Shown piece after piece: positions 1-60,280 of a stretch of 60,280 nt of DNA; position 1 is the stretch's first letter; every line of letters starts with the position of its first letter. The position numbers and the translations under genes are program-made. Source of the DNA: Thermoplasma sp. GTDB lineage: Archaea > Thermoplasmatota > Thermoplasmata > Thermoplasmatales > Thermoplasmataceae. The notes under the pieces were generated by a model, which saw only the letters and a list, made by a program, of their open reading frames with translations, did no database searches and was not told the DNA's origin. The stretch covers positions 1 through 60,280 of the forward strand of contig NZ_VYIJ01000009.1 in assembly GCF_008709555.1 (NCBI RefSeq), read 5' to 3'.

Positions 1-114
1 AGTCAGTATACAACAACATCCGGTAAACACAGACTTTGCCAGAATGCTACATATTACCAAAAATTCAAGGAGTTAAGGTTACAAATGAAATAAGAGCAAT
101 AGAATTCCCCTAAA

Positions 115-366
115 GTGAGCTACTCCTCAGCTAAAGTATCGAAGAGGCCTTTCAGCGAAGGGACATCTGCCTTTCCGGACATTCAGACAAGCCAGAAGCA
201 GCGACATCCACAGCGTTGAATCTGACTGCACCAGTCCTACTTAGGTATCACCCAACTTGGTTATCGTGGATGATACAAAAAATATAGATGCGCATTTTAA
301 AGATCTCTCCATTGGGAATAGTCCGTGCATCTCATCGTTGAAGCTGTTAGGAATTACAGCTTCCTC
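115..366 (-). repeat. TnpB-type transposon end remnant, composite copy 1
   Basis: On the minus strand this 252-bp stretch starts with a structured GGAAGC...TTCC block, runs through a decayed reading frame (VGLVQSDSTLWM-like, resembling the C-terminal tail of archaeal TnpB), and ends in GAGGAGTAGCTCAC. That terminus fits the right end of IS200/IS605-family elements, where the TnpB guide (omega) RNA lies. It aligns along its whole length with the copy at 20526-20781. There is no transposase here, so it is a relic or a non-autonomous derivative. It overlaps the 5' extension of the reading frame of the next gene, which is why that gene's start is placed at 466. The first 114 bases hold nothing else that I recognise. 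Confidence 0.6.
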
Positions 367-465
367 CAAAGCCCTAAATTTTCATTAAATTCAAAGCGCA
401 TAATTGTTTATATAGGATTTCAATCACCCGGTGATCTTCCTTTAAATTCAAACTTGGCATACGGA

Positions 466-984
466 ATGGTGAATGCAAGTACCTATGAACGCGAGATAAG
501 GGACATACTGGGTGGAAAAGAACAAGCTGTGAGGAAATATGCCAGTAAGATACCTGAAAAATCAGATGCCATAATGTCCCTGATAGAATCTCCGTTCTAC
601 GTAACAAGATCCGCGGGCTCCTTCGGTGCAGATGTGATAGCTATAAGGCATGATTTTTCCATGGTCATAGAGGTAAAATCATCCGTCAGACCGTACCTCA
701 TGTTTTCCGAGGGATCCGGAAAAAAACAGGAACAGGCCAACAGAATAAATGATATGTGTATCAGAGCTGGAATATTCCTGACCTATGCTTACAGGATAAA
801 GAATGTGCAAGGAGATCCATGGAGGTTATTTGTTGTTGAATCTAAACCGGTTGGAAGGTTCAACATGGTCTATGAAATCATACCCAAAATAGCAAAGACT
901 AAAGAAGGTAATTATGTAATGAAATGGGAAGACGGTCTTCCCCTATCATCATTCATTGAAATAATAAATAAAAAGGTAATATAA
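466..984 (+). CDS. hjc: Hjc-like Holliday junction resolvase (PD-(D/E)XK nuclease)
   Basis: The 172-residue protein carries the archaeal Hjc pattern in order. An N-terminal YEREIRDIL helix supplies an acidic ligand, VTRSAGSFGADVIAI supplies the catalytic Asp, and VIEVKSS supplies the E-x-K pair. A basic, aromatic segment follows, and then a WRLFVVES strand like the WRFIEV strand of Pyrococcus Hjc. The family resolves four-way junctions in recombination and fork repair. The frame is open back to 325, but that part lies in the transposon remnant and has no family resemblance, so I start at ATG 466. The gene is convergent with the next one, with 3 bases between stop codons. A related PD-(D/E)XK nuclease of other specificity cannot be excluded. 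Confidence 0.75.
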   Translation: MVNASTYEREIRDILGGKEQAVRKYASKIPEKSDAIMSLIESPFYVTRSAGSFGADVIAIRHDFSMVIEVKSSVRPYLMFSEGSGKKQEQANRINDMCIRAGIFLTYAYRIKNVQGDPWRLFVVESKPVGRFNMVYEIIPKIAKTKEGNYVMKWEDGLPLSSFIEIINKKVI

Positions 985-987
985 TTA

Positions 988-2337
988 TCACAGTGCCTGT
1001 TTTATTGCCTTATCTAGAACCTCGATGCCCTCATCGATCTGCTCCTCTTTTATTATCAGCGGTGGTATTATCCTTATGGCGCTTGAACCGGTTGAAAGCA
1101 GTATAAGTCCAAGCCTGAAGGCGTTGTCTATAACAGCATTCCTGAGCTTGCTGTTCGGTTCCTTCGTCCTCCTGTCCTTGACGAAATCGATCGCCTGCAT
1201 GAGACCGAGGCCCCTAACGTCGCCAATGGCATCATACTTGGCCTGCAGCTCCTCAAGACGCTTCCTCATGTAGGCGCCCTGCTTTGCGGAGTTCTCGACG
1301 ACATTGAGCTTCTTCATCTCCTCGATGGTTGCAACGCATGCCGCCGAAGCTATCAGGTTTCCCCCGAACGTGTTGGAGTGCAGCCCGCTCTCCTTGAAGT
1401 TCATCTCCTTCTTCATCACAACTGCACCCATCGGTATGCCTGATGCTATTGCCTTCGCAAGCGTTATGACATCTGGTTCCACACCGAAGTGCTCAGAAGC
1501 GAAGAACTTGCCTGTCCTTCCGAATCCGCTCTGAACCTCATCCATCATAAGAGGTATGTTATATCTGTCAGCAAGCTTGCGCAGCTCCTTGAAGAAGTTC
1601 ATTGGTGGAACTATGTATCCCCCCTCTCCCTGGACTGGTTCAGCCAGGATACCGGCAACTTCCTCTGGCGGAACATACGTCTTCAGCAGATAGGTCTCTA
1701 TGTAATCTATGACCCTGTTCACGAGCTCATCTGGGTTCTCATAGCCATCTATTCCGAACGGGTTTCTGTAGGGGTTGGGGAAAGGCACATGCTCCACACC
1801 TGGCATCGACGGGAAGAATCCCCTGTGGTGTATCGGTTTGGAGGCTGTGAAGCTCAGCGAACCCTGTGTCCTTCCATGAAATGCACCGATAAAGCCAATG
1901 AACATGCCTCTGCCCGTGTACGACTTCGCCACCTTGATGGCTGCCTCGACGCTCTCGGTACCGCTGTTGGTGAAGAATACCCTCTTTTCGAACTTGCCTG
2001 GCGTGACCTCGATCAGCGATTTTGCTGCGAGGACCTGCATCTCGGTATAGAAATCTGTCCCCGGGAAGTGCCACATCCTGTGCAGCTGCTCCTCTACCTT
2101 CTCGGTGACGTACGGATCAACATGGCCCAGGTTAGTCACGCTGATACCGCTTGAGAAGTCAAGATAAACGTTTCCGTCAACGTCCTCAACATAAACGCCA
2201 CGGCCGAGCTTTCCCACGACAGGCAGAGACTGTGTGCTCCTGGCCAGATACCGGTCATTCATATCTATTATCTTCTTTGCCTCTGGGCCCGGCGGCGTTA
2301 CTTTTATCTTAATTCCATTAAGCTCTTCCTGCATCAT
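988..2337 (-). CDS. Class III PLP aminotransferase (GABA/omega-aminotransferase-like)
   Basis: At 449 residues this matches fold-type I class III aminotransferases. The segments seen are GNVYLDFSSGISVTNLGH near the N-terminus, FFTNSGTESVEAAIK for cofactor phosphate binding, MMDEVQSGFGRTGKF with the PLP-ring Asp, and TLAKAIASGIPMGAVV with the Schiff-base Lys. Archaeal members have been annotated as 4-aminobutyrate aminotransferases; characterised Thermococcales relatives act as omega-aminotransferases or amino acid racemases, so the substrate cannot be called from sequence. The second codon is also ATG. A TATA-like AAATATATAT run lies about 30 bases before the start. Monocistronic by context. 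Confidence 0.85.
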   Translation of the reverse strand: MMQEELNGIKIKVTPPGPEAKKIIDMNDRYLARSTQSLPVVGKLGRGVYVEDVDGNVYLDFSSGISVTNLGHVDPYVTEKVEEQLHRMWHFPGTDFYTEMQVLAAKSLIEVTPGKFEKRVFFTNSGTESVEAAIKVAKSYTGRGMFIGFIGAFHGRTQGSLSFTASKPIHHRGFFPSMPGVEHVPFPNPYRNPFGIDGYENPDELVNRVIDYIETYLLKTYVPPEEVAGILAEPVQGEGGYIVPPMNFFKELRKLADRYNIPLMMDEVQSGFGRTGKFFASEHFGVEPDVITLAKAIASGIPMGAVVMKKEMNFKESGLHSNTFGGNLIASAACVATIEEMKKLNVVENSAKQGAYMRKRLEELQAKYDAIGDVRGLGLMQAIDFVKDRRTKEPNSKLRNAVIDNAFRLGLILLSTGSSAIRIIPPLIIKEEQIDEGIEVLDKAIKQAL

Positions 2338-2497
2338 AGTAACTATATTAGGAGTAATAATATATATTTTATTGAATGAAAAACGTATGCGTAATACGAT
2401 TTTCGTATCCAGAAAAATGTCAGGATAACCTTATTCATACATCAAAGCGGGCTTAGAAAAAACGATAATTATTTAAGGTAGATATCGATAATTAGAT

Positions 2498-3478
2498 ATG
2501 GAATCCGATGTCAGGCAGTGGTCAGAGTTCTACCGTGATGAACTCACAGACATGACGTTCTATTCGATACTTTCCAGGAAGATAAAGGATGATTACCTGA
2601 GGGATAACCTGTCAAGACTCTCCGGTATAGAGAGGGAGCATTCAGAATTCTGGAGGCAGAACCTTGAGAAGGCGGGTATCAAAGTGCAGCCAACGTATAA
2701 CAGGTTAAAGGTGTTTTTCCTCGTTTTCCTGAGGCATTTCATCGGTGTCTTTCTGACAGCCCGCCTCCTGGAACACGGAGAGATCACCACAGTCAGGGTT
2801 TACAGCGAATACCTGAAGAGACCAGATCTGGATGAAGCCTTCAGACACAGGCTTCAGGAAATTCTCAACGAGGAGATAGAGCATGAGGAGATCTTTGAGA
2901 AGGCCATGGAGAAGTCCAGCGATACCATAGAGAGGAACAAGGATATGATATATGGCATAAGCGATGGCCTCGTAGAGGTTCTTGCCGCGCTGGCCGGCCT
3001 GACGTCAATAATAACGAGCAACATAGATATAGCGCTAGGAGGGCTCGTCGTGGGAATAAGCGGTACAGCGAGCATGAGCATAGGCGCATACCTGTCAAAG
3101 AAATCCGAAACCGAGTACAAGCTTGTTGAGGAGGAGAAGAAGGTACTGTTCAGGAAGAAGGAAGCCAACAGGGATTACATCAATTCCATAAGGAACGAAT
3201 CAAAGACCTCTGCGCTCTACGTTGGCATATCTTACATAATAGGTGCAGCGGTGCCCATACTACCGTTCGTGTTTCTCAGCAAATACCTGGCGCTGGTTAT
3301 ATCGATAGTTCTTGTGTTCATAGTGCAGGGCCTATCCAACTCCATAGTTGCTCTCTCCGTCAACGTTGGAATATTCAGGATTGCCATAAGGGCGTCGCTC
3401 CTGGCTCTGCTTGCCGCATTCATAACGTTCATGGTTGGCTTCTCGTTCCACTATTTCCTACACATATCTATAATATGA
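2498..3478 (+). CDS. Ferritin-like/VIT1 fusion iron transporter
   Basis: The 326-residue protein has two parts. Residues about 1-145 form a rubrerythrin/ferritin-like four-helix domain with repeated Glu and ExxH iron-ligand patterns (EREHSEF, EEIEHEEIF). From about residue 150 it becomes a VIT1/CCC1-type membrane domain, with YGISDGLVEVLAALAGL followed by GGLVVGISGTASMSIGAYLSKKSE, an acidic cytoplasmic linker, and hydrophobic segments to the C-terminus. Such fusions are thought to bind Fe(II) on the ferritin part and move Fe or Mn through the membrane part; direction and metal are not shown by sequence. A TATA-like AATTATTTAAGG is about 27 bases before ATG with no room for a leader, suggesting a leaderless mRNA. 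Confidence 0.85.
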   Translation: MESDVRQWSEFYRDELTDMTFYSILSRKIKDDYLRDNLSRLSGIEREHSEFWRQNLEKAGIKVQPTYNRLKVFFLVFLRHFIGVFLTARLLEHGEITTVRVYSEYLKRPDLDEAFRHRLQEILNEEIEHEEIFEKAMEKSSDTIERNKDMIYGISDGLVEVLAALAGLTSIITSNIDIALGGLVVGISGTASMSIGAYLSKKSETEYKLVEEEKKVLFRKKEANRDYINSIRNESKTSALYVGISYIIGAAVPILPFVFLSKYLALVISIVLVFIVQGLSNSIVALSVNVGIFRIAIRASLLALLAAFITFMVGFSFHYFLHISII

Positions 3479-3558
3479 AGTTCGCAATGAGCGAAAAATT
3501 CCAGCATGCATCTCCATACTTATTAAGGTCTTTTTGATATGATTTCAACTGATATAGG

Positions 3559-4338
3559 ATGACATGCTCCATCAAGATCGATAACGTCTCCATGCGGTAC
3601 GGCGATAAACTGGCGCTGGATGGCGTATCGCTGGAGATCCCTGAGGGTACCATATACGGGATCCTTGGCCCAAACGGTTCCGGGAAGACCACGCTCATGC
3701 GCATAGTACTCGGCCTACTGAAGCAAACCGGAGGCAGCACCAGCGTGTGCGGATACGACAGCGTGCGCGATCAGATGGAGATCAAGGCAATATCCGGCTA
3801 TGTTCCGGAAACTCCCATACTGTACGAATCCATGACGCCCTCTGAGCTTTTCAGTTTCATAGCCTCCATAAGGCGCATGGATGAGGGGACATTCCGAAGA
3901 AGGATAGAGGCGCTGATAGATGCGTTTGGCATAGACGAGTACATGAACGAGTTCATAGGATCCCTTTCGTTTGGCAACAGGCAGAAGGTTGCCATAATAT
4001 CTGCGATAGTCCACGATCCCAAGATACTCATAGTTGACGAAGGTATAAATGGCCTTGATCCAAGATCTGCAAAACTCTTCAAGAGCATCCTCCTCGATAT
4101 GCGGGACCATGGAAAGATAATAGTCTTTTCCACGCATATCCTCGAGATCGCGGAATCACTCTGCGATCATGTTGCAATACTTTACAACGGGCATATAGTT
4201 GCAAACGGTACTATAGCCGATCTCAGGAATGAGGCCAACGAACCTTCACAGAACCTTGAGGAAATATTCCTGAAGCTGACTAACGCCGATGATATACCTG
4301 AGGTTGCGAGATACCTGAGGGATGAGATTGAACACTAA
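3559..4338 (+). CDS. ABC transporter ATP-binding protein
   Basis: A 259-residue ABC ATPase with Walker A GPNGSGKT (residues about 35-42), signature LSFGNRQKV, Walker B ILIVDEG with the catalytic Glu, and a switch His in FSTHILE. The signature is a divergent LSGGQ. It overlaps the following permease gene by 17 bases, so the two are translationally coupled and very likely form one ABC-2 type transporter. The cargo is unknown. A CTTATTAAGG TATA-like box lies about 37 bases upstream. Confidence 0.9.
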   Translation: MTCSIKIDNVSMRYGDKLALDGVSLEIPEGTIYGILGPNGSGKTTLMRIVLGLLKQTGGSTSVCGYDSVRDQMEIKAISGYVPETPILYESMTPSELFSFIASIRRMDEGTFRRRIEALIDAFGIDEYMNEFIGSLSFGNRQKVAIISAIVHDPKILIVDEGINGLDPRSAKLFKSILLDMRDHGKIIVFSTHILEIAESLCDHVAILYNGHIVANGTIADLRNEANEPSQNLEEIFLKLTNADDIPEVARYLRDEIEH

Positions 4339-5959
4339 GACGCTCTTCTATCTGGCGAGGAGGATACTCATCGAGGAGAGATATCTTGCATTGAAAAATT
4401 CAGCTTCATTCATGATCAGATCCTCAAAGGTGAGGAACAAGGGAAACTACATAATGAGATACGTCAACATATCATATGGTGCTACATCGTTCTCCTTCAT
4501 TATCTTCTCGCTCATACTCACAGCCCCAAGCCTCATGAATCATGAGATATATACGCTTTCCAGCGTGGTTCTCCTGCTTTTCATATATTCCCTTTTCATC
4601 AACATATCAAACTCCCTTCTCTTCTTTGTCTCCGTGAATATAAACCACATACTGGATCCACTGAGGGTTCTGCCTGTGGACTTTCCTGACCATGTCATAG
4701 CTGTCTCATGGTTCATCTACACAGGAAGCTCTTCTCTCTTCGCCGTCCTCCCCGCGGTGTTCCTGTCAGCTTTCCTTCTCGACGATCCATATATACTTGC
4801 CATGGGAATTATATGGAGTCTCTTCTCCGTGATGCTGGGCTACATAATAGGATCGGCCATGTTCGTTGTCTTTGGAAGCAGACTGAGCGGAAGGAGGACA
4901 AGAGCAACGAACATACTGAGGAACGTCGGTAGAATACTTTTCCTGATCTTCGTGTTCGCAATATTCGAGATAATACTGTACAACGCCAACATAGTGAATG
5001 GCGTGATCCCAAGGCTCCCGTTTCCCTATTCCTATTTCGCACCCGTATTCAACATACAGTCCACAATATTCTTCTTCCATGGCCCATTGATGGAGGCAAC
5101 AGGGTACATTATAGCGATAACGTACACGGCGGCATCAATCCTCAGCTTCGTATACGTAAATAAAAAGGCCTTTTACAAGCTGCTTGAGCCCACAGCGAGA
5201 ACGCAGATAAAGGGGGAACAGCACGTGAAGGCAAACGTGAGGAGCCAGCAATTCTCCTTCTTCTCAAAGGACCTTAAGATCTCATCCAGAAAATCCCAGA
5301 ATCTTGTACTGCTCATAATGCCTATTTTCTTCGTGTTTCCGACCATAATGTCTGAGGTGCTTTATGCTCCAACTGCCAGGGCCGATCCTGTGACGCTGTA
5401 CAATGCAATGGTTGCCTTCGTCATCGTTACCTCTTCGTTCTATTCCATACTCTTCCTGGTAATTGAGGGCAGCGGCATATCCTTCATAAAGGCTTTACCA
5501 CTGGACAGCAGGAACATAATAAGATGGAAGATACCGGCGCCCACCTTCATATTCGTTGTGATAAGCGTATCCATGCTTGTTGCGATCAGCATCAAGATAG
5601 TTATGGGCTTTGCTTTCTACCTCTTCATAATTCTGGACATGATCCTATACTTCGTTTCGTCCATAGTTTACAACATGAACAGGCTATACAGGAAGATACC
5701 CGACACCGCTGATACTGTGAACTTCTATTCTTTTGGAGGGCAGATAGCCTTCATAACGACCTTTGCATTCACCGGCCTGATCGTTGGATCAGCCGACATA
5801 TTTTCGCTTATGATCCAGGATCTGCTCAGGCTCAGCGTGTATATGTTCTTCGTTGTGAACACCATCGTCGGAATATCGATCCTCCTGATCCTAGCTTTCA
5901 GGTACGGAATTCTCTCTTACAGGATCAGGCATGAAGATGGCCCAATGCTTCAGGCATGA
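4322..5959 (+). CDS. ABC-2 type transporter permease
   Basis: A 545-residue polytopic membrane protein with roughly a dozen hydrophobic stretches in two halves separated by a basic hydrophilic region (around residues 290-330, KGEQHVKANVRSQQF). This is the usual size for the large fused permeases that pair with a single ATPase. It begins inside the ATPase gene (17-base overlap). I see no family-specific motif that names the cargo. The start ATG is the only one upstream of the first membrane segment compatible with the coupling. Confidence 0.75.
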   Translation: MRLNTKTLFYLARRILIEERYLALKNSASFMIRSSKVRNKGNYIMRYVNISYGATSFSFIIFSLILTAPSLMNHEIYTLSSVVLLLFIYSLFINISNSLLFFVSVNINHILDPLRVLPVDFPDHVIAVSWFIYTGSSSLFAVLPAVFLSAFLLDDPYILAMGIIWSLFSVMLGYIIGSAMFVVFGSRLSGRRTRATNILRNVGRILFLIFVFAIFEIILYNANIVNGVIPRLPFPYSYFAPVFNIQSTIFFFHGPLMEATGYIIAITYTAASILSFVYVNKKAFYKLLEPTARTQIKGEQHVKANVRSQQFSFFSKDLKISSRKSQNLVLLIMPIFFVFPTIMSEVLYAPTARADPVTLYNAMVAFVIVTSSFYSILFLVIEGSGISFIKALPLDSRNIIRWKIPAPTFIFVVISVSMLVAISIKIVMGFAFYLFIILDMILYFVSSIVYNMNRLYRKIPDTADTVNFYSFGGQIAFITTFAFTGLIVGSADIFSLMIQDLLRLSVYMFFVVNTIVGISILLILAFRYGILSYRIRHEDGPMLQA

Positions 5960-6086
5960 TCCCACCGCTTTTTCGTTTCGCTCTGTTGTCACCGGGATCG
6001 GCGCTATACGTATCATCCACCAGGGATCATCGCCTCCATCCGGACGGCATAAAACTATTAGTCATGGTGATCTATTATGCTTTGTA

Positions 6087-6359
6087 ATGCTGGTGACCAA
6101 GAGGGTTCTCTTCTACGGCAGGGTGCAGGGTATAAATTTCAGATCCAATACGCTGTCCAAGGCGCTCGATCTAAACGTCAGGGGCTGGATCATGAACAGG
6201 ATAGACGGATCCGTGGAGGCTTTCTTCTCCGGTGAACTGTGCGACGTGATGAGCCTCATAAATTACTGCGTGGCTGATATGCCCTATGCCATCGTGAAGA
6301 GATACGATGTCTACGACATACCGTATACAGAATTTCCAGATTTCAGGATAAAGAGGTAA
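6087..6359 (+). CDS. acyP: Acylphosphatase
   Basis: The 90-residue product is a full-length acylphosphatase, which hydrolyses the carboxyl-phosphate bond of acyl phosphates. The signature GRVQGINFRSNT carries the phosphate-binding loop and catalytic Arg, and RGWIMNRIDGSVEAFFSG carries the catalytic Asn. The reading frame extends upstream to 5931, but that part is unlike the family. The ATG at 6087 is chosen because the protein then begins MLVTKRVLFYGRVQG, as in the family, and a strong GGTGATCT Shine-Dalgarno motif lies at 6066-6073. It is followed 6 bases later by topA and may be cotranscribed with it. Confidence 0.9.
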   Translation: MLVTKRVLFYGRVQGINFRSNTLSKALDLNVRGWIMNRIDGSVEAFFSGELCDVMSLINYCVADMPYAIVKRYDVYDIPYTEFPDFRIKR

Positions 6360-6365
6360 TAGGTT

Positions 6366-8678
6366 TTGGATGGCTTCAGGATAATAATTGCGGAGAAAGC
6401 TGATGCTGGCAGGAGGATTGCCTACTTTCTGTCGGGAGGGCAGGTGAAGTCCCACCGGGCGAAGGGGACGTCCTACCTCGAATTTGAGTACGATGGATCG
6501 AAGACTTATCTGATTCCGCTTTCAGGCCATATAGTTGAGGCGGACTTCGAGAGCGGATACAGCGACTGGAGCCGGATAGATCTATCGGATCTGATAGATG
6601 CCAGGATCGTCAAGAACATAAAGAACAAGGTAGCCTACCAGACTCTCCTGGCATTCCGGGGCAAGGTTGAGGAGATAGTCATAGCCACGGACTACGACAG
6701 GGAAGGTGAACTCATAGGCGTCGAGGCTCTGGACATCATAAAGGATGGCAGGGAGGAGGTGAAGCGGGCCAAGTTCAGCGCACTCACAAAGAATGAGATA
6801 ATCGACTCCTTCAGGAACCTGATAGGCGTCAACTACAGTCTTGCCGACGCTGCTGATGCCAGGGAATCCATAGACCTGATATGGGGGTCCGTCCTAACAA
6901 GGTTCTTTTCAGTCACAACAGGGCGGCTCGGAAAATCTTTTCTCTCGGCGGGAAGGGTCCAGACGCCAACCCTGGCCATAGTGGTTGATAGGGAGCGGGA
7001 GATCCAGGGCTTCAGACCTGAGCCATACTGGATAATATCCGTTACGTTCGAAAAGGGCGGGCAGTTCACCGCAAGGTATCCCGAAAACCTGAAGGATCAG
7101 GAGGCGGCTGAACGGATATATGAGGCGATAAAGGGAAAGGACGGCACCGTTCTATCGTACAGATCAAAGGAAGAACCAATAAGAAGGCCAGCACCATTCA
7201 GCACCACGGAATTCCTCAGGGAAGCATCCAGAATCGGCATAATGCCAACCAAGGCGATGAGCATAGCCGAGAACCTGTACATGAGGGGGCTTATAAGCTA
7301 TCCCAGAACAGACAACACCGTTTATCCCAGATCAATAAACCTGAAGTCCGTTCTCAAGAAACTTGAAAATACCGGTTATTCCAAGTATGTGAAGGAGATC
7401 GAATCATTCGATAGGATATCGCCATCAAGGGGCAGAACGGAGACAACCGATCACCCACCGATATACCCGGTCGATTCTCCAAAAGAACAGCTCAAGGGTG
7501 ATTACGGAAGAGTGTACGACCTCATACTCAGGCACTTCCTGTCGACGCTTTACAGAGAGGGAAGAAAGACCGTTGCGGAGGCCGAAATAGACGTCAACGG
7601 TTACACCCTGAAGGCTTCTGGCCAGCGCACCACTGATAGGGGATGGACGGAGATCTATGGCTATGAACCAAAGGATACATATCTTCCGGATCTGGTTGAG
7701 GGAGAGAAGATCAGAGGTGTTGAGTGGAATATACAGAAGGAAGAGACAAAGCCACCGCCGAGATATGATATGTCCTCGTTGCTGAAGAAGATGGAAGATC
7801 TGAACCTTGGTACCAAGAGCACAAGGCATGACATCATAGGAAAACTGATAGAAAGGGGATTCATAGAGGGCAATCCGGTAAGGCCAACTTCCCTTGGCAT
7901 GGCCTTCATAGATGCGGTCAGATCGGTGAACTCGCACATAGCCGATCCGGAGATGACCGCAAAACTGGAGCAGGACATGGACAGGATAGAGAAGAACGAG
8001 ATGAGCAAGAATGATGTCGTCGAGGAATCTAAAAGGATGCTGCATGAGGTACTCAGCCACTTCCTGACAAAGACAGAGGATGTGAAAAACATAATAACGA
8101 AGGGCCTCAACGCGGGGCAGGAGATAGGTGATTGCCCATTCCATGATGGGAAAAAGATCATGGTCATCAAGGATCGGTTCACGTACACCGTGAGGTGCGA
8201 AGATCCGACATGCAGGATAAACTTCAAGATAAAGAGAAATGGATCAATAACGCTCACGGATCAGAAGTGCCCAGTCTGCGGGCTCCCCATGATAAAAATA
8301 ATAAGGAGGGGGCAGTCGCCTGAGATCAAATGCATAGATCCTGATTGCGCCTATAACAGGGATAATGAAGATTATGGAGAATGCCCATCCGATCATGGTA
8401 GACTCGTCCTCAGGCAGTCAAAATACGGGAAGCGCTTCCTGGGATGCAGCAATTATCCAAAGTGCACTGTCACCTATCCACTTCCGCAAATGGGCAAAAT
8501 AATAAAGACTGACGAGGTATGCCAGTACTGCGGTGCGCCGATACTTGCTGTGTCCAGGAACGGAAGAAAATGGAAATTCTGCCCCAACATGCAGTGCGAA
8601 TACAATAAGAAGCAGAAGCCTGAAAAGCCTGCAGAAAAGAAGACAAAGAGAAAGAGTAAAGATGCGAGCGAAAGCTGA
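6366..8678 (+). CDS. topA: DNA topoisomerase I (type IA)
   Basis: At 770 residues this is a complete type IA topoisomerase, which relaxes negative supercoils by a 5'-phosphotyrosine mechanism. An N-terminal Toprim domain (IIIAEKADAGRRIA and later DYDREGE) is followed by the active-site segment MRGLISYPRTDN with the catalytic Tyr at about residue 316. The C-terminus carries four Cys4 zinc ribbons (CPFHDG...C, CPVCG...C, CPSDHG...C, CQYCG...C), then a Lys-rich tail. The start is TTG at 6366: a GAGGT motif sits 8 bases upstream at 6353-6357 and no in-frame ATG precedes the Toprim domain. Its stop overlaps the next gene by 17 bases. Confidence 0.93.
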   Translation: MDGFRIIIAEKADAGRRIAYFLSGGQVKSHRAKGTSYLEFEYDGSKTYLIPLSGHIVEADFESGYSDWSRIDLSDLIDARIVKNIKNKVAYQTLLAFRGKVEEIVIATDYDREGELIGVEALDIIKDGREEVKRAKFSALTKNEIIDSFRNLIGVNYSLADAADARESIDLIWGSVLTRFFSVTTGRLGKSFLSAGRVQTPTLAIVVDREREIQGFRPEPYWIISVTFEKGGQFTARYPENLKDQEAAERIYEAIKGKDGTVLSYRSKEEPIRRPAPFSTTEFLREASRIGIMPTKAMSIAENLYMRGLISYPRTDNTVYPRSINLKSVLKKLENTGYSKYVKEIESFDRISPSRGRTETTDHPPIYPVDSPKEQLKGDYGRVYDLILRHFLSTLYREGRKTVAEAEIDVNGYTLKASGQRTTDRGWTEIYGYEPKDTYLPDLVEGEKIRGVEWNIQKEETKPPPRYDMSSLLKKMEDLNLGTKSTRHDIIGKLIERGFIEGNPVRPTSLGMAFIDAVRSVNSHIADPEMTAKLEQDMDRIEKNEMSKNDVVEESKRMLHEVLSHFLTKTEDVKNIITKGLNAGQEIGDCPFHDGKKIMVIKDRFTYTVRCEDPTCRINFKIKRNGSITLTDQKCPVCGLPMIKIIRRGQSPEIKCIDPDCAYNRDNEDYGECPSDHGRLVLRQSKYGKRFLGCSNYPKCTVTYPLPQMGKIIKTDEVCQYCGAPILAVSRNGRKWKFCPNMQCEYNKKQKPEKPAEKKTKRKSKDASES

Positions 8679-9528
8679 AATCGTTTCCATGGTCATATTC
8701 GTGATCTCCTCTCTTCTGGCCATACTCTTAGCCGTGGCCATATACAACTCACAGCCATCGTCTTACGCCCACAGATCGCCCACATACGGCATAGGATATG
8801 TTTTCGTATACATAATAGCCGCATTCCTGTTCTCATTCGTGATCATATATCTCGGAAGGAAGAGAAAGCTCAGGATATTTCGGGTCATATACTCGATCGT
8901 CGTGGCATATGTCATATTCTATGTCTTTCTGATACTTCTCTCGATATTTCTGTACAACGTATATGCGATATTCACAGCCTCCATTGCAATAGCCATAGCA
9001 TTTTTTTACCTGATGATCTTCAAAAATGAATGGTATATCACTGATGCTGCTGGGTTTTTTCTATCCGTTGGAATATCATCGATATGGGGAATCACCTTTG
9101 GAGTGTGGGCTGCAGTTGCGTTTCTTGTTGCGTTCGAAATCTACGACTACATAGCGGTTTATAAGACGAAGCACATGATAAGTCTTGCAAGGTATGCCGT
9201 TGACTCCGACCTTCCCATGCTCTTCGTACTGCCGGAGAACAGTGGTTTCACAATGCGCGGTCTGAGCTTTGACAACCGTGGCGAGGGCAATGTTCTGATG
9301 ATCGGGTTCGGAGACATCGCTCTGCCGAGCATAATGGTTGTATCTTCCGCCATATATGGCATATCCCACATACTTTTTTTCACCCTGCTGCCCCTGGCTG
9401 GGGGCCTGATAGGCATGGCCGTTCTTTACTTCTGGAATCGTGACAGGCCAGCCCCAGGGCTCCCATATATAAACACTGGAACCATACTTGGCTTTCTCAT
9501 CGCCTTCATTGCTTTCCACGTGTTCTGA
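8662..9528 (+). CDS. Presenilin/signal-peptide-peptidase-like intramembrane aspartyl protease
   Basis: The 288-residue protein has about nine membrane segments and the three marks of the GxGD protease family (presenilin homologues, PSH). These are a YD motif in a membrane helix (EIYDYIAVYKTKH), GFGD in the next catalytic helix (IGFGDIALPSI), and a C-terminal PALP-like segment (PAPGLPYINTG). The two Asp residues form the active site that cleaves transmembrane substrates inside the bilayer. The frame is open from 8533, but ATG 8662 gives a normal N-terminus just before the first membrane helix and overlaps topA by 17 bases, implying coupled translation. The substrate is unknown. The 252-base gap after it holds no gene I can support. 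Confidence 0.8.
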   Translation: MRAKAEIVSMVIFVISSLLAILLAVAIYNSQPSSYAHRSPTYGIGYVFVYIIAAFLFSFVIIYLGRKRKLRIFRVIYSIVVAYVIFYVFLILLSIFLYNVYAIFTASIAIAIAFFYLMIFKNEWYITDAAGFFLSVGISSIWGITFGVWAAVAFLVAFEIYDYIAVYKTKHMISLARYAVDSDLPMLFVLPENSGFTMRGLSFDNRGEGNVLMIGFGDIALPSIMVVSSAIYGISHILFFTLLPLAGGLIGMAVLYFWNRDRPAPGLPYINTGTILGFLIAFIAFHVF

Positions 9529-9780
9529 TGCGTCTCACGGAGTGGTGAATCTGCCCAAGTTTTAAAATGCGTATCGAACCGAAGGTGTCCGGCACCGCCA
9601 TGCTGAATGCCCCGAGAAAAAGACGATGATCATATCCCTGAATCTCCATTTCCATCCAGTAAAGTGATGCGAACTGACCCGATCGTTATTTTTCCATTCC
9701 CGTGTATGGTTCGGATGAAAGCTGTGGTTCCGCAGAAAGCATAAAAAGATTTCAACGGATAATCATGCTGAGGTGCTCAA

Positions 9781-10536
9781 TTGGTTGAAGAGAAATACAA
9801 AGAGATGGTGGTGAAGGATGAGGATGGAGTAAGGATCATACAGATAAAGAGGGATAACCCGCTTAATCCTCTGACGATTGATCTGCTGCAGGAGATCGAA
9901 CATGCGGTGAGGGAGTCCGGAAGAGTTGTCGTTATCAGGGGAAGCGATCGTGCATTCTCTGCAGGTGCTGATATAAACAACTTTTTGAGCATGGACGATC
10001 GTGCGGCCTTTCACTTCTCAGATCTGGGCCAGAATGTGATGAACAGCATTGCAACATATGAGAAACCCGTGATAGCTGCCGTCCACGGTTATGCCCTCGG
10101 TGGCGGTTTTGAACTCGCACTTGCATGTGACTTCAGGATATCAGACGTGAACACAAAGTACGGTTTCCCCGAGGTCGGGCTTGGCATAATGCCCGGATTT
10201 GGCGGAACGCAGAGGATAATGGAACTGGCCGGGCCATCCTACGGAAAGTACCTTGCACTTACGGGTCGTGTGATAGACGAGAAGGAGGCCCTTGATCATG
10301 GTATAGTGAACATGGTTTCTGAGAAATACCTCGACGAGGCCATGAATCTTGCAAGGGAACTTGCTGAGAAACCTGCAGTTTCTGTGAGATACATAAAGGA
10401 GGTCATGACGGGCATAAACAGGGAAGGATACGAACTTGAGAAGGAGAGGTTCGCATTGACCTTCCGCACAAAGGATGCCAGGGAAGGGCTCACCGCTTTC
10501 AAGGAAAAGAGAAAACCGAAATTCACCGGAGAGTGA
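9781..10536 (+). CDS. Enoyl-CoA hydratase (crotonase family)
   Basis: At 251 residues this matches crotonase-fold enoyl-CoA hydratases. The oxyanion-hole segments are FSAGADINNF and ALGGGFELALACDF. The two catalytic Glu positions of the hydratases are both present, in GGGFELA and in FPEVGLG, followed by GFGGTQR. It probably hydrates trans-2-enoyl-CoA in fatty or branched-chain acyl-CoA breakdown. The start codon is TTG, supported by a GAGGTG motif at 9770-9775 and by the N-terminal family length. It stands alone and is convergent with purH (20 bases between stop codons). Confidence 0.88.
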   Translation: MVEEKYKEMVVKDEDGVRIIQIKRDNPLNPLTIDLLQEIEHAVRESGRVVVIRGSDRAFSAGADINNFLSMDDRAAFHFSDLGQNVMNSIATYEKPVIAAVHGYALGGGFELALACDFRISDVNTKYGFPEVGLGIMPGFGGTQRIMELAGPSYGKYLALTGRVIDEKEALDHGIVNMVSEKYLDEAMNLARELAEKPAVSVRYIKEVMTGINREGYELEKERFALTFRTKDAREGLTAFKEKRKPKFTGE

Positions 10537-10555
10537 ATTTCGGACCCTATATTTT

Positions 10556-12031
10556 TCAGTGCAGGAATACCCTTTTACCCGTAAAGTACATGGGTATCCC
10601 CAGGTCGTTGCAGCGCTTTATGACCTCATCATCCCTTATGGATCCGCCTGGCTGAATTATCGCCTTTATACCCGCTGATGCTGCTACATCTATACTGTCC
10701 GGGAACGGGAAGAACGCATCTGATGCCATCACAGACCCTCTGGATCTATCTCCCGCGCGCTGTGCAGCGATCCTGACTGCCTCAACCCTGGAGGTCTGCC
10801 CGGCCCCTATGCCAGTTGTGACAAGATCCCTGGCAAAGACGATGGCGTTGCTCCTTGACCTCGCCACGACCTTCCAGGCAAAGATCAGATCATGTATCGT
10901 CTTTTCATCCGCGCCCTTCTCGGTCACCAGCCTGATGGAAGATTCAGCAATGGATGCACGCATTGGAGACTGTGCAAGGAATCCGCCAGATACCGATCTT
11001 ACCCTCAGGCGGTCATCCCTCTGCCATTTCAGCCTCAAAACTCTGAGGTTTTTCTTCTTCCTCAGCAGATCGAGTGCACCATCATCATAATCTGGAGCTA
11101 TCAAGACCTCTATGAAGTACGGCTTCATGGCCTTCGCGAGATCCTCGGTCACTTTCCTGTTGACAGCTATGACGGAACCATATGCACTCTCAGAATCGGC
11201 GTCCCATGCCTTTCTGAATGCTGCCACGATATCGCTGTCCTGCGCCACGCCGGACGGCGTGTTGTGCTTCATCACTATTACAGCTGGTTCCTCGAACTCC
11301 AGAGCGGTCTCAAAGGCCGAATCGGCATCCAGTATGTTGTTGTATGACAGCTCCTTTCCGTTGAGCTTCTCTGAGGCTGCAACACCAATGCTCTGGTCGG
11401 TCATGAACATGTAGCCTTCCTGATCTGGGTTTTCGCCATACCTTAGCCTCTCTCCATTGTAGCCTATGACTGCATAGGCATCAGGTACAATGCCAGATAT
11501 CCTTGACAGCCCATCGTTTATCCTTGCATCATACTCGGCCATCCTGACGAACGCCTTCATGGCCATTCTCTTCCTGTAATCCTCAGGTATCTGTCCGGAG
11601 TTTATCACTTTGGCTGCATCGCCGTAATCATCCGGAGAGGTCAGCACCAGTATGTTCCGGTAGTTCTTTGCTGCTGCCCTTGTCAGTGAAACGCCGCCTA
11701 TGTCGATGTTCTCTATCATCTCGTCCTCGCTCTTCATATCAACGCTGAAGGGATAGAGGTTAGAGACGACGACATCGAATTTAACCTGATCACCTTCGTT
11801 TCTGTTTCTGTAAAGGAGACCAGCGTAGAGCACCGGATGCAGTGTCTTCACCCTCCCGTCCAGCAGATCTTCGAAGCCTGTGATCTCTGAGGTTTCATGG
11901 AGATTAAGGCCCAGACCACCAAGAGATCTGTAGGTACCTGATGTGGCGTATACAATATCTATCCTGTCCTTCACTTTATTCAGAAAATCAACGAGTCCGG
12001 TTTTGTCATAAACACTAATGAGGAAGTTCAT
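10556..12031 (-). CDS. purH: Bifunctional AICAR transformylase / IMP cyclohydrolase
   Basis: The 491-residue protein is a full PurH. The N-terminal IMP cyclohydrolase (MGS-like) domain begins LISVYDKTGLVDF, with YATSGTYRSLG and GRVKTLHP. The C-terminal transformylase domain carries RYGENPDQEGY, the KHNTPSGVA motif with catalytic Lys-His, ASDAFFPFPD, and a final GSIRDDEVI segment. It catalyses the last two steps of IMP synthesis. Some archaea replace this with PurP and a separate cyclohydrolase; this genome uses the bacterial-type fusion. A TATA-like ATATTTATGC lies about 24 bases upstream of ATG. Divergent from the SAM synthetase gene across 134 bases. Confidence 0.95.
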   Translation of the reverse strand: MNFLISVYDKTGLVDFLNKVKDRIDIVYATSGTYRSLGGLGLNLHETSEITGFEDLLDGRVKTLHPVLYAGLLYRNRNEGDQVKFDVVVSNLYPFSVDMKSEDEMIENIDIGGVSLTRAAAKNYRNILVLTSPDDYGDAAKVINSGQIPEDYRKRMAMKAFVRMAEYDARINDGLSRISGIVPDAYAVIGYNGERLRYGENPDQEGYMFMTDQSIGVAASEKLNGKELSYNNILDADSAFETALEFEEPAVIVMKHNTPSGVAQDSDIVAAFRKAWDADSESAYGSVIAVNRKVTEDLAKAMKPYFIEVLIAPDYDDGALDLLRKKKNLRVLRLKWQRDDRLRVRSVSGGFLAQSPMRASIAESSIRLVTEKGADEKTIHDLIFAWKVVARSRSNAIVFARDLVTTGIGAGQTSRVEAVRIAAQRAGDRSRGSVMASDAFFPFPDSIDVAASAGIKAIIQPGGSIRDDEVIKRCNDLGIPMYFTGKRVFLH

Positions 12032-12165
12032 GGGTGTTATTAAACGGGAAGCATAAATATTGTCCTAATTACCATCAGTAATATTATTTTCCGATGCCGT
12101 AATATTTAGAATTTGCTTACAAAACATTTAATAAACCATAAATATGGACTAACCAGAGGTAAATT

Positions 12166-13368
12166 ATGGAGAGAAATATCTCAGTCGAAGAACTACACCA
12201 GATACCGACTCCAAAGAAGGAAGTGGAGATAGTAGAGAGAAAGGGTATCGGACATCCAGACAGCGTTGCGGACGGAATTGCAGAGGCGGTCAGCAGATCA
12301 CTTTCCAAGTACTACATACAGCACTACGGAAGGATACTCCACCACAACACCGACCAGGTAGAGGTTGTCGGCGGCCAGTCAGCGCCGAAATACGGTGGAG
12401 GCCTCGTTCTTGAGCCAACCTACATTCTGCTCAGCGGAAGAGCGACCACAAAGGTCGGCAACGACCGTGTACCGTTCAAATCCATAACGATAAAGGCTGC
12501 AAGGGATTACCTCAGGGAGCATTTCAGCCACCTTGACGTTGACGCCGATGTCATGATCGATTCAAGGATAGGTCAGGGTTCAGTTGACCTTGTCGAAGTC
12601 TACGATACGAAGAAGCTGGAGGCCAACGACACCTCGTTCGGTGTTGGCTTTGCACCGCTTTCAGAGACGGAGACCATGGTCCTGAACACGGAGAAGTACC
12701 TGAATGGTGAGCTGAAGAAGAAGATGCCAATGGTCGGATACGACATAAAGGTAATGGGGTTCAGGCAGAAGGACACAATCAATCTGACGGTTGCGGCCGC
12801 AATGGTGGACAAGTACATACACGACGCTGATGAATACTTCAACATAAAGGATGAACTCAAGCAGCTTGTCCTGGACAATGCTGTTGAATACACGGACAAG
12901 GAGGTAAAGGTGTTCATCAACACGGCTGATATAAAGGAGGACGGAAAGGCTGTTGGCTATCTCACCGTAACGGGCATGTCGATGGAGAACGGAGACGATG
13001 GATCAGTTGGAAGAGGAAACAGGGTGAACGGCCTCATAACGCCTTACAGGGCAATGAGCATGGAGGCAGCGGCTGGAAAGAACCCAGTGACCCATGTTGG
13101 CAAACTGTACAACGTCCTGTCGAACAAAATAGCGAACGACATCGTAAAGGAGGAGGGCAACGATATAGCCGAGGTCCTTGTAAGAATCGTTTCGCAGATC
13201 GGCAGGCCTATCGATGACCCGCATGTTGCAAGCGTACAGGTCATATATGAGGGGAACGTCGACCATTCCAAGCACAAGAACAACATCAGGAACCTGGTGG
13301 ACGACCGCCTTGCCCACATATCCGATCTTACCATGCAGTTTGTTGATGGTAAGATACCTGTATTCTGA
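12166..13368 (+). CDS. mat: S-adenosylmethionine synthetase, archaeal type
   Basis: A 400-residue archaeal-type methionine adenosyltransferase, which makes SAM from methionine and ATP. The family's ERKGIGHPDSVADGIAEAVS near the N-terminus, IDSRIGQGSVDLVEVY, and the central GDDGSVGRGNRVNGLITP segment are present. The length is as usual for the archaeal family, which has very low similarity to bacterial MetK. A GAGGT Shine-Dalgarno motif at 12156-12160 is 5 bases from the ATG, and a TATA-like CATTTAATAAAC is about 36 bases upstream, so this mRNA has a short leader. A strong hairpin and T-tract follow the stop. Confidence 0.95.
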   Translation: MERNISVEELHQIPTPKKEVEIVERKGIGHPDSVADGIAEAVSRSLSKYYIQHYGRILHHNTDQVEVVGGQSAPKYGGGLVLEPTYILLSGRATTKVGNDRVPFKSITIKAARDYLREHFSHLDVDADVMIDSRIGQGSVDLVEVYDTKKLEANDTSFGVGFAPLSETETMVLNTEKYLNGELKKKMPMVGYDIKVMGFRQKDTINLTVAAAMVDKYIHDADEYFNIKDELKQLVLDNAVEYTDKEVKVFINTADIKEDGKAVGYLTVTGMSMENGDDGSVGRGNRVNGLITPYRAMSMEAAAGKNPVTHVGKLYNVLSNKIANDIVKEEGNDIAEVLVRIVSQIGRPIDDPHVASVQVIYEGNVDHSKHKNNIRNLVDDRLAHISDLTMQFVDGKIPVF

Positions 13369-13374
13369 TGACAT

Positions 13375-13403
13375 ATTCCACCATGGGGTGGAATAATTTT
13401 TTT
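13375..13403 (+). terminator. Hairpin plus T-tract after mat
   Basis: An uninterrupted 8-bp inverted repeat, ATTCCACC/GGTGGAAT (13375-13382 and 13387-13394) with a 4-base loop, is followed by AA and seven T (13397-13403), beginning 6 bases after the mat stop codon. This is the form of a bacterial intrinsic terminator; archaeal RNA polymerase needs mainly the T-tract, so the T-run may be the active part. Confidence 0.65.
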
Positions 13404-13584
13404 AAAGATAAACAGTCAACTGAATTATAGCATCCGCTGCATCATCTTACGGATGCATATGCTATGGTGCCATTTTCTGCGAAAAACCGTGCACCTATCC
13501 TGCCTCAGGAATACCGATTCCAGAATTGCACCGAAAACCCATTCACATCATACGAGCATATCAGAGAACTATGACCCCACTGTG
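13404..13584. other. Intergenic gap with a long imperfect hairpin
   Basis: No gene is visible. A GCATCCG/CGGATGC inverted repeat at 13430-13436 and 13450-13456 is overlapped by a second pair, ATAGCAT/ATGCTAT, at 13427-13433 and 13459-13465. The two form either alternative stems or one bulged 10-bp stem. Function unknown. Confidence 0.35.
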
Positions 13585-14040
13585 CTAAACTATGCGCCAC
13601 ATGGTATAGGCGTTCGATGAATCGCTGTAATAGCCTGGAAGCAGTGCAGTGATCACAAAACCGTATTTCTTATAGAACCTTATTGCTTCATCGTTATCCG
13701 TTCGTACCTCAAGCCGCACGCTGAGCATATTCTCCTCCCTGCACAGTTGCAGGAAGCGATCCATGAGTGCTGATCCGACGCCCATCTTTCTGAATCTCTC
13801 GTCCACGGCAAACAGCAGTATCCTTGCCTCCGTTCTTGAGTACTTTGAGCCAACTATGAAGCCGACAACGGTGTCCGTTATGGTGTAGACCATGAAGGAC
13901 TCTGGCCATTCCCTGTGGAGATCCATTATCAGGGACTGCGTGTAGAATTCTGTGAGAGACTCCTGCGCTATTCTGTATACCTGCTCTATGTCCTTGGGCG
14001 AGAACTCTCTGATGGAGCCGGCCACAGCATTGATAGCCAT
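13585..14040 (-). CDS. GNAT N-acetyltransferase (Ard1/RimI-like)
   Basis: The 151-residue protein has a GNAT fold. ILLFAVDERFRKMGVGSALM contains the acetyl-CoA phosphate-binding Q/R-x-x-G-x-G/A-type loop (here RKMGVGS). LEVRTDNDEAIRFYKKYGF carries the Asn and the late Tyr typical of RimI/Ard1, which acetylate N-terminal amino groups of proteins. The start is placed at the ATG at 14040, where GTGATT lies just upstream; a GTG three codons earlier is an alternative. It precedes no obvious partner, although in Thermoplasma genomes it is remembered next to the XPD gene, as here. Confidence 0.85.
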   Translation of the reverse strand: MAINAVAGSIREFSPKDIEQVYRIAQESLTEFYTQSLIMDLHREWPESFMVYTITDTVVGFIVGSKYSRTEARILLFAVDERFRKMGVGSALMDRFLQLCREENMLSVRLEVRTDNDEAIRFYKKYGFVITALLPGYYSDSSNAYTMWRIV

Positions 14041-14093
14041 ATAAATCACTTTTTACATATCAAAACAGGCATAAAACGTTTTCCACGCAGGGA

Positions 14094-16585
<2,492 letters not shown>

Positions 16586-16606
16586 GTTCCTGAAAACCCT
16601 TCCAGA

Positions 16607-17257
16607 TCACGACAGTACGTCGTCAATCCTGTCCATCTCAATCGGAGTGGTGTCCTTGCCCACGAGAACACCCTTCGAATTGGCCACTATGGATGCTCCA
16701 ACGTAGATGCTTCCAAAGTTTGCAGTTCCAGATTTAACCGAAACCTTGAAGAAATCCCTGAGAAATTCAAGTTCGTCGTCATCTGTTTCAGGATTAACAA
16801 GCATGCCCTTTGACGTAAGTATTCCAGCAGATCCCACTGTGAGTATATTTCCTATGGTCGTCCTTATGGTCTCGACGCCAAGTGTATCCTCTATCTCCTT
16901 CCGCGATCTGTTGCTGAAACTCTTGTGTATTATGGCACCATGATCGTTGGCTATTATGTCGTTGCCTATGGCATTGATCTTATCCTTCAACTGGAGTATG
17001 TTTCTCCCGTCCAGATCTCCCAGTCCGGTTATCTCGGATCCGTATGGTACGATCAGGCCGTTTGAATTCATGACCATCATCGTACCTATGAGGCTTGAAT
17101 TGTCTATGCTTATTTTCCTGACGTCGACCTGAAGCACTTCCTGAAAATCAGCCACCGTCTTTTCATCGGCCATCATAGTGATGAAGGCAACGTCATCCCA
17201 TGCCTTAGCGTATATACCGATAAAGTTACTTCTAAGGACTGACGTTTTCCTTATCAC
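16607..17257 (-). CDS. eif6: Translation initiation factor 6 (aIF6, anti-association factor)
   Basis: A 216-residue protein with the repeated pentein-fold pattern of aIF6/eIF6: [11 protein letters not shown] at the start, [21 protein letters not shown], then [28 protein letters not shown] and [14 protein letters not shown], one per pseudo-repeat. It binds the large ribosomal subunit and prevents premature joining. It is the last gene of the minus-strand translation cluster with L31e, L39e and PDCD5, a grouping conserved in many archaea. The 46-base spacer from L31e is short enough for cotranscription. Confidence 0.95.
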
Positions 17258-17303
17258 AACACACCACCGCGGTAATCGAAGAACGAAAAATAATGAGCCG
17301 GAA

Positions 17304-17573
17304 TCACGGCATTATGATTTCCGTTGTTCCTTCCTCTAATTTTATTACCTTCACAGATAACTTTGAGGGGATATGTTCCCTTCCACGCTCCCATATCTTT
17401 TCACTTACTTTTGGATCGATCCAGATCTTGCCCTTATCGATCTTCATCTTTTTTGAAACGAAATTCCTCAGCACCGATACCGCCGTATCGGCCCTCCTCT
17501 TCCTGGATGATGCCTTCGCATCCCTCAGAGGCACGTTTATGATGACTTCCTGAGCTACTGTTTCATCCGCCAT
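17304..17573 (-). CDS. rpl31e: Ribosomal protein L31e
   Basis: An 89-residue basic protein with the L31e pattern [10 protein letters not shown]...[16 protein letters not shown] followed by [20 protein letters not shown]. It is a protein of the large subunit near the exit tunnel. ATG 17573 is chosen over an in-frame GTG three codons upstream because GAGGTGA (17579-17585, read on the minus strand) is a strong Shine-Dalgarno motif 5 bases before it; the GTG falls inside that motif. The motif overlaps the stop codon of L39e. Confidence 0.93.
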
Positions 17574-17583
17574 GATTTTCACC

Positions 17584-17739
17584 TCATATCTTCAGGCTTC
17601 CGCGTCTCCAGTTCCTTCTGAGCGGGTTCTGGGTCACCTTCCTGGCAGTCCTCATCATGACCCAGCCAGGCACCCTCCTGTTCTGCTTTATCTTCTTCAT
17701 CAATCGTATCTTTCTACCAAGTTCCTTGTTCCGGCTCAT
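17584..17739 (-). CDS. rpl39e: Ribosomal protein L39e
   Basis: A 51-residue, very basic protein that is easy to miss because of its size. It begins [20 protein letters not shown], contains [14 protein letters not shown] and ends [14 protein letters not shown], which is the complete L39e pattern lining the ribosomal exit tunnel. Its ATG overlaps the stop of the upstream PDCD5-family gene in an ATGA arrangement, and its own stop overlaps the Shine-Dalgarno motif of L31e, so the three genes are tightly coupled. Confidence 0.94.
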
Positions 17740-18110
17740 TTGCTTCTCCTCTCTATCTTTGGTTCTCTCTTATTTTCGGTAAGCTTACTTAATATATCAA
17801 TTATGTCTCTTTCTGAAAGCACACGGTTGATCCTTCCCATGCTTGCGAGCTGAATCAACTGGTTTTCAACGTTATCTGCAAGATCAGGCCTCACAAGTCT
17901 TACGTTGTTAAGGCGTTCCCTTGCAGATGGATCGAGTATCTGCCTGAGTATCTGCTGACGCCTGGCCCTCTCTGCCTCCCTCTGCTTCTCCTGCTCCTCA
18001 CGCATCTGCTCCTGCATGGCCTGCCTTTGCATGCTTTCCAGTTGCTGCCTTCTTATTCTTTCAAGTTCCTCGTCATCATCCATATCCATCACTTTCGGAT
18101 GAGATGCCAT
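17736..18110 (-). CDS. PDCD5-family DNA-binding protein
   Basis: A 124-residue protein whose N-terminal half is a charged Gln/Arg/Glu-rich helix (about residues 12-55). The C-terminal half is the conserved core [35 protein letters not shown], as in archaeal homologues of human PDCD5/TFAR19. The family binds nucleic acid and sits with ribosomal genes in archaea; the cellular role is not settled. The start is at ATG 18110; an ATG seven codons downstream, preceded by GTGAT, is possible. First gene of the operon continuing into L39e, L31e and aIF6. A TATA-like CTTATAAATTA lies about 75 bases upstream. Confidence 0.88.
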
Positions 18111-18265
18111 GTATCATCAGCGGGATCTTGGACACACCCTGCTGGGGTACATCCATCAAGCAATCAGATCCAGTAAATTACCAATTTCAATTTAATTTAT
18201 AAGGGTTTTTATCCCTTCATTCGTCAACCGCGGATCGAACCTGATACCTCTAATGCAGTCCAGCA

Positions 18266-18718
18266 TCAGATGAATTTCTGGAATGCAGGATCCTTGTCAG
18301 CAAGCTGTTTTATTATGTCCTTGCTGGCGTTGTCCAGAAGCGACATTCCCTGCGGTGAGAGGGATCTGCCCTTCGGTGTCTTCTGCACATAACCTGCCTT
18401 CTCCAGTTCGTGGAACAGATACCTGATTATTGATCTGCTTCCCTGCGAGGCGTGGTACCTCTTTGATCCTCTGTCAACCTTTCCGCCGTATTCACTGCTC
18501 ATTCTGGATATTCCCAGATAGCCATTTATATAGAGCTTTCTCAGCATAGCAGCCGCACGGACATAGATCCAGTCCCTGTTCACAGGTGATTTCTCACGGC
18601 TTATGCCCGTCTTAACATATTTTGACCAGTCAGGTTCAGCTATCTTCTTCTCGCTCTTGAGCTTTTCAGAGACGTAATTGATCAACAGATCACTTGGAAC
18701 GTATTTGACGCTAACCAT
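18266..18718 (-). CDS. rps19e: Ribosomal protein S19e
   Basis: A 150-residue S19e homologue: VPSDLLINYVSEKLK, PDWSKYVKTGISREKSP, DWIYVRAAAMLRKLYINGYLG, YGGKVDRGSKRYHASQGSRS and YVQKTPKGRSLSPQGMSLLD follow the family in order. It is a small-subunit protein. It lies upstream of the PDCD5/L39e/L31e/aIF6 group with a 155-base gap that holds a second promoter-like sequence, so it may be a separate unit. Confidence 0.95.
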   Translation of the reverse strand: MVSVKYVPSDLLINYVSEKLKSEKKIAEPDWSKYVKTGISREKSPVNRDWIYVRAAAMLRKLYINGYLGISRMSSEYGGKVDRGSKRYHASQGSRSIIRYLFHELEKAGYVQKTPKGRSLSPQGMSLLDNASKDIIKQLADKDPAFQKFI

Positions 18719-18740
18719 GTTATCACAGGATGTGAGGCAT

Positions 18741-18748
18741 ATTTAAAC
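18741..18748 (-). promoter_or_regulatory. TATA box of S19e, leaderless spacing
   Basis: On the minus strand GTTTAAAT is centred about 27 bases before the S19e ATG. With archaeal initiation about 25 bases after the TATA centre, the mRNA would begin at or next to the start codon. The rest of the 174-base gap to 18892 shows no gene. Confidence 0.55.
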
Positions 18749-18892
18749 TTGATTAATAATGTTTTCGTAGGTGTTTCCTCCGGCTTTACTCAGAAGTTGT
18801 AGGTATAAGAATACCCCAATACTACCATGGTAAACAACGATCACATGCAGGCGACATAGGCATTCAGTGAACATATGGAGGATCACCATCGA

Positions 18893-20329
18893 TCATTTCT
18901 TTGAACCACTGCCTATGGCCCTTTTGTAGTTTCTCTCTCCTGAGATGTCCTCAAGACTCCTTCCCGAAGTCTCTGGAAGGAAGAAAATGGTGAGGAGTGC
19001 ACCAAGGAAAGAGATCAGCGCAAGCATGATGAACAGGATGCTTTCGCCGAACAGGGCGAATATTATCACATTGAGCGCAGTACCTATGAATGCACCGAGC
19101 TTCCCGCCTGCTGAGGACAGGCCTGAACCAAGTCCCCTCAGGGATGTCGGAAACATTTCAGGCCCGTATATGAACGTGGTGACGTTTGGCCCGAATTCAG
19201 TGAAGAAGTAGCTCATTCCGTAGATGGCCATGAACCAGATGATGTACGATGGAGCAGATATGAATCTGAATACACTCAATATTATGTAGGATATTGCCAT
19301 CATTAAGAACCCGATTATCTGCATCGGCTTCCTGCCTATCCTGTCAACGGTAAATGTAGCTATCCAGTATCCTGGAAGAGCAGATACAGCGAAGATTATC
19401 AGCGAATATAACGTGGTCATTCTGACCTTAGCCACCCCTGCGATGGACGCTGGGACTATGGCGGATAGCATCTGGTGGCTCATTATTGAGTTCCCGTAGA
19501 ATGCCCAGTCAAGTGCGAACCATGCCCCGGCTGTACCCATGAGCGTCATAAGGAAGTACTTGTCCGTGAACATCTTCTTCCAGCTTATGTGCTCCTCGAT
19601 CAACTCGTCTGGGCTAACCTGCACCCTGGCATTTCCCGATATCTTCTGGATTGCCTTCTTCGCGGATGAAACATCACCTGAAACATTTATAGAATACCTG
19701 GGCGTTTCGCCTATGGTTCTTCTACCGTAAAGCACTATCGCTGCAGGTATTGCACCGAGGAACAGCAGGAGCCTCCATACCACATCTATATCTGGTATGT
19801 ACCTGAGCATTATCAGTGCGACAACCGGCCCGAAAACCAGGCCGAATCCCTGCATGGAGAATACCATGCCGATAAGCTGGCCCCTGTTCTTTGCATTCGA
19901 AAATTCAGCCATTATGGTGGAGCTTCCAGCGTAGTCTCCGCCTATGCCCAGGCCCAGTATGAATCTCCATGCGAGCAGGTATGCAACACCGTTAACTGGA
20001 ACAAGGAATGCACTTCCCACGGCACCTGTTATCAGAAGCATCAACTCAAATCCATATACTCTGCTCCTCCCGAGCAGATCAAGGAGCCTTCCAAAGGTGA
20101 ATGCACCTATGACGGACGCGAGAAGCGCTACAGAGGATATCAGTGAAATGTCTGCCGTGGAAAGCGAGGTCCATCCAGCCAGTGGAAGCAATGAGACTAC
20201 AGTTCCTATTATAAAAAGATCGTATGCATCCGTGAAGAACCCCATACCAGAGATGACCCATGCCCTCAGATGAAACTTTCCTACCTTTGCATTATCCAGC
20301 TGTTGCAGGAGTCCTTGTGCCATCTCCAC
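18893..20329 (-). CDS. Major facilitator transporter, phosphate/sugar symporter-like
   Basis: A 478-residue MFS protein with twelve predicted membrane helices. GMGFFTDAYDLFIIGTV in the first helix is typical of the Pho84-like phosphate:H+ symporter branch. GRLLDLLGRSRVYG is the loop 2-3 signature, WRFILGLGIGGDYAGS lies in helix 4, and DRIGRKPMQIIG is its repeat after helix 8. The N-terminal MEMAQ offers two starts; ATG 20329 is used. An AT-rich stretch (20380-20400) upstream can hold its promoter. The substrate could be phosphate or an organic acid or sugar. Confidence 0.85.
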   Translation of the reverse strand: MEMAQGLLQQLDNAKVGKFHLRAWVISGMGFFTDAYDLFIIGTVVSLLPLAGWTSLSTADISLISSVALLASVIGAFTFGRLLDLLGRSRVYGFELMLLITGAVGSAFLVPVNGVAYLLAWRFILGLGIGGDYAGSSTIMAEFSNAKNRGQLIGMVFSMQGFGLVFGPVVALIMLRYIPDIDVVWRLLLFLGAIPAAIVLYGRRTIGETPRYSINVSGDVSSAKKAIQKISGNARVQVSPDELIEEHISWKKMFTDKYFLMTLMGTAGAWFALDWAFYGNSIMSHQMLSAIVPASIAGVAKVRMTTLYSLIIFAVSALPGYWIATFTVDRIGRKPMQIIGFLMMAISYIILSVFRFISAPSYIIWFMAIYGMSYFFTEFGPNVTTFIYGPEMFPTSLRGLGSGLSSAGGKLGAFIGTALNVIIFALFGESILFIMLALISFLGALLTIFFLPETSGRSLEDISGERNYKRAIGSGSKK

Positions 20330-20443
20330 TTCCTCAGATCAGGTGAGATATTGAATATGCATAGTTAAGATTCATCTAAATAAAATATATAGATATATAT
20401 TCTCATATTGTCGTTTCTTTATAGAAAAGTTAGGAGTCTGAGT

Positions 20444-20500
20444 GAAGCACTAAAATTCCCCTTCGAACAAAAGATGCACGGGTTTCCTTCAGTGGAAGAG
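20444..20500 (+). repeat. Structured repeat, solo copy 3
   Basis: A plus-strand copy of the GAAGC...GATGCACGGG..TTCC block also seen at 38140-38213 (+) and inside 115-366 (-) and 20526-20781 (-). The arms GAAGC and GTTTCC can pair imperfectly. It converges on the composite element that begins 26 bases later. Confidence 0.5.
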
Positions 20501-20525
20501 TTCATATCTAAAACTCCTAAATCTA

Positions 20526-20781
20526 GTGAGCTACTCCTCAGCCTAAGCTTCGGAGCTTCCTTTCAGCGAAGAGACATCTGCCTGTACGGATATATTCCAT
20601 GCAAGCCCGAAGTTGCGATCTCCACAGGCGTGAATTCGGACTGCACCAGCCCTACTCAGACATTTTGCTCGTACTGCTTGGTTATCGCAGTACGTGTTTT
20701 AAAACCAAACATCTTTATTAGTTTTTCCATTGGGGGAAGTCCGTGTATCTCCTCCCTTAAGGTCGGAGTTTTACTGCTTCC
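20526..20781 (-). repeat. TnpB-type transposon end remnant, composite copy 2
   Basis: Minus-strand 256-bp element collinear with copy 1 (115-366). It starts with a structured GGAAGC...CTTCC block with an inner CTCC/GGAG stem. It then has a short decayed coding stretch, VGLVQSEFTPVEIA, that resembles the tail of archaeal TnpB. It ends in GAAGCTCCGAAGCTT followed by GAGGAGTAGCTCAC. This is the best preserved of the two composites. No transposase is attached. Together with copy 3 it accounts for most of the 516-base gap between the MFS gene and the oxidoreductase operon. Confidence 0.6.
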
Positions 20782-20845
20782 CTCAAATTCCTAATAAAAG
20801 TTTAAAGTGAGACCGTTACACGATAGATACCTGTGGAGATTTGCC

Positions 20846-21607
20846 TCAGAGGAACAATTCAGGCTCGTTCATCACGTCTGAATACCTGAATATTGGGCCT
20901 GATTCGCAGACGTACCACTGGCCAAGATTGCAGTGGCCACATACCCCTATACCGCATTCCATCCTGCGCTCAAGTGACAGGTATATGTTCTCCGGGCTGA
21001 ATCCATTCTTGAGAAGTTCCTGAACCGAAAACTTCATCATTATGGGCGGCCCGATAACGAACGCACGGCCTTTCCTGAATTCATCAACGCCAGGTATCAG
21101 AGTGGTGACCACACCAACATGGCCATTCCAGGATGAATCGCCGCTGTCCACAGTCACCCGGAAATCCAACTTCTTTTTCCATGCCTCTATCTCGTTCCTG
21201 TAAACTATGTCCCTGGGGGATCTCGCCCCATACAGAACTGTGAGGTCATGGAGGTTGCCCTCGGATTCCATATCCTCTATCAGCGCCTTTATTGGCGGGA
21301 TGCCTATGCCCCCAGCTATGGCCACTATGTGGTCTGATCCCTTCCATGGCCATACATTGCCGTACGGTCCTCTGAGGCCTATTTCAGCATCCCTGTGTTC
21401 CATAATGTATCTTGTTACAGACCCAACAGCCTTGATGGAAAATGTGAGGGGGTTGCAGAAACCAGATGCCACAGATATCGGGGATTCGCCTACACCGTCA
21501 ACTGATAACATGTAGAATTGGCCCGCATGAGAATCCGTCTTCTTCGAAAATACCATCGTGTAGGTGTCATCTGTTTCCATCCTGAACTTTATCGGTTTCA
21601 TCCTCAC
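20846..21607 (-). CDS. FAD/NAD(P)-binding electron-transfer subunit (hydrogenase gamma / AsrB-like)
   Basis: A 253-residue flavoprotein reductase of the PyrK/HydG/AsrB type. It has an N-terminal FAD-binding beta-barrel (GLRGPYGNVWPW), a nucleotide-binding domain (AIAGGIGIPPIKALIEDM), and a C-terminal [2Fe-2S] Cys cluster (CGIGVCGHC, then C in WYVCESG). It would pass electrons between NAD(P)H and the Fe-S beta subunit encoded just upstream. The start is GTG at 21607 or ATG at 21601; neither has a convincing Shine-Dalgarno motif. Last gene of the three-gene formate-dehydrogenase-like operon, 10 bases after the beta gene. Confidence 0.82.
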   Translation of the reverse strand: MRMKPIKFRMETDDTYTMVFSKKTDSHAGQFYMLSVDGVGESPISVASGFCNPLTFSIKAVGSVTRYIMEHRDAEIGLRGPYGNVWPWKGSDHIVAIAGGIGIPPIKALIEDMESEGNLHDLTVLYGARSPRDIVYRNEIEAWKKKLDFRVTVDSGDSSWNGHVGVVTTLIPGVDEFRKGRAFVIGPPIMMKFSVQELLKNGFSPENIYLSLERRMECGIGVCGHCNLGQWYVCESGPIFRYSDVMNEPELFL

Positions 21608-21617
21608 AGGAACATAA

Positions 21618-22538
21618 TCATTCCTTATCGTAATCGTGTGTTATCACCTCCTTTATATCAATATCTACTGGACAATCGTCAACGCACCTGTTGCAACCTG
21701 TGCACAGGTATTCTCCCTTTGAAAGCTTATAGTACTTGAACTTATGATAGAACCTCTGCCTCAGCCTGTCTGAAAGTTCAGGCCTCACGTTTCCAGCAGC
21801 TGTCCTGGTGAAACCTTCGAGTATGCATGAGTCCCACTCCTTCTTCCTGCCTGTTTCATCATCATACACGTCTATGCAGTAGCACGTCGGACATGAGTAA
21901 TTGCAGGCCCCGCATGATATGCAGTAGCTGGCGAACTCGCTCCATAGCTTCGAGTTCCACTTCATTCTCTTCTCTATGCCATTGAGGTCTATTTTACCGT
22001 ATCTCTGCAGAAATTCTTGAGAGTGCCTTGAGAATACATTCTGGTCTTGGGATATTTTGAATCCGGTCAGAAATCTCTCATATCTATCATCGGCCTGAAC
22101 AAAATACTTTCCATCCCTGTGCAGCACCTGAATGTCATATCTGTCCAGAACCGGGCCTCCGAATGATGTGCAGAAACCGCCATTGCACATCTCGTTGCAT
22201 ACAAAATTCACGAATATCGTGTTTTCCCTCCTGACGGTGTAGAATGGGTCCTTGTTCAATATCTGCAGATCCATTATCTGGAAACCACGCAGGTCACAGC
22301 TCTTGACCCCGAATACCGCCTTCTTATCGGCACGTGGGACCTCTAAGATATTCTCGGATCTTTTTATCAGAAAATCTTTCGGAGAATAGCTGCTCTTCTC
22401 TTCTGAGACCTCGCTGAACGAGGATATGCGCGAGAAAATGACCTCGCCAAGTTCCTCCTTTGCGCCGAACGTTTCGTATTCCTGTGATATCCTCTGGTAT
22501 AGCTTCTCCATATCATCTCTGGTGAGCTCGTATATCAT
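21618..22538 (-). CDS. 4Fe-4S electron-transfer subunit (hydrogenase beta / AsrA-like)
   Basis: A 306-residue protein. The N-terminal two thirds matches the HydB/AsrA family (FGVKSCDLRGFQIMD). Two ferredoxin clusters follow, CISCGACNYSCPTCYC and CTGCNRCVDDCP, binding two [4Fe-4S] clusters. In sulfhydrogenases and anaerobic sulfite reductase this subunit links the flavoprotein gamma subunit to the catalytic subunit. Its ATG overlaps the stop of the upstream catalytic gene by 4 bases (ATGA), so the partner here is a molybdopterin enzyme, not a NiFe hydrogenase. Confidence 0.82.
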   Translation of the reverse strand: MIYELTRDDMEKLYQRISQEYETFGAKEELGEVIFSRISSFSEVSEEKSSYSPKDFLIKRSENILEVPRADKKAVFGVKSCDLRGFQIMDLQILNKDPFYTVRRENTIFVNFVCNEMCNGGFCTSFGGPVLDRYDIQVLHRDGKYFVQADDRYERFLTGFKISQDQNVFSRHSQEFLQRYGKIDLNGIEKRMKWNSKLWSEFASYCISCGACNYSCPTCYCIDVYDDETGRKKEWDSCILEGFTRTAAGNVRPELSDRLRQRFYHKFKYYKLSKGEYLCTGCNRCVDDCPVDIDIKEVITHDYDKE

Positions 22539-24544
22539 GCTTTCACCCTCACTGCGACGACCTTGAACTCGGGTATCTTTGAATATGGATCCAGGTTCTC
22601 GCCAACCAGCAGGTTTACCCTTGCCTCCTTGAAGTGAAATGGAACAAACACTATGCCGTCCGGTATCTTAGAGGTCACCATGGCTGGAAGCTTTATGGTG
22701 CCGTGCCTTGATTCTATTGTTACCGTCTGGCCGTTCCTTATGGATAGCCTCTTCGCATCGTTGACGCTTATCTCAACGTATGGATTTGGAGATTCCCTCT
22801 CCAGTATATCGCTGCGGCGCGTCATTGTTCCTGAATGCCAGTGGTAGTAGTTCCTGCCCGTTGTGAGTATGAATGGATACTGATCGTCAGGCGATTCTGA
22901 TGGCGGTCTGTATGGTATTGCCATCAATTTTCCCAGTCCCCTTGTGAACCTGTCCACATGCAGTATCTCTGTTCCATCCGGATGCTGATCGTTGATGGGC
23001 CACTGTTTCCCATCCGGGTAAAGATCCGCGTATTTCGCTCCTGAATAGTTTGGGATGGCCAGTCGTATCTCGTTGAATATATCCTCAGGTGATCCGTAAG
23101 CTTCGCGGTCGAAGAGCTTTGAATAGATCTGGCTTAGGATCCACCAGTCCGGCCTGGCTTCACCGGGTGGATCCTTAACCGGAACAACGCGCTGTATCCT
23201 CCGCTCTGTGTTTGTGAACGTACCCTCCTTCTCAAGCGCGGATGAAGCCGGAAGCAGAACATTTGCATATCTGGCGGTCTCGGTCATGAAGATATCCTGC
23301 ACAACGAACAGCTCCAGATTTTTCAGCCCCTTTTCAACCTCAGAAAGATTGGCCTCAGTTATTACCGGATTCTCGCCCATCAGGTATATTGCCTTGACCC
23401 TTCCGTCTATGGCGGCATCGAACATCTCGGAGAGCATGAGGCCTATCTTGCGTGGAAGCTTAGCCTCCCAGAGCTTCTCGAACGTCTCCACCTTTTCTGA
23501 ATCTGGCGGTACATAGCCGGGATAGAACTCAGAAAGCGCGCCCATATCGCTCGATCCCTGAACGTTGTTCTGGCCCCTCAGTGGGAATATGCCGGATCCG
23601 TATTTTCCCAAGTTTCCTGTCATCAGTGCAAGGTTTGACACGCTCATCACGTTTTCCGTGCCATGTATGTGCTGCGTTATGCCCATACCATAGAGTATTG
23701 CGGATGGCCTGTTTGATGCATAGATCTCTGCGGCCTTCTCGACAAGATCCGGCGGTACTCCGGTGATCTGCTCCGTCAGCTCTGGAGGATACTTCTCTAT
23801 CTCCTGCGCAAATTCATCAAAACCCTCTGTCCTGTTCTTTATGAAATCTGAATCTATGAGGCCCTTCTTGAGGATGACAAACATCATTGAGTTCAGCAGC
23901 GCAACGTCCGATCCTGGCCTGAACTGCAGGAAGACATCGGCCATTGAAGCAAGCTTTGTCCTCCTTGGATCAGCCACTATGAGCTTTTTACCCATCTTCT
24001 TCTGTTTGATTATGGTTGTGCCTATTATGGGGTGCTGTTCCGTTGTATTCGATCCTATCACGAAGAACGTCTCTGTGGATTTCAGGCTTCTTATGGATCC
24101 GGTTGCCGCCGCAGTGCCGAGAGTCCTTATCAGGCCGGCGACCGTGGAGCTGTGGCAACTCCTCGCGCAGTGATCAACGTTGTTTGTTCCCATCATGCGC
24201 GCTATCTTCTGCAGCAGATAGTTCTCCTCGTTTGTGCATTTTGCAGAAGCCTGAAAGGCTATGGCGTCAGGTCCGTATCTGTCCCTTATCTCACGAAGCC
24301 TCTTCACCACAAAATCTATTGCCTCTTCCCAGCTCACATTCACCCATGATTCGCCCCGCCTGATCATGGGTGATGTTATCCTGTCATGAGATCCTGCGTA
24401 GGAGAGCCCCTGATACCCCTTTATGCACAGTTTCCCCTCATTCACCACAGACCTTGTATAACCGTGAACCGTGTAATGATCTCCAGAATAATCAACTTCT
24501 ATCTGGCAACCCGTACCGCAGTATGGGCAGACAGTTAATGTCAT
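22535..24544 (-). CDS. fdhA: Formate dehydrogenase-like molybdopterin oxidoreductase, catalytic subunit
   Basis: At 669 residues this is a complete FdhF/FdhA-type enzyme. N-terminal Cys 6, 9, 13 and 40 (CPYCGTGC...KLCIKG) bind one [4Fe-4S] cluster. The active-site segment VDHCARSCHSSTVAG places Cys130 where E. coli FdhF has selenocysteine 140, with the adjacent catalytic His present. GSNTTEQHPI, GMGITQHIHGTENV and RGQNNVQGSSDMGAL are typical cofactor segments, and the C-terminal domain begins TTGRNYYHWHSGTMTRR. The expected reaction is formate to CO2 at a Mo or W bis-MGD centre, in the cytoplasm since no Tat signal is seen. MobB is encoded 6 kb away. Related formate-family enzymes with other substrates are possible. 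Confidence 0.85.
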   Translation of the reverse strand: MTLTVCPYCGTGCQIEVDYSGDHYTVHGYTRSVVNEGKLCIKGYQGLSYAGSHDRITSPMIRRGESWVNVSWEEAIDFVVKRLREIRDRYGPDAIAFQASAKCTNEENYLLQKIARMMGTNNVDHCARSCHSSTVAGLIRTLGTAAATGSIRSLKSTETFFVIGSNTTEQHPIIGTTIIKQKKMGKKLIVADPRRTKLASMADVFLQFRPGSDVALLNSMMFVILKKGLIDSDFIKNRTEGFDEFAQEIEKYPPELTEQITGVPPDLVEKAAEIYASNRPSAILYGMGITQHIHGTENVMSVSNLALMTGNLGKYGSGIFPLRGQNNVQGSSDMGALSEFYPGYVPPDSEKVETFEKLWEAKLPRKIGLMLSEMFDAAIDGRVKAIYLMGENPVITEANLSEVEKGLKNLELFVVQDIFMTETARYANVLLPASSALEKEGTFTNTERRIQRVVPVKDPPGEARPDWWILSQIYSKLFDREAYGSPEDIFNEIRLAIPNYSGAKYADLYPDGKQWPINDQHPDGTEILHVDRFTRGLGKLMAIPYRPPSESPDDQYPFILTTGRNYYHWHSGTMTRRSDILERESPNPYVEISVNDAKRLSIRNGQTVTIESRHGTIKLPAMVTSKIPDGIVFVPFHFKEARVNLLVGENLDPYSKIPEFKVVAVRVKA

Positions 24545-24565
24545 GATTATAATATTCCGTCTTTA

Positions 24566-24578
24566 CTTAAATATATTT
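24566..24578 (-). promoter_or_regulatory. TATA box of the fdhA operon
   Basis: On the minus strand AAATATATTTAAG is centred about 28 bases before the fdhA ATG (24544), giving a nearly leaderless transcript for the three-gene operon. Confidence 0.5.
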
Positions 24579-24618
24579 TCCATGCATCGGCCCGCTGGCC
24601 CCGTATAATACGTAAAGA

Positions 24619-24632
24619 CTATCACATGATAG
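24619..24632. promoter_or_regulatory. Inverted repeat upstream of the fdhA promoter
   Basis: CTATCA-CA-TGATAG, a 6-bp inverted repeat with a 2-base spacer, sits about 45 bases upstream of the fdhA TATA box. It is followed by an A/T-only direct repeat (TTATATTTATA / ATATTTATATT). It could be a regulator site for the operon; only the symmetry is observed. Confidence 0.3.
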
Positions 24633-24670
24633 CATGTTTATATTTATACATATTTATATTGTAAATACGT

Positions 24671-24772
24671 GTGCCTGTGTGGAAAAATACGAAACCAACT
24701 GCATGGGATGCATGGAACAGGTACCTGCCAGATGAAAACATGTCAGCGTACTGCTCTGAAAAAGCGGTATAA
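24671..24772 (+). CDS. Possible small protein, 33 residues
   Basis: A GTG-started frame reads VPVWKNTKPTAWDAWNRYLP and ends SEKAV. The start lies about 28 bases after the centre of a TTTATATTTA box, which is the leaderless spacing used elsewhere in this window, and the composition (several Trp, Tyr and Asp) is protein-like. There is no known family and no second copy to compare, so this is only a candidate. The other frames across this 281-base gap look random. Confidence 0.25.
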   Translation: MPVWKNTKPTAWDAWNRYLPDENMSAYCSEKAV

Positions 24773-24825
24773 GCGGCTCCGGGTCAGATTGAAAAATTTA
24801 ATTAACGAGTCTGTGTTTATCCATA

Positions 24826-26463
24826 ATGCAGTACATAGTTGTGACTGGTGGAGTTATATCCGGTCTCGGCAAAGGTACCATAACTTCAAGCATAGGTCAT
24901 ATTCTCAAGGATTCAGGCATAAAGGTATCTGCGGTCAAGATTGATCCATACATCAACTATGATGCTGGAACGATGAATCCGTACCAGCATGGCGAGGTCT
25001 TTGTTCTGGATGATGGTGGCGAGGTGGACCTTGATCTCGGTAACTATGAACGCTTCATGAACATCAGTTTAACGAAAAACAACAACATAACAACTGGAAA
25101 GGTTTACCTGGAGGTCATACAGAAAGAAAGACACGGCGATTATCTTGGTAAAACCGTGCAGATAATACCGCATATAACGGATGAGATAAAGCGCAGGATA
25201 AGGGATGTTGCGAAGTCAAGTGGCGCGGACGTTGTTCTAATTGAGGTTGGCGGTACAGTCGGCGATATAGAGTCCATGCCGTTTCTGGAGGCGCTGAGGC
25301 AGCTCAAGCGTGAGGAACAGAATGTTGTTTTTGCCCATGTTACGCTAGTGCCTGAGATAGGCCTGACCCTGGAACAGAAGACGAAGCCGACGCAGCACAG
25401 CGTTAAGTCACTCAGGGAGATAGGGATACAGCCAGATATCATATTCGCAAGGTCCAAGAATAAGCTGACGGATGAGACCAAGTCAAGGATATCGCTGTTC
25501 ACAGACGTTCCAGTTGATGGTATAATAAGCGTCAGCGATGTTGAGAACGTTTACCTGCTTCCACAGATGATGGTAGAGGAGGGGCTGATAACAAGGCTCT
25601 CAAAGCTTCTGAACATGAATATAGAATACAGGGACACATGGGCCAAGTACACGGAAAACATAAGGCATCCAAGGGAGAGGGTGAAGATTGCCATCGTCGG
25701 GAAATACGTGGATCTGCACGACGCATACATAAGCCACAAGGAGGCATTTTCCCATGTCACTGGGAATACCGGCATAGCCGTCGATATCATGTGGATCGAT
25801 TCCGAGAAGGTCAGGGATGATCAGAGTGTTCTAAGCGAGGCAGACGCCATACTTATACCCGGCGGTTTTGGCTACAGGGGTGTGGAGGGGAAGATAGCCG
25901 CCACAAAATATGCGATGGAAAACGGTGTTCCATTCCTCGGGATATGCCTTGGATTCCAGGTTGCCGTCATAGCGGTGGCGAGGTACATTCTAGGGCTGGA
26001 TGGGGCGAACAGCACAGAATTCGATGAGAAAACACGCTACCCTGTTGTGGACATACTGCCTGAACAGAGGGGTGTGAAGGACATGGGAGGGACCATGCGC
26101 CTTGGATCAAAGAAGGTCGTTATAAAGAAGGGGACACTGGCGCACAGGATATACGGCACAGATATAATATACGAAAGGCACAGGCACAGGTATGAGGTCA
26201 ACCCTGATTACATCGATATGATAGAGAAGGCAGGATTCAAATTCTCTGCAACCGACGAGGAGGGTATCAGGATGGAGATCCTGGAAAGGAATGGGGACGA
26301 AAGCTTCATAGCCACCCAGTACCACAGCGAGTTCAAATCAAGGCCTCTGGATCCGTCAAAGGTACACCTGCATCTGGTCGAACAGGCATTAATTTTTAAA
26401 CACAGAAGGATGGGGGAAAACCATGAAGGATACGTTGCAGCAACTAGTAGCCAAGGTAAATAA
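24826..26463 (+). CDS. pyrG: CTP synthase
   Basis: A 545-residue CTP synthase. The N-terminal synthetase domain starts [20 protein letters not shown] and contains [15 protein letters not shown] and the [11 protein letters not shown] segment. The C-terminal class I glutaminase domain has [11 protein letters not shown], the nucleophile elbow FLGICLGFQ and the final YHSEFKSRP with catalytic His and Glu. It converts UTP to CTP with glutamine. A TATA-like AAATTTAATTAA is centred 27 bases before ATG (leaderless). The last 13 codons overlap the next gene by 41 bases. Confidence 0.95.
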
Positions 26464-26752
26464 GAAATTTGAGGATGATCCGAAATACAGGGAGAAACTG
26501 AAATCCCTCAGCAGAAGCATAAATCTTGAATTCGATGGAAAAGACAACTACCACTTTTACCTCAAGGACGCGCATCTAAGTGATGTTGAGGATGGAAAGA
26601 TAGATGCTGATATCAACGTGATCGTTTCCTCAGACACGTTCAACAAGATACTCTCCAAGGAGACAGATCCGCTGACAGCTTACCTGACAAAGCAGATCAA
26701 GATAAAGGCATCGCTCATGGACAAGCTCCTCATCTCGGACCTGTTAAAGTGA
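26423..26752 (+). CDS. SCP2 sterol-carrier domain-like protein
   Basis: A 109-residue acidic protein with the single-domain SCP2 layout: an amphipathic N-terminal helix ([15 protein letters not shown]), beta strands ending [12 protein letters not shown], then [19 protein letters not shown] and [20 protein letters not shown], the strand-helix end typical of lipid-carrier folds. It likely binds a hydrophobic ligand in the cytoplasm. Its start lies inside the 3' end of pyrG, after GGGGGA; a later start would cut into the first helix. Function beyond the fold is unknown. Confidence 0.65.
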
Positions 26753-26827
26753 TTAATCTCCGATATTTCAGATCAAATCACGAAAACGCCATAATTTTTT
26801 ATCTTTATGGACCGATAGAATATTGTT

Positions 26828-26974
26828 GTGGCAATCGTTGAACCATGCATGCCTGGATGCGTCAGGGTGATCGTCTCAGGGCATTTTGAATACAGGTGCC
26901 CTTTCTGCGGCCTTACCTTCAGATCGGAGGATGAATGTACAGGACATGTGATATCGGAACACACGAAGAGGTAG
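26828..26974 (+). CDS. Small C2H2 zinc-finger protein
   Basis: A 48-residue protein starting at GTG 26828. After a short N-terminal strand with Cys-x3-Cys (PCMPGC) it has one classical C2H2 finger: YRCPFCGLTF, then the helix with GHVISEH and a basic end. The spacing is C-x2-C-x12-H-x4-H. An in-frame ATG at 26849 is an alternative start but would lose the first Cys. Single-finger proteins of this size are typical small archaeal DNA- or protein-binding factors. No partner gene is evident. Confidence 0.6.
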   Translation: MAIVEPCMPGCVRVIVSGHFEYRCPFCGLTFRSEDECTGHVISEHTKR

Positions 26975-27032
26975 AGATCCGCAATAACTATTATTTCCGG
27001 ATAACTACCTGTGGTATCAGGTGATCTTTCTT

Positions 27033-27311
27033 ATGCCAATGATATCTTCATCCGGTGCCATCAGAGACATATCATCCATGATCAGAAAACTGAAACCCGG
27101 ATACGAGATAGAGATGAAGACCTTCAAGAAAGACCGTGGAATCGAGATAGCGAAGGAAGAAGATGGATCGCTCAATATAAGGGAGTTCGGCTTCAGGACT
27201 GCTGAGTATCACGCGGCTTCGGATGACTTCGAGAAGATCTTCAAGGAGGTTTATCAACGCGAGTTTCCAAGGAGCCATGAGATAAGGTACTCCGTCAGGA
27301 GGATCAGATGA
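27033..27311 (+). CDS. Conserved small protein upstream of DUF99
   Basis: A 92-residue mixed alpha/beta protein ([20 protein letters not shown], then [20 protein letters not shown], ending [10 protein letters not shown]) that I do not recognise. ATG 27033 is chosen because GGTGATCT, the archaeal Shine-Dalgarno sequence, sits at 27020-27027; the GTG inside that motif would be a poor start. Its stop overlaps the ATG of the DUF99 gene (ATGA), so the two are cotranslated and may share a role in nucleic acid metabolism. Confidence 0.65.
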
Positions 27312-27925
27312 GAGATTACAATGGTGATCAGCCACGGGGAGGTCTATCGCTTCCATTTGAACCGGCACCGCAAAGGGTCCAGATCAAGAGAGGGATAAGG
27401 ATCCTTGGCATAGACGATTCGCCATTCTCAAGGAACGATGCCGAGAGCAGCCTGATAGGCGTGCTTATGCGCATTGATGGATACATAGAGATGATCGAGA
27501 AGGAGAGGATCCATGTCGATGGAACGGACGTCAACGATGCCATGGAAAGACTGTTCTTCAAGACAGGCGGAGTTGCCAGGGTCATAATGATGAGTGGCAT
27601 ATCTTTCGCCGGCTTCAACATATGCGACATAGACGCTTTACACGAGAAAATCGGAATACCTGTCATATCAATATTTGAACAGGGTGGAAGCGTGGACCGG
27701 ATGATCGATGCCATAGAAAAACATCTTGGTGATGATGAGAAGGTCAGGATACTGAGATCGCTTAGGCCCGTGGAGATAATCAACGGGCGATACCTGATAA
27801 TGGCGAACCTGGCAGGAATAGATCCACAGAGCGCCAGAGAAATAATAACAAGAAATACCATCAGGGGCAAATTTCCAGAGGCAATAAGGGTGGCAGATCT
27901 CATCGGGAAGGTGGCAGGAAACTAG
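27308..27925 (+). CDS. DUF99 / endonuclease dU-like protein
   Basis: A 205-residue member of the archaeal DUF99 (UPF0215) family. [15 protein letters not shown] near the N-terminus carries acidic residues of an RNase H-like fold related to endonuclease V, and [18 protein letters not shown] and [12 protein letters not shown] follow. A Thermococcales member has been described as cutting next to deoxyuridine in DNA, so a repair role is likely. It is coupled to the preceding small gene and its stop overlaps the convergent nob1 stop by 4 bases. Confidence 0.8.
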
Positions 27926-28413
27926 ACCTTTCTGACCAGGGATCTCTTCTTGTCGTAGTGCCTCTTAACCTCATGCCCGCATATATCGCATACCTTTACT
28001 GGCTCCGGAAATATCTTCTTGCATCCAGTGCAGCGATAGACCCACGCTATCTGCTTTTCTATCCTCTTTATGTTAGCATTCATGAATCCAAGGTTCAGAT
28101 ATGATGCAACGTTCTGTATCGAATAGTCATCCGTAACGATCGTGGCATCGTACTGGAGCGCGATGGCCAGGACATCCTTATCTGTCTGGCTCAGATTCAT
28201 CAGATCGCCTGTCTTCGAAGCGGTCTCCTCCACGATCCTCAGGAATTCCTGATCCGGGCTGGCCACCTTTATCATCGGCAACAGGGCGTCTATCATGTAT
28301 CGGAGTTTTCCCTTCTTTATCTCGCCGATAACCGATGATGGGAATATCAGATCGCCCTCCAGCAGGTTCAGATTCCTTGAGATTATAGCGGAGGTATCTA
28401 TCACATATATCAT
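27922..28413 (-). CDS. nob1: rRNA-processing endonuclease Nob1 (PIN domain plus zinc ribbon)
   Basis: A 163-residue protein with an N-terminal PIN nuclease domain ([36 protein letters not shown] giving the acidic site). A C-terminal Cys4 zinc ribbon follows ([19 protein letters not shown]). This domain pair is Nob1, which cuts the 3' end of small-subunit rRNA precursor. The TATA-like ATTTTATATCA about 25 bases upstream implies a leaderless mRNA. Confidence 0.88.
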
Positions 28414-28549
28414 TCATGAAGCTATCAGTAATTGATATAAAATGTTTGACAATGCCATGGTCCTTGCAGGATGATCGTTTAGCTGACCTTGAATCCGTGA
28501 TGAAAATGATAAAGTAAATTAATTAAGCGTATCTCAATTACAAATCAGG

Positions 28550-30922
28550 ATGGACATAGATATAAATCAGATGGAAGAGAAATGGATAAAATACTGGGAC
28601 GATAATGATGTTTACAGGTTTGAGCCCGCTGACCGAGACAGGGTATTCGCCATAGATACCCCGCCACCAACAGTATCCGGCAAGATGCACATGGGCCACT
28701 CATTCTCATACCCGCATCTCGATTTCATAGCGAGGTATAAGCGCATGCGGGGTTACCATGTGTTCTTCCCATGGGGCTTTGACGACAACGGCCTTCCGAC
28801 TGAGAGATATGTTGAGAAGGAGACGGGAGTAAAGCCAACCGACAGCAACGTTGAAGAATTCATAAGGTTGTGCAGGGAGATAAGCGAGACCAGTGAAAAG
28901 AGCCTCCTTGAGGGATGGAAACGGATAGGGATGAGCTGCTATTTCAAAGATTATTACGTTACAAGCTCTCCTGAATCTATAAGGATATCACAATCGATGT
29001 TCCTTGACCTGGTCAGAAAGGGGCGGGTATACAGGGACCTCGCGCCTTCAATACGCTGCCCAACATGCAAGACATCGATATCGCAGATAGAGATGAAGGA
29101 CCAGGAGATGCACACCAAACTCGTATACATTAATTTCAGTGTCGAGGGAAGGCCGCTGACCATAGCTACCACAAGGCCGGAGATGCTCGGATCCTGTGTT
29201 GCAGTGTTCGTTAACCCTGAAGATGCCAGGTACAGGGATCTTATAGGGAAAGAGGCCACCGTGCCGGTGTTCGGCAACCGTGTTAAGGTTATGACCGATG
29301 GATCCGTTGACATGAACTTTGGAACCGGCGCAGAGATGGTGTGCACCTTCGGCGATCAGAATGACCTCGACCTCTGGAAGAAATACAATCTGCCACTGAA
29401 GATGAGCATCGACAGGGATGGCCGGATGACCGATGAGGCCGGCCCATTGAAGGGTATGACCATACCTGACGCGAGAAAGCGGATCATAGAAATTCTCAGG
29501 GATGAAGGATACGTGGTGAAGGAGGAGAACATAAAGCACTCTGTGAATACGCACGAGAGGTGCGGCACGCCGATAGAGATATTCATAGAGAAGCAGTGGT
29601 TCATAAAGTACCTGGACATGAAGGACGCGTTTATCGAGAACGGCCGCAGGATAGAGTGGATACCTGATTATATGCGCGTAAGATATGAGAACTGGGTCAA
29701 CGGTCTCAAGTGGGACTGGCTCATATCAAGGCAGAGGTACTATGGTGTTCCATTTCCAGTATGGTACTGTGCGGACTGTGGCAACACAATATACGCGGAT
29801 GAGGCGGATCTTCCGGTTGATCCCAGGATACAGAAACCAGATAAGAGATGCGATAAGTGCGGATCGACCAACCTCGTGCCTGAACGTGATGTGATGGATA
29901 CCTGGGCTACGTCCTCTCTAACGCCAAGGATCGCCCTGACGCACTTCGGCCTCTTCGACAGGTACTATCCAGAGGATCTCAGGGGGCAGGGCCATGACAT
30001 AATATCATTCTGGGCTTTCACGACCATAGCCAGGTCAAAGATACACGATGACAGGATACCCTGGTACAAACTCATGATAAGCGGCAATGTCTACGACATG
30101 TACGGAGAAAAGATGAGCAAGAGCAAGGGAAACATAGTCGATATATACAGCGTTATAGATAAATATGGGGCTGACGCACTGCGTTTCTGGGCCTCAACCG
30201 TGTCCCAGGGAGACGACATAAGGATCAAGGAACAGGACTTCACAAGGGGGCGCAGGACTGTCATAAAGATGTACAACGCGAAGAAGCTCATCGACATACT
30301 GAAGGGGGACAGGAAAATACGGATGTTCCAGGATGTCTCAAATCCAGTGAACAGATGGATACTGACTGAGGAGTCCAGGGCAATGGAGGCCATAACATCG
30401 CATATGGAGAACTACGAGGTTTCAAAGGCGAGGACCTTGCTGGATACCTTCTTCTGGAACGTGTTCTGCGACAATTATCTTGAGATGATAAAGCCAATCG
30501 TACAGAAGTCTTCGGAATCCGGGCGCAGCGATGACGTTGATGAAACATTATACACCGCATCCAAGGTAATGATGGACGTGGCAAAGGCCTATGCTCCGAT
30601 TATGCCGTTCATATCCGAGGAGATATACCAGACTCTTGATTTTCCTGGAAAGAAGATCAGCGTGCATGTTGATTCATGGCCAGAGGAAAAACGCAGGTAT
30701 GGTGATGCAGAAGAGGTCTCATACATAGTGAGCGTGATCGACGCCATAAGATCTGCAAAATCAGCTGCCAAGGTCTCAGTTGGGACCAGGGTGAAAATCG
30801 CTTCGATAAAGGGGAGGAAGGCTGAGATAGAGAAATATCGCGATCTGATCTCTGGAATGCTGAGGATAGATCAGCTTGAAATCATGGATGGGGAGGCCGT
30901 GGAGGCCACGGTGATTCCATGA
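28550..30922 (+). CDS. valS: Valyl-tRNA synthetase
   Basis: A 790-residue class I synthetase of the shorter archaeal ValRS type. PPTVSGKMHMGH is the HIGH motif with the Val-specific context, PWGFDDNGLPTERYV follows, an editing domain contains TTRPEMLGSCVAV, a zinc-knuckle pair is CADCGN...CDKCGS, and EKMSKSKGN is the KMSKS loop near residue 525. The tRNA anticodon-binding region is alpha-helical as expected. It charges tRNA-Val and edits Thr. MobB follows 7 bases later on the same strand. Confidence 0.95.
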   Translation: MDIDINQMEEKWIKYWDDNDVYRFEPADRDRVFAIDTPPPTVSGKMHMGHSFSYPHLDFIARYKRMRGYHVFFPWGFDDNGLPTERYVEKETGVKPTDSNVEEFIRLCREISETSEKSLLEGWKRIGMSCYFKDYYVTSSPESIRISQSMFLDLVRKGRVYRDLAPSIRCPTCKTSISQIEMKDQEMHTKLVYINFSVEGRPLTIATTRPEMLGSCVAVFVNPEDARYRDLIGKEATVPVFGNRVKVMTDGSVDMNFGTGAEMVCTFGDQNDLDLWKKYNLPLKMSIDRDGRMTDEAGPLKGMTIPDARKRIIEILRDEGYVVKEENIKHSVNTHERCGTPIEIFIEKQWFIKYLDMKDAFIENGRRIEWIPDYMRVRYENWVNGLKWDWLISRQRYYGVPFPVWYCADCGNTIYADEADLPVDPRIQKPDKRCDKCGSTNLVPERDVMDTWATSSLTPRIALTHFGLFDRYYPEDLRGQGHDIISFWAFTTIARSKIHDDRIPWYKLMISGNVYDMYGEKMSKSKGNIVDIYSVIDKYGADALRFWASTVSQGDDIRIKEQDFTRGRRTVIKMYNAKKLIDILKGDRKIRMFQDVSNPVNRWILTEESRAMEAITSHMENYEVSKARTLLDTFFWNVFCDNYLEMIKPIVQKSSESGRSDDVDETLYTASKVMMDVAKAYAPIMPFISEEIYQTLDFPGKKISVHVDSWPEEKRRYGDAEEVSYIVSVIDAIRSAKSAAKVSVGTRVKIASIKGRKAEIEKYRDLISGMLRIDQLEIMDGEAVEATVIP

Positions 30923-30929
30923 TGTTAGC

Positions 30930-31394
30930 ATGAAGGTGTTCTCCTTTTTCGGTTCCTCCTCGTCTGGAAAGACAACGGTCATCGAAACGCTGATACGTAC
31001 GCTGCGCGATAAATACAAAATAGCGTATATAAAAAACATACCGCATGACAATCTTGACCTCGATACGCAGGGCAAGGACACTTGGAGAGCAGAGAATGCA
31101 GGATCCTACGAGACGATAGCTCTCTCGCCGACAAGGACATACAGGCTCACCAGGAAGAGAAGCGATATCGACGAGATCCTTGCATCGCTCGACTCTGATA
31201 TCGTTTTCATCGAGGGCTTCGGTGGTTACGCTCGTTCGATAAAATTCCTTGTGATCGGCGATGAATCCTTCCTCAGATTCTCGCATGACTTCGTGATAAG
31301 AGCCAATAATTCCACGTATTCTGGAGATGCCATAATATTTCCGGAAGAAGCATCACGCATAGCGGACATAATAGAAGGACGTGCTTCCTCATAA
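30930..31394 (+). CDS. mobB: MobB-like molybdopterin-guanine dinucleotide GTPase
   Basis: A 154-residue P-loop protein of the MobB family. FFGSSSSGKTTVIETLIRTL is the Walker A region, HDNLDLDTQGKDTWRAENAG is the family signature, and IVFIEGFGG is the Walker B-like strand. It aids formation of the guanine-dinucleotide form of the molybdenum cofactor, which the formate-dehydrogenase-like enzyme at 22.5-24.5 kb would need. It is probably cotranscribed with valS, which is functionally unrelated. Confidence 0.8.
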   Translation: MKVFSFFGSSSSGKTTVIETLIRTLRDKYKIAYIKNIPHDNLDLDTQGKDTWRAENAGSYETIALSPTRTYRLTRKRSDIDEILASLDSDIVFIEGFGGYARSIKFLVIGDESFLRFSHDFVIRANNSTYSGDAIIFPEEASRIADIIEGRASS

Positions 31395-31487
31395 TAGAAC
31401 AGGAATCCCTGCAATCGTTCTTGCATTAGTTTTCAAGTGGAAACAAAAACATTGTATAATACCTTCGTTATAGGACACGGATAAGAC

Positions 31488-32192
31488 ATGGCGGATGAGT
31501 TTAAGCTCAATAACAAGGAACAGCGTGCCGATGAATACAATGAGAGGGGCATATCGTATTTCAATATCAACAAGTATGATAAGGCCGTTGAGGAGTTCAG
31601 CAAGGCCATAGAGATAATTCCAGACGATCCTGACCTGTACCACAACAGGGGGATGGCCTACTATTCCATGAAGAAGTACGAGGAGGCTATCAAGGATCTG
31701 AAGAAGAGCATAAGCCTTGACAGTTCACAGCCAGACTACCACAACGTGCTCGGTTCTGTCTATGAGGACATGGGGCTTGTGGACAAGGCGATACAGGAGT
31801 TCACGGCAGCGATAAAGTTGGAGAACGATATACCGGATTATTACTACAACAGGGGCAACGCATACTGGAAGAAGGGCGATACAGAAAAGGCGCTTGAGGA
31901 CTATTCGAAGGCTGCTGATCTGGATTCAACCGATCAGATATTCGTGTACAAGAAATACGAGGCGCTGATGGATCTTGGCAGGCTGGAGGACGCGCTCGCC
32001 ACAGCTGAGAAAGCCATAAAGATCGTACCGGCAAACTACAACTACCTGCTTATGAAGGCTGACGTGCTCATAAGGATGGGAAGAAAGGATGAGGCTTCAG
32101 CGGTGCTGGAGGAGGTTGAGAAGCTCGATCCAGGAAATCAGGAGGCCGAAAGGCTCAGAAAGATGATAATGCAGGGGGATACTGTGCGCTGA
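31488..32192 (+). CDS. TPR-repeat protein
   Basis: A 234-residue soluble protein made almost wholly of about six tetratricopeptide repeats (for example YNERGISYFNINKYDKAVEEFSKAI, shortened here: each repeat shows the W/Y-LG-Y-A-F-A-P pattern). It ends with an acidic helix. TPR proteins act as scaffolds; no enzyme domain or membrane segment is present, so the partner is unknown. A TTGTATAATAC TATA-like box lies about 35 bases upstream. Confidence 0.85.
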   Translation: MADEFKLNNKEQRADEYNERGISYFNINKYDKAVEEFSKAIEIIPDDPDLYHNRGMAYYSMKKYEEAIKDLKKSISLDSSQPDYHNVLGSVYEDMGLVDKAIQEFTAAIKLENDIPDYYYNRGNAYWKKGDTEKALEDYSKAADLDSTDQIFVYKKYEALMDLGRLEDALATAEKAIKIVPANYNYLLMKADVLIRMGRKDEASAVLEEVEKLDPGNQEAERLRKMIMQGDTVR

Positions 32193-32241
32193 CGTTAACG
32201 CTAGGCCTTTTTGCCATTTGAACGTATTTTTGAAAAAAAAG

Positions 32242-33021
32242 TTATCCTTCCTCCCTGTATGTGTCGTTGTCCTCTCCACCGGTGAAGTAGAGCGCCATCT
32301 GAGAGTATATATCCTCGAAGCCGAATGAGTCCTTCGAAGATACCGGATAGATCTTTGTCATGATGTTGCTCTCCTTGAACGCTTCGAGTATTCCAATGAA
32401 GTAGTCCTTCTCCATCTGCCCCTTTTCCTCCATGAATGCATCGTTGAGCAGATCCGGGGATGATTCCCATTTCTTTACCTCCTGTATGTCCTCGTCCGAA
32501 ACGAGGTCTATCTTGTTCAGGACGAACATCATTGGCCTGAAGAACCTTGAGAAAACTGAAGCGTAAAGCATCTTCTGTGCTATGAAGCCGGATGGATAGG
32601 TCGAAAGAGGCGCATCGGCTATGTAGGCCATCATTGACCTCTGGCCTGATACCTTCTCCACGATTTCAGTCGACGATGTCCTGAAGGTGAACAGCTCTAT
32701 CTGGCCCGGCGTGTCCACTATGACGTAGTAATCATCGAGATCTTCAAGAAACTCCGTTATCTTGTCTGCGTAGCTCACTATCATATCTGCAGCAACTATC
32801 TGCGATCCGTTCGGCCCAAGATTGTAATCTGACATTATGGAGTCAAGGGATATGTATTCCCTTATATCAAAATCAGGTTCGTATGGCAGATAGTCCGCAC
32901 CCGGATCAAGATTTATTATGGCAGAGTCAAACTCCATGTGCTTCAGCCATTCATTCAGCGATCCGGAGAATGTTGATTTGCCTGTACCTGCAGGACCAAC
33001 AACGTAAAGTGCACCTATCAT
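32242..33021 (-). CDS. GPN-loop GTPase
   Basis: A 259-residue P-loop GTPase. VVGPAGTGKSTFS is Walker A, LDPGADYLPYEPDFDIREYI is the switch I region, YNLGPNGSQI holds the GPN tripeptide that defines the family, VDTPGQIELF is Walker B, and LNKIDLVSD is the base-recognition motif. Eukaryotic members help RNA polymerase II assembly; archaeal PAB0955-like proteins are homodimers of less clear role. ATG 33021 is preferred to an in-frame TTG at 33036 that overlaps the upstream polymerase gene; the ATG comes right after the polymerase stop. Confidence 0.9.
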   Translation of the reverse strand: MIGALYVVGPAGTGKSTFSGSLNEWLKHMEFDSAIINLDPGADYLPYEPDFDIREYISLDSIMSDYNLGPNGSQIVAADMIVSYADKITEFLEDLDDYYVIVDTPGQIELFTFRTSSTEIVEKVSGQRSMMAYIADAPLSTYPSGFIAQKMLYASVFSRFFRPMMFVLNKIDLVSDEDIQEVKKWESSPDLLNDAFMEEKGQMEKDYFIGILEAFKESNIMTKIYPVSSKDSFGFEDIYSQMALYFTGGEDNDTYREEG

Positions 33022-33022
33022 A

Positions 33023-36000
33023 TCAGTACATATCAAGGCCGGTTATTTTAACTTCTTTGGCCTCTGGCTTCTCATCATCCTCCTCCGTGTCAGGAAACGT
33101 CTCCTTTATTGTCCTTGCCAGGTTGTCTATTCTTGCCCTCAGATAATCTGGAAGCCTGTAGTTCTCGGCTATCTTCAGTGTCTCATTGAGGTACTTGACA
33201 ACGCTTCCCTTGTGTATGGTCAGCGTCAGGCTTGTGGATCCGCACTTCTGGCATCTGCCCGACAGCGGAATCCTGCGATACTTTGCGTTGCACTTAGTGC
33301 ACCTGAACTCCTGGGAGAAGAACCTCCTGAAGTTTCCATACATATCCGGCAGGAAATGCGTCGATATGACCCTTGCAGCCACATCATCCGCATCGACCGC
33401 CCGGAGCTTCTTTGCGAGGCCAAGCTGCTCGTTTATCTTCTCGTCCATGGTTCCAAGTGTCTTATACGATGACACGAGAACGCCGCTGTTTATATCCGAG
33501 GTCTCCATCGTGTAAGATGAACCCATATACGTACCCGTCTTCTTTATCCTCACCTTCATGGTCATCATTGTATCCTCTATTTCGGACGGTGAGGCATGAC
33601 GCTCCGCAGCCTCATAGAAAGGCAGAGGATAGCGTGAAAGCGTGTCCACATTAAGTGCCTCCTTATCTATTTCGTCTGGGTTTATGAGCACGGACAGAAC
33701 CAGCGGTGCGTCCATAAGGCCCCCGCGCGTCGATGGCAGGTATCTGGCAGAGAAGTTGAGGAAACCGTCCATGAGCAGCATCACGCTGTCCTCATCGCCG
33801 TCACAGTTTCTCCTCTTGGCAGCATGGAAGAACGGATGCGCGTAGAACGCGTTAACATCGCTGAAACCTATGATCCTTCCCACGACGCCGCCAGACGTGT
33901 GCGGGGCCAGGCCTATCACCAGGTGACCTATCAGGTCCTCCTCGCTGTCCAGAGAGTAGAACGGGGGCATGTTGTAGTATTTGACCAGCAGATCATCAAC
34001 GAATTTCGATACGTTGAACAGGTACTTCGCTGCTTTCCTCGGTATTATGACATCCTGCGGGAACAGCTCATTTACGTCCTTGACCGCATAACCGAGATCG
34101 AAGAGGGTCTTTTCGTCTATGCCGATCTCACTGTACCTGAAGTGCGTGATTGGGATATCCGACATATCGAAGCGGCAGGTGCCGTCCTTGTTTACAGAAA
34201 TGTCATGAATGGCCCTGAGTATACCCTTTTCTATGGGTTCAGCAACCTTCTCCCTTGACATGAGCTTCTTCACGCCCTTGAACTCCTTGAGGTCGTCAAG
34301 GGATATGCCGAGCACAGATTCAGCCCTCTTAAGTATCGACTCCAGATCTATGCTTGCCGTCTTCTCGCCAACGGGGGAGCAGTGGCCGCCGCATCTCGGA
34401 CAGACAGGCGTTGGCGTCTCGAATCCGCATGAATTGCACCTGTAGAAGAAAACCTCTGCCCTGTAGCTTCCCTCGCTGTTCCTGTTCGCACCCAGTATGG
34501 AACGTCTGGCCTCTCCATAGCTTTCCACAGGGAACAGCGAATGCACCATGGGCTTCATCTTCCTGTCCCCTGCCTTCTCCGGCCTTCCAAGCCTTGAACC
34601 AACCCTCGTCGGCGCCCTGGGCTTTATGATGAGGCCTGAGAGGTAGTTCACGGTCTCCAGCACACTGCTCTTTCTCTCATACTTTCTTGCCAGCACGATC
34701 GATCCGCCTGAGACGTCGTATCCCAGGGAAACCAGAATAGGATAGTAATCCCTTATCAGCAGGTATTCGCCCGATCTCCTGAACTGGACGCCAAGCCTTA
34801 TGAATACGTCTGAAGCCTCGTATGGCACCTGCACGCCATCCCCCGTAATCTTCCATTCCCGCACATTCCTGACAAGAAATTCCAGATCTTCAAAGGATAT
34901 GTCATGCCAGTAATAATCGTAGTCCGGGTGAAGCGGTATACCGTACTTTCTCGATATCTCCACCGCTGAGAACTGATCTATGTGGTCAGCGCGGACGCCA
35001 TCCGGCAGGTACTGCTCCCACCATTCAACGGTGAATGAGGGCGTGGGAAGCGGGTAGTTGTTCTCAAGAAAGTCTCCATAGGCTATCAGTATCTCGCCGG
35101 CATCCGTTATCTCCACGATGTCCTCGTACACCTCCCTGGCCTTCTCCATATCGTTTATCCTGACATGGTCTCCGTTCTTAAGGAGCACCGTTGGGCCGTC
35201 TATAGTATCGCATGGAGTAACGGCCGCAGCCTTGCCGGGGAGTTCAACCTTTATCTGCGATCCTATCGCTATGAACTTCCCCATGATGTACATGGTCGCA
35301 GGGTTAAGCGAGGCTGCGGCAAGACCGTTCACCCTGCTCCTTCCGTACCTGAGCCTGAATCCGCCAGGCCTTGACGGATGTGAGAATACCGGCCTGCCTG
35401 CAACTATATCCTTCAGGAACTTGTCCGATTTCTTCGAGGTCTTTCCCTCTGCTTTCCCACCGAGGTTCGCCAGGAAGTTCCAGTCATCCAGATGCATTGA
35501 ACTGGTGTACTTCAGTATCTTTCTCGCCTTCTGCACAAGGCCTTCGCAGAGCACAAGGCACATTCCGCCGCGTATCCTGTTCGTCTTTATCCTCTCCATG
35601 TCCCTGTGCCCCGACACCTCCTCCTCTTCGCTTCCCTCCCCGTCTATGCAGATCGGAGAGTTCCTAACAACAAGCTTTATCTCTTCCGGTGTGGGCATGT
35701 ACTGTAGATGTTTTATTCGATCGTAGCTTTCGATCTCCTCTATGTATCTCTCTATCTCATCCTCCGTGGGCTGGAAGCGCGATATTCCGAGTTCCCTCCT
35801 CACAACGTCGCCTATGAGCACGCTCAGAGCCTGCGCCGTTCCACCTGCACCACGGATGGGCCCAGCGTATGATATACCGACGTATTCGCTTCCGTCCTGG
35901 TTCTTGCCTATATATACGTCAGCTATCCCCTCGAGAGGCGCCACCAGAATGCCCTCTGTCAGAATGGCAAGCCCAACCCTGATGGCCTTATCGAGGGCCT

Positions 36001-36283
36001 CCTTCCTGTTATCCCTGAACATTGAGGCGATGCGCCTGGACATCTCCAGCGATACCTCTTCCCTCGACATCCTGCTGCTGAGATCCCTAATCTCCTGCGC
36101 TATACCCTTTATGCCTATGAGCGCCTCTATCCTTTCGGCCATATCAGACGCAAGAGGTATCTCGACATGATCTGAAACGTCAAGGCCCTTGGCCCTGGCT
36201 TCCTGAGCCACATTGTAGGCCTGCCTGACCCTCTCGGATATATATTGCCTGTACCCTTCGAGATCGAAAACATTCTGGGACAT
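33023..36283 (-). CDS. polC: DNA polymerase D large subunit DP2
   Basis: A 1086-residue DP2, the catalytic subunit of the archaeal replicative DNA polymerase II. The catalytic loop is RRNCDGDEDS with the essential Asp residues. Zinc modules are CNSCGFETPTPVCPRCGGHC in the middle and CTKCNAKYRRI...CQKCG near the C-terminus. GISYAGPIRGAGGTAQAL near residue 140 is the family N-terminal mark. No intein interrupts the catalytic region, unlike some archaeal homologues. ATG 36283 is used; the frame also offers TTG two codons upstream. The small subunit DP1 is not in this window. Confidence 0.95.
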   Translation of the reverse strand: MSQNVFDLEGYRQYISERVRQAYNVAQEARAKGLDVSDHVEIPLASDMAERIEALIGIKGIAQEIRDLSSRMSREEVSLEMSRRIASMFRDNRKEALDKAIRVGLAILTEGILVAPLEGIADVYIGKNQDGSEYVGISYAGPIRGAGGTAQALSVLIGDVVRRELGISRFQPTEDEIERYIEEIESYDRIKHLQYMPTPEEIKLVVRNSPICIDGEGSEEEEVSGHRDMERIKTNRIRGGMCLVLCEGLVQKARKILKYTSSMHLDDWNFLANLGGKAEGKTSKKSDKFLKDIVAGRPVFSHPSRPGGFRLRYGRSRVNGLAAASLNPATMYIMGKFIAIGSQIKVELPGKAAAVTPCDTIDGPTVLLKNGDHVRINDMEKAREVYEDIVEITDAGEILIAYGDFLENNYPLPTPSFTVEWWEQYLPDGVRADHIDQFSAVEISRKYGIPLHPDYDYYWHDISFEDLEFLVRNVREWKITGDGVQVPYEASDVFIRLGVQFRRSGEYLLIRDYYPILVSLGYDVSGGSIVLARKYERKSSVLETVNYLSGLIIKPRAPTRVGSRLGRPEKAGDRKMKPMVHSLFPVESYGEARRSILGANRNSEGSYRAEVFFYRCNSCGFETPTPVCPRCGGHCSPVGEKTASIDLESILKRAESVLGISLDDLKEFKGVKKLMSREKVAEPIEKGILRAIHDISVNKDGTCRFDMSDIPITHFRYSEIGIDEKTLFDLGYAVKDVNELFPQDVIIPRKAAKYLFNVSKFVDDLLVKYYNMPPFYSLDSEEDLIGHLVIGLAPHTSGGVVGRIIGFSDVNAFYAHPFFHAAKRRNCDGDEDSVMLLMDGFLNFSARYLPSTRGGLMDAPLVLSVLINPDEIDKEALNVDTLSRYPLPFYEAAERHASPSEIEDTMMTMKVRIKKTGTYMGSSYTMETSDINSGVLVSSYKTLGTMDEKINEQLGLAKKLRAVDADDVAARVISTHFLPDMYGNFRRFFSQEFRCTKCNAKYRRIPLSGRCQKCGSTSLTLTIHKGSVVKYLNETLKIAENYRLPDYLRARIDNLARTIKETFPDTEEDDEKPEAKEVKITGLDMY

Positions 36284-36418
36284 CGTCAACTATCTGTAAA
36301 GAGAACAGGCATTAATAAAAATGATCTGGGTTCATAAGGCATGGCTTCCATTCCGACTGATCTGCGGTTTTGCAGAAGCCAACGAAAATATGTATTAACT
36401 ATCATATCATGATCATGC

Positions 36419-36943
36419 ATGGCTGATCTGTCTGAGCTGTTGATGATGGAGCATTCTGCCATAAGGATTCTTTCCAGGGTATCTTACGGTAAGGATTCGC
36501 TTGAAGCTTTCGAGGACTTCAACGATTACCTTGTGAAGGATCACGTGGAGGTTGAGGAGAGGATTCTTTTCCCTGTCATCGTCGATTTTGAATGGAATGA
36601 CCGCAGGGATTTCGAGCAGACAGTAAACAGGATAAAGGCGGACCACAGGCTCATAGAGACCCTGGCTGACAATATGCTGAAATGGAAGAGATCGGGCAAC
36701 GATGACCTTTACGATCTGAGGATGCCGCTGTTTTACAAGACGCTGACGGATCATAACCTTTCTGAAGAGGATCAGATATTTCCGAGATGGAAAAAACTGG
36801 AGGCTGAGGACAGGAAAAGGGCGCTGAAGGAGGCAATGAGTATAATAGTGGAGACAGGCCTGGACAGATACTCAAGGAACACAGGCATTTCAAGGGAGTT
36901 CCTGGCCTATATGGATCCGGGAGGAAGTGGAAGTATCCCATGA
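36419..36943 (+). CDS. Hemerythrin-like protein
   Basis: A 174-residue four-helix HHE protein. The diiron ligand pattern is visible as His12 (MMEHSAI), His42 and Glu46 (KDHVEVEER), His76 (KADHRLIE), His112 (LTDHNLSEED) and the nearby Glu. Such proteins bind O2, NO or iron. Its start follows a TATA-like TATTAACTATC in leaderless position. It is followed 88 bases later by a ferritin-like protein on the same strand, suggesting joint use in oxygen or iron handling. Confidence 0.8.
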   Translation: MADLSELLMMEHSAIRILSRVSYGKDSLEAFEDFNDYLVKDHVEVEERILFPVIVDFEWNDRRDFEQTVNRIKADHRLIETLADNMLKWKRSGNDDLYDLRMPLFYKTLTDHNLSEEDQIFPRWKKLEAEDRKRALKEAMSIIVETGLDRYSRNTGISREFLAYMDPGGSGSIP

Positions 36944-37031
36944 AGCATTGCCTCCTCCGACGCGATTGGCACTGAATTTAGTCTTCGTGGAAAATACGGC
37001 AGATATTTATGCCATCAGTGGATAACTTAGC

Positions 37032-37316
37032 ATGCCAAGATACGAGGTTTCGGAAGACCTGTCGGAGAGAATAAAGGATCTTAGCAGGGCAAGGCAGTCC
37101 CTCATAGAGGAGATAGAAGCGATGATGTTCTACGATGAGCGCGCGGATGCCACGAAGGATGCAGACCTGAAGCACATAATGGAACACAACAGGGATGATG
37201 AAAAGGAGCACGCCGTCCTGCTTCTTGAATGGATAAGAAGGCATGATCCGGCTCTGGACAAGGAGCTGCACGAGATCCTCTATTCAAACAAACCCATAAA
37301 AGATCTGGGAGACTGA
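37032..37316 (+). CDS. Encapsulated-ferritin-like (EncFtn) protein
   Basis: A 94-residue two-helix protein matching the EncFtn family I remember from encapsulin systems: RARQSLIEEIEAMMFYDERA with the first iron Glu, then EHNRDDEKEHAVLLLEWIRR with the E-x-x-H ligands, and DPALDKELHEILYSNKPI. EncFtn decamers oxidise Fe(II) at an inter-subunit site and normally need an encapsulin shell for storage. No shell gene lies within this window and the C-terminus (KDLGD) shows no clear shell-targeting peptide. Start ATG 37032 has no Shine-Dalgarno motif. Confidence 0.75.
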   Translation: MPRYEVSEDLSERIKDLSRARQSLIEEIEAMMFYDERADATKDADLKHIMEHNRDDEKEHAVLLLEWIRRHDPALDKELHEILYSNKPIKDLGD

Positions 37317-37342
37317 GGGGCAGTATTCAATATTTGAACTGA

Positions 37343-37405
37343 TTTTTATCCGCGTGTCGTTGAAGCAGGAAGAAGCTCCGAAGCTTCAGCTGAGGAGTAG
37401 CTCAC
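37343..37405 (+). repeat. Solo TnpB-type right end, copy A
   Basis: TTTATCCGCGTGTC, then GAAGCAGGAAGAAGCTCCG and AAGCTTCAGC, ending GAGGAGTAGCTCAC. The GAAGCTCCGAAGCTTC core forms a hairpin. Nearly identical to copy B at 51034-51090, including the 5' flank, and ends as in the composites and in the TnpB relic at 53.7 kb. The terminal CTCAC contains the stop codon of the regulator on the other strand. Confidence 0.6.
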
Positions 37406-38001
37406 ATATCCTCTATCTCTTCCTTTTCAACGTCTGAGATGTATTTCGTCGGGCATATCTTTATGTCGCAGTTGTTGCACAGGATCTGATCCACATCGGT
37501 GCTGACCCTGACTTCAAGAGACTTGACGCCATCGATCCTCCTTATCTGGTTCAGTATTTTCTCCGGGATCGGCCTGTAAAATATGATCCTTATGAAGCTC
37601 TCCTCCTGGCTGATGTTCCTTGAAAATACCTCCCTTATATAGCACCCGTACTTCGATATGGCATTGAATATCTCCCTGAAAACATAGGGGAAATGTCCGA
37701 GGCTTGTGTATGCGATCATTATCTGGTTTCCGGTCAGAAGAGCAACATCGGCGATATCGGCCATCGGTTTTATGGATAACATAACCTTCTTCAAGGAATC
37801 GTTTGATTCAACCATCTTTATGGTCTCGTAGACCGTCTTCCTGTTAACGTCGAATGCGTTCGCTATCTCGCTCACAGATATTTCAACGTCATTGGTGAAG
37901 AACCTGCCATCCCTTATTGATATGCCTGATCTGTAAAGTCCATCCACTATCCTCAGTTTTATCGGGTGTTCCTTGAAGTACTCGTCGAGGATAAGCAGCA
38001 T
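37402..38001 (-). CDS. HTH plus ACT-like transcription regulator with C-terminal Cys cluster
   Basis: A 199-residue protein. Residues about 45-75 form a helix-turn-helix (VSEIANAFDVNRKTVYETIK). Residues about 80-175 contain two beta-alpha-beta ACT-like units (VALLTGNQIMIAYTSLGHF and IRIIFYRPIPEKILNQIRRI). The end has CNNCDIKICPTKY, a compact C-x2-C-x4-C motif that could bind a metal or sense redox state. It resembles archaeal predicted regulators of amino-acid metabolism with ACT domains. The stop codon lies inside a transposon-end remnant, so the last residues may have been changed by the insertion. Confidence 0.7.
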   Translation of the reverse strand: MLLILDEYFKEHPIKLRIVDGLYRSGISIRDGRFFTNDVEISVSEIANAFDVNRKTVYETIKMVESNDSLKKVMLSIKPMADIADVALLTGNQIMIAYTSLGHFPYVFREIFNAISKYGCYIREVFSRNISQEESFIRIIFYRPIPEKILNQIRRIDGVKSLEVRVSTDVDQILCNNCDIKICPTKYISDVEKEEIEDM

Positions 38002-38139
38002 GCGTCTACATTTTGATTATGTATAAATAGGTATCCAAATCTGACCAGTCAAAAAATATGTGGAATACCGGTATCCGCGACAGCCACAATGTTGAATTTT
38101 TCACTGAGACGCCGAAAACCAACAGTACTTCTCTATACG

Positions 38140-38213
38140 AAGGCTGGAGGAAGCTGTAGGACTCCATCTTCGGATATGAGATGAACGGGCTTCCGCCAAT
38201 GGAAAAGTTATAT
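38140..38213 (+). repeat. Structured repeat, solo copy 4
   Basis: GGAAGC (38149-38154) and GCTTCC (38189-38194) form a perfect 6-bp outer stem. Between them lie GACTCC, a CTTCGG turn and GATGAACGG, and after it CCAATGGAAAAG. The order and the trailing CCAATGGAA recur in the other three copies in this window. It lies in the 306-base gap between the regulator and a membrane protein gene; a TATA-like GTTATATAAAAG follows at once (38208-38219), and the rest of the gap shows no gene. Confidence 0.5.
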
Positions 38214-38307
38214 AAAAGATTTAAGATATGATGGTGACTATCTGGGCGATCGGATCAGCTGCGTTGATGTTGGTCCGGAAGCGAGTGAAAACGGTTAGTT
38301 CGAATAG

Positions 38308-38820
38308 ATGGTGAGCATGCGTGTAAATCTGAGGACGATATCCGCAATCGGTGCCTTAGTTGTTGTACTTTCCCTCGTCATATTTTCAGCTTCAGTTTTT
38401 TCCATATCCAGGGATACTAATGTTTACAGCATTTCATTGAACCCTGGTGAGTCAGAGAACATATCCAGGTATGCCGGCCTCAATGATTACATAACTTACA
38501 GGATAACATTCATCAACCTTACGCAGCCTCTTTCATCATACCTTATTTCTCCTTCCGGCTCACACAGCTCAGGTCATGGCATTCCGATAAACACTACGGG
38601 CAGCCTGGTTGCAGATGAAAGCGGGCCCTGGTCTCTATTCATACTTAACACAGGGAACCGGACAGTCTACCTGACCGTTGAATACACGGTTGTACCGGAA
38701 GGGATAATGTATGCTATTATAGCCGCATTCACTCTCCTTCCGATAGGTATCGTGATCATCATACTTAATCCATTGAAAAATAGGATAGATAAATGGAGAA
38801 AAAGAAGGCAGAAGATCTGA
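38308..38820 (+). CDS. Doubly anchored membrane protein with small ectodomain
   Basis: A 170-residue protein I do not recognise. There is one hydrophobic helix at residues about 12-33 and another at about 131-152. Between them lies a roughly 100-residue polar domain with several N-x-S/T sites (NIS, NLT, NTT, NRT), and the C-terminal tail is strongly basic (WRKRRQKI). This topology puts the domain outside the cell. ATG 38308 and a second ATG three codons on are both possible. Stop codons are adjacent with the convergent OB-fold gene. Confidence 0.6.
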   Translation: MVSMRVNLRTISAIGALVVVLSLVIFSASVFSISRDTNVYSISLNPGESENISRYAGLNDYITYRITFINLTQPLSSYLISPSGSHSSGHGIPINTTGSLVADESGPWSLFILNTGNRTVYLTVEYTVVPEGIMYAIIAAFTLLPIGIVIIILNPLKNRIDKWRKRRQKI

Positions 38821-39285
38821 TCATGGGCTTGCTATGAAGTATACAGTGGCCCCGTCCTCCTTCCTCTTCTCCACCTTTATGACCGTCTCCATGCCGACCT
38901 CTGGCTTCTGAATGGATTCATCGATCCATGCAAGTATGTTGAGATCCTCCTTGTCGAGATGTGCTATGCCCACAGTGTAATCTCCAAAGCTGGAGAATGA
39001 CTTCGGTTTCGCGAATATCTTCGTGAACGTCATCAGATGCCCGTGGGTATCCAGGGGATAAAACTCCATCTCTCCAGAGTAACCGCAGTCCGAGCACCAT
39101 GCCTGTGGCGGAAAGAATCTTGCGCCGCAGACAGGGCATTTAGTCCCCATTATTATGCCCTGGTCCAGGGCCTGGTAGAACTTTTCAATCCTAGAAACCG
39201 GTATCCTGTACTTTATGTCCAGTTCACGCAGGTCAAGAAGCACAGGGTTCTTTGTCTTTTCATCCTTCACAATGTATCCTGGCAT
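38821..39285 (-). CDS. DUF35 zinc-ribbon/OB-fold protein, thiolase partner
   Basis: A 154-residue DUF35-family protein with an N-terminal helix, a zinc ribbon (CPVCGARFFPPQAWCSDCG) and an OB fold (GHLMTFTKIFAKPKSF...YTVGIAHLD). In archaea such proteins hold acetoacetyl-CoA thiolase and HMG-CoA synthase in one complex, passing the CoA intermediate. It lies 9 bases after the thiolase stop, and GAGGTGA precedes its ATG by 6 bases, as expected for an internal operon gene. Confidence 0.88.
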   Translation of the reverse strand: MPGYIVKDEKTKNPVLLDLRELDIKYRIPVSRIEKFYQALDQGIIMGTKCPVCGARFFPPQAWCSDCGYSGEMEFYPLDTHGHLMTFTKIFAKPKSFSSFGDYTVGIAHLDKEDLNILAWIDESIQKPEVGMETVIKVEKRKEDGATVYFIASP

Positions 39286-39294
39286 TTTTTCACC

Positions 39295-40467
39295 TCATAT
39301 CGAATAAACTGTCACGTATGCATAATGGCCCGTTCCGCCGACGTTGTGTGTCAGGAACCTTCCGTTCTTCACGTCTATCTGCCTTCCGGGTTCCGCTTTC
39401 CTCAGCAGCTGTTTTGATGCTTCCACAGCCATGGCCACACCGGTTGCACCTATGGGATGGCCCTTTGATATCAGACCGCCATCAACGTTCACGGGTATTT
39501 TTCCACCTATGTAGGTTTCCCCGTTCCTCAGCATATCAAGGCCCCTGCCCCTCTCAGCGAAGCCAAGATCCTCGTATGCCAGCACCTCGGCGATGGAGAA
39601 GCAGTCATGCACATCCGCACCGTCGATGAACCTGTATGGTTTTTCCGCATCTATCTTCGCCATCCTGTAGGCTTTCGATGCGGCTTCCCTTGCAGCCTCT
39701 ATGTGCACAAAATCGTTCCTCTTGCTGAGATTGGCTGTTCCGAGGTTAGATCCTATGCTATCTATCCAGATCGGCGTATCAGTGTACTGCTTGGCGATAT
39801 CCTCCGATGCCATGATAACAGCTGCGGACCCATCGGTTATTGGCGAAGAGTCATATAGCTTAAGCGGAGATGCTATGTATCTGCTCTTCATCACATCCTC
39901 AACCGTTATCTCATTTCCGAAATGGGCTATCGGGTTGAGATGCGCATAGTGGTGGTTCTTAACAGATACCAGCGCCAGATCCTCCTCCTTTCCAGAGTAT
40001 CTATTAAGGTACGCGGTGGCGTACAGGGCATAATAACCTGGAAATGTGAGCCCAAAGAACTCGTATTCCCAGAGAAAATTGCCTGCCCTACCGATGAGTT
40101 CTATTGCGGTTTCGCTCTCCACCTCATTCATCTTCTCTATGCCGACTGCGATTGCGATCTTCGATCTCTCTGATCTTATGGCGTCATAAGCGGAGGCAAT
40201 GGCTGAACTCCCACTCGCACATGCAGCCTCTACTCTGTGAAGCCCGGCGTTCTTTATACCCAAAACCTCTCCAGCCACTACTGCAGGGAGTTCCTCCGAG
40301 CTCCACATTCCCATGTTGGATACAACCATGTAATCGATGTCCTTCTTATCCACACCACTTGATCTTATAGCTTCTGATCCGGCCTCCCATATGAGGTCGT
40401 ACATCGATGCATCCGTCCTTTTGCCGAATTTACTGATGCCATAACCGATGATTCCTACCCTGTTCAT
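39295..40467 (-). CDS. Thiolase-family acetyl-CoA acetyltransferase, archaeal type
   Basis: A 390-residue thiolase of the SCP-x/archaeal branch. VEAACASGSSAIASAYDAI holds the nucleophile Cys, DGADVHDCFSIAEVLAYEDLG and KGHPIGATGVAMAVEASKQL hold catalytic His, and VGGTGHYAYVTVY is the final glycine loop. Together with the DUF35 partner it probably condenses acetyl-CoA to acetoacetyl-CoA for the mevalonate route to isoprenoid lipids; HMG-CoA synthase is not within the window. A TATA-like TATTATTTAT about 26 bases before ATG indicates a leaderless start. Confidence 0.88.
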   Translation of the reverse strand: MNRVGIIGYGISKFGKRTDASMYDLIWEAGSEAIRSSGVDKKDIDYMVVSNMGMWSSEELPAVVAGEVLGIKNAGLHRVEAACASGSSAIASAYDAIRSERSKIAIAVGIEKMNEVESETAIELIGRAGNFLWEYEFFGLTFPGYYALYATAYLNRYSGKEEDLALVSVKNHHYAHLNPIAHFGNEITVEDVMKSRYIASPLKLYDSSPITDGSAAVIMASEDIAKQYTDTPIWIDSIGSNLGTANLSKRNDFVHIEAAREAASKAYRMAKIDAEKPYRFIDGADVHDCFSIAEVLAYEDLGFAERGRGLDMLRNGETYIGGKIPVNVDGGLISKGHPIGATGVAMAVEASKQLLRKAEPGRQIDVKNGRFLTHNVGGTGHYAYVTVYSI

Positions 40468-40556
40468 TGATCATTGTATGCCTTCTCAATATAAATAATA
40501 CTATAGAAACAGAACGTGCACATGCTTTTATTCATAGCATAATACACAACGCTTAA

Positions 40557-41426
40557 ATGCCGTTCATCAATATGAAAGGGATGCAAACAGCGGAGTTCGA
40601 TGGCACCGGCGTAAAGGTATCCGTCATTGGCGTTGGCACATGGTCCCTGGAAGGCCCCAGGTCTGAGAATATCCGATCCATAAGATATGCCCTGGATCAC
40701 GGCGTTAACTTCATTGATACAGCTGAAATGTATGGTACTGAAGACATCGTCGGCGAGGCCATAAAGGGTTATCGCAGGGAGGATCTCTTCATAGCCACGA
40801 AGGTATGGCCCACCCACTTTTCCTATCATGACGTCATAAAGTCCTGCAATGATAGTTTGAAAAAACTGGGTACAGATTACATTGATCTCTACCAGCTCCA
40901 CTGGCCCAATTCGTCCATAAGCATTAAGGAGACCATGAGTGCCATGGAGAAACTGGTTGACGAGGGCCTGATCAGGTACATAGGTGTGAGCAATTTCTCT
41001 GTGGATGAGACGAAGGATGCAATGAAGGCTCTGGCTAAGAACAGGATAGTCTCAAACCAGCTCGAATACAACGTGGCAACAAGGGAGATCGAGGATGAAG
41101 GCATCTATGATTTCTGCAGGAAAAATGGAATGGCCATCATAGCCTACAGCCCGCTGTCCCATGGAAAGATCTTCGGGAATGCTATGATCTACAATGCGCT
41201 TGAGGAGATAGGCAGGAAATATGGTAAGAAACCTGCTCAGGTGGCACTCAACTGGATCATCAGGAAGGGTGCGTTTCCTATCCCGAAGGCCAGCAATCTG
41301 GATCACATGGCCGAAAACGTTGAATCAGCTGATTTCAACCTGTCCGATGATGACATGAAGATTCTCGATTCCCTTTACCGAAAGCACCCCATCAGATCCA
41401 TAGCGAGCAGGTACAGGACCCACTGA
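40557..41426 (+). CDS. Aldo/keto reductase
   Basis: A 289-residue (beta/alpha)8 oxidoreductase. VIGVGTWSLEG, FIDTAEMYGTEDIVGEAI (catalytic Asp and Tyr), LFIATKVWPTHFS (Lys and the downstream His), YIDLYQLHWPN and YIGVSNFS follow the aldo/keto reductase order, with IPKASNLDHMAEN near the C-terminus for NADP binding. Substrate unknown. Monocistronic, divergent from the thiolase pair. Confidence 0.9.
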   Translation: MPFINMKGMQTAEFDGTGVKVSVIGVGTWSLEGPRSENIRSIRYALDHGVNFIDTAEMYGTEDIVGEAIKGYRREDLFIATKVWPTHFSYHDVIKSCNDSLKKLGTDYIDLYQLHWPNSSISIKETMSAMEKLVDEGLIRYIGVSNFSVDETKDAMKALAKNRIVSNQLEYNVATREIEDEGIYDFCRKNGMAIIAYSPLSHGKIFGNAMIYNALEEIGRKYGKKPAQVALNWIIRKGAFPIPKASNLDHMAENVESADFNLSDDDMKILDSLYRKHPIRSIASRYRTH

Positions 41427-41541
41427 AATTGCATCTGTATAGGATCATGGAGATGAATCGTTAGATTGCTGAATCCGGAAACAAGCGAAATTTCGAACTT
41501 CGGAAATAAAAATTTTAATACTGTATTGCACTAACTTGTCG

Positions 41542-41561
41542 TACCAGTTTCAAGACTGGTA
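41542..41561 (+). promoter_or_regulatory. 7-bp inverted repeat just before the PLP-lyase start
   Basis: TACCAGT-TTCAAG-ACTGGTA is a perfect 7-bp inverted repeat with a 6-base loop, ending one base before ATG 41563. As RNA it would form a hairpin covering the ribosome landing site; as DNA it has operator symmetry. No Shine-Dalgarno motif lies in the remaining space. Confidence 0.4.
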
Positions 41562-41562
41562 G

Positions 41563-42519
41563 ATGAGAATGGAAGAACTGCTAAACGTTGAGGCAAAACC
41601 CCCGGGGCGTACGCCCACAATAAAAGCGTATGCACTTGGGAAGAAGCTCCATCTGAACAGCCTTTTTTTGAAGTTCGAGGGAGCTAACGCAACAGGAACT
41701 CAGAAGGATCGTATCTCTGAGGCGCATGTTATAAATGCAATACGTGGAGACTACAACGGGATCGCCGTGGGTACATGTGGAAACTACGGTGCTTCCATAG
41801 CTTATTTTGCGCACAGATATGGCGTGAAGTCATACATCGGAATACCAAGATCGTATTCGCATGACAGGACAGACTTCATGCAGTCTGAGCAAGCAGAGAT
41901 CCTCTACTATGACGGCAAATACGAGGAAACGGTTGATTACATCAGGGACTTTTCCAGGGACAACGGCCTGTATGATGCAAGCCCGGGATCCGTGAACTCG
42001 TCCATCGACAAGATGATGTACGCCACCATAGCCTTCGAGATATATGAGGCGCTTGTCAGCGTTCCTTCCTATGTCATAGTTCCTGTGGGAAACGGTACAA
42101 CACTCGCAGGCATATATCATGGCTTCAGGAGGATGTACGATGAGGGTGTCATCGACCGCCTTCCGAGGATGGTCGGCGTAAGCACGTCTGGAGGAAATCC
42201 CATAGTTGATTCCTGGAAGCGTGGCTACAACAGGGTGGTCGATCTCAATCCTGATGAGATCAGGGAGACCAGCGTAAACGAACCGCTGGTATCATACAGA
42301 TCGTTCGACGGACAGGATGCCCTCAGGGCAATAAGGGAAACCCACGGCAGGGCCATGTACGTCAGCGACGAGGAGATGGTTTACTACTCCAACCTCATAT
42401 ACAGGGAGGAGGGCCTTAACCCGCTGCCAGCTTCGGCTTCGGCGGTGGCTGCAATAGGCCATATCAAGATAAAGCCAGATGAAACTGTTGTCTCTGTCAT
42501 AACTGGGAGGCAGATATAA
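41563..42519 (+). CDS. Threonine synthase-like PLP-dependent enzyme
   Basis: A 318-residue fold-type II PLP enzyme. GANATGTQKDRISEAH holds the Schiff-base Lys, AVGTCGNYGASIAYFA is the substrate Asn loop, VIVPVGNGTTLAGIYHG is the PLP phosphate-binding glycine loop, and NPLPASASAVAA is near the end. It is shorter than bona fide threonine synthase (about 400) and lacks its N-terminal domain, so the reaction could be another beta- or gamma-replacement. Its TAA overlaps the ATG of the next gene by one base, tying it to a DgcN-like and then a MurL-like protein. Confidence 0.75.
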   Translation: MRMEELLNVEAKPPGRTPTIKAYALGKKLHLNSLFLKFEGANATGTQKDRISEAHVINAIRGDYNGIAVGTCGNYGASIAYFAHRYGVKSYIGIPRSYSHDRTDFMQSEQAEILYYDGKYEETVDYIRDFSRDNGLYDASPGSVNSSIDKMMYATIAFEIYEALVSVPSYVIVPVGNGTTLAGIYHGFRRMYDEGVIDRLPRMVGVSTSGGNPIVDSWKRGYNRVVDLNPDEIRETSVNEPLVSYRSFDGQDALRAIRETHGRAMYVSDEEMVYYSNLIYREEGLNPLPASASAVAAIGHIKIKPDETVVSVITGRQI

Positions 42520-43553
42520 TGGAAACTGCAACAATTTTGTCAGAAGGTGTTTTTGGTACAACATACGGAAAGACCGCAAATGGGCTTGTCAGGTACAGCA
42601 AGCGCTACAAGATACTGTCAGTGATAGACTCAAGGCTGGCCGGACAGGACGCCGGCAACGTGCTCATGCACAGGTATGCAGGAATACCGATAATATCAGG
42701 CGTTGAGGAGGGCCTTCGGGGCGGCGCAGAGACGCTCATAGTCGGGATCGCTTCCGACGGAGGAGTGCTTCCGGACAGCTACAGGCCATACATAAAGACA
42801 GCCATAAACCACGGGATGAATATAGTGAGCGGCCTGCATGACTTCATAAGCGATGATCCTGAGTTCGCGAAGCTTGCAAAGCGCACCGGATCCAAGATAA
42901 CCGATGTCAGGAAGATGTTCAAGGACAGGAAGTACTTCTTCACCGGAAACATAGAGAAGGTGAAGGCAAAGAAGATAGCTGTCCTGGGAACGGACAGCGC
43001 CATAGGGAAGCGTACAACGGCGATATACCTCAACCGCGCCATGAAGGCGATAGGCAAGAAGAGCGTCATGATCGGTACGGGCCAGACCTCGTGGATGCAG
43101 GGCTTCAAGTATACGGTGGTTATAGACGCCATAGTCAATGACTTTGTGGCAGGCGCTCTGGAATCCATAACATACGAGGCATGGGACGCTGAGAGGCCAG
43201 ACTACATGTTCATAGAGGGCCAGGGTTCCGTCCTGCATCCTGCATACCCTGGAAGCTTTGAGATCATAGGCGCAACCAGGCCGGATGCCATAATACTCCA
43301 GCATGCACCGATGAGAAAGTACTTCGACGGCTTCCCCGGATATGAGATACCGCCACTTGAAAAGTTCATAAACATACTCGAGCTGCTGTCAAACAAGCGC
43401 GTCATAGCCATAGCTCTGAACACGGAGAATATGGATGAATCCATGATCAAGGAGGAGAAGTCGAGGCTCCAGGCCAAGTTCGGGATACCTGTTTTCGATC
43501 CATTGCAGAGGCTTTCCTCGGTAACAAGAGAGATAGACAGCTACAAGATCTGA
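42519..43553 (+). CDS. DUF1611 protein, DgcN-like (D-glutamate N-acetyltransferase family)
   Basis: A 344-residue DUF1611 protein. A Rossmann-like N-terminal domain (LVRYSKRYKILSVIDSRLAG) is followed by a P-loop-like KIAVLGTDSAIGKRTTAIYL and by FIEGQGSVLHPAYPGSFEII, the family signature. Bacterial DgcN is reported to acetylate D-glutamate in a D-glutamate breakdown route with the racemase DgcA. The archaeal member may act on a related acidic substrate. Tightly coupled to the PLP enzyme upstream; a run of T and a TTG-started gene follow. Confidence 0.7.
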   Translation: METATILSEGVFGTTYGKTANGLVRYSKRYKILSVIDSRLAGQDAGNVLMHRYAGIPIISGVEEGLRGGAETLIVGIASDGGVLPDSYRPYIKTAINHGMNIVSGLHDFISDDPEFAKLAKRTGSKITDVRKMFKDRKYFFTGNIEKVKAKKIAVLGTDSAIGKRTTAIYLNRAMKAIGKKSVMIGTGQTSWMQGFKYTVVIDAIVNDFVAGALESITYEAWDAERPDYMFIEGQGSVLHPAYPGSFEIIGATRPDAIILQHAPMRKYFDGFPGYEIPPLEKFINILELLSNKRVIAIALNTENMDESMIKEEKSRLQAKFGIPVFDPLQRLSSVTREIDSYKI

Positions 43554-43583
43554 ATCATTTTTTTCAATTTTTGGTGATATATT

Positions 43584-45017
43584 TTGAATACAAGCGTTGA
43601 GAATTCAAGAAGTTACTACGAAAAGGTGCGACAGTTTGATACCATCGACGTCAGCATCGACTCCGTAACAGACAGGAGGATCAGGGCCAGGATCGATGCT
43701 GATAGACTTTCTTTCAATCTGTACTTTGATTATGATGAGGATGTACCACTGGATGAACGGGTTGCCGGAATGATTGCATCGCTTCCAGTGGTCAACTATG
43801 CATACTTCACAAGGGAGATAAGACTCAATTTCCCAGTATCGGAGAGCTTCCTTCATCAGGTCCGCGAGTTCGTAAGGATAAACAACATCGAGACGTTCAT
43901 AAACAGCATAGTAAGGAGAAGGTACGAGTTCTTCAGGAAGCAGTACCTTCCTTGCGATAATGATATAACGCAGGAGAACGCCGAGGGACATACCCTAGTA
44001 AGTGCCAAGGATACTTACAGGGACAATGCAGTGAAGTTTGAACCGGATAGAAACATGGTGGCAGTCATGTCGTCTGGTGGCAAGGAGAGCCTTACCACGT
44101 TCGGTATGCTCAGGGAGATCGGCGCGGAAGTGTTTCCGGTGTTCTTCAACGAATCCGGGGGCCACTGGAAGACCGCCAAGGTGGCCTACGACTACATGAA
44201 AAAAAATTACAGCAACGTGCACAGGGTCTGGTCCAACGTCGACAGGTTCTATGCTTTCATGAACAGGAACATGCCGATGCTCGACCAGAGAGAGATAAGA
44301 AAGACCGCGGACAGTTACCCGATACAGATGTTCATATTCCCAGTCTACGTCTTTTCAATGCTGCCCTATATTCTGAAATACGGAATAGGAAACATAGCCC
44401 TCGGCGATGAATTTGACGATCCGCTGTATCAGGAAGATTACAGAGGCATAAGACACTTCTACGGCGTCTATGACCAGACGAATGAGTTCAATGATACCGT
44501 TTCGGATCTTCTGGCCAGAAACGGCATGCCTGTCAGGGTATTCTCCGCCGTCTATCCCATATTCGGTACGCTTGTCGAGAAGATACTTGTCAACCGCTAT
44601 CCAGAACTGCTCAGGGTGCAGAGGTCATGCCACCTGTGCCATTATGAGGGCAACGAGGTCGTACCATGCGGCAGATGCACAAAGTGCCTGGGCGTCCTTC
44701 TGTTCATGATCAACGCTGGTGCCGATCCAACCGTTGCGGGCTACAGGCCAGACGCCGTCAGGGACCTGAGGAATAACCTTGAGAGCGCAAACATGCGCCT
44801 CGATCCAGTTGAACTTGAGTACCTAAAAAGATCGGTATTCCTCGGGCAGAAAGGAGAGAGCCATGTAGAAGGCATACATCTGATTCCAGGAGAAGATCGC
44901 CCATTTGCCAGCGTTCCTGACCAGTTTCGGGATGGCGTCATGCGCATAATAGCCCAGTACGCAAGCGGCATCTACAGGATCGATGGCGGGTCGTGGAGGA
45001 AGATCCGGGCACAGTAG
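43584..45017 (+). CDS. MurL-like ATP-pyrophosphatase-type protein
   Basis: A 477-residue protein with an ATP-PPase loop, VAVMSSGGKESLTTFGMLRE (around residue 155), and a Cys-rich stretch CHLCHYEGNEVVPCGRCTKC (around residue 350) fit for a metal. The layout and motifs resemble my recollection of MurL, the bacterial enzyme that uses ATP to epimerise the terminal L-Glu of UDP-MurNAc-dipeptide to D-Glu; I cannot verify this. Thermoplasma has no murein, so the substrate must differ. The start is TTG 43584: GGTGAT at 43573-43578 is 5 bases upstream and no ATG fits. Follows the DgcN-like gene by 30 bases. Confidence 0.6.
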   Translation: MNTSVENSRSYYEKVRQFDTIDVSIDSVTDRRIRARIDADRLSFNLYFDYDEDVPLDERVAGMIASLPVVNYAYFTREIRLNFPVSESFLHQVREFVRINNIETFINSIVRRRYEFFRKQYLPCDNDITQENAEGHTLVSAKDTYRDNAVKFEPDRNMVAVMSSGGKESLTTFGMLREIGAEVFPVFFNESGGHWKTAKVAYDYMKKNYSNVHRVWSNVDRFYAFMNRNMPMLDQREIRKTADSYPIQMFIFPVYVFSMLPYILKYGIGNIALGDEFDDPLYQEDYRGIRHFYGVYDQTNEFNDTVSDLLARNGMPVRVFSAVYPIFGTLVEKILVNRYPELLRVQRSCHLCHYEGNEVVPCGRCTKCLGVLLFMINAGADPTVAGYRPDAVRDLRNNLESANMRLDPVELEYLKRSVFLGQKGESHVEGIHLIPGEDRPFASVPDQFRDGVMRIIAQYASGIYRIDGGSWRKIRAQ

Positions 45018-45018
45018 T

Positions 45019-45510
45019 TCAGAAATAAGCCTTTTCTATCTCCGGAATTTTTTCCGGATCCGCCTCGCGGTATTCGTCAAGCGGGTTTCTGTTAAGCTGT
45101 ATGAAGTTCATGCCCCAGGTGTACTTTGACAGGATCATGGATGCCTCGTCTCCATGGCCTGTTATATAAAGTGCTGCTGCAACGGCCTCTATTGATGATA
45201 ACTTCTCAAGCTTCCCGTAGTTGACAGGATTTGCGGCAAGCAGCTTTGGGAGCCTGCGGCCGTGAGCGAAATGCATATCGATGAACGTCTCCTGCCTGTT
45301 CCATGATCCCTCGATCACGCATATTCCGTCTCTTTCCATCATCGGGCCGTCATACTTCGACAGTATCCTATCGGCAGAAGGCGTGAGCGTTATCTTTTCC
45401 CTTGCAGCGCTTGGGCTTATCCTCCTTGCCAGCCCGAACCTTTCTAGTTTCCTCATGGTTGATTTTTTCGGATCGTCCTGTCTGAGGTAGATGAAGTAGA
45501 TCTGGATCAT
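45019..45510 (-). CDS. tsr3: Tsr3-like rRNA aminocarboxypropyltransferase
   Basis: A 163-residue DUF367/Tsr3 protein. The segments seen are RQDDPKKSTMRKLERFGLAR at the N-terminus, then CVIEGSWNRQE, GRRLPKLLAANPVNYGKLEK and LSSIEAVAAALYITG. The family transfers the aminocarboxypropyl group of SAM to a hypermodified pseudouridine in small-subunit rRNA. Its ATG overlaps the stop of the upstream dtdA gene by 4 bases, so both are in one minus-strand unit. Confidence 0.88.
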   Translation of the reverse strand: MIQIYFIYLRQDDPKKSTMRKLERFGLARRISPSAAREKITLTPSADRILSKYDGPMMERDGICVIEGSWNRQETFIDMHFAHGRRLPKLLAANPVNYGKLEKLSSIEAVAAALYITGHGDEASMILSKYTWGMNFIQLNRNPLDEYREADPEKIPEIEKAYF

Positions 45511-46277
45511 ATGGTTATCAATTCGAGTGAATGTTCATCGACGTATTTCTTGACCATCTCCCTGACGTTTCCGCGTGTACCCTTCCTGTCCATTACGAAG
45601 CCCCTGCATCCCGGCGTCCTCTTCACGGCCATATCTATCTCCCAGGCCTCAAGAGCGTCGTGATCATGCTTCGATATTATGTGGCCTATGTTGACGCTGT
45701 TCTCCCTGAAATAATCCTTTATCTTAGGGGCGTAGTGGCCCCCGCCAACTCCAACGAAGTTATCGTAATCGCGTATATCCGGATTCATCACCGCATCCAC
45801 CGTGGTGCTCAGGGCCTCAGGATCGTTCCATTCGTTTTCGGTCGTGCCTATCTCAACGTAGTAGTTCGGTATATCGAATATCGGCCCATGGTGAGTGGCC
45901 TCGAACGTTACTTCAAACTTGTTGCCGCTGTAAGATTCCATCATCTTCCTGAGCGTACCAGACATGATCTTTGGGCATGAGATGTTTATAGTCCTTGGCT
46001 TTCCGCCTAGATCTGCTGACGGGCCGAAGTTACCCGTGGGATGGGCGGTCACCGACTTCACATCAGCGGCTGAGGAATGCCTCGAAAGAACGACGACGTA
46101 ATCATACTTTCCGGAAAGGGTCATATCGTGGAATATGTGCCTGTCCTCTATTACCATAAGATCGAAATCGCCATGGTTCAGAATTCCATCCCTCTCTGAG
46201 AACTCATACTTTTCAGTGAGGTAATCCAGCATCTTTACACTTGCAGGATCCGATCTGGAAGCTATTATCAGGTGCAT
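45507..46277 (-). CDS. dtdA: D-aminoacyl-tRNA deacylase, archaeal type
   Basis: A 256-residue DtdA (DTD2) protein. SRHSSAADVKSVTAHPTGNFG, FEATHHGPIFDIPNYYVEIG and GVGGGHYAPKIKDYF are the three conserved blocks, with metal-binding His and Glu residues. It frees tRNA from D-amino acids or other chiral mistakes. ATG 46277 is preferred; a GTG two codons upstream (46283) is the alternative. First gene of the dtdA-tsr3 pair, next to the MurL-like gene on the other strand. Confidence 0.9.
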   Translation of the reverse strand: MHLIIASRSDPASVKMLDYLTEKYEFSERDGILNHGDFDLMVIEDRHIFHDMTLSGKYDYVVVLSRHSSAADVKSVTAHPTGNFGPSADLGGKPRTINISCPKIMSGTLRKMMESYSGNKFEVTFEATHHGPIFDIPNYYVEIGTTENEWNDPEALSTTVDAVMNPDIRDYDNFVGVGGGHYAPKIKDYFRENSVNIGHIISKHDHDALEAWEIDMAVKRTPGCRGFVMDRKGTRGNVREMVKKYVDEHSLELITI

Positions 46278-46438
46278 TGCCACGAATATTTTTGCAAGCT
46301 ATATGAGGATTGTCTATTTCTTCTTCTGCCAGAGAAAACCCATTTGATCCCTTTATTCGATTTGTTTTGAACAGGTTAAGAAAATGGCGGTGGCCAGTCT
46401 ATCGTGAGCAATATCCATCTTATGATATCATGCCCATG

Positions 46439-47443
46439 TCAGAAAGTAGTTATTACGGATCTAAGAGCTTCTATCAGAATCCTATTCTCTGATCTCTCCC
46501 TTACGGCAACTCTGTAGCAGTTTTTGCCCAGATCCACATAGTCTGATAGATCTCTTATCAGTATTCCGTATTTCAAAAGACTATCTCTCAGATCCACATT
46601 GAATGGGGATCTGAAGGCTACGAAGTTGGCCCTTGGTCTTCCGAGTATCTCGAAGCCGAGATTCTCCAGTTCTTTTATCATATAAGCCCTTTCCCTATCA
46701 ACCCTGGGCAGTGTTATCTTACTTATTGCTGAAAGATCCGTCTTCCTTAAGAATTCTATCGCAGGCTCACAGACCGACCACGGTTCTGTCTTATCTTTGA
46801 TCATATTGAAAACGGATTCACTGACCATGATGTATCCTATCCTGAGCGAAGGCACTGCTAGGATCTTTGTGAGCGATCTACCTATGATCATGTTTCCTGT
46901 CTCCTCCGCTATCCTGACCGTTTCCTCGGCATGTCCCGGGACGAAATCGCCAAATGCCTGATCCACGAATAGTATGCCACCTATCCTGTTCATCTCATAT
47001 GATATCTGGCGCAGAAGAGCAGTATCCACAATGTCTCCTGTTGGATTCACGGGTGAACATATGAAAACACAGTCCGGATTGTATGATCTTATGATCCTTG
47101 GATTCTTCTCAAGAACGCCGAGACTCAGCGATGAAACCTCTGCACCATATGCCGCCAGCGAAGATTCGTATTCATTGAAGTTGGGCGTGATCACAAGCGA
47201 ACGCCTGATCCTGAGCCATGATGGTATTCTGTATATGAAATGCGTGAGGCCTGGACCGATAATGACCTTCATGGATCTTGATCCGGTGTACTTCATTATC
47301 TTCCTTTCAATATCCACCGCAGTGACCTCAGGGTACCTTGCCAGGGTACCTGTATCCAAGAAGGCGTTGACGTTTGCGCTGAAGTCGAGAATTTTGTCGG
47401 CCATATCGCCATATCTGTAGACATCCCCGCCGTGCTCTCTCAT
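46439..47443 (-). CDS. CobD/histidinol-phosphate-type aminotransferase (threonine-phosphate decarboxylase-like)
   Basis: A 334-residue fold-type I PLP enzyme. It opens HGGDVYRYGDMADKILDFSANVN, the mark of CobC/CobD threonine-phosphate decarboxylases, and shows SPVNPTGDIV, VDQAFGDF and SLTKILAVPSLRIGY with the PLP Lys. The likely product is aminopropanol phosphate for the cobalamin lower loop. Histidinol-phosphate aminotransferase is the main alternative, but the N-terminal signature favours the cobalamin role. No other cobalamin gene is in the window. Confidence 0.72.
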   Translation of the reverse strand: MREHGGDVYRYGDMADKILDFSANVNAFLDTGTLARYPEVTAVDIERKIMKYTGSRSMKVIIGPGLTHFIYRIPSWLRIRRSLVITPNFNEYESSLAAYGAEVSSLSLGVLEKNPRIIRSYNPDCVFICSPVNPTGDIVDTALLRQISYEMNRIGGILFVDQAFGDFVPGHAEETVRIAEETGNMIIGRSLTKILAVPSLRIGYIMVSESVFNMIKDKTEPWSVCEPAIEFLRKTDLSAISKITLPRVDRERAYMIKELENLGFEILGRPRANFVAFRSPFNVDLRDSLLKYGILIRDLSDYVDLGKNCYRVAVRERSENRILIEALRSVITTF

Positions 47444-47599
47444 GGATGCACCCGTTTATCCTCTGCATATATCCCGCGGTTGATGTTCAACTTTTGCAGG
47501 AATATGCGATCAGGATCTTTTGTTCATGACCTGGATGGTTTGTACTCCGCAGCGTTTACCAATCTTTATTAAGGAATTAAAATTAGACCACCGGATATC

Positions 47600-47875
47600 A
47601 TGGAAATGATAGAGATCAAGAAAGGTGGAAAGTACACGGTTGTATCCAACAGCGGAAACGATAAGCCCATGATAACAAAGGGCGAGTTCGTTGGCTACAC
47701 GATCATAGGGGAGGAAGGTGCAGTGTGTTTCAGGACGATCGGAGAGGACGGCAAACCTATACTGAGGCTCATACCTGTATCAAACCTTATATCCATAGAG
47801 TTCTCAGAGGATGACCTAGTGACAACAAAGAAGACCGAGAACAACGAGAAGGATAAGACAACATACATAAGCTGA
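47600..47875 (+). CDS. Conserved small beta-rich protein
   Basis: A 91-residue protein I cannot name. About five beta strands (IEIKKGGKYTVVSNSG, GEFVGYTIIGEEGAVCFRTI, KPILRLIPVSNLISIEFSE) suggest a small barrel such as an Sm- or SH3-like fold. The C-terminal 20 residues are a charged, likely disordered Lys/Glu/Asn tail. An AT-rich region with CTTTATTAAGG lies upstream. Stands alone and convergent with thpR. Confidence 0.55.
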   Translation: MEMIEIKKGGKYTVVSNSGNDKPMITKGEFVGYTIIGEEGAVCFRTIGEDGKPILRLIPVSNLISIEFSEDDLVTTKKTENNEKDKTTYIS

Positions 47876-47907
47876 AGTATTCGCAGCAGCTGCGGATAGA
47901 TCTCTTG

Positions 47908-48426
47908 TCAGGATGGGCCATCAGAATCCTGTTTGCCCAGCTGTTTGCAGCATATCTTCGTGTATATCGGCCCAGACGGCTTGAGATCACTTCTGAAAAG
48001 GCATATCTCGTCTATCCTGTATTTTTCGCTTTTTAATTCAATATTTGGCATGGATATCCTGTGTTTCACCCTGCCCACCGTTATGTGCGGTATGAAGTCC
48101 TTCTCTATGGGCACAAATTTTCCCACCTCAGCCACAAGTCGGTAGAGGCCGTCGGATCTGCATCCTATGTATATCACTCTGGGCCTCTCCATTGACGGAA
48201 ATGCGCCTATGCCCTCGGTCTCCAAATCAAAGCTGTCTGAACCTATGCTTCTTATGCCGCTGCATATATCAGATGCTTTATCATCATCAATATCCCCGAG
48301 AAACTTGATTGTGAGATGGATGTTGCTGTACTCTGTGACCTTTATACCCTTTATTTCGCTGAATCTTCTGAACACGCTGGCCAGATAATCGCTCGGCTTA
48401 ACCTGCACAGCTATGAACGCGCGCAT
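47908..48426 (-). CDS. thpR: RNA 2',3'-cyclic phosphodiesterase
   Basis: A 172-residue 2H phosphoesterase with the two defining motifs HLTIKFLGD (near residue 43) and HITVGRVKH (near residue 127), the LigT/ThpR pattern. It opens 2',3'-cyclic phosphates at RNA ends. ATG 48426, two bases after the stop of the upstream marC-type gene, is chosen; TTG 48432 is in frame but overlaps that stop. The two genes form a unit without functional link. Confidence 0.88.
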   Translation of the reverse strand: MRAFIAVQVKPSDYLASVFRRFSEIKGIKVTEYSNIHLTIKFLGDIDDDKASDICSGIRSIGSDSFDLETEGIGAFPSMERPRVIYIGCRSDGLYRLVAEVGKFVPIEKDFIPHITVGRVKHRISMPNIELKSEKYRIDEICLFRSDLKPSGPIYTKICCKQLGKQDSDGPS

Positions 48427-48428
48427 CT

Positions 48429-49070
48429 TCAAACACCAGTTATGCTCTTAACTATGAATGCCAGCCCGGTGACCATGAAGTCTATGGCTATGGCCGCCAG
48501 CAGGAGACCCATTATCCTTGATATTATCAGGGATCCGGTCTTTCCCAGGTACTTGAAAAGGACAGAACTGTAGTGGAGTATCAGGTAGGATATCACAACG
48601 ACCAGAGACACGGCTATGACAACAACGATCTTCTCCGGCACGTCAACGCTGTAGGAATTGAAGTATATGATCGCTGCAGTTATGGAGCCAGGACCGGCAA
48701 GCAGTGGCGTACCTATAGGCGCTATTCCTATTGATGTCCTCTCAATGCTCTCCTCCTTCTCTGTAGGCGTTAGTTTTGTTGTCGAAGTCCTGCCCTGCAG
48801 CATGTCGAACGCAACCTTGAAGAGCAGCACTCCACCTGCCACCTTGAAATCATTTATGTTTATGCCGAGGACCTCGAATATGTAGATGCCTATGAGCATG
48901 AAGCTGAACAGCATAAGCGCCTCTGACATCACTGCGTATCGGACGACCCTCTCGAAGTCCTCCTTTGAATAGCCCTCTGTCACGGATACAAGAACCGGAA
49001 GCGCACCTATGGGATTTACCATCGCGAAAAGTGCGACGAATACCGTGACTAGGTATAGTATTATATTCAT
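48429..49070 (-). CDS. MarC-family integral membrane protein
   Basis: A 213-residue protein with six hydrophobic helices and the MarC (UPF0056) marks FVALFAMVNPIGALPVLVS near the start and GIAPIGTPLLAGPGSITAAI in the middle, with repeated inverted halves. Function of the family is unresolved; some bacterial members are thought to be exporters. Upstream gene of thpR. Confidence 0.85.
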   Translation of the reverse strand: MNIILYLVTVFVALFAMVNPIGALPVLVSVTEGYSKEDFERVVRYAVMSEALMLFSFMLIGIYIFEVLGININDFKVAGGVLLFKVAFDMLQGRTSTTKLTPTEKEESIERTSIGIAPIGTPLLAGPGSITAAIIYFNSYSVDVPEKIVVVIAVSLVVVISYLILHYSSVLFKYLGKTGSLIISRIMGLLLAAIAIDFMVTGLAFIVKSITGV

Positions 49071-49204
49071 CCTTACAGGGAGTGATTTTTAACACGGATA
49101 AAATTATATTGATCATCCCGCAACTTGATGGTATTCCAAGCATCAAAGATTTTTAAAAATATATATTGAAATAACGTTAAATATCCGTTGACAATAGGGG
49201 AAGA

Positions 49205-49885
49205 ATGGTCAATTCTCACTTTTTGAAGAGGATAATATCTGTAGGTGAGAAGGATATACTGTCCCGATTAACCGATTACACGGAGCTCGCATACAAGGAG
49301 AGCGATATACTCATAGATATGCTTTCAAACAGGAATTCACTCGTTGAAAAGAACGAGGAGATAAAGGATATAGAGAAGGTTGGAGACGAGCTTGATATTT
49401 CCATAAGGCAGGATATAACCAAAGGAGCGATAAGCCCCACATTGATGAACAACCTCCTTCAGCTAGTTGAAAAATGCGATGACATAGTCGATACGGGATA
49501 CTTCATAAGCAGGGAGATAAAGAGGATGTTCCTGGACTATGAAGGCGGAATGGAGAAGTGTATAAACCTTGTTACAAAGAGCTATGCTACGTTCATATCA
49601 ATGCTGGAATACAACAAGGCTGCGTTGAAGCACCTTAACCAGATGCTGAATGCGTCAGAGGATGAGAAGATCAGGGACGAAAGAATTGCCATTGAAAAGC
49701 TTGAGGAGAAGGTCGATGAGCTGAAGGACGACACCTTTGATTACATATACAGGAACGCGGACGGCCTTCCGTATCTTGTGTTCTCACATCTCATAGATCT
49801 GACGCACAAGATCGACGATATGCTGGATGATTGCGAGGATGCTGCAGATCTAATAATAACGATAACAAGGTCGATAACCAGCTGA
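49205..49885 (+). CDS. DUF47/PhoU-like protein
   Basis: A 226-residue all-helical protein of the DUF47 family, related to PhoU. Heptad-like, charged helices contain KDIEKVGDELDISIRQDI and HLIDLTHKIDDMLDDCEDAADLI, the E/D-xxxD patterns that bind metal. It is coupled to a PiT phosphate permease by a TGATG overlap, the usual archaeal and bacterial pair, and probably adjusts that transporter to phosphate supply. Confidence 0.88.
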   Translation: MVNSHFLKRIISVGEKDILSRLTDYTELAYKESDILIDMLSNRNSLVEKNEEIKDIEKVGDELDISIRQDITKGAISPTLMNNLLQLVEKCDDIVDTGYFISREIKRMFLDYEGGMEKCINLVTKSYATFISMLEYNKAALKHLNQMLNASEDEKIRDERIAIEKLEEKVDELKDDTFDYIYRNADGLPYLVFSHLIDLTHKIDDMLDDCEDAADLIITITRSITS

Positions 49886-50778
49886 TGTTGGCCATAATCG
49901 TATTCTCCTTCCTGCTCGTAATACTGGTGGCAGGCAACAACTCTTCAGCCGTGTCAGGTACGATAATAGGATCGAAGATGATGAACAGGTACGTGGCACT
50001 GGCCGTAACGGCTGGCGGCTACATCGCAGGATACCTTCTCGAAGGCCAATTCCTGCAGCACGCCGTCAATGAGCTTCTGCCGTTCAAACCAGAATACGTT
50101 CTTTATGCAATAATCGCCTCATTCATAATATTCACAATAGCCTTCTTCGTGAAGGTGCCAATATCGCTCACCATGGCGCTTGTCGGATCAGCGATAGGCC
50201 TCTCGCTGAAGCTTGGATACAGTTCAGATTTCAGGTTTCTGACGGAGATAATAATAGCATGGATAGCTGCACCTCTGATCTCCATAGGGGCCTCGTACAT
50301 ATTCAATGACTGGCTGTCCAGGATGCCGCACAGGAATCTTTGGTCATATGCCTCGGCAATAAAGGGGTTGCTCATAATCACTGCAATCTTCACAGCCTTC
50401 ACACTCGGTGCAAATACCATAGGCTTTCTTGGCGACATATCGGGCACAGGCCTCATCAATGAGATCATGGTATCCGTAGGATCAATCATAGGGACTTTCT
50501 TCTTCAGTTCCGGCATAATGAAGAGCGTTTCACAGAACATGTACATGATGAAGTACACCAACGCGTTCAGTTCCCAGCTCGTATCGGCACTGGTAGTAGA
50601 GGTCTCTACCCTGTTCTCTATACCGATGTCTAACACTCAGACACTTACGTCCGCTGTGCTTGGATCTGGGCTATCATACAGGGCCAAGGCAATATACCTG
50701 AAGCCGTTCCTGTACATAGTGGTTATGTGGATTCTTTCCCCATTGATAGGGCTCGCATTCACCTACGTGCTCGCATGA
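49885..50778 (+). CDS. pitA: PiT-family inorganic phosphate transporter
   Basis: A 297-residue, about eight-helix permease with the duplicated PiT motifs: VAGNNSSAVSGTIIGSKM in the first half and PMSNTQTLTSAVLGSGLSY in the second. It probably moves phosphate (or metal phosphate) with H+. The frame extends upstream to 49831, but ATG 49885 overlaps the DUF47 stop as TGATG and begins at the first helix. It is short compared with bacterial PitA (about 500) but in the archaeal range. Confidence 0.85.
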   Translation: MLAIIVFSFLLVILVAGNNSSAVSGTIIGSKMMNRYVALAVTAGGYIAGYLLEGQFLQHAVNELLPFKPEYVLYAIIASFIIFTIAFFVKVPISLTMALVGSAIGLSLKLGYSSDFRFLTEIIIAWIAAPLISIGASYIFNDWLSRMPHRNLWSYASAIKGLLIITAIFTAFTLGANTIGFLGDISGTGLINEIMVSVGSIIGTFFFSSGIMKSVSQNMYMMKYTNAFSSQLVSALVVEVSTLFSIPMSNTQTLTSAVLGSGLSYRAKAIYLKPFLYIVVMWILSPLIGLAFTYVLA

Positions 50779-50935
50779 TCGGTGTCATATTCCGTCCAAG
50801 ATAAAAAATAATGGGAAAAATTGATAAATGGATATACAATAAGCCCAAGCCCACACTACAAAATTGATATAAGTGCAGTTGTGGTGATCCCTCCTGATCC
50901 GGGCTTCGATCCTGAATTGAAGGGATTGGAAAAGA

Positions 50936-51020
50936 GCGGAGGTTGTCGAGACTGGTCAAAGGCGCCAGATTGAGGGTCTGGTTCCGTAGGGATGCGAGGG
51001 TTCAAATCCCTCCCTCCGCA
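50936..51020 (+). tRNA. tRNA-Leu (anticodon GAG)
   Basis: An 85-base class II tRNA. The acceptor stem GCGGAGG pairs with CCTCCGC (51013-51019) followed by discriminator A, the anticodon arm CCAGA-TTGAGGG-TCTGG gives anticodon GAG, a long variable arm follows, and the T arm is GAGGG-TTCAAAT-CCCTC. No intron and no encoded CCA. It reads CUU/CUC leucine codons. A solo transposon right end begins 14 bases after its 3' end. Confidence 0.95.
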
Positions 51021-51033
51021 CTCATGCCTGTAT

Positions 51034-51090
51034 TTTATCCGCGTGTCTTTGAAGCAGGAAGAAGCTCCTAAGCTTCAGCTAGGAGAGTAT
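51034..51090 (+). repeat. Solo TnpB-type right end, copy B
   Basis: Same order as copy A at 37343-37405: TTTATCCGCGTGTC, GAAGCAGGAAGAAGCTCCT, AAGCTTCAGC, then a shortened end (AGGAGAGTAT instead of the full GAGGAGTAGCTCAC). The shared upstream flank means the repeated unit starts before the hairpin. Located directly downstream of tRNA-Leu. Confidence 0.55.
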
Positions 51091-51107
51091 GTCTGCATGG
51101 CGGATTG

Positions 51108-51257
51108 ATGAACAAGAAGGCCAGAAAGGCAATGAGAGCTCACGTTTCAGTGGTAACCCTTGACGGTGATGAATATCTCTTCGATCAGGCTCCAAAACCA
51201 AACGTAGCTCTCATAAAAAGATTTCTATGGATCGCCATAGTCAGGTGCATCATATAA
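51108..51257 (+). CDS. Possible small protein, 49 residues
   Basis: A frame starting ATG 51108 reads MNKKARKAMRAHVSVVTLDG, contains LFDQAPKPN and ends IVRCII. It is basic at the start and hydrophobic at the end. It starts right after the solo right end, so it could be a leftover of an inserted element or an orphan gene. No family recognised. The rest of the gap to 51348 is AT-rich without further frames. Confidence 0.25.
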   Translation: MNKKARKAMRAHVSVVTLDGDEYLFDQAPKPNVALIKRFLWIAIVRCII

Positions 51258-51348
51258 TATTACAAACATTTCATTGAAAGACAAAGACTCAGAAAAATTG
51301 AAAAATTAACGAAAATAATATTGAACAATTATAGACTCCGCGTGAAAA

Positions 51349-53223
51349 TCATGGTATGATTGACGTGGCATTGAGGTAATCCTCTGGTGCATAGAAGAAA
51401 TAGCTGTTTCCGTTCATATTCAGTATCATGGGCTGTCCGGTTAACATAACGGAGATACCGTAGCTGCTTCCTGGATTGATAAGTGCCTCGTTTGTTATAC
51501 TGTATGCTATGCTGGCTATCTCTGTATCTGAAACGAAGCCCATGGATGATATGTCCCCGAGGATGGCGGAGCCCAGATCTGCAACCTTGTCTATGAGTTC
51601 CGCAGCAAGCAGGGCGGTTGCTGCCTCTCCAGCATCGAAATCTAGTATATTCAAGGCATTCAGCAGTTCAATGGTGGCAATACCCACGCCAAGGGCTGCG
51701 GAAAACGTGGTTAGAGCATTGTGCGCCTCTTTTACGGCGTCGGAAGCGTCCACATAGCCAGATAAATCGTATTCAACAGATGATGAATGGAGCGATGAAG
51801 AGTTCCCTGTGGTGTTCAGATCTAAGTGCTTGTAAATGGCGTCTGAATGCATAAGATATGATATTCCGTAGGCTATCTGGTTGGGTATGAGTTCTGCAAC
51901 CAAGTTGAGCTGATTGTTGATCGTGGTCTGTATGTACGATATGGCGAGAGAGAAACCCTCACCATCGTATGTGGTTCCTACATAACTCGTCCCTTCGTTC
52001 TCCCTGTAAACGTGGCATATTGCAACTTTGCCATCAATCTCCTCATAGTACACGATTTCATGCCATTTCGTCCTGTATTCACTCGTATATTGATTGAAAT
52101 CCTTTATGGCGTATGAGGCGTTGGTTATGGCAACGATGCCGGTTGTCCTGTTGTTGGCCTGTGAGACGTTGTATCCATTGTTTAGAGACATATCTAATGG
52201 AATTACTCCATAGCCCACAGATTCGGTTGATACTGATAGGTTTGCATTGTGTATGTAGGACGGATCCGAGCTCATTGTGGTTGTTACATCCCCAGAGTTT
52301 GGCTTGTAGGCCTGATCGGATTCTAGGCCCACAATACCATTTATTATCGTATAGGCACCGCTCATTATTATCATCGATTTTCCATCTGCAACATTCTTGG
52401 ACATGTGAACGATCATTATCGGAAACGGACCGGTCAGGTTATGCGTTGCTGTTACTTTGTCGTACGTATCGTACGAATACGTGTAATAATCGAACTGGTA
52501 CTCCTCGCAGTATGGATCCGCCCTTGACTGCACATCGACGTTGGTGAAAACGGATGCGTTTATGACCTGTATCGGCTTCTTCGAGAACGACAACGATACG
52601 TTGACGACGTACGGAGTGAACGTTATATTCGAGTAATTCCCAACATTGATGCCTGTGCCGTTGAAAACGTTAAGTGCAATTGATGCCTGAACCGATCTAT
52701 CCTTTATCGCTGAGGTGAGATTGCTGGATGCCATGGAAACGATCTTGATGGCATAAGGATCGAATGGTATGTTGTTGTAGTATGAATAGATGTACACGCT
52801 TCCGTTTTCGTAAATATTTTCATACGCCTCAATCGTCAGCGATGGATACATGTTGAGATGGTGTGAGGATATGAACGATGACCATGCATTCGATACGTTG
52901 TAGAACTGTGGCGATAGAAAGATCGATCCGTTGAAAAAGTCGAGCGATGTGTTGGCGAGGACATACGTTTCATTGGAATCGGGATAAGAACCGAATATCT
53001 GCACATTGATGGTTGTGTTGTTTATGACGGATAACTCCCTTGATATGTTCGTCATATCGGTTATCGGATCATCGTAGATATGGTAGTTGACACGGGGACC
53101 AAGATCCAGATCCCCCTTAACTGCAGCATGGGACGGGTGCATGGCGAAGTACCCGAAGGAGAAGAGAGCGGAGACGACAAGAACAGAGACGAGTATGATG
53201 GAAACGAGTTTGTCCTTCTCCAT
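51349..53223 (-). CDS. Large secreted or membrane-anchored surface protein
   Basis: A 624-residue protein with one N-terminal hydrophobic helix (LVSIILVSVLVVSALFSFGY) after a charged start. About 450 residues of Ser/Thr/Asn/Tyr-rich, beta-type sequence with more than twenty N-x-S/T glycosylation sites follow, then an Ala-rich less polar stretch (about 500-560). No known domain recognised. It is probably anchored outside the cytoplasmic membrane, in an organism without a cell wall. ATG 53223 is used; GTG 53232 is in frame and lies nearer the expected start of a leaderless transcript from two overlapping TATA-like boxes (53234-53263). Confidence 0.65.
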   Translation of the reverse strand: MEKDKLVSIILVSVLVVSALFSFGYFAMHPSHAAVKGDLDLGPRVNYHIYDDPITDMTNISRELSVINNTTINVQIFGSYPDSNETYVLANTSLDFFNGSIFLSPQFYNVSNAWSSFISSHHLNMYPSLTIEAYENIYENGSVYIYSYYNNIPFDPYAIKIVSMASSNLTSAIKDRSVQASIALNVFNGTGINVGNYSNITFTPYVVNVSLSFSKKPIQVINASVFTNVDVQSRADPYCEEYQFDYYTYSYDTYDKVTATHNLTGPFPIMIVHMSKNVADGKSMIIMSGAYTIINGIVGLESDQAYKPNSGDVTTTMSSDPSYIHNANLSVSTESVGYGVIPLDMSLNNGYNVSQANNRTTGIVAITNASYAIKDFNQYTSEYRTKWHEIVYYEEIDGKVAICHVYRENEGTSYVGTTYDGEGFSLAISYIQTTINNQLNLVAELIPNQIAYGISYLMHSDAIYKHLDLNTTGNSSSLHSSSVEYDLSGYVDASDAVKEAHNALTTFSAALGVGIATIELLNALNILDFDAGEAATALLAAELIDKVADLGSAILGDISSMGFVSDTEIASIAYSITNEALINPGSSYGISVMLTGQPMILNMNGNSYFFYAPEDYLNATSIIP

Positions 53224-53419
53224 TTCTCGCACTTAAATATATAAGATTAATTCTATATATTAAGTTTTCTGGAATATTCATCGGCATTGAAATAATGGTC
53301 ATATCATATAATATGAGGACCTTTATCGATGTCTCTGGAACAACCTGCGGCATACTTCAACTGCATTATGGATAACCCATCATTTGATGAGATTTGATGG
53401 CCTATGTCCTCGTATTTCC

Positions 53420-53767
53420 TCTGGCAGTGAAAATGGAAAAGCCTCATACTGGCATATGAAAAAGAAACATTCCCGAAAAAGATATATCTTGCGCAGCCTA
53501 CCATCATGGAAGTTATGTTCAAGGTGCAGTAACATTCAAACGAGAACTGGAGCTTTCGGACTGAGTATATCATTCTGGTGTCTGTGGCTTTGTCATGGAC
53601 AGGGATCTGAAAGCAGCCATGAACATACTTAAAATCGGTCTGATCAAGGTAGGGCTGATGCACAATCGATAACTGTGGAGATGCTTCTATTCTACGGCAT
53701 ATGTCCGTAAAGGCAGAGGTCTCTTCGCTGAAAAGAAGCCCCGAAGCTTAGCTGATGAGTAGCTCAC
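53420..53767 (+). pseudogene. Decayed TnpB (RuvC-like nuclease) 3' end with its right end
   Basis: In one frame KLCSRCSNIQTRTGAFGLS matches the first half of the TnpB zinc finger. After a one-base shift the next frame reads VCGFVMDRDLKAAMNILKIG, the second zinc-finger Cys and the third RuvC Asp (DRD). Then come VGLM and stop codons, and the nucleotide end GAAGCCCCGAAGCTTAGC...GAGTAGCTCAC typical of the right end. So the element was an IS605/IS1341-type TnpB transposon that has lost most of its gene. The rest of the 613-base gap (53233-53845) shows no intact gene. Confidence 0.7.
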
Positions 53768-53845
53768 TCTATTTCTACTTTGCACACTTAAAGAGAATAT
53801 AAAAATGAGTTTCGAAAGATTGCTGCGTGTGTTATGCAACAGTTT

Positions 53846-54457
53846 TCACCCACGCTTGAAATTACTGTTGAATCTTCGAATCTCTGAAAGAGATATTCCC
53901 ATGAAGATAGCTGCAGCAGAAATGGAAGCAGCAAATGGATAGATATATATTGTTGAATCAGGTTTGATAAGGTTTGTTATGAAAATGCCAGAAATATTTC
54001 GCCATATTTCATACGGAATGCCGGAATCGTTTCTGCCATTCTCTATAGGTATGTTAATTCTGAACATCGCCTTTATGCTGTAAAAACCCGGCCTGAGTGA
54101 TAGCCTCAAGTTCCCGTAACTGCCATAACTGAGGTTTTTTATTTCCAGCATGGTGCTTGAGGATGATGAGTTAACATAGATGATATATTCATTCCATGCA
54201 TTCGTGATTGTGCCATTGATCCTGATCCCGTCATAATAGGAGATCGCACCTCCATTACCATATGAAACGGTCTGTTCTGTAACGGGCAGCGACAACGGTA
54301 TGTTTTTAGAGAAGGTACTGTTATAGAAATCGAGATAAGTTGTGGTTTCTACCTTGATAGGAGAGCTTTGTGAACCAGAGTAATACCATAGACTTGAAAA
54401 CAGCACGACGAATCCGAGTGAGATAACTGTCAGTCTCAGAAATTGCTTCCATCTCAC
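53846..54457 (-). CDS. Doubly anchored ectodomain protein, last gene of ABC operon
   Basis: A 203-residue protein with an N-terminal hydrophobic helix (about 8-27), an external domain of about 145 residues rich in N-x-S/T sites (NST, NGT, NSS, NLS, NDS, NIS) and a C-terminal helix with basic tail (RRFNSNFKRG). The start is GTG 54457: a complete GGAGGTGAT Shine-Dalgarno sequence, matching the 3' end of 16S rRNA, lies 3 bases upstream inside the end of the permease gene. Unknown family; by context part of the transport system. Confidence 0.65.
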   Translation of the reverse strand: MRWKQFLRLTVISLGFVVLFSSLWYYSGSQSSPIKVETTTYLDFYNSTFSKNIPLSLPVTEQTVSYGNGGAISYYDGIRINGTITNAWNEYIIYVNSSSSSTMLEIKNLSYGSYGNLRLSLRPGFYSIKAMFRINIPIENGRNDSGIPYEIWRNISGIFITNLIKPDSTIYIYPFAASISAAAIFMGISLSEIRRFNSNFKRG

Positions 54458-54461
54458 GTTA

Positions 54462-55190
54462 TCACCTCCTCATGGGTTTAAGGCTCCTTTTCCCAATGAC
54501 CATTAGCGCCAGTGCAAACAGGACAGCACCTATAACAAATTCCAGCATGCCACCGTCCACAAACACACTCGAAAACGGTGCGTAAAGGCCTATGTGTGAG
54601 AATCCAGTGAGGGCGAATGAAAGAGGATTGGCATCGGCACTTTTACCAAAAAAGGTTGGTGAAACAAAGATGAAGAACGCTATTAGTGATCCTGCAGAAA
54701 CGATTGGGCTTCTTATGGAAGTGGCGATAAGAAAGCCCCCGCCAGTGAACAGGACTGAGAACGAAGCAAGATAGAACACCATCTCTGCAAAGACCGCCGG
54801 CGATTCTGTGAATTCAAAGAAATAAACATTTGCAGTGAAAATCAGAGAAGTGATAACTGTTGAATACAGTACTGTCCAAAGGAACATGCAGGTTAGCACC
54901 CTCCTTGCACTCATACCAAATGCCACAAGCGTGAGAATCTTTCCGTTCTCCAGAAAAAGGGTTATCATGAAAATATTCAAGGATAGTATCAATACATATG
55001 GAAAGTAGATAGAATTCAAGATCGAACCAGTAAAATTATATAATTGTAGAGAGGAATCTCCAGGCTGCATGCCATACTCGTAGATCAGCGAATAGTTAGC
55101 TATAAAGACAGAGAAGATAATGATAAGCTCAGCTAGAAAGTATGGATCCATTTCCACACTGATCAATCTAAGAAGAGCAAATCTATTCAT
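54462..55190 (-). CDS. ABC-2 type permease
   Basis: A 242-residue protein with six membrane helices. It would pair with the ATPase encoded just upstream. The frame is open to 55244, but the ATG at 55190 (MNRFALLRLISVEMDPYFLA) overlaps the ATPase stop by only 8 bases and gives the normal cytoplasmic N-terminus for ABC-2 permeases; a longer form would overlap by 62 bases. Cargo unknown. Confidence 0.72.
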   Translation of the reverse strand: MNRFALLRLISVEMDPYFLAELIIIFSVFIANYSLIYEYGMQPGDSSLQLYNFTGSILNSIYFPYVLILSLNIFMITLFLENGKILTLVAFGMSARRVLTCMFLWTVLYSTVITSLIFTANVYFFEFTESPAVFAEMVFYLASFSVLFTGGGFLIATSIRSPIVSAGSLIAFFIFVSPTFFGKSADANPLSFALTGFSHIGLYAPFSSVFVDGGMLEFVIGAVLFALALMVIGKRSLKPMRR

Positions 55191-56052
55191 AGATTCTCGC
55201 CATTTCAGCTGGTATAAGAAAATAAGACATGATAACAATCCCATTTTCGGATGCTATTTCTGCGCATCTCTTTATTTCCAGCGATGTGAAAACAGCGTTA
55301 TTGATCAGCACTGCACTGCTATCCATTTCCCTGACAGAAGCAAGCATTTGATTGTTGTTATTGGTGCGCAGTACGCTTACAAATGATACCTTTCCGGATT
55401 CCGCTGAAAACCTTACTGTGTGTTTGTCCAGCACCAGCATCCTATCATAGATCGTCAGCATTTCGTCTAGCACATGTGTAGAAATCAGGAACAGGCTGTT
55501 GGATTTATCAGCCTTTTGCCTAATCGCTTCAGATACCAGTGAACGCTTATGAACATCCACATTGGAATTTGGCTCATCAAAAATGAAAATTGACGATTCT
55601 GTGCTGAGATAGCATGCGATCATCACAAGCTGCATTTCACCCAAGCTCAGTGACTGAAAAGTGGCTGGCAATATATAATCGACCTGAAAGAAATGCAAGT
55701 AATCTATTATGCGTTCCATGCCGGTACCGTTCAAGGACGAGAACCAGTAGATATGTTCTCTCACGGATGTTCCCCCCAGCACGGAAGGTTTTTCAGGCAT
55801 GAAGGAAACCTCTCTCATTGCCTGCCCATGGTTTTTCCAGGAGTCTATACCATTGAGCATGGCTATGCCGCTGTCCGGCTTCATTATGCCGCTGATGAGG
55901 TAGAAAAGGGTGCTCTTCCCTGCACCATTCTCACCAACAAGGACATTGACACCATCGCTGAGGGCGAAATTGACCTTGTCCAGAACCCTACGCTTTTTGA
56001 ATGCTTTTGTGAGATTTCTGCAAACGATCGCCTCAACGGAGCCTGACACCAT
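55183..56052 (-). CDS. ABC transporter ATP-binding protein (exporter type)
   Basis: A 289-residue ABC ATPase. Walker A is VGENGAGKST, the signature is LSLGEMQLV (unusual, lacking the second Gly and Gln of LSGGQ), Walker B is IFIFDEPNSNVD, and the switch His is in STHVLDE. The C-terminal 80 residues form an additional small domain. The ATG follows the stop of the upstream membrane protein by one base. With the permease downstream it forms a half-size exporter of the kind used for peptides or lipids. Confidence 0.88.
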   Translation of the reverse strand: MVSGSVEAIVCRNLTKAFKKRRVLDKVNFALSDGVNVLVGENGAGKSTLFYLISGIMKPDSGIAMLNGIDSWKNHGQAMREVSFMPEKPSVLGGTSVREHIYWFSSLNGTGMERIIDYLHFFQVDYILPATFQSLSLGEMQLVMIACYLSTESSIFIFDEPNSNVDVHKRSLVSEAIRQKADKSNSLFLISTHVLDEMLTIYDRMLVLDKHTVRFSAESGKVSFVSVLRTNNNNQMLASVREMDSSAVLINNAVFTSLEIKRCAEIASENGIVIMSYFLIPAEMARIYE

Positions 56053-56053
56053 T

Positions 56054-56902
56054 CTATCTCCTCTGTTTCAATGAGACTCTTCTGTACAGAGATACCATGT
56101 AAACCACACTCAGAATCCACAGGATCACCACCACAGCAATGTAGTTCATCACATAATGCGATATATTCAAGGTTTCGACGGCAACATCTGTCTTTTCCAG
56201 TGAGATATAAATCAGAGTAACGTTGGAGACAGCCGATGAACCGAGCAAAGCAGAGAAGACGGTGGAATTGCCTGTGAACACGATGTAACTAAGGAAGGAA
56301 TGCGACGGAGATTCAATGTAATAGACCGTGTTCGCATCGAAGTTGCGTGACAGATTTTCGTAGTAACCGGACGGCTGTCCCGGAACGTTGATAAGTTTCA
56401 CCATCTGTGAGGTGGAGTAGAGAGTAGCTGTGCCAACGTTTACAGCTGAGAATGAGCTCACAGTGCCGTAATACTGGCCAGTGTTGTTGAACACGTTGAC
56501 AAATTCTCCCTCCATCCCGAGTCCTGATGGAAAGAAGGACTCGAAGAGTCTGGAGTGATCACCGGCCTTCAGAATAAACGAATCTGCAAGGGTTACATTT
56601 TCTTCCGAGGACTCGCCATACAGCTTCACAGAGAATACTGCATAGCCATTTTCCATGGTGATATTTATGTAGCTCGTGGTGAAACCGAGATTGCCCAGGA
56701 GATTGCTGACTGAATTATTACGGTAAAAATTTATCGGGCCTAATGCGTTCATCTCGTAGCTGTAAGTGGCTCCTGGACATACCGCCCCGTCAACGAGTGA
56801 ACTGTTCAGGCTGTATGCCTCGAGAAGAGGAGAGAGCAGGAGTATTATAGAGACAATTGCAAGCACGGACGTGAGCAATATCAGGAACCTTTTTAATTTC
56901 AT
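56054..56902 (-). CDS. Doubly anchored ectodomain protein, first gene of ABC operon
   Basis: A 282-residue protein with an N-terminal helix (LLTSVLAIVSIILLLSPLL), an external domain of about 220 residues with many N-x-S/T sites, and a C-terminal helix (YIAVVVILWILSVVYMVSLY) with basic tail. Same topology as the product of the last operon gene, but no sequence likeness that I can see. Unknown family. It could be a substrate receptor, a self-protection protein or an accessory extrusion component. Confidence 0.65.
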   Translation of the reverse strand: MKLKRFLILLTSVLAIVSIILLLSPLLEAYSLNSSLVDGAVCPGATYSYEMNALGPINFYRNNSVSNLLGNLGFTTSYINITMENGYAVFSVKLYGESSEENVTLADSFILKAGDHSRLFESFFPSGLGMEGEFVNVFNNTGQYYGTVSSFSAVNVGTATLYSTSQMVKLINVPGQPSGYYENLSRNFDANTVYYIESPSHSFLSYIVFTGNSTVFSALLGSSAVSNVTLIYISLEKTDVAVETLNISHYVMNYIAVVVILWILSVVYMVSLYRRVSLKQRR

Positions 56903-57057
56903 TTTCAGCCCCTCACATTGTTGATATTCCAGCCGGGGTACCTTTCATTAAAAAAATTTGAGCAGATATAAAATTTTGTATCTCTTATCGATTCTCTTCA
57001 TCTGCTATCTGCCGATGACCTACATTGGCCTTATCTATTGGCATTATTCTCCTCCAG

Positions 57058-57733
57058 TTATCCCCCACCGGATTGTGCGAACTCTTTCGCTAGATTGGTA
57101 ATTGCCATCCAAGCGGCAACTTCTGAATTTATAACATTGTTATATGATACCCAGTACTTGATGTAGATATTTCCGTTACCCATTACCATGTAATCAACAA
57201 GTATATTCGTGTACATATTATTTACTGGCCCGTTTTCACCGGTTATTATCGCATAATTCACCATTTCAACATCAGAAGAGAAAATCTCATACTGGATGCC
57301 ATCACTGTTTGTTCCATTAACGAATGAATACGGGCCATTCTTGTTCAAAACTGTTCCGCCAGGAAACCGTAACACGTAGGCCGTTAGCGATACTGAAGGA
57401 GGACTAGCTATTGTAGCGTCCCAATAATAATTCGTTACATTAAAGTAAGATATTTCATCAGAGTCCACTATGTACCAAAAGCCATACCAAGGTGTCTTGT
57501 TAACTATGTTAAATTCCATGGAAGCAGACGATATGGAGGGACCTCCTCCACCACCTAGCCCCCTTATCATGCTTGGCAAAACGCTCACACTCAAGGCGTT
57601 GCTGCCTATATTCTGGATTCCAGTAGCTGAAGTTAGGATTGCAAACATCCCTAAAAAATGCAAAAACCTCAACTACTGCTCCAAGAACATCTTTAAAGGA
57701 GATATTCTTATTCAGCACATCTTCATGGACCAT
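57058..57733 (-). CDS. Secreted glycine-rich protein, apparently frameshifted near its N-terminus
   Basis: The main frame encodes residues from 57672 down to 57058 (204 residues, TTG first codon). A second frame from ATG 57733 supplies NKNISFKDVLGAVVEVFAF, which joins GMFAILTSATGIQNIG after removing one T from the six-T run (57653-57658 on the plus strand as A6). Joined, the protein has about 225 residues with a good signal or membrane helix, then a GLGGGGGPS stretch, an N-x-S/T-rich body and C-terminal QSGGG. ATG 57733 has a TATA-like AAATTTAGATG about 24 bases upstream, supporting it. If the shift is real, translation may start at ATG 57648. Unknown family; it precedes the ABC operon by 155 bases. 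Confidence 0.55.
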
Positions 57734-57919
57734 GAAAAAATGTAATAAAACATCTAAATTTTTCTATCGTTTTCATTATCTCCCGTAGAGCCACGAATTT
57801 TATGCCAGGTACGATGAATTGCAATGTCGTACCAAACATAGAATATTTTATGGCATTTACATATCGTTCAGCCATATATTATATATTTTAATAAACAATG
57901 AATATATGTTATTATAAAC

Positions 57920-57928
57920 ATTTAAATA
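57920..57928 (+). promoter_or_regulatory. TATA box of the acetyl-CoA synthetase gene
   Basis: ATTTAAATA is centred 31 bases before ATG 57955, the start used for the synthetase. The region from 57734 is otherwise AT-rich and shared with the divergent secreted-protein promoter. Confidence 0.45.
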
Positions 57929-57954
57929 ACATGAGATACATGCTATCTATCGCT

Positions 57955-59873
57955 ATGACATATGATATCCCTGATTTTATAACAAAGAGCAAAGAAATAA
58001 AGATGGTTGAAGAGGAGAAGAGCCTTTCATTCTATAGATTGCTTGAGTTTTCTAAAAAAGATCCAGAGCGCTTCTGGGAGTCCGTTGCATCTGATCTTGT
58101 ATGGAAGAAGAGATGGGATACAACCATGGAGGGATCGCTCCCTAACTTCAGATTCTTCACTGGTGGATACATAAATGTCGCTGAGAATCTCATAGACCGG
58201 CATCTGGATGATAGCTATAACAGGCTGGCCCTTATATTTGAAAGCGAGACTGGAAGAAGATCCGCCTATACATATGGTATGCTTAATTCCATAGTTAACA
58301 GGTTGGCCAACGGCCTTCGTTCAATTGGAGTGAAGAAGGGCGACAGAGTTTCTATATTTCTACCAAATATCCCCGAAACCCTGTTCAGCGTTCTTGCGTG
58401 TTACCGGTTAGGAGCAGTTTTCAATACCATATTCTCTGGTTTTTCCACTCAGGCCCTGGAAAACAGGATTTCGCACTTCAAGCCAAAGATAATAATAACG
58501 GCAGATGGAACATACAGAAGAGGCAGGCTCGTGGAGCTGAAAAAAGAGTTGACGAGATAAAATTTCAGTCCGTTGAGAAGGTGATAGTTGTAAGGAACGC
58601 CGGTAATGATGTAGATCTTAATCAAAGGGATGTTGAGTTTGATAAGATAGTATACTCAATGCCGGATAAAATCAAAATGGAATACCCGGAAGCCAACGAT
58701 CCAGGGATCGTCTTCTATACATCAGGAACAACAGGAAGGCCAAAGGGTGTGGTTCTCTCCGGTGCGGGCTTCCTTGTGAACAACTACGTGTATGCAAGAT
58801 ACCATCTGGATCTTAGAAAATCCGACATACTGTGGTGCACGGCTGACATAGGATGGCTCACAATGCATATATGGGGTATAATCGGAGCCCTGTCAAACGG
58901 TACGACAACACTTTTCTATGAAGGTGCAATGGATCATCCTTCCATAGAAAACTTCTACAGGATAATAGAGAGGTACGGAGTGACAAAGATATTCACAGCA
59001 CCCACACTCATAAGGATGCTGATGAGATACGGTTATCCTGAAGGTAAGTACGATCTGTCCTCGGTGAAGGTGATAGGATTAGTCGGTGAACCTCTGAATC
59101 CTGAAGCCTGGTATTGGATAAGGAAACATTTTGCATCAGCTTTCATAAACAACACATGGGGGCAGACAGAGACAGCCGGTACGCCGCTGGCCGGTTCCGC
59201 CTTTGCCACTGGAATGAAGGCTGGTTCAAGTGGTATAGAATTCCTGGGTGCGCATGTGGATGTTGTTGATGATCATGGAAATTCCGTTATCAATACACCA
59301 GGCAACCTGGTAATAAGAAGGCCGATACCCATGATGATCAGGGACCTGTGGGAGGAGCATGAAAGATTCCTGAATGAATACTATGGCAGAATACCCGGCG
59401 TTTACTACACATATGATGTCGCTCTCAAGGATGATGATGGGCATTTCTGGGTGCTCGGAAGAAACGATGATGTTATCAATGTTGCCGGGCACCGGCTGAG
59501 CACAATGGAAATGGAAAGCCTGATCGCTGAGGTGGATTCTGTGGCAGAATGCGCTGTCGTGGGTGTATCGGATGAGATCAAGGGACTTGTTCCAGTGGTT
59601 TTCGTCACTCCAAAGAACAGCGTAAACTCAGATGGCCTGGAAGCCGCCATTGTGAAGAAGATAGAAGACGGACTTGGAAAGTTTGCCAGACCGGCCGACG
59701 TAATCGTTGTCGATGAAATGCCAAAAACGCCAAGTGGAAAGATCCTGAGGCGTTTTCTCAGAGAGGTGTATATGAATGGTGATGTGGTTGGAGACCGAAC
59801 AGGGCTTGAAAACCCATCATCCATAGAAAAACTGAAGCTGGCCCTTGAAAATAGGACGAATCAGAACACGTGA
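57955..59873 (+). pseudogene. acs: Acetyl-CoA synthetase, interrupted by one frameshift
   Basis: Two adjoining frames make one AMP-forming acyl-CoA synthetase. The first (to 58560) has FYRLLEFSKKDPERFWES, GVKKGDRVSIFLPNIPE and GAVFNTIFSGFSTQALENRI. The second (from about 58546 to 59873) has FYTSGTTGRPKGVV (the P-loop), GEPLNPEAWYWIRKHF, NNTWGQTETAG, YYTYDVALKDDDGHFWVLGR and TPSGKILRR with the adenylation Lys. Adding one A to the A6 run at 58540-58545 restores a single frame of about 640 residues, KKRVDEIKF at the join. A -1 slip on the same run would do the same. ATG 57955 is chosen from TATA spacing; the frame opens at 57898. The enzyme activates acetate or another short acid. Confidence 0.75.
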
Positions 59874-59947
59874 GCTGATCCTCAGCTGAATTTCAGATCT
59901 TCATTTTCCTTGAGGAAGGGTATTTTTCCCTCAATAGATCCTGAATC

Positions 59948-60280
59948 ATGGATGAGAGATCATATTTCGATGAAAATGCAGCAAGATACGATGCATGGTA
60001 CGAAGCGCATCCAGATGAATACAGGGACCAGGTCGGATTCATAGGAAGGCTGATGCCGCATGGAATTGGAGTGGAAATAGGCGTCGGTACCGGCCGCTTT
60101 GCATCAAAGCTCGGCATAAAAGTCGGTGTTGACGTCTCAGAGAGGATGCTTTCAGTGGCAGCCAGAAGAGGAATTTTACCCATACTGGCAAGTGCTGAGA
60201 ACCTCCCGTTCATATCAGGCTATTTCCGTTTTCTGGGGCCTTGTACCCGTAGTATCCATACTTGTAGGTTTTCCATCGCC
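59948..60280 (+). CDS. SAM-dependent methyltransferase, partial at window end
   Basis: The first 111 codons of a class I methyltransferase. FDENAARYDAWYEAHPDEYR is followed by the SAM-binding GVEIGVGTGRFASKLG, then VGVDVSERMLSVAARRG and LASAENLPF. This is the small UbiE-like type with unknown substrate. After about residue 93 the frame stays open but the text no longer follows the family (expected DxFD-like strand missing). A TTGAGG/CCTCAA inverted repeat (59910-59934) lies just upstream of the ATG. The gene runs off the window. Confidence 0.6.
   Translation, partial: MDERSYFDENAARYDAWYEAHPDEYRDQVGFIGRLMPHGIGVEIGVGTGRFASKLGIKVGVDVSERMLSVAARRGILPILASAENLPFISGYFRFLGPCTRSIHTCRFSIA

Follow-up and report, generated by a model that had tools for sequence, protein, structure and literature searches.

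What would an archaeon lacking murein do with genes resembling those of bacterial D-glutamate metabolism? This question is raised by three genes on a 60,280-nucleotide stretch of Thermoplasma DNA (hereafter the window), which belongs to an assembly of 1.45 Mb in 46 contigs. The first-pass annotation had described three close plus-strand ORFs encoding a PLP lyase, a DgcN-like DUF1611 protein and a MurL-like protein, and had suggested an undescribed route for a D-acidic amino acid. All three ORFs were confirmed in position and strand, and the features of the locus are as follows.

41563..42519, plus strand: P0001, fold-type-II PLP enzyme (PALP) of a threonine-synthase-like subfamily, with conserved TGTQK48DR and T-C72-GN(Y/F)G
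42519..43553, plus strand: P0002, DUF1611 protein (Rossmann-like N domain and P-loop C domain), distant relative of DgcN, TM0796 (2g0t) and 2obn
43573..43579 (approximate), plus strand: GGTGAT ribosome-binding site of the PP-loop gene, read directly
43584..45017, plus strand: P0003, predicted PP-loop ATP pyrophosphatase (QueC/MurL superfamily), 477 residues, TTG start, with SSGGKES at residues 163-169 and a Cys cluster (C349, C352, C362, C365, C368)
45019..45510, minus strand: Tsr3-like 16S rRNA aminocarboxypropyltransferase (DUF367), the convergent neighbour in most of the family
45507..46283, minus strand: DTD2-type D-aminoacyl-tRNA deacylase (PF04414, 5.6e-63)

The PALP stop codon (TAA, 42517-42519) and the DUF1611 start codon (ATG, 42519) have one base in common, as first reported, and the third gene does carry its own GGTGAT a few bases 5' of the TTG at 43584. 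The deacylase said to adjoin the trio on the other strand is present, but the Tsr3-like gene intervenes, so it is close to the trio and not the adjacent gene. P0001 matched Pfam PALP (4e-60), and P0002 matched both DUF1611_N (5e-30) and DUF1611_C (4.6e-65) above the gathering score (219 and 104 bits for PF07755/PF17396). The Pfam search with P0003 gave no family above the cut-off.

The trio is a conserved unit. Gene-neighbourhood analysis, proposed in the first-pass annotation, found PALP, DUF1611 and the PP-loop gene contiguous and in the same order in 24 of the 25 family genomes sampled (own genome included); the single genome without a contiguous trio is 76% complete. Across 294 genomes of the phylum, a full-length PP-loop gene occurred in 55. 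The DUF1611 subclade (at least 413 bits) occurred in 54, all among these 55 and none among the genomes lacking the PP-loop gene, and all 52 genomes with the PALP subfamily (at least 320 bits) are among these 54; Fisher values from these counts are uncorrected for relatedness. Given this near-perfect co-occurrence and the contiguity within the family, the arrangement is far beyond chance. The DUF1611 and PP-loop pair also recurs in several further families of the phylum. Two other families of the order keep the pair together, with PALP mostly elsewhere in the genome or missing. A further family (f26) has the trio contiguous in most loci, with a convergent GNAT gene at 13/15 and both an enolase-superfamily gene and an M14-like peptidase gene alongside at 7/15. 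The best NCBIfam model for this enolase gene is L-Ala-D/L-Glu epimerase (238 of 500 bits), and the DgcA model gave 149 of 400.

The clearest indication of what the trio does came from the partners of DUF1611 genes elsewhere. P0002 carries both DUF1611 domains but is not DgcN itself, a candidate ruled out by a score of 193.5 bits against the 480-bit cut-off of the DgcN model (NF041892) and by the long, well-supported branch separating the two in a DUF1611 tree. In the same tree, the PP-loop-linked members grouped in a single clade (100/98), and their neighbour was a clade linked to ornithine racemase (99/99). The closest plasmid-borne DUF1611 genes, from Phaeobacter and Vibrio (43-45% identity to P0002), are each followed by an overlapping PLP gene of the alanine/ornithine-racemase family. 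An annotated dipeptide epimerase gene directly follows DUF1611 in Halorussus, and in Pseudoalteromonas dgcN is adjacent to dgcA, which is enolase-type. Thermoplasmatota lacking the PP-loop gene gave similar pairings: an enolase-type epimerase gene lies beside DUF1611 at two loci (L155, L165) and two genes off at L107/L108, and an ornithine-racemase-like gene lies beside it at two more (L156, L157). Several other loci of this kind have neither, and the many DUF1611 genes that lack both a PP-loop partner and a neighbouring racemase count against a stereochemical role.

DUF1611 subfamilies thus tend to track one kind of stereo-inverting partner, and in Thermoplasmata a MurL-related enzyme fills this slot. 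The likeness to the ornithine-racemase-like pairs extends to a neighbouring DUF1611 clade and to overlapping or abutting genes, whereas the partner there is a PLP enzyme of the alanine/ornithine-racemase family rather than a PP-loop enzyme. Similarly, the DgcN-DgcA pathway shares with the trio the DUF1611 domains, and an enolase-type epimerase in other DUF1611 loci, but Thermoplasma P0002 has no DgcA-like enolase gene beside it. We propose a stereochemical role for the trio because racemases or epimerases of other folds recur next to DUF1611 genes; this is the strongest argument for it, and it is one of association. With this pattern, a domain whose function is mostly unknown becomes a stereochemistry module open to testing.

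We tentatively favour, at somewhat less than even likelihood, the reading that the three genes form an operon of Thermoplasmata for amino-acid stereochemistry, performing ATP-driven epimerisation or carboxylate activation on an N-acylated or free D/L amino acid. MurL consumes ATP, yields AMP (PMC5808125) and acts only from L to D, and reviews describe it either as having no known conserved domains or as having a mechanism that is not clear (PMC5808125, PMC8788868). The MurL HMM (NCBIfam NF041275, curated cut-off above 700 bits) did not match the 43584-45017 product at E<=1, so the suggested resemblance failed the proposed HMM check, and P0003 orthologs in another family reached only E 0.006-0.09. 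Single-sequence searches with P0003 (Pfam, NCBIfam, PDB, plasmids) returned nothing useful.

Profile comparison with real MurL sequences nevertheless upheld a shared core. The comparison set consisted of the annotated Xanthomonas sacchari murL, which scored 836 bits against the MurL model and lies directly 5' of murD, and three Pseudonocardia relatives. Against these four, a profile of 21 P0003 orthologs reached a probability of 66% (E 5.6e-5), and hhalign with 40 orthologs gave 75% (E 2.5e-5, 194 columns), rising to 95% (E 2.1e-8) upon inclusion of two archaeal intermediates; the hhalign E-values refer to single comparisons, with alignments run without realignment. Reversed and unrelated controls were not significant (E>=0.04). 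The intermediates (L136, L137) are archaeal proteins scoring with both families, and their gene neighbourhoods were uninformative. Both families have, in the same order and with the same spacing, a PP-loop GGK(D/E)S, a (D/H)Q motif, a serine-leucine-rich stretch, SC(H/N) and C..C.KC. Approximately 190 core columns are colinear, and the proteins are similar in length with a ~150-residue N-terminal region before the PP-loop. However, the N- and C-terminal domains had no detectable homology when compared separately, and P0003 is accompanied not by MurD2 or a murein pathway but by PALP, DUF1611, Tsr3 and DTD2.

We judge the resemblance of P0003 to MurL genuine but distant. Because the core alone is shared, the flanking domains are not detectably related and the predicted structure is closest to QatC/QueC, we assign P0003 to a new family of the QueC/MurL-type superfamily, as a relative of MurL and not a member. 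This places the MurL core in the QueC-type PP-loop superfamily and adds a thermophilic relative that could prove more tractable.

The main rival is that P0003 forms amides or ligates like QueC, Cap9 or, as proposed, QatC. The trio would then amidate or conjugate an amino acid or peptide, with stereochemistry incidental. The AlphaFold model of P0003 (pLDDT 91.6) had QatC (4.6e-6), QueC (6.6e-5) and Cap9 (1.9e-3) as its best Foldseek matches, and P0003 is predicted to have a QueC-type PP-loop Rossmann core with a Cys cluster. Like P0003, QatC carries an N-terminal extension (PMC13279940). This best fold counts against epimerisation, since the known or proposed chemistry of QueC and QatC is amide formation on a carboxylate. 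Some family members weakly matched Pfam QueC (PF06508; best E 0.013, below the cut-off), P0003 itself not matching, and with the two intermediates the family aligned to QueC over 213 columns (E 3e-7, hhalign). Without them the QueC alignment shrank to 36 columns at the PP-loop only, versus 194 for MurL. Furthermore, neither P0003 nor its relatives have the CDG-recognition/substrate motif SGYPDC, which the QueC sequences compared contain; genes for deazaguanine or defence were not seen nearby, and the PADLOC defence families gave no match. The frequency with which a racemase fills the DUF1611 partner slot elsewhere also speaks for stereochemistry, and we regard QueC-like amide formation as rather unlikely, although it is the strongest of the alternatives.

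A stereochemical role could also be catabolic. If the archaeon feeds on dead bacteria, the trio may convert murein- or protein-derived D-amino acids or D-peptides to L-forms, in the manner of DgcN-DgcA. Acidic D-amino acids and their amides are racemised irreversibly by a pathway that includes dgcN (PMC12363236). In Pseudoalteromonas dgcN-dgcA has an M14 carboxypeptidase gene close by, and the seven f26 loci with enolase-type epimerase and M14-like genes adjoining the trio are in keeping with such salvage. However, P0002 is 98% identical between Thermoplasma species and the trio is retained almost universally within the family, a pattern that resembles a core rather than an accessory catabolic function, and no transporter or secreted peptidase gene was seen directly beside the trio in the window. 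We consider salvage improbable.

P0001 is a fold-type-II PLP protein, in agreement with the first-pass annotation, and the lyase activity named there is one possible chemistry among others. It passes the NCBIfam model NF004996 'threonine synthase' (PRK06381; 493 vs 266 bits), a name that is an annotation and not a functional test, and its nearest solved structures are threonine synthases (26-28% identity), with serine racemase further down. The fold is that of threonine synthase and the active site differs: in nearly all of 30 aligned subfamily members TCGN replaces STGN and GTQKDR replaces GSFKDRG, with single departures (SCGN, GSQ, GTH) and with the Cys and the PLP lysine invariant. Threonine-synthase-type homologs of the same phylum retain GSFKDRG/STGN. 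Cys72 of P0001 aligns by motif with the position of serine racemase Ser84, a catalytic residue of that enzyme. Judged from these motifs, P0001 belongs to a distinct PALP subfamily and is plausibly a racemase or D-specific lyase. Threonine biosynthesis was judged unlikely as its role, given the motifs and because the same genome encodes another protein of threonine-synthase type, which has KDRG and SSGN. A reading in which P0001 is just another threonine synthase and the trio does not form one pathway is accordingly very improbable: the model score, the nearest structures and the two families in which PALP is apart from the pair or missing favour it, but the conserved motif replacements, the other such gene and the presence of the PALP subfamily in 52/54 genomes with the DUF1611 subclade do not.

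Returning to the favoured stereochemistry operon, we infer reactions of the following kind, which may either make a D-compound or remove one; their order and the substrate are likewise proposed. P0003 would adenylate the alpha-carboxylate of an N-acylated or peptidyl amino acid to an acyl-AMP, as PP-loop enzymes do. The acyl-AMP would make the alpha-proton labile, and hydrolysis would free the inverted acid with AMP and pyrophosphate, as proposed for MurL. P0002 may supply or consume the N-acylated amino acid, and P0001, using PLP, may act on the amino acid in its free form; it could be a racemase or an enzyme specific for D-forms, with Lys48 and Cys72 on opposite faces. The partners need not share one step, because a PLP racemase needs a free amino group and MurL-type and enolase-type enzymes act on acylated ones. 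A more specific form of this reading, which we consider unlikely as it stands, is that murein-less archaea employ an ATP-dependent epimerase related to MurL, together with a Cys/Lys fold-II PLP enzyme and a DUF1611 partner that transfers acyl groups, to form a new D-amino-acid metabolite or cap; if so, MurL would be part of a wider QueC-type superfamily of carboxylate-activating epimerases. Of the D-acidic route first suggested, the link to stereochemistry was borne out through the racemase and epimerase partners of DUF1611, but there was no sign of a glutamate or other acidic substrate in Thermoplasma. A search of the five Thermoplasma-genus genomes for the Asp/Glu racemase family found no member, so that the genus has no known standard source of D-Glu from this family. 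Thermoplasma, a long-studied, wall-less and acid-loving archaeon, gains a concrete candidate for D-amino-acid metabolism.

DTD2 is generally known in archaea and, among the neighbourhoods compared, its adjacency to the trio was confined to the family of the window's genus, which makes the adjacency weak evidence for a D-amino-acid role. At ten other loci of that family DTD2 immediately precedes PALP, both genes having the same orientation, and Tsr3 is convergent downstream.

Two further Thermoplasmatota proteins of the PP-loop type scored with both the profile of P0003, the PP-loop protein of the trio, and that of the glutamate epimerase MurL:
L136, 437-1855, PP-loop protein of ~470 residues
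L137, 2916-4337, minus strand, PP-loop protein of ~470 residues

Scores were ~72 bits with the P0003 profile and 23-28 bits with the MurL profile. The two proteins belong to a family distinct from P0003, another unnamed member of the superfamily. MurL-like proteins sharing 33-36% identity with Xanthomonas MurL were encoded at three Pseudonocardia plasmid loci (L123-L125), where they are annotated as "hypothetical"; the single one scanned scored 322 bits, below the 700-bit MurL cut-off. Each gene was adjoined by a large convergent gene (WD40-repeat in 2/3), and murD was not found adjoining any of the three.

The SCGN/GT(Q/H)KDR signature recurred in PALP genes (L181, L182) of two genomes, G110 and G263, which possessed DUF1611 and lacked the PP-loop gene. 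Among the 294 Thermoplasmatota genomes, only G152 (locus L083) carried a full PP-loop gene without a DUF1611 match; its operon seems to have lost the upstream portion.

On Vibrio and Phaeobacter plasmids (L101-L103), DUF1611 was paired with an ornithine-racemase-like gene. A groEL/groES pair lay near this pair in L101 and L102, and a gspS2 pilot lipoprotein gene followed it in L102 and L103.

The window also encodes a predicted aminotransferase:
46439-47443, minus strand, histidinol-phosphate aminotransferase by NCBIfam (PRK06425, 481 bits)

Its product was also similar to the threonine-phosphate decarboxylase CobD, scoring 215 bits against a cut-off of 290.
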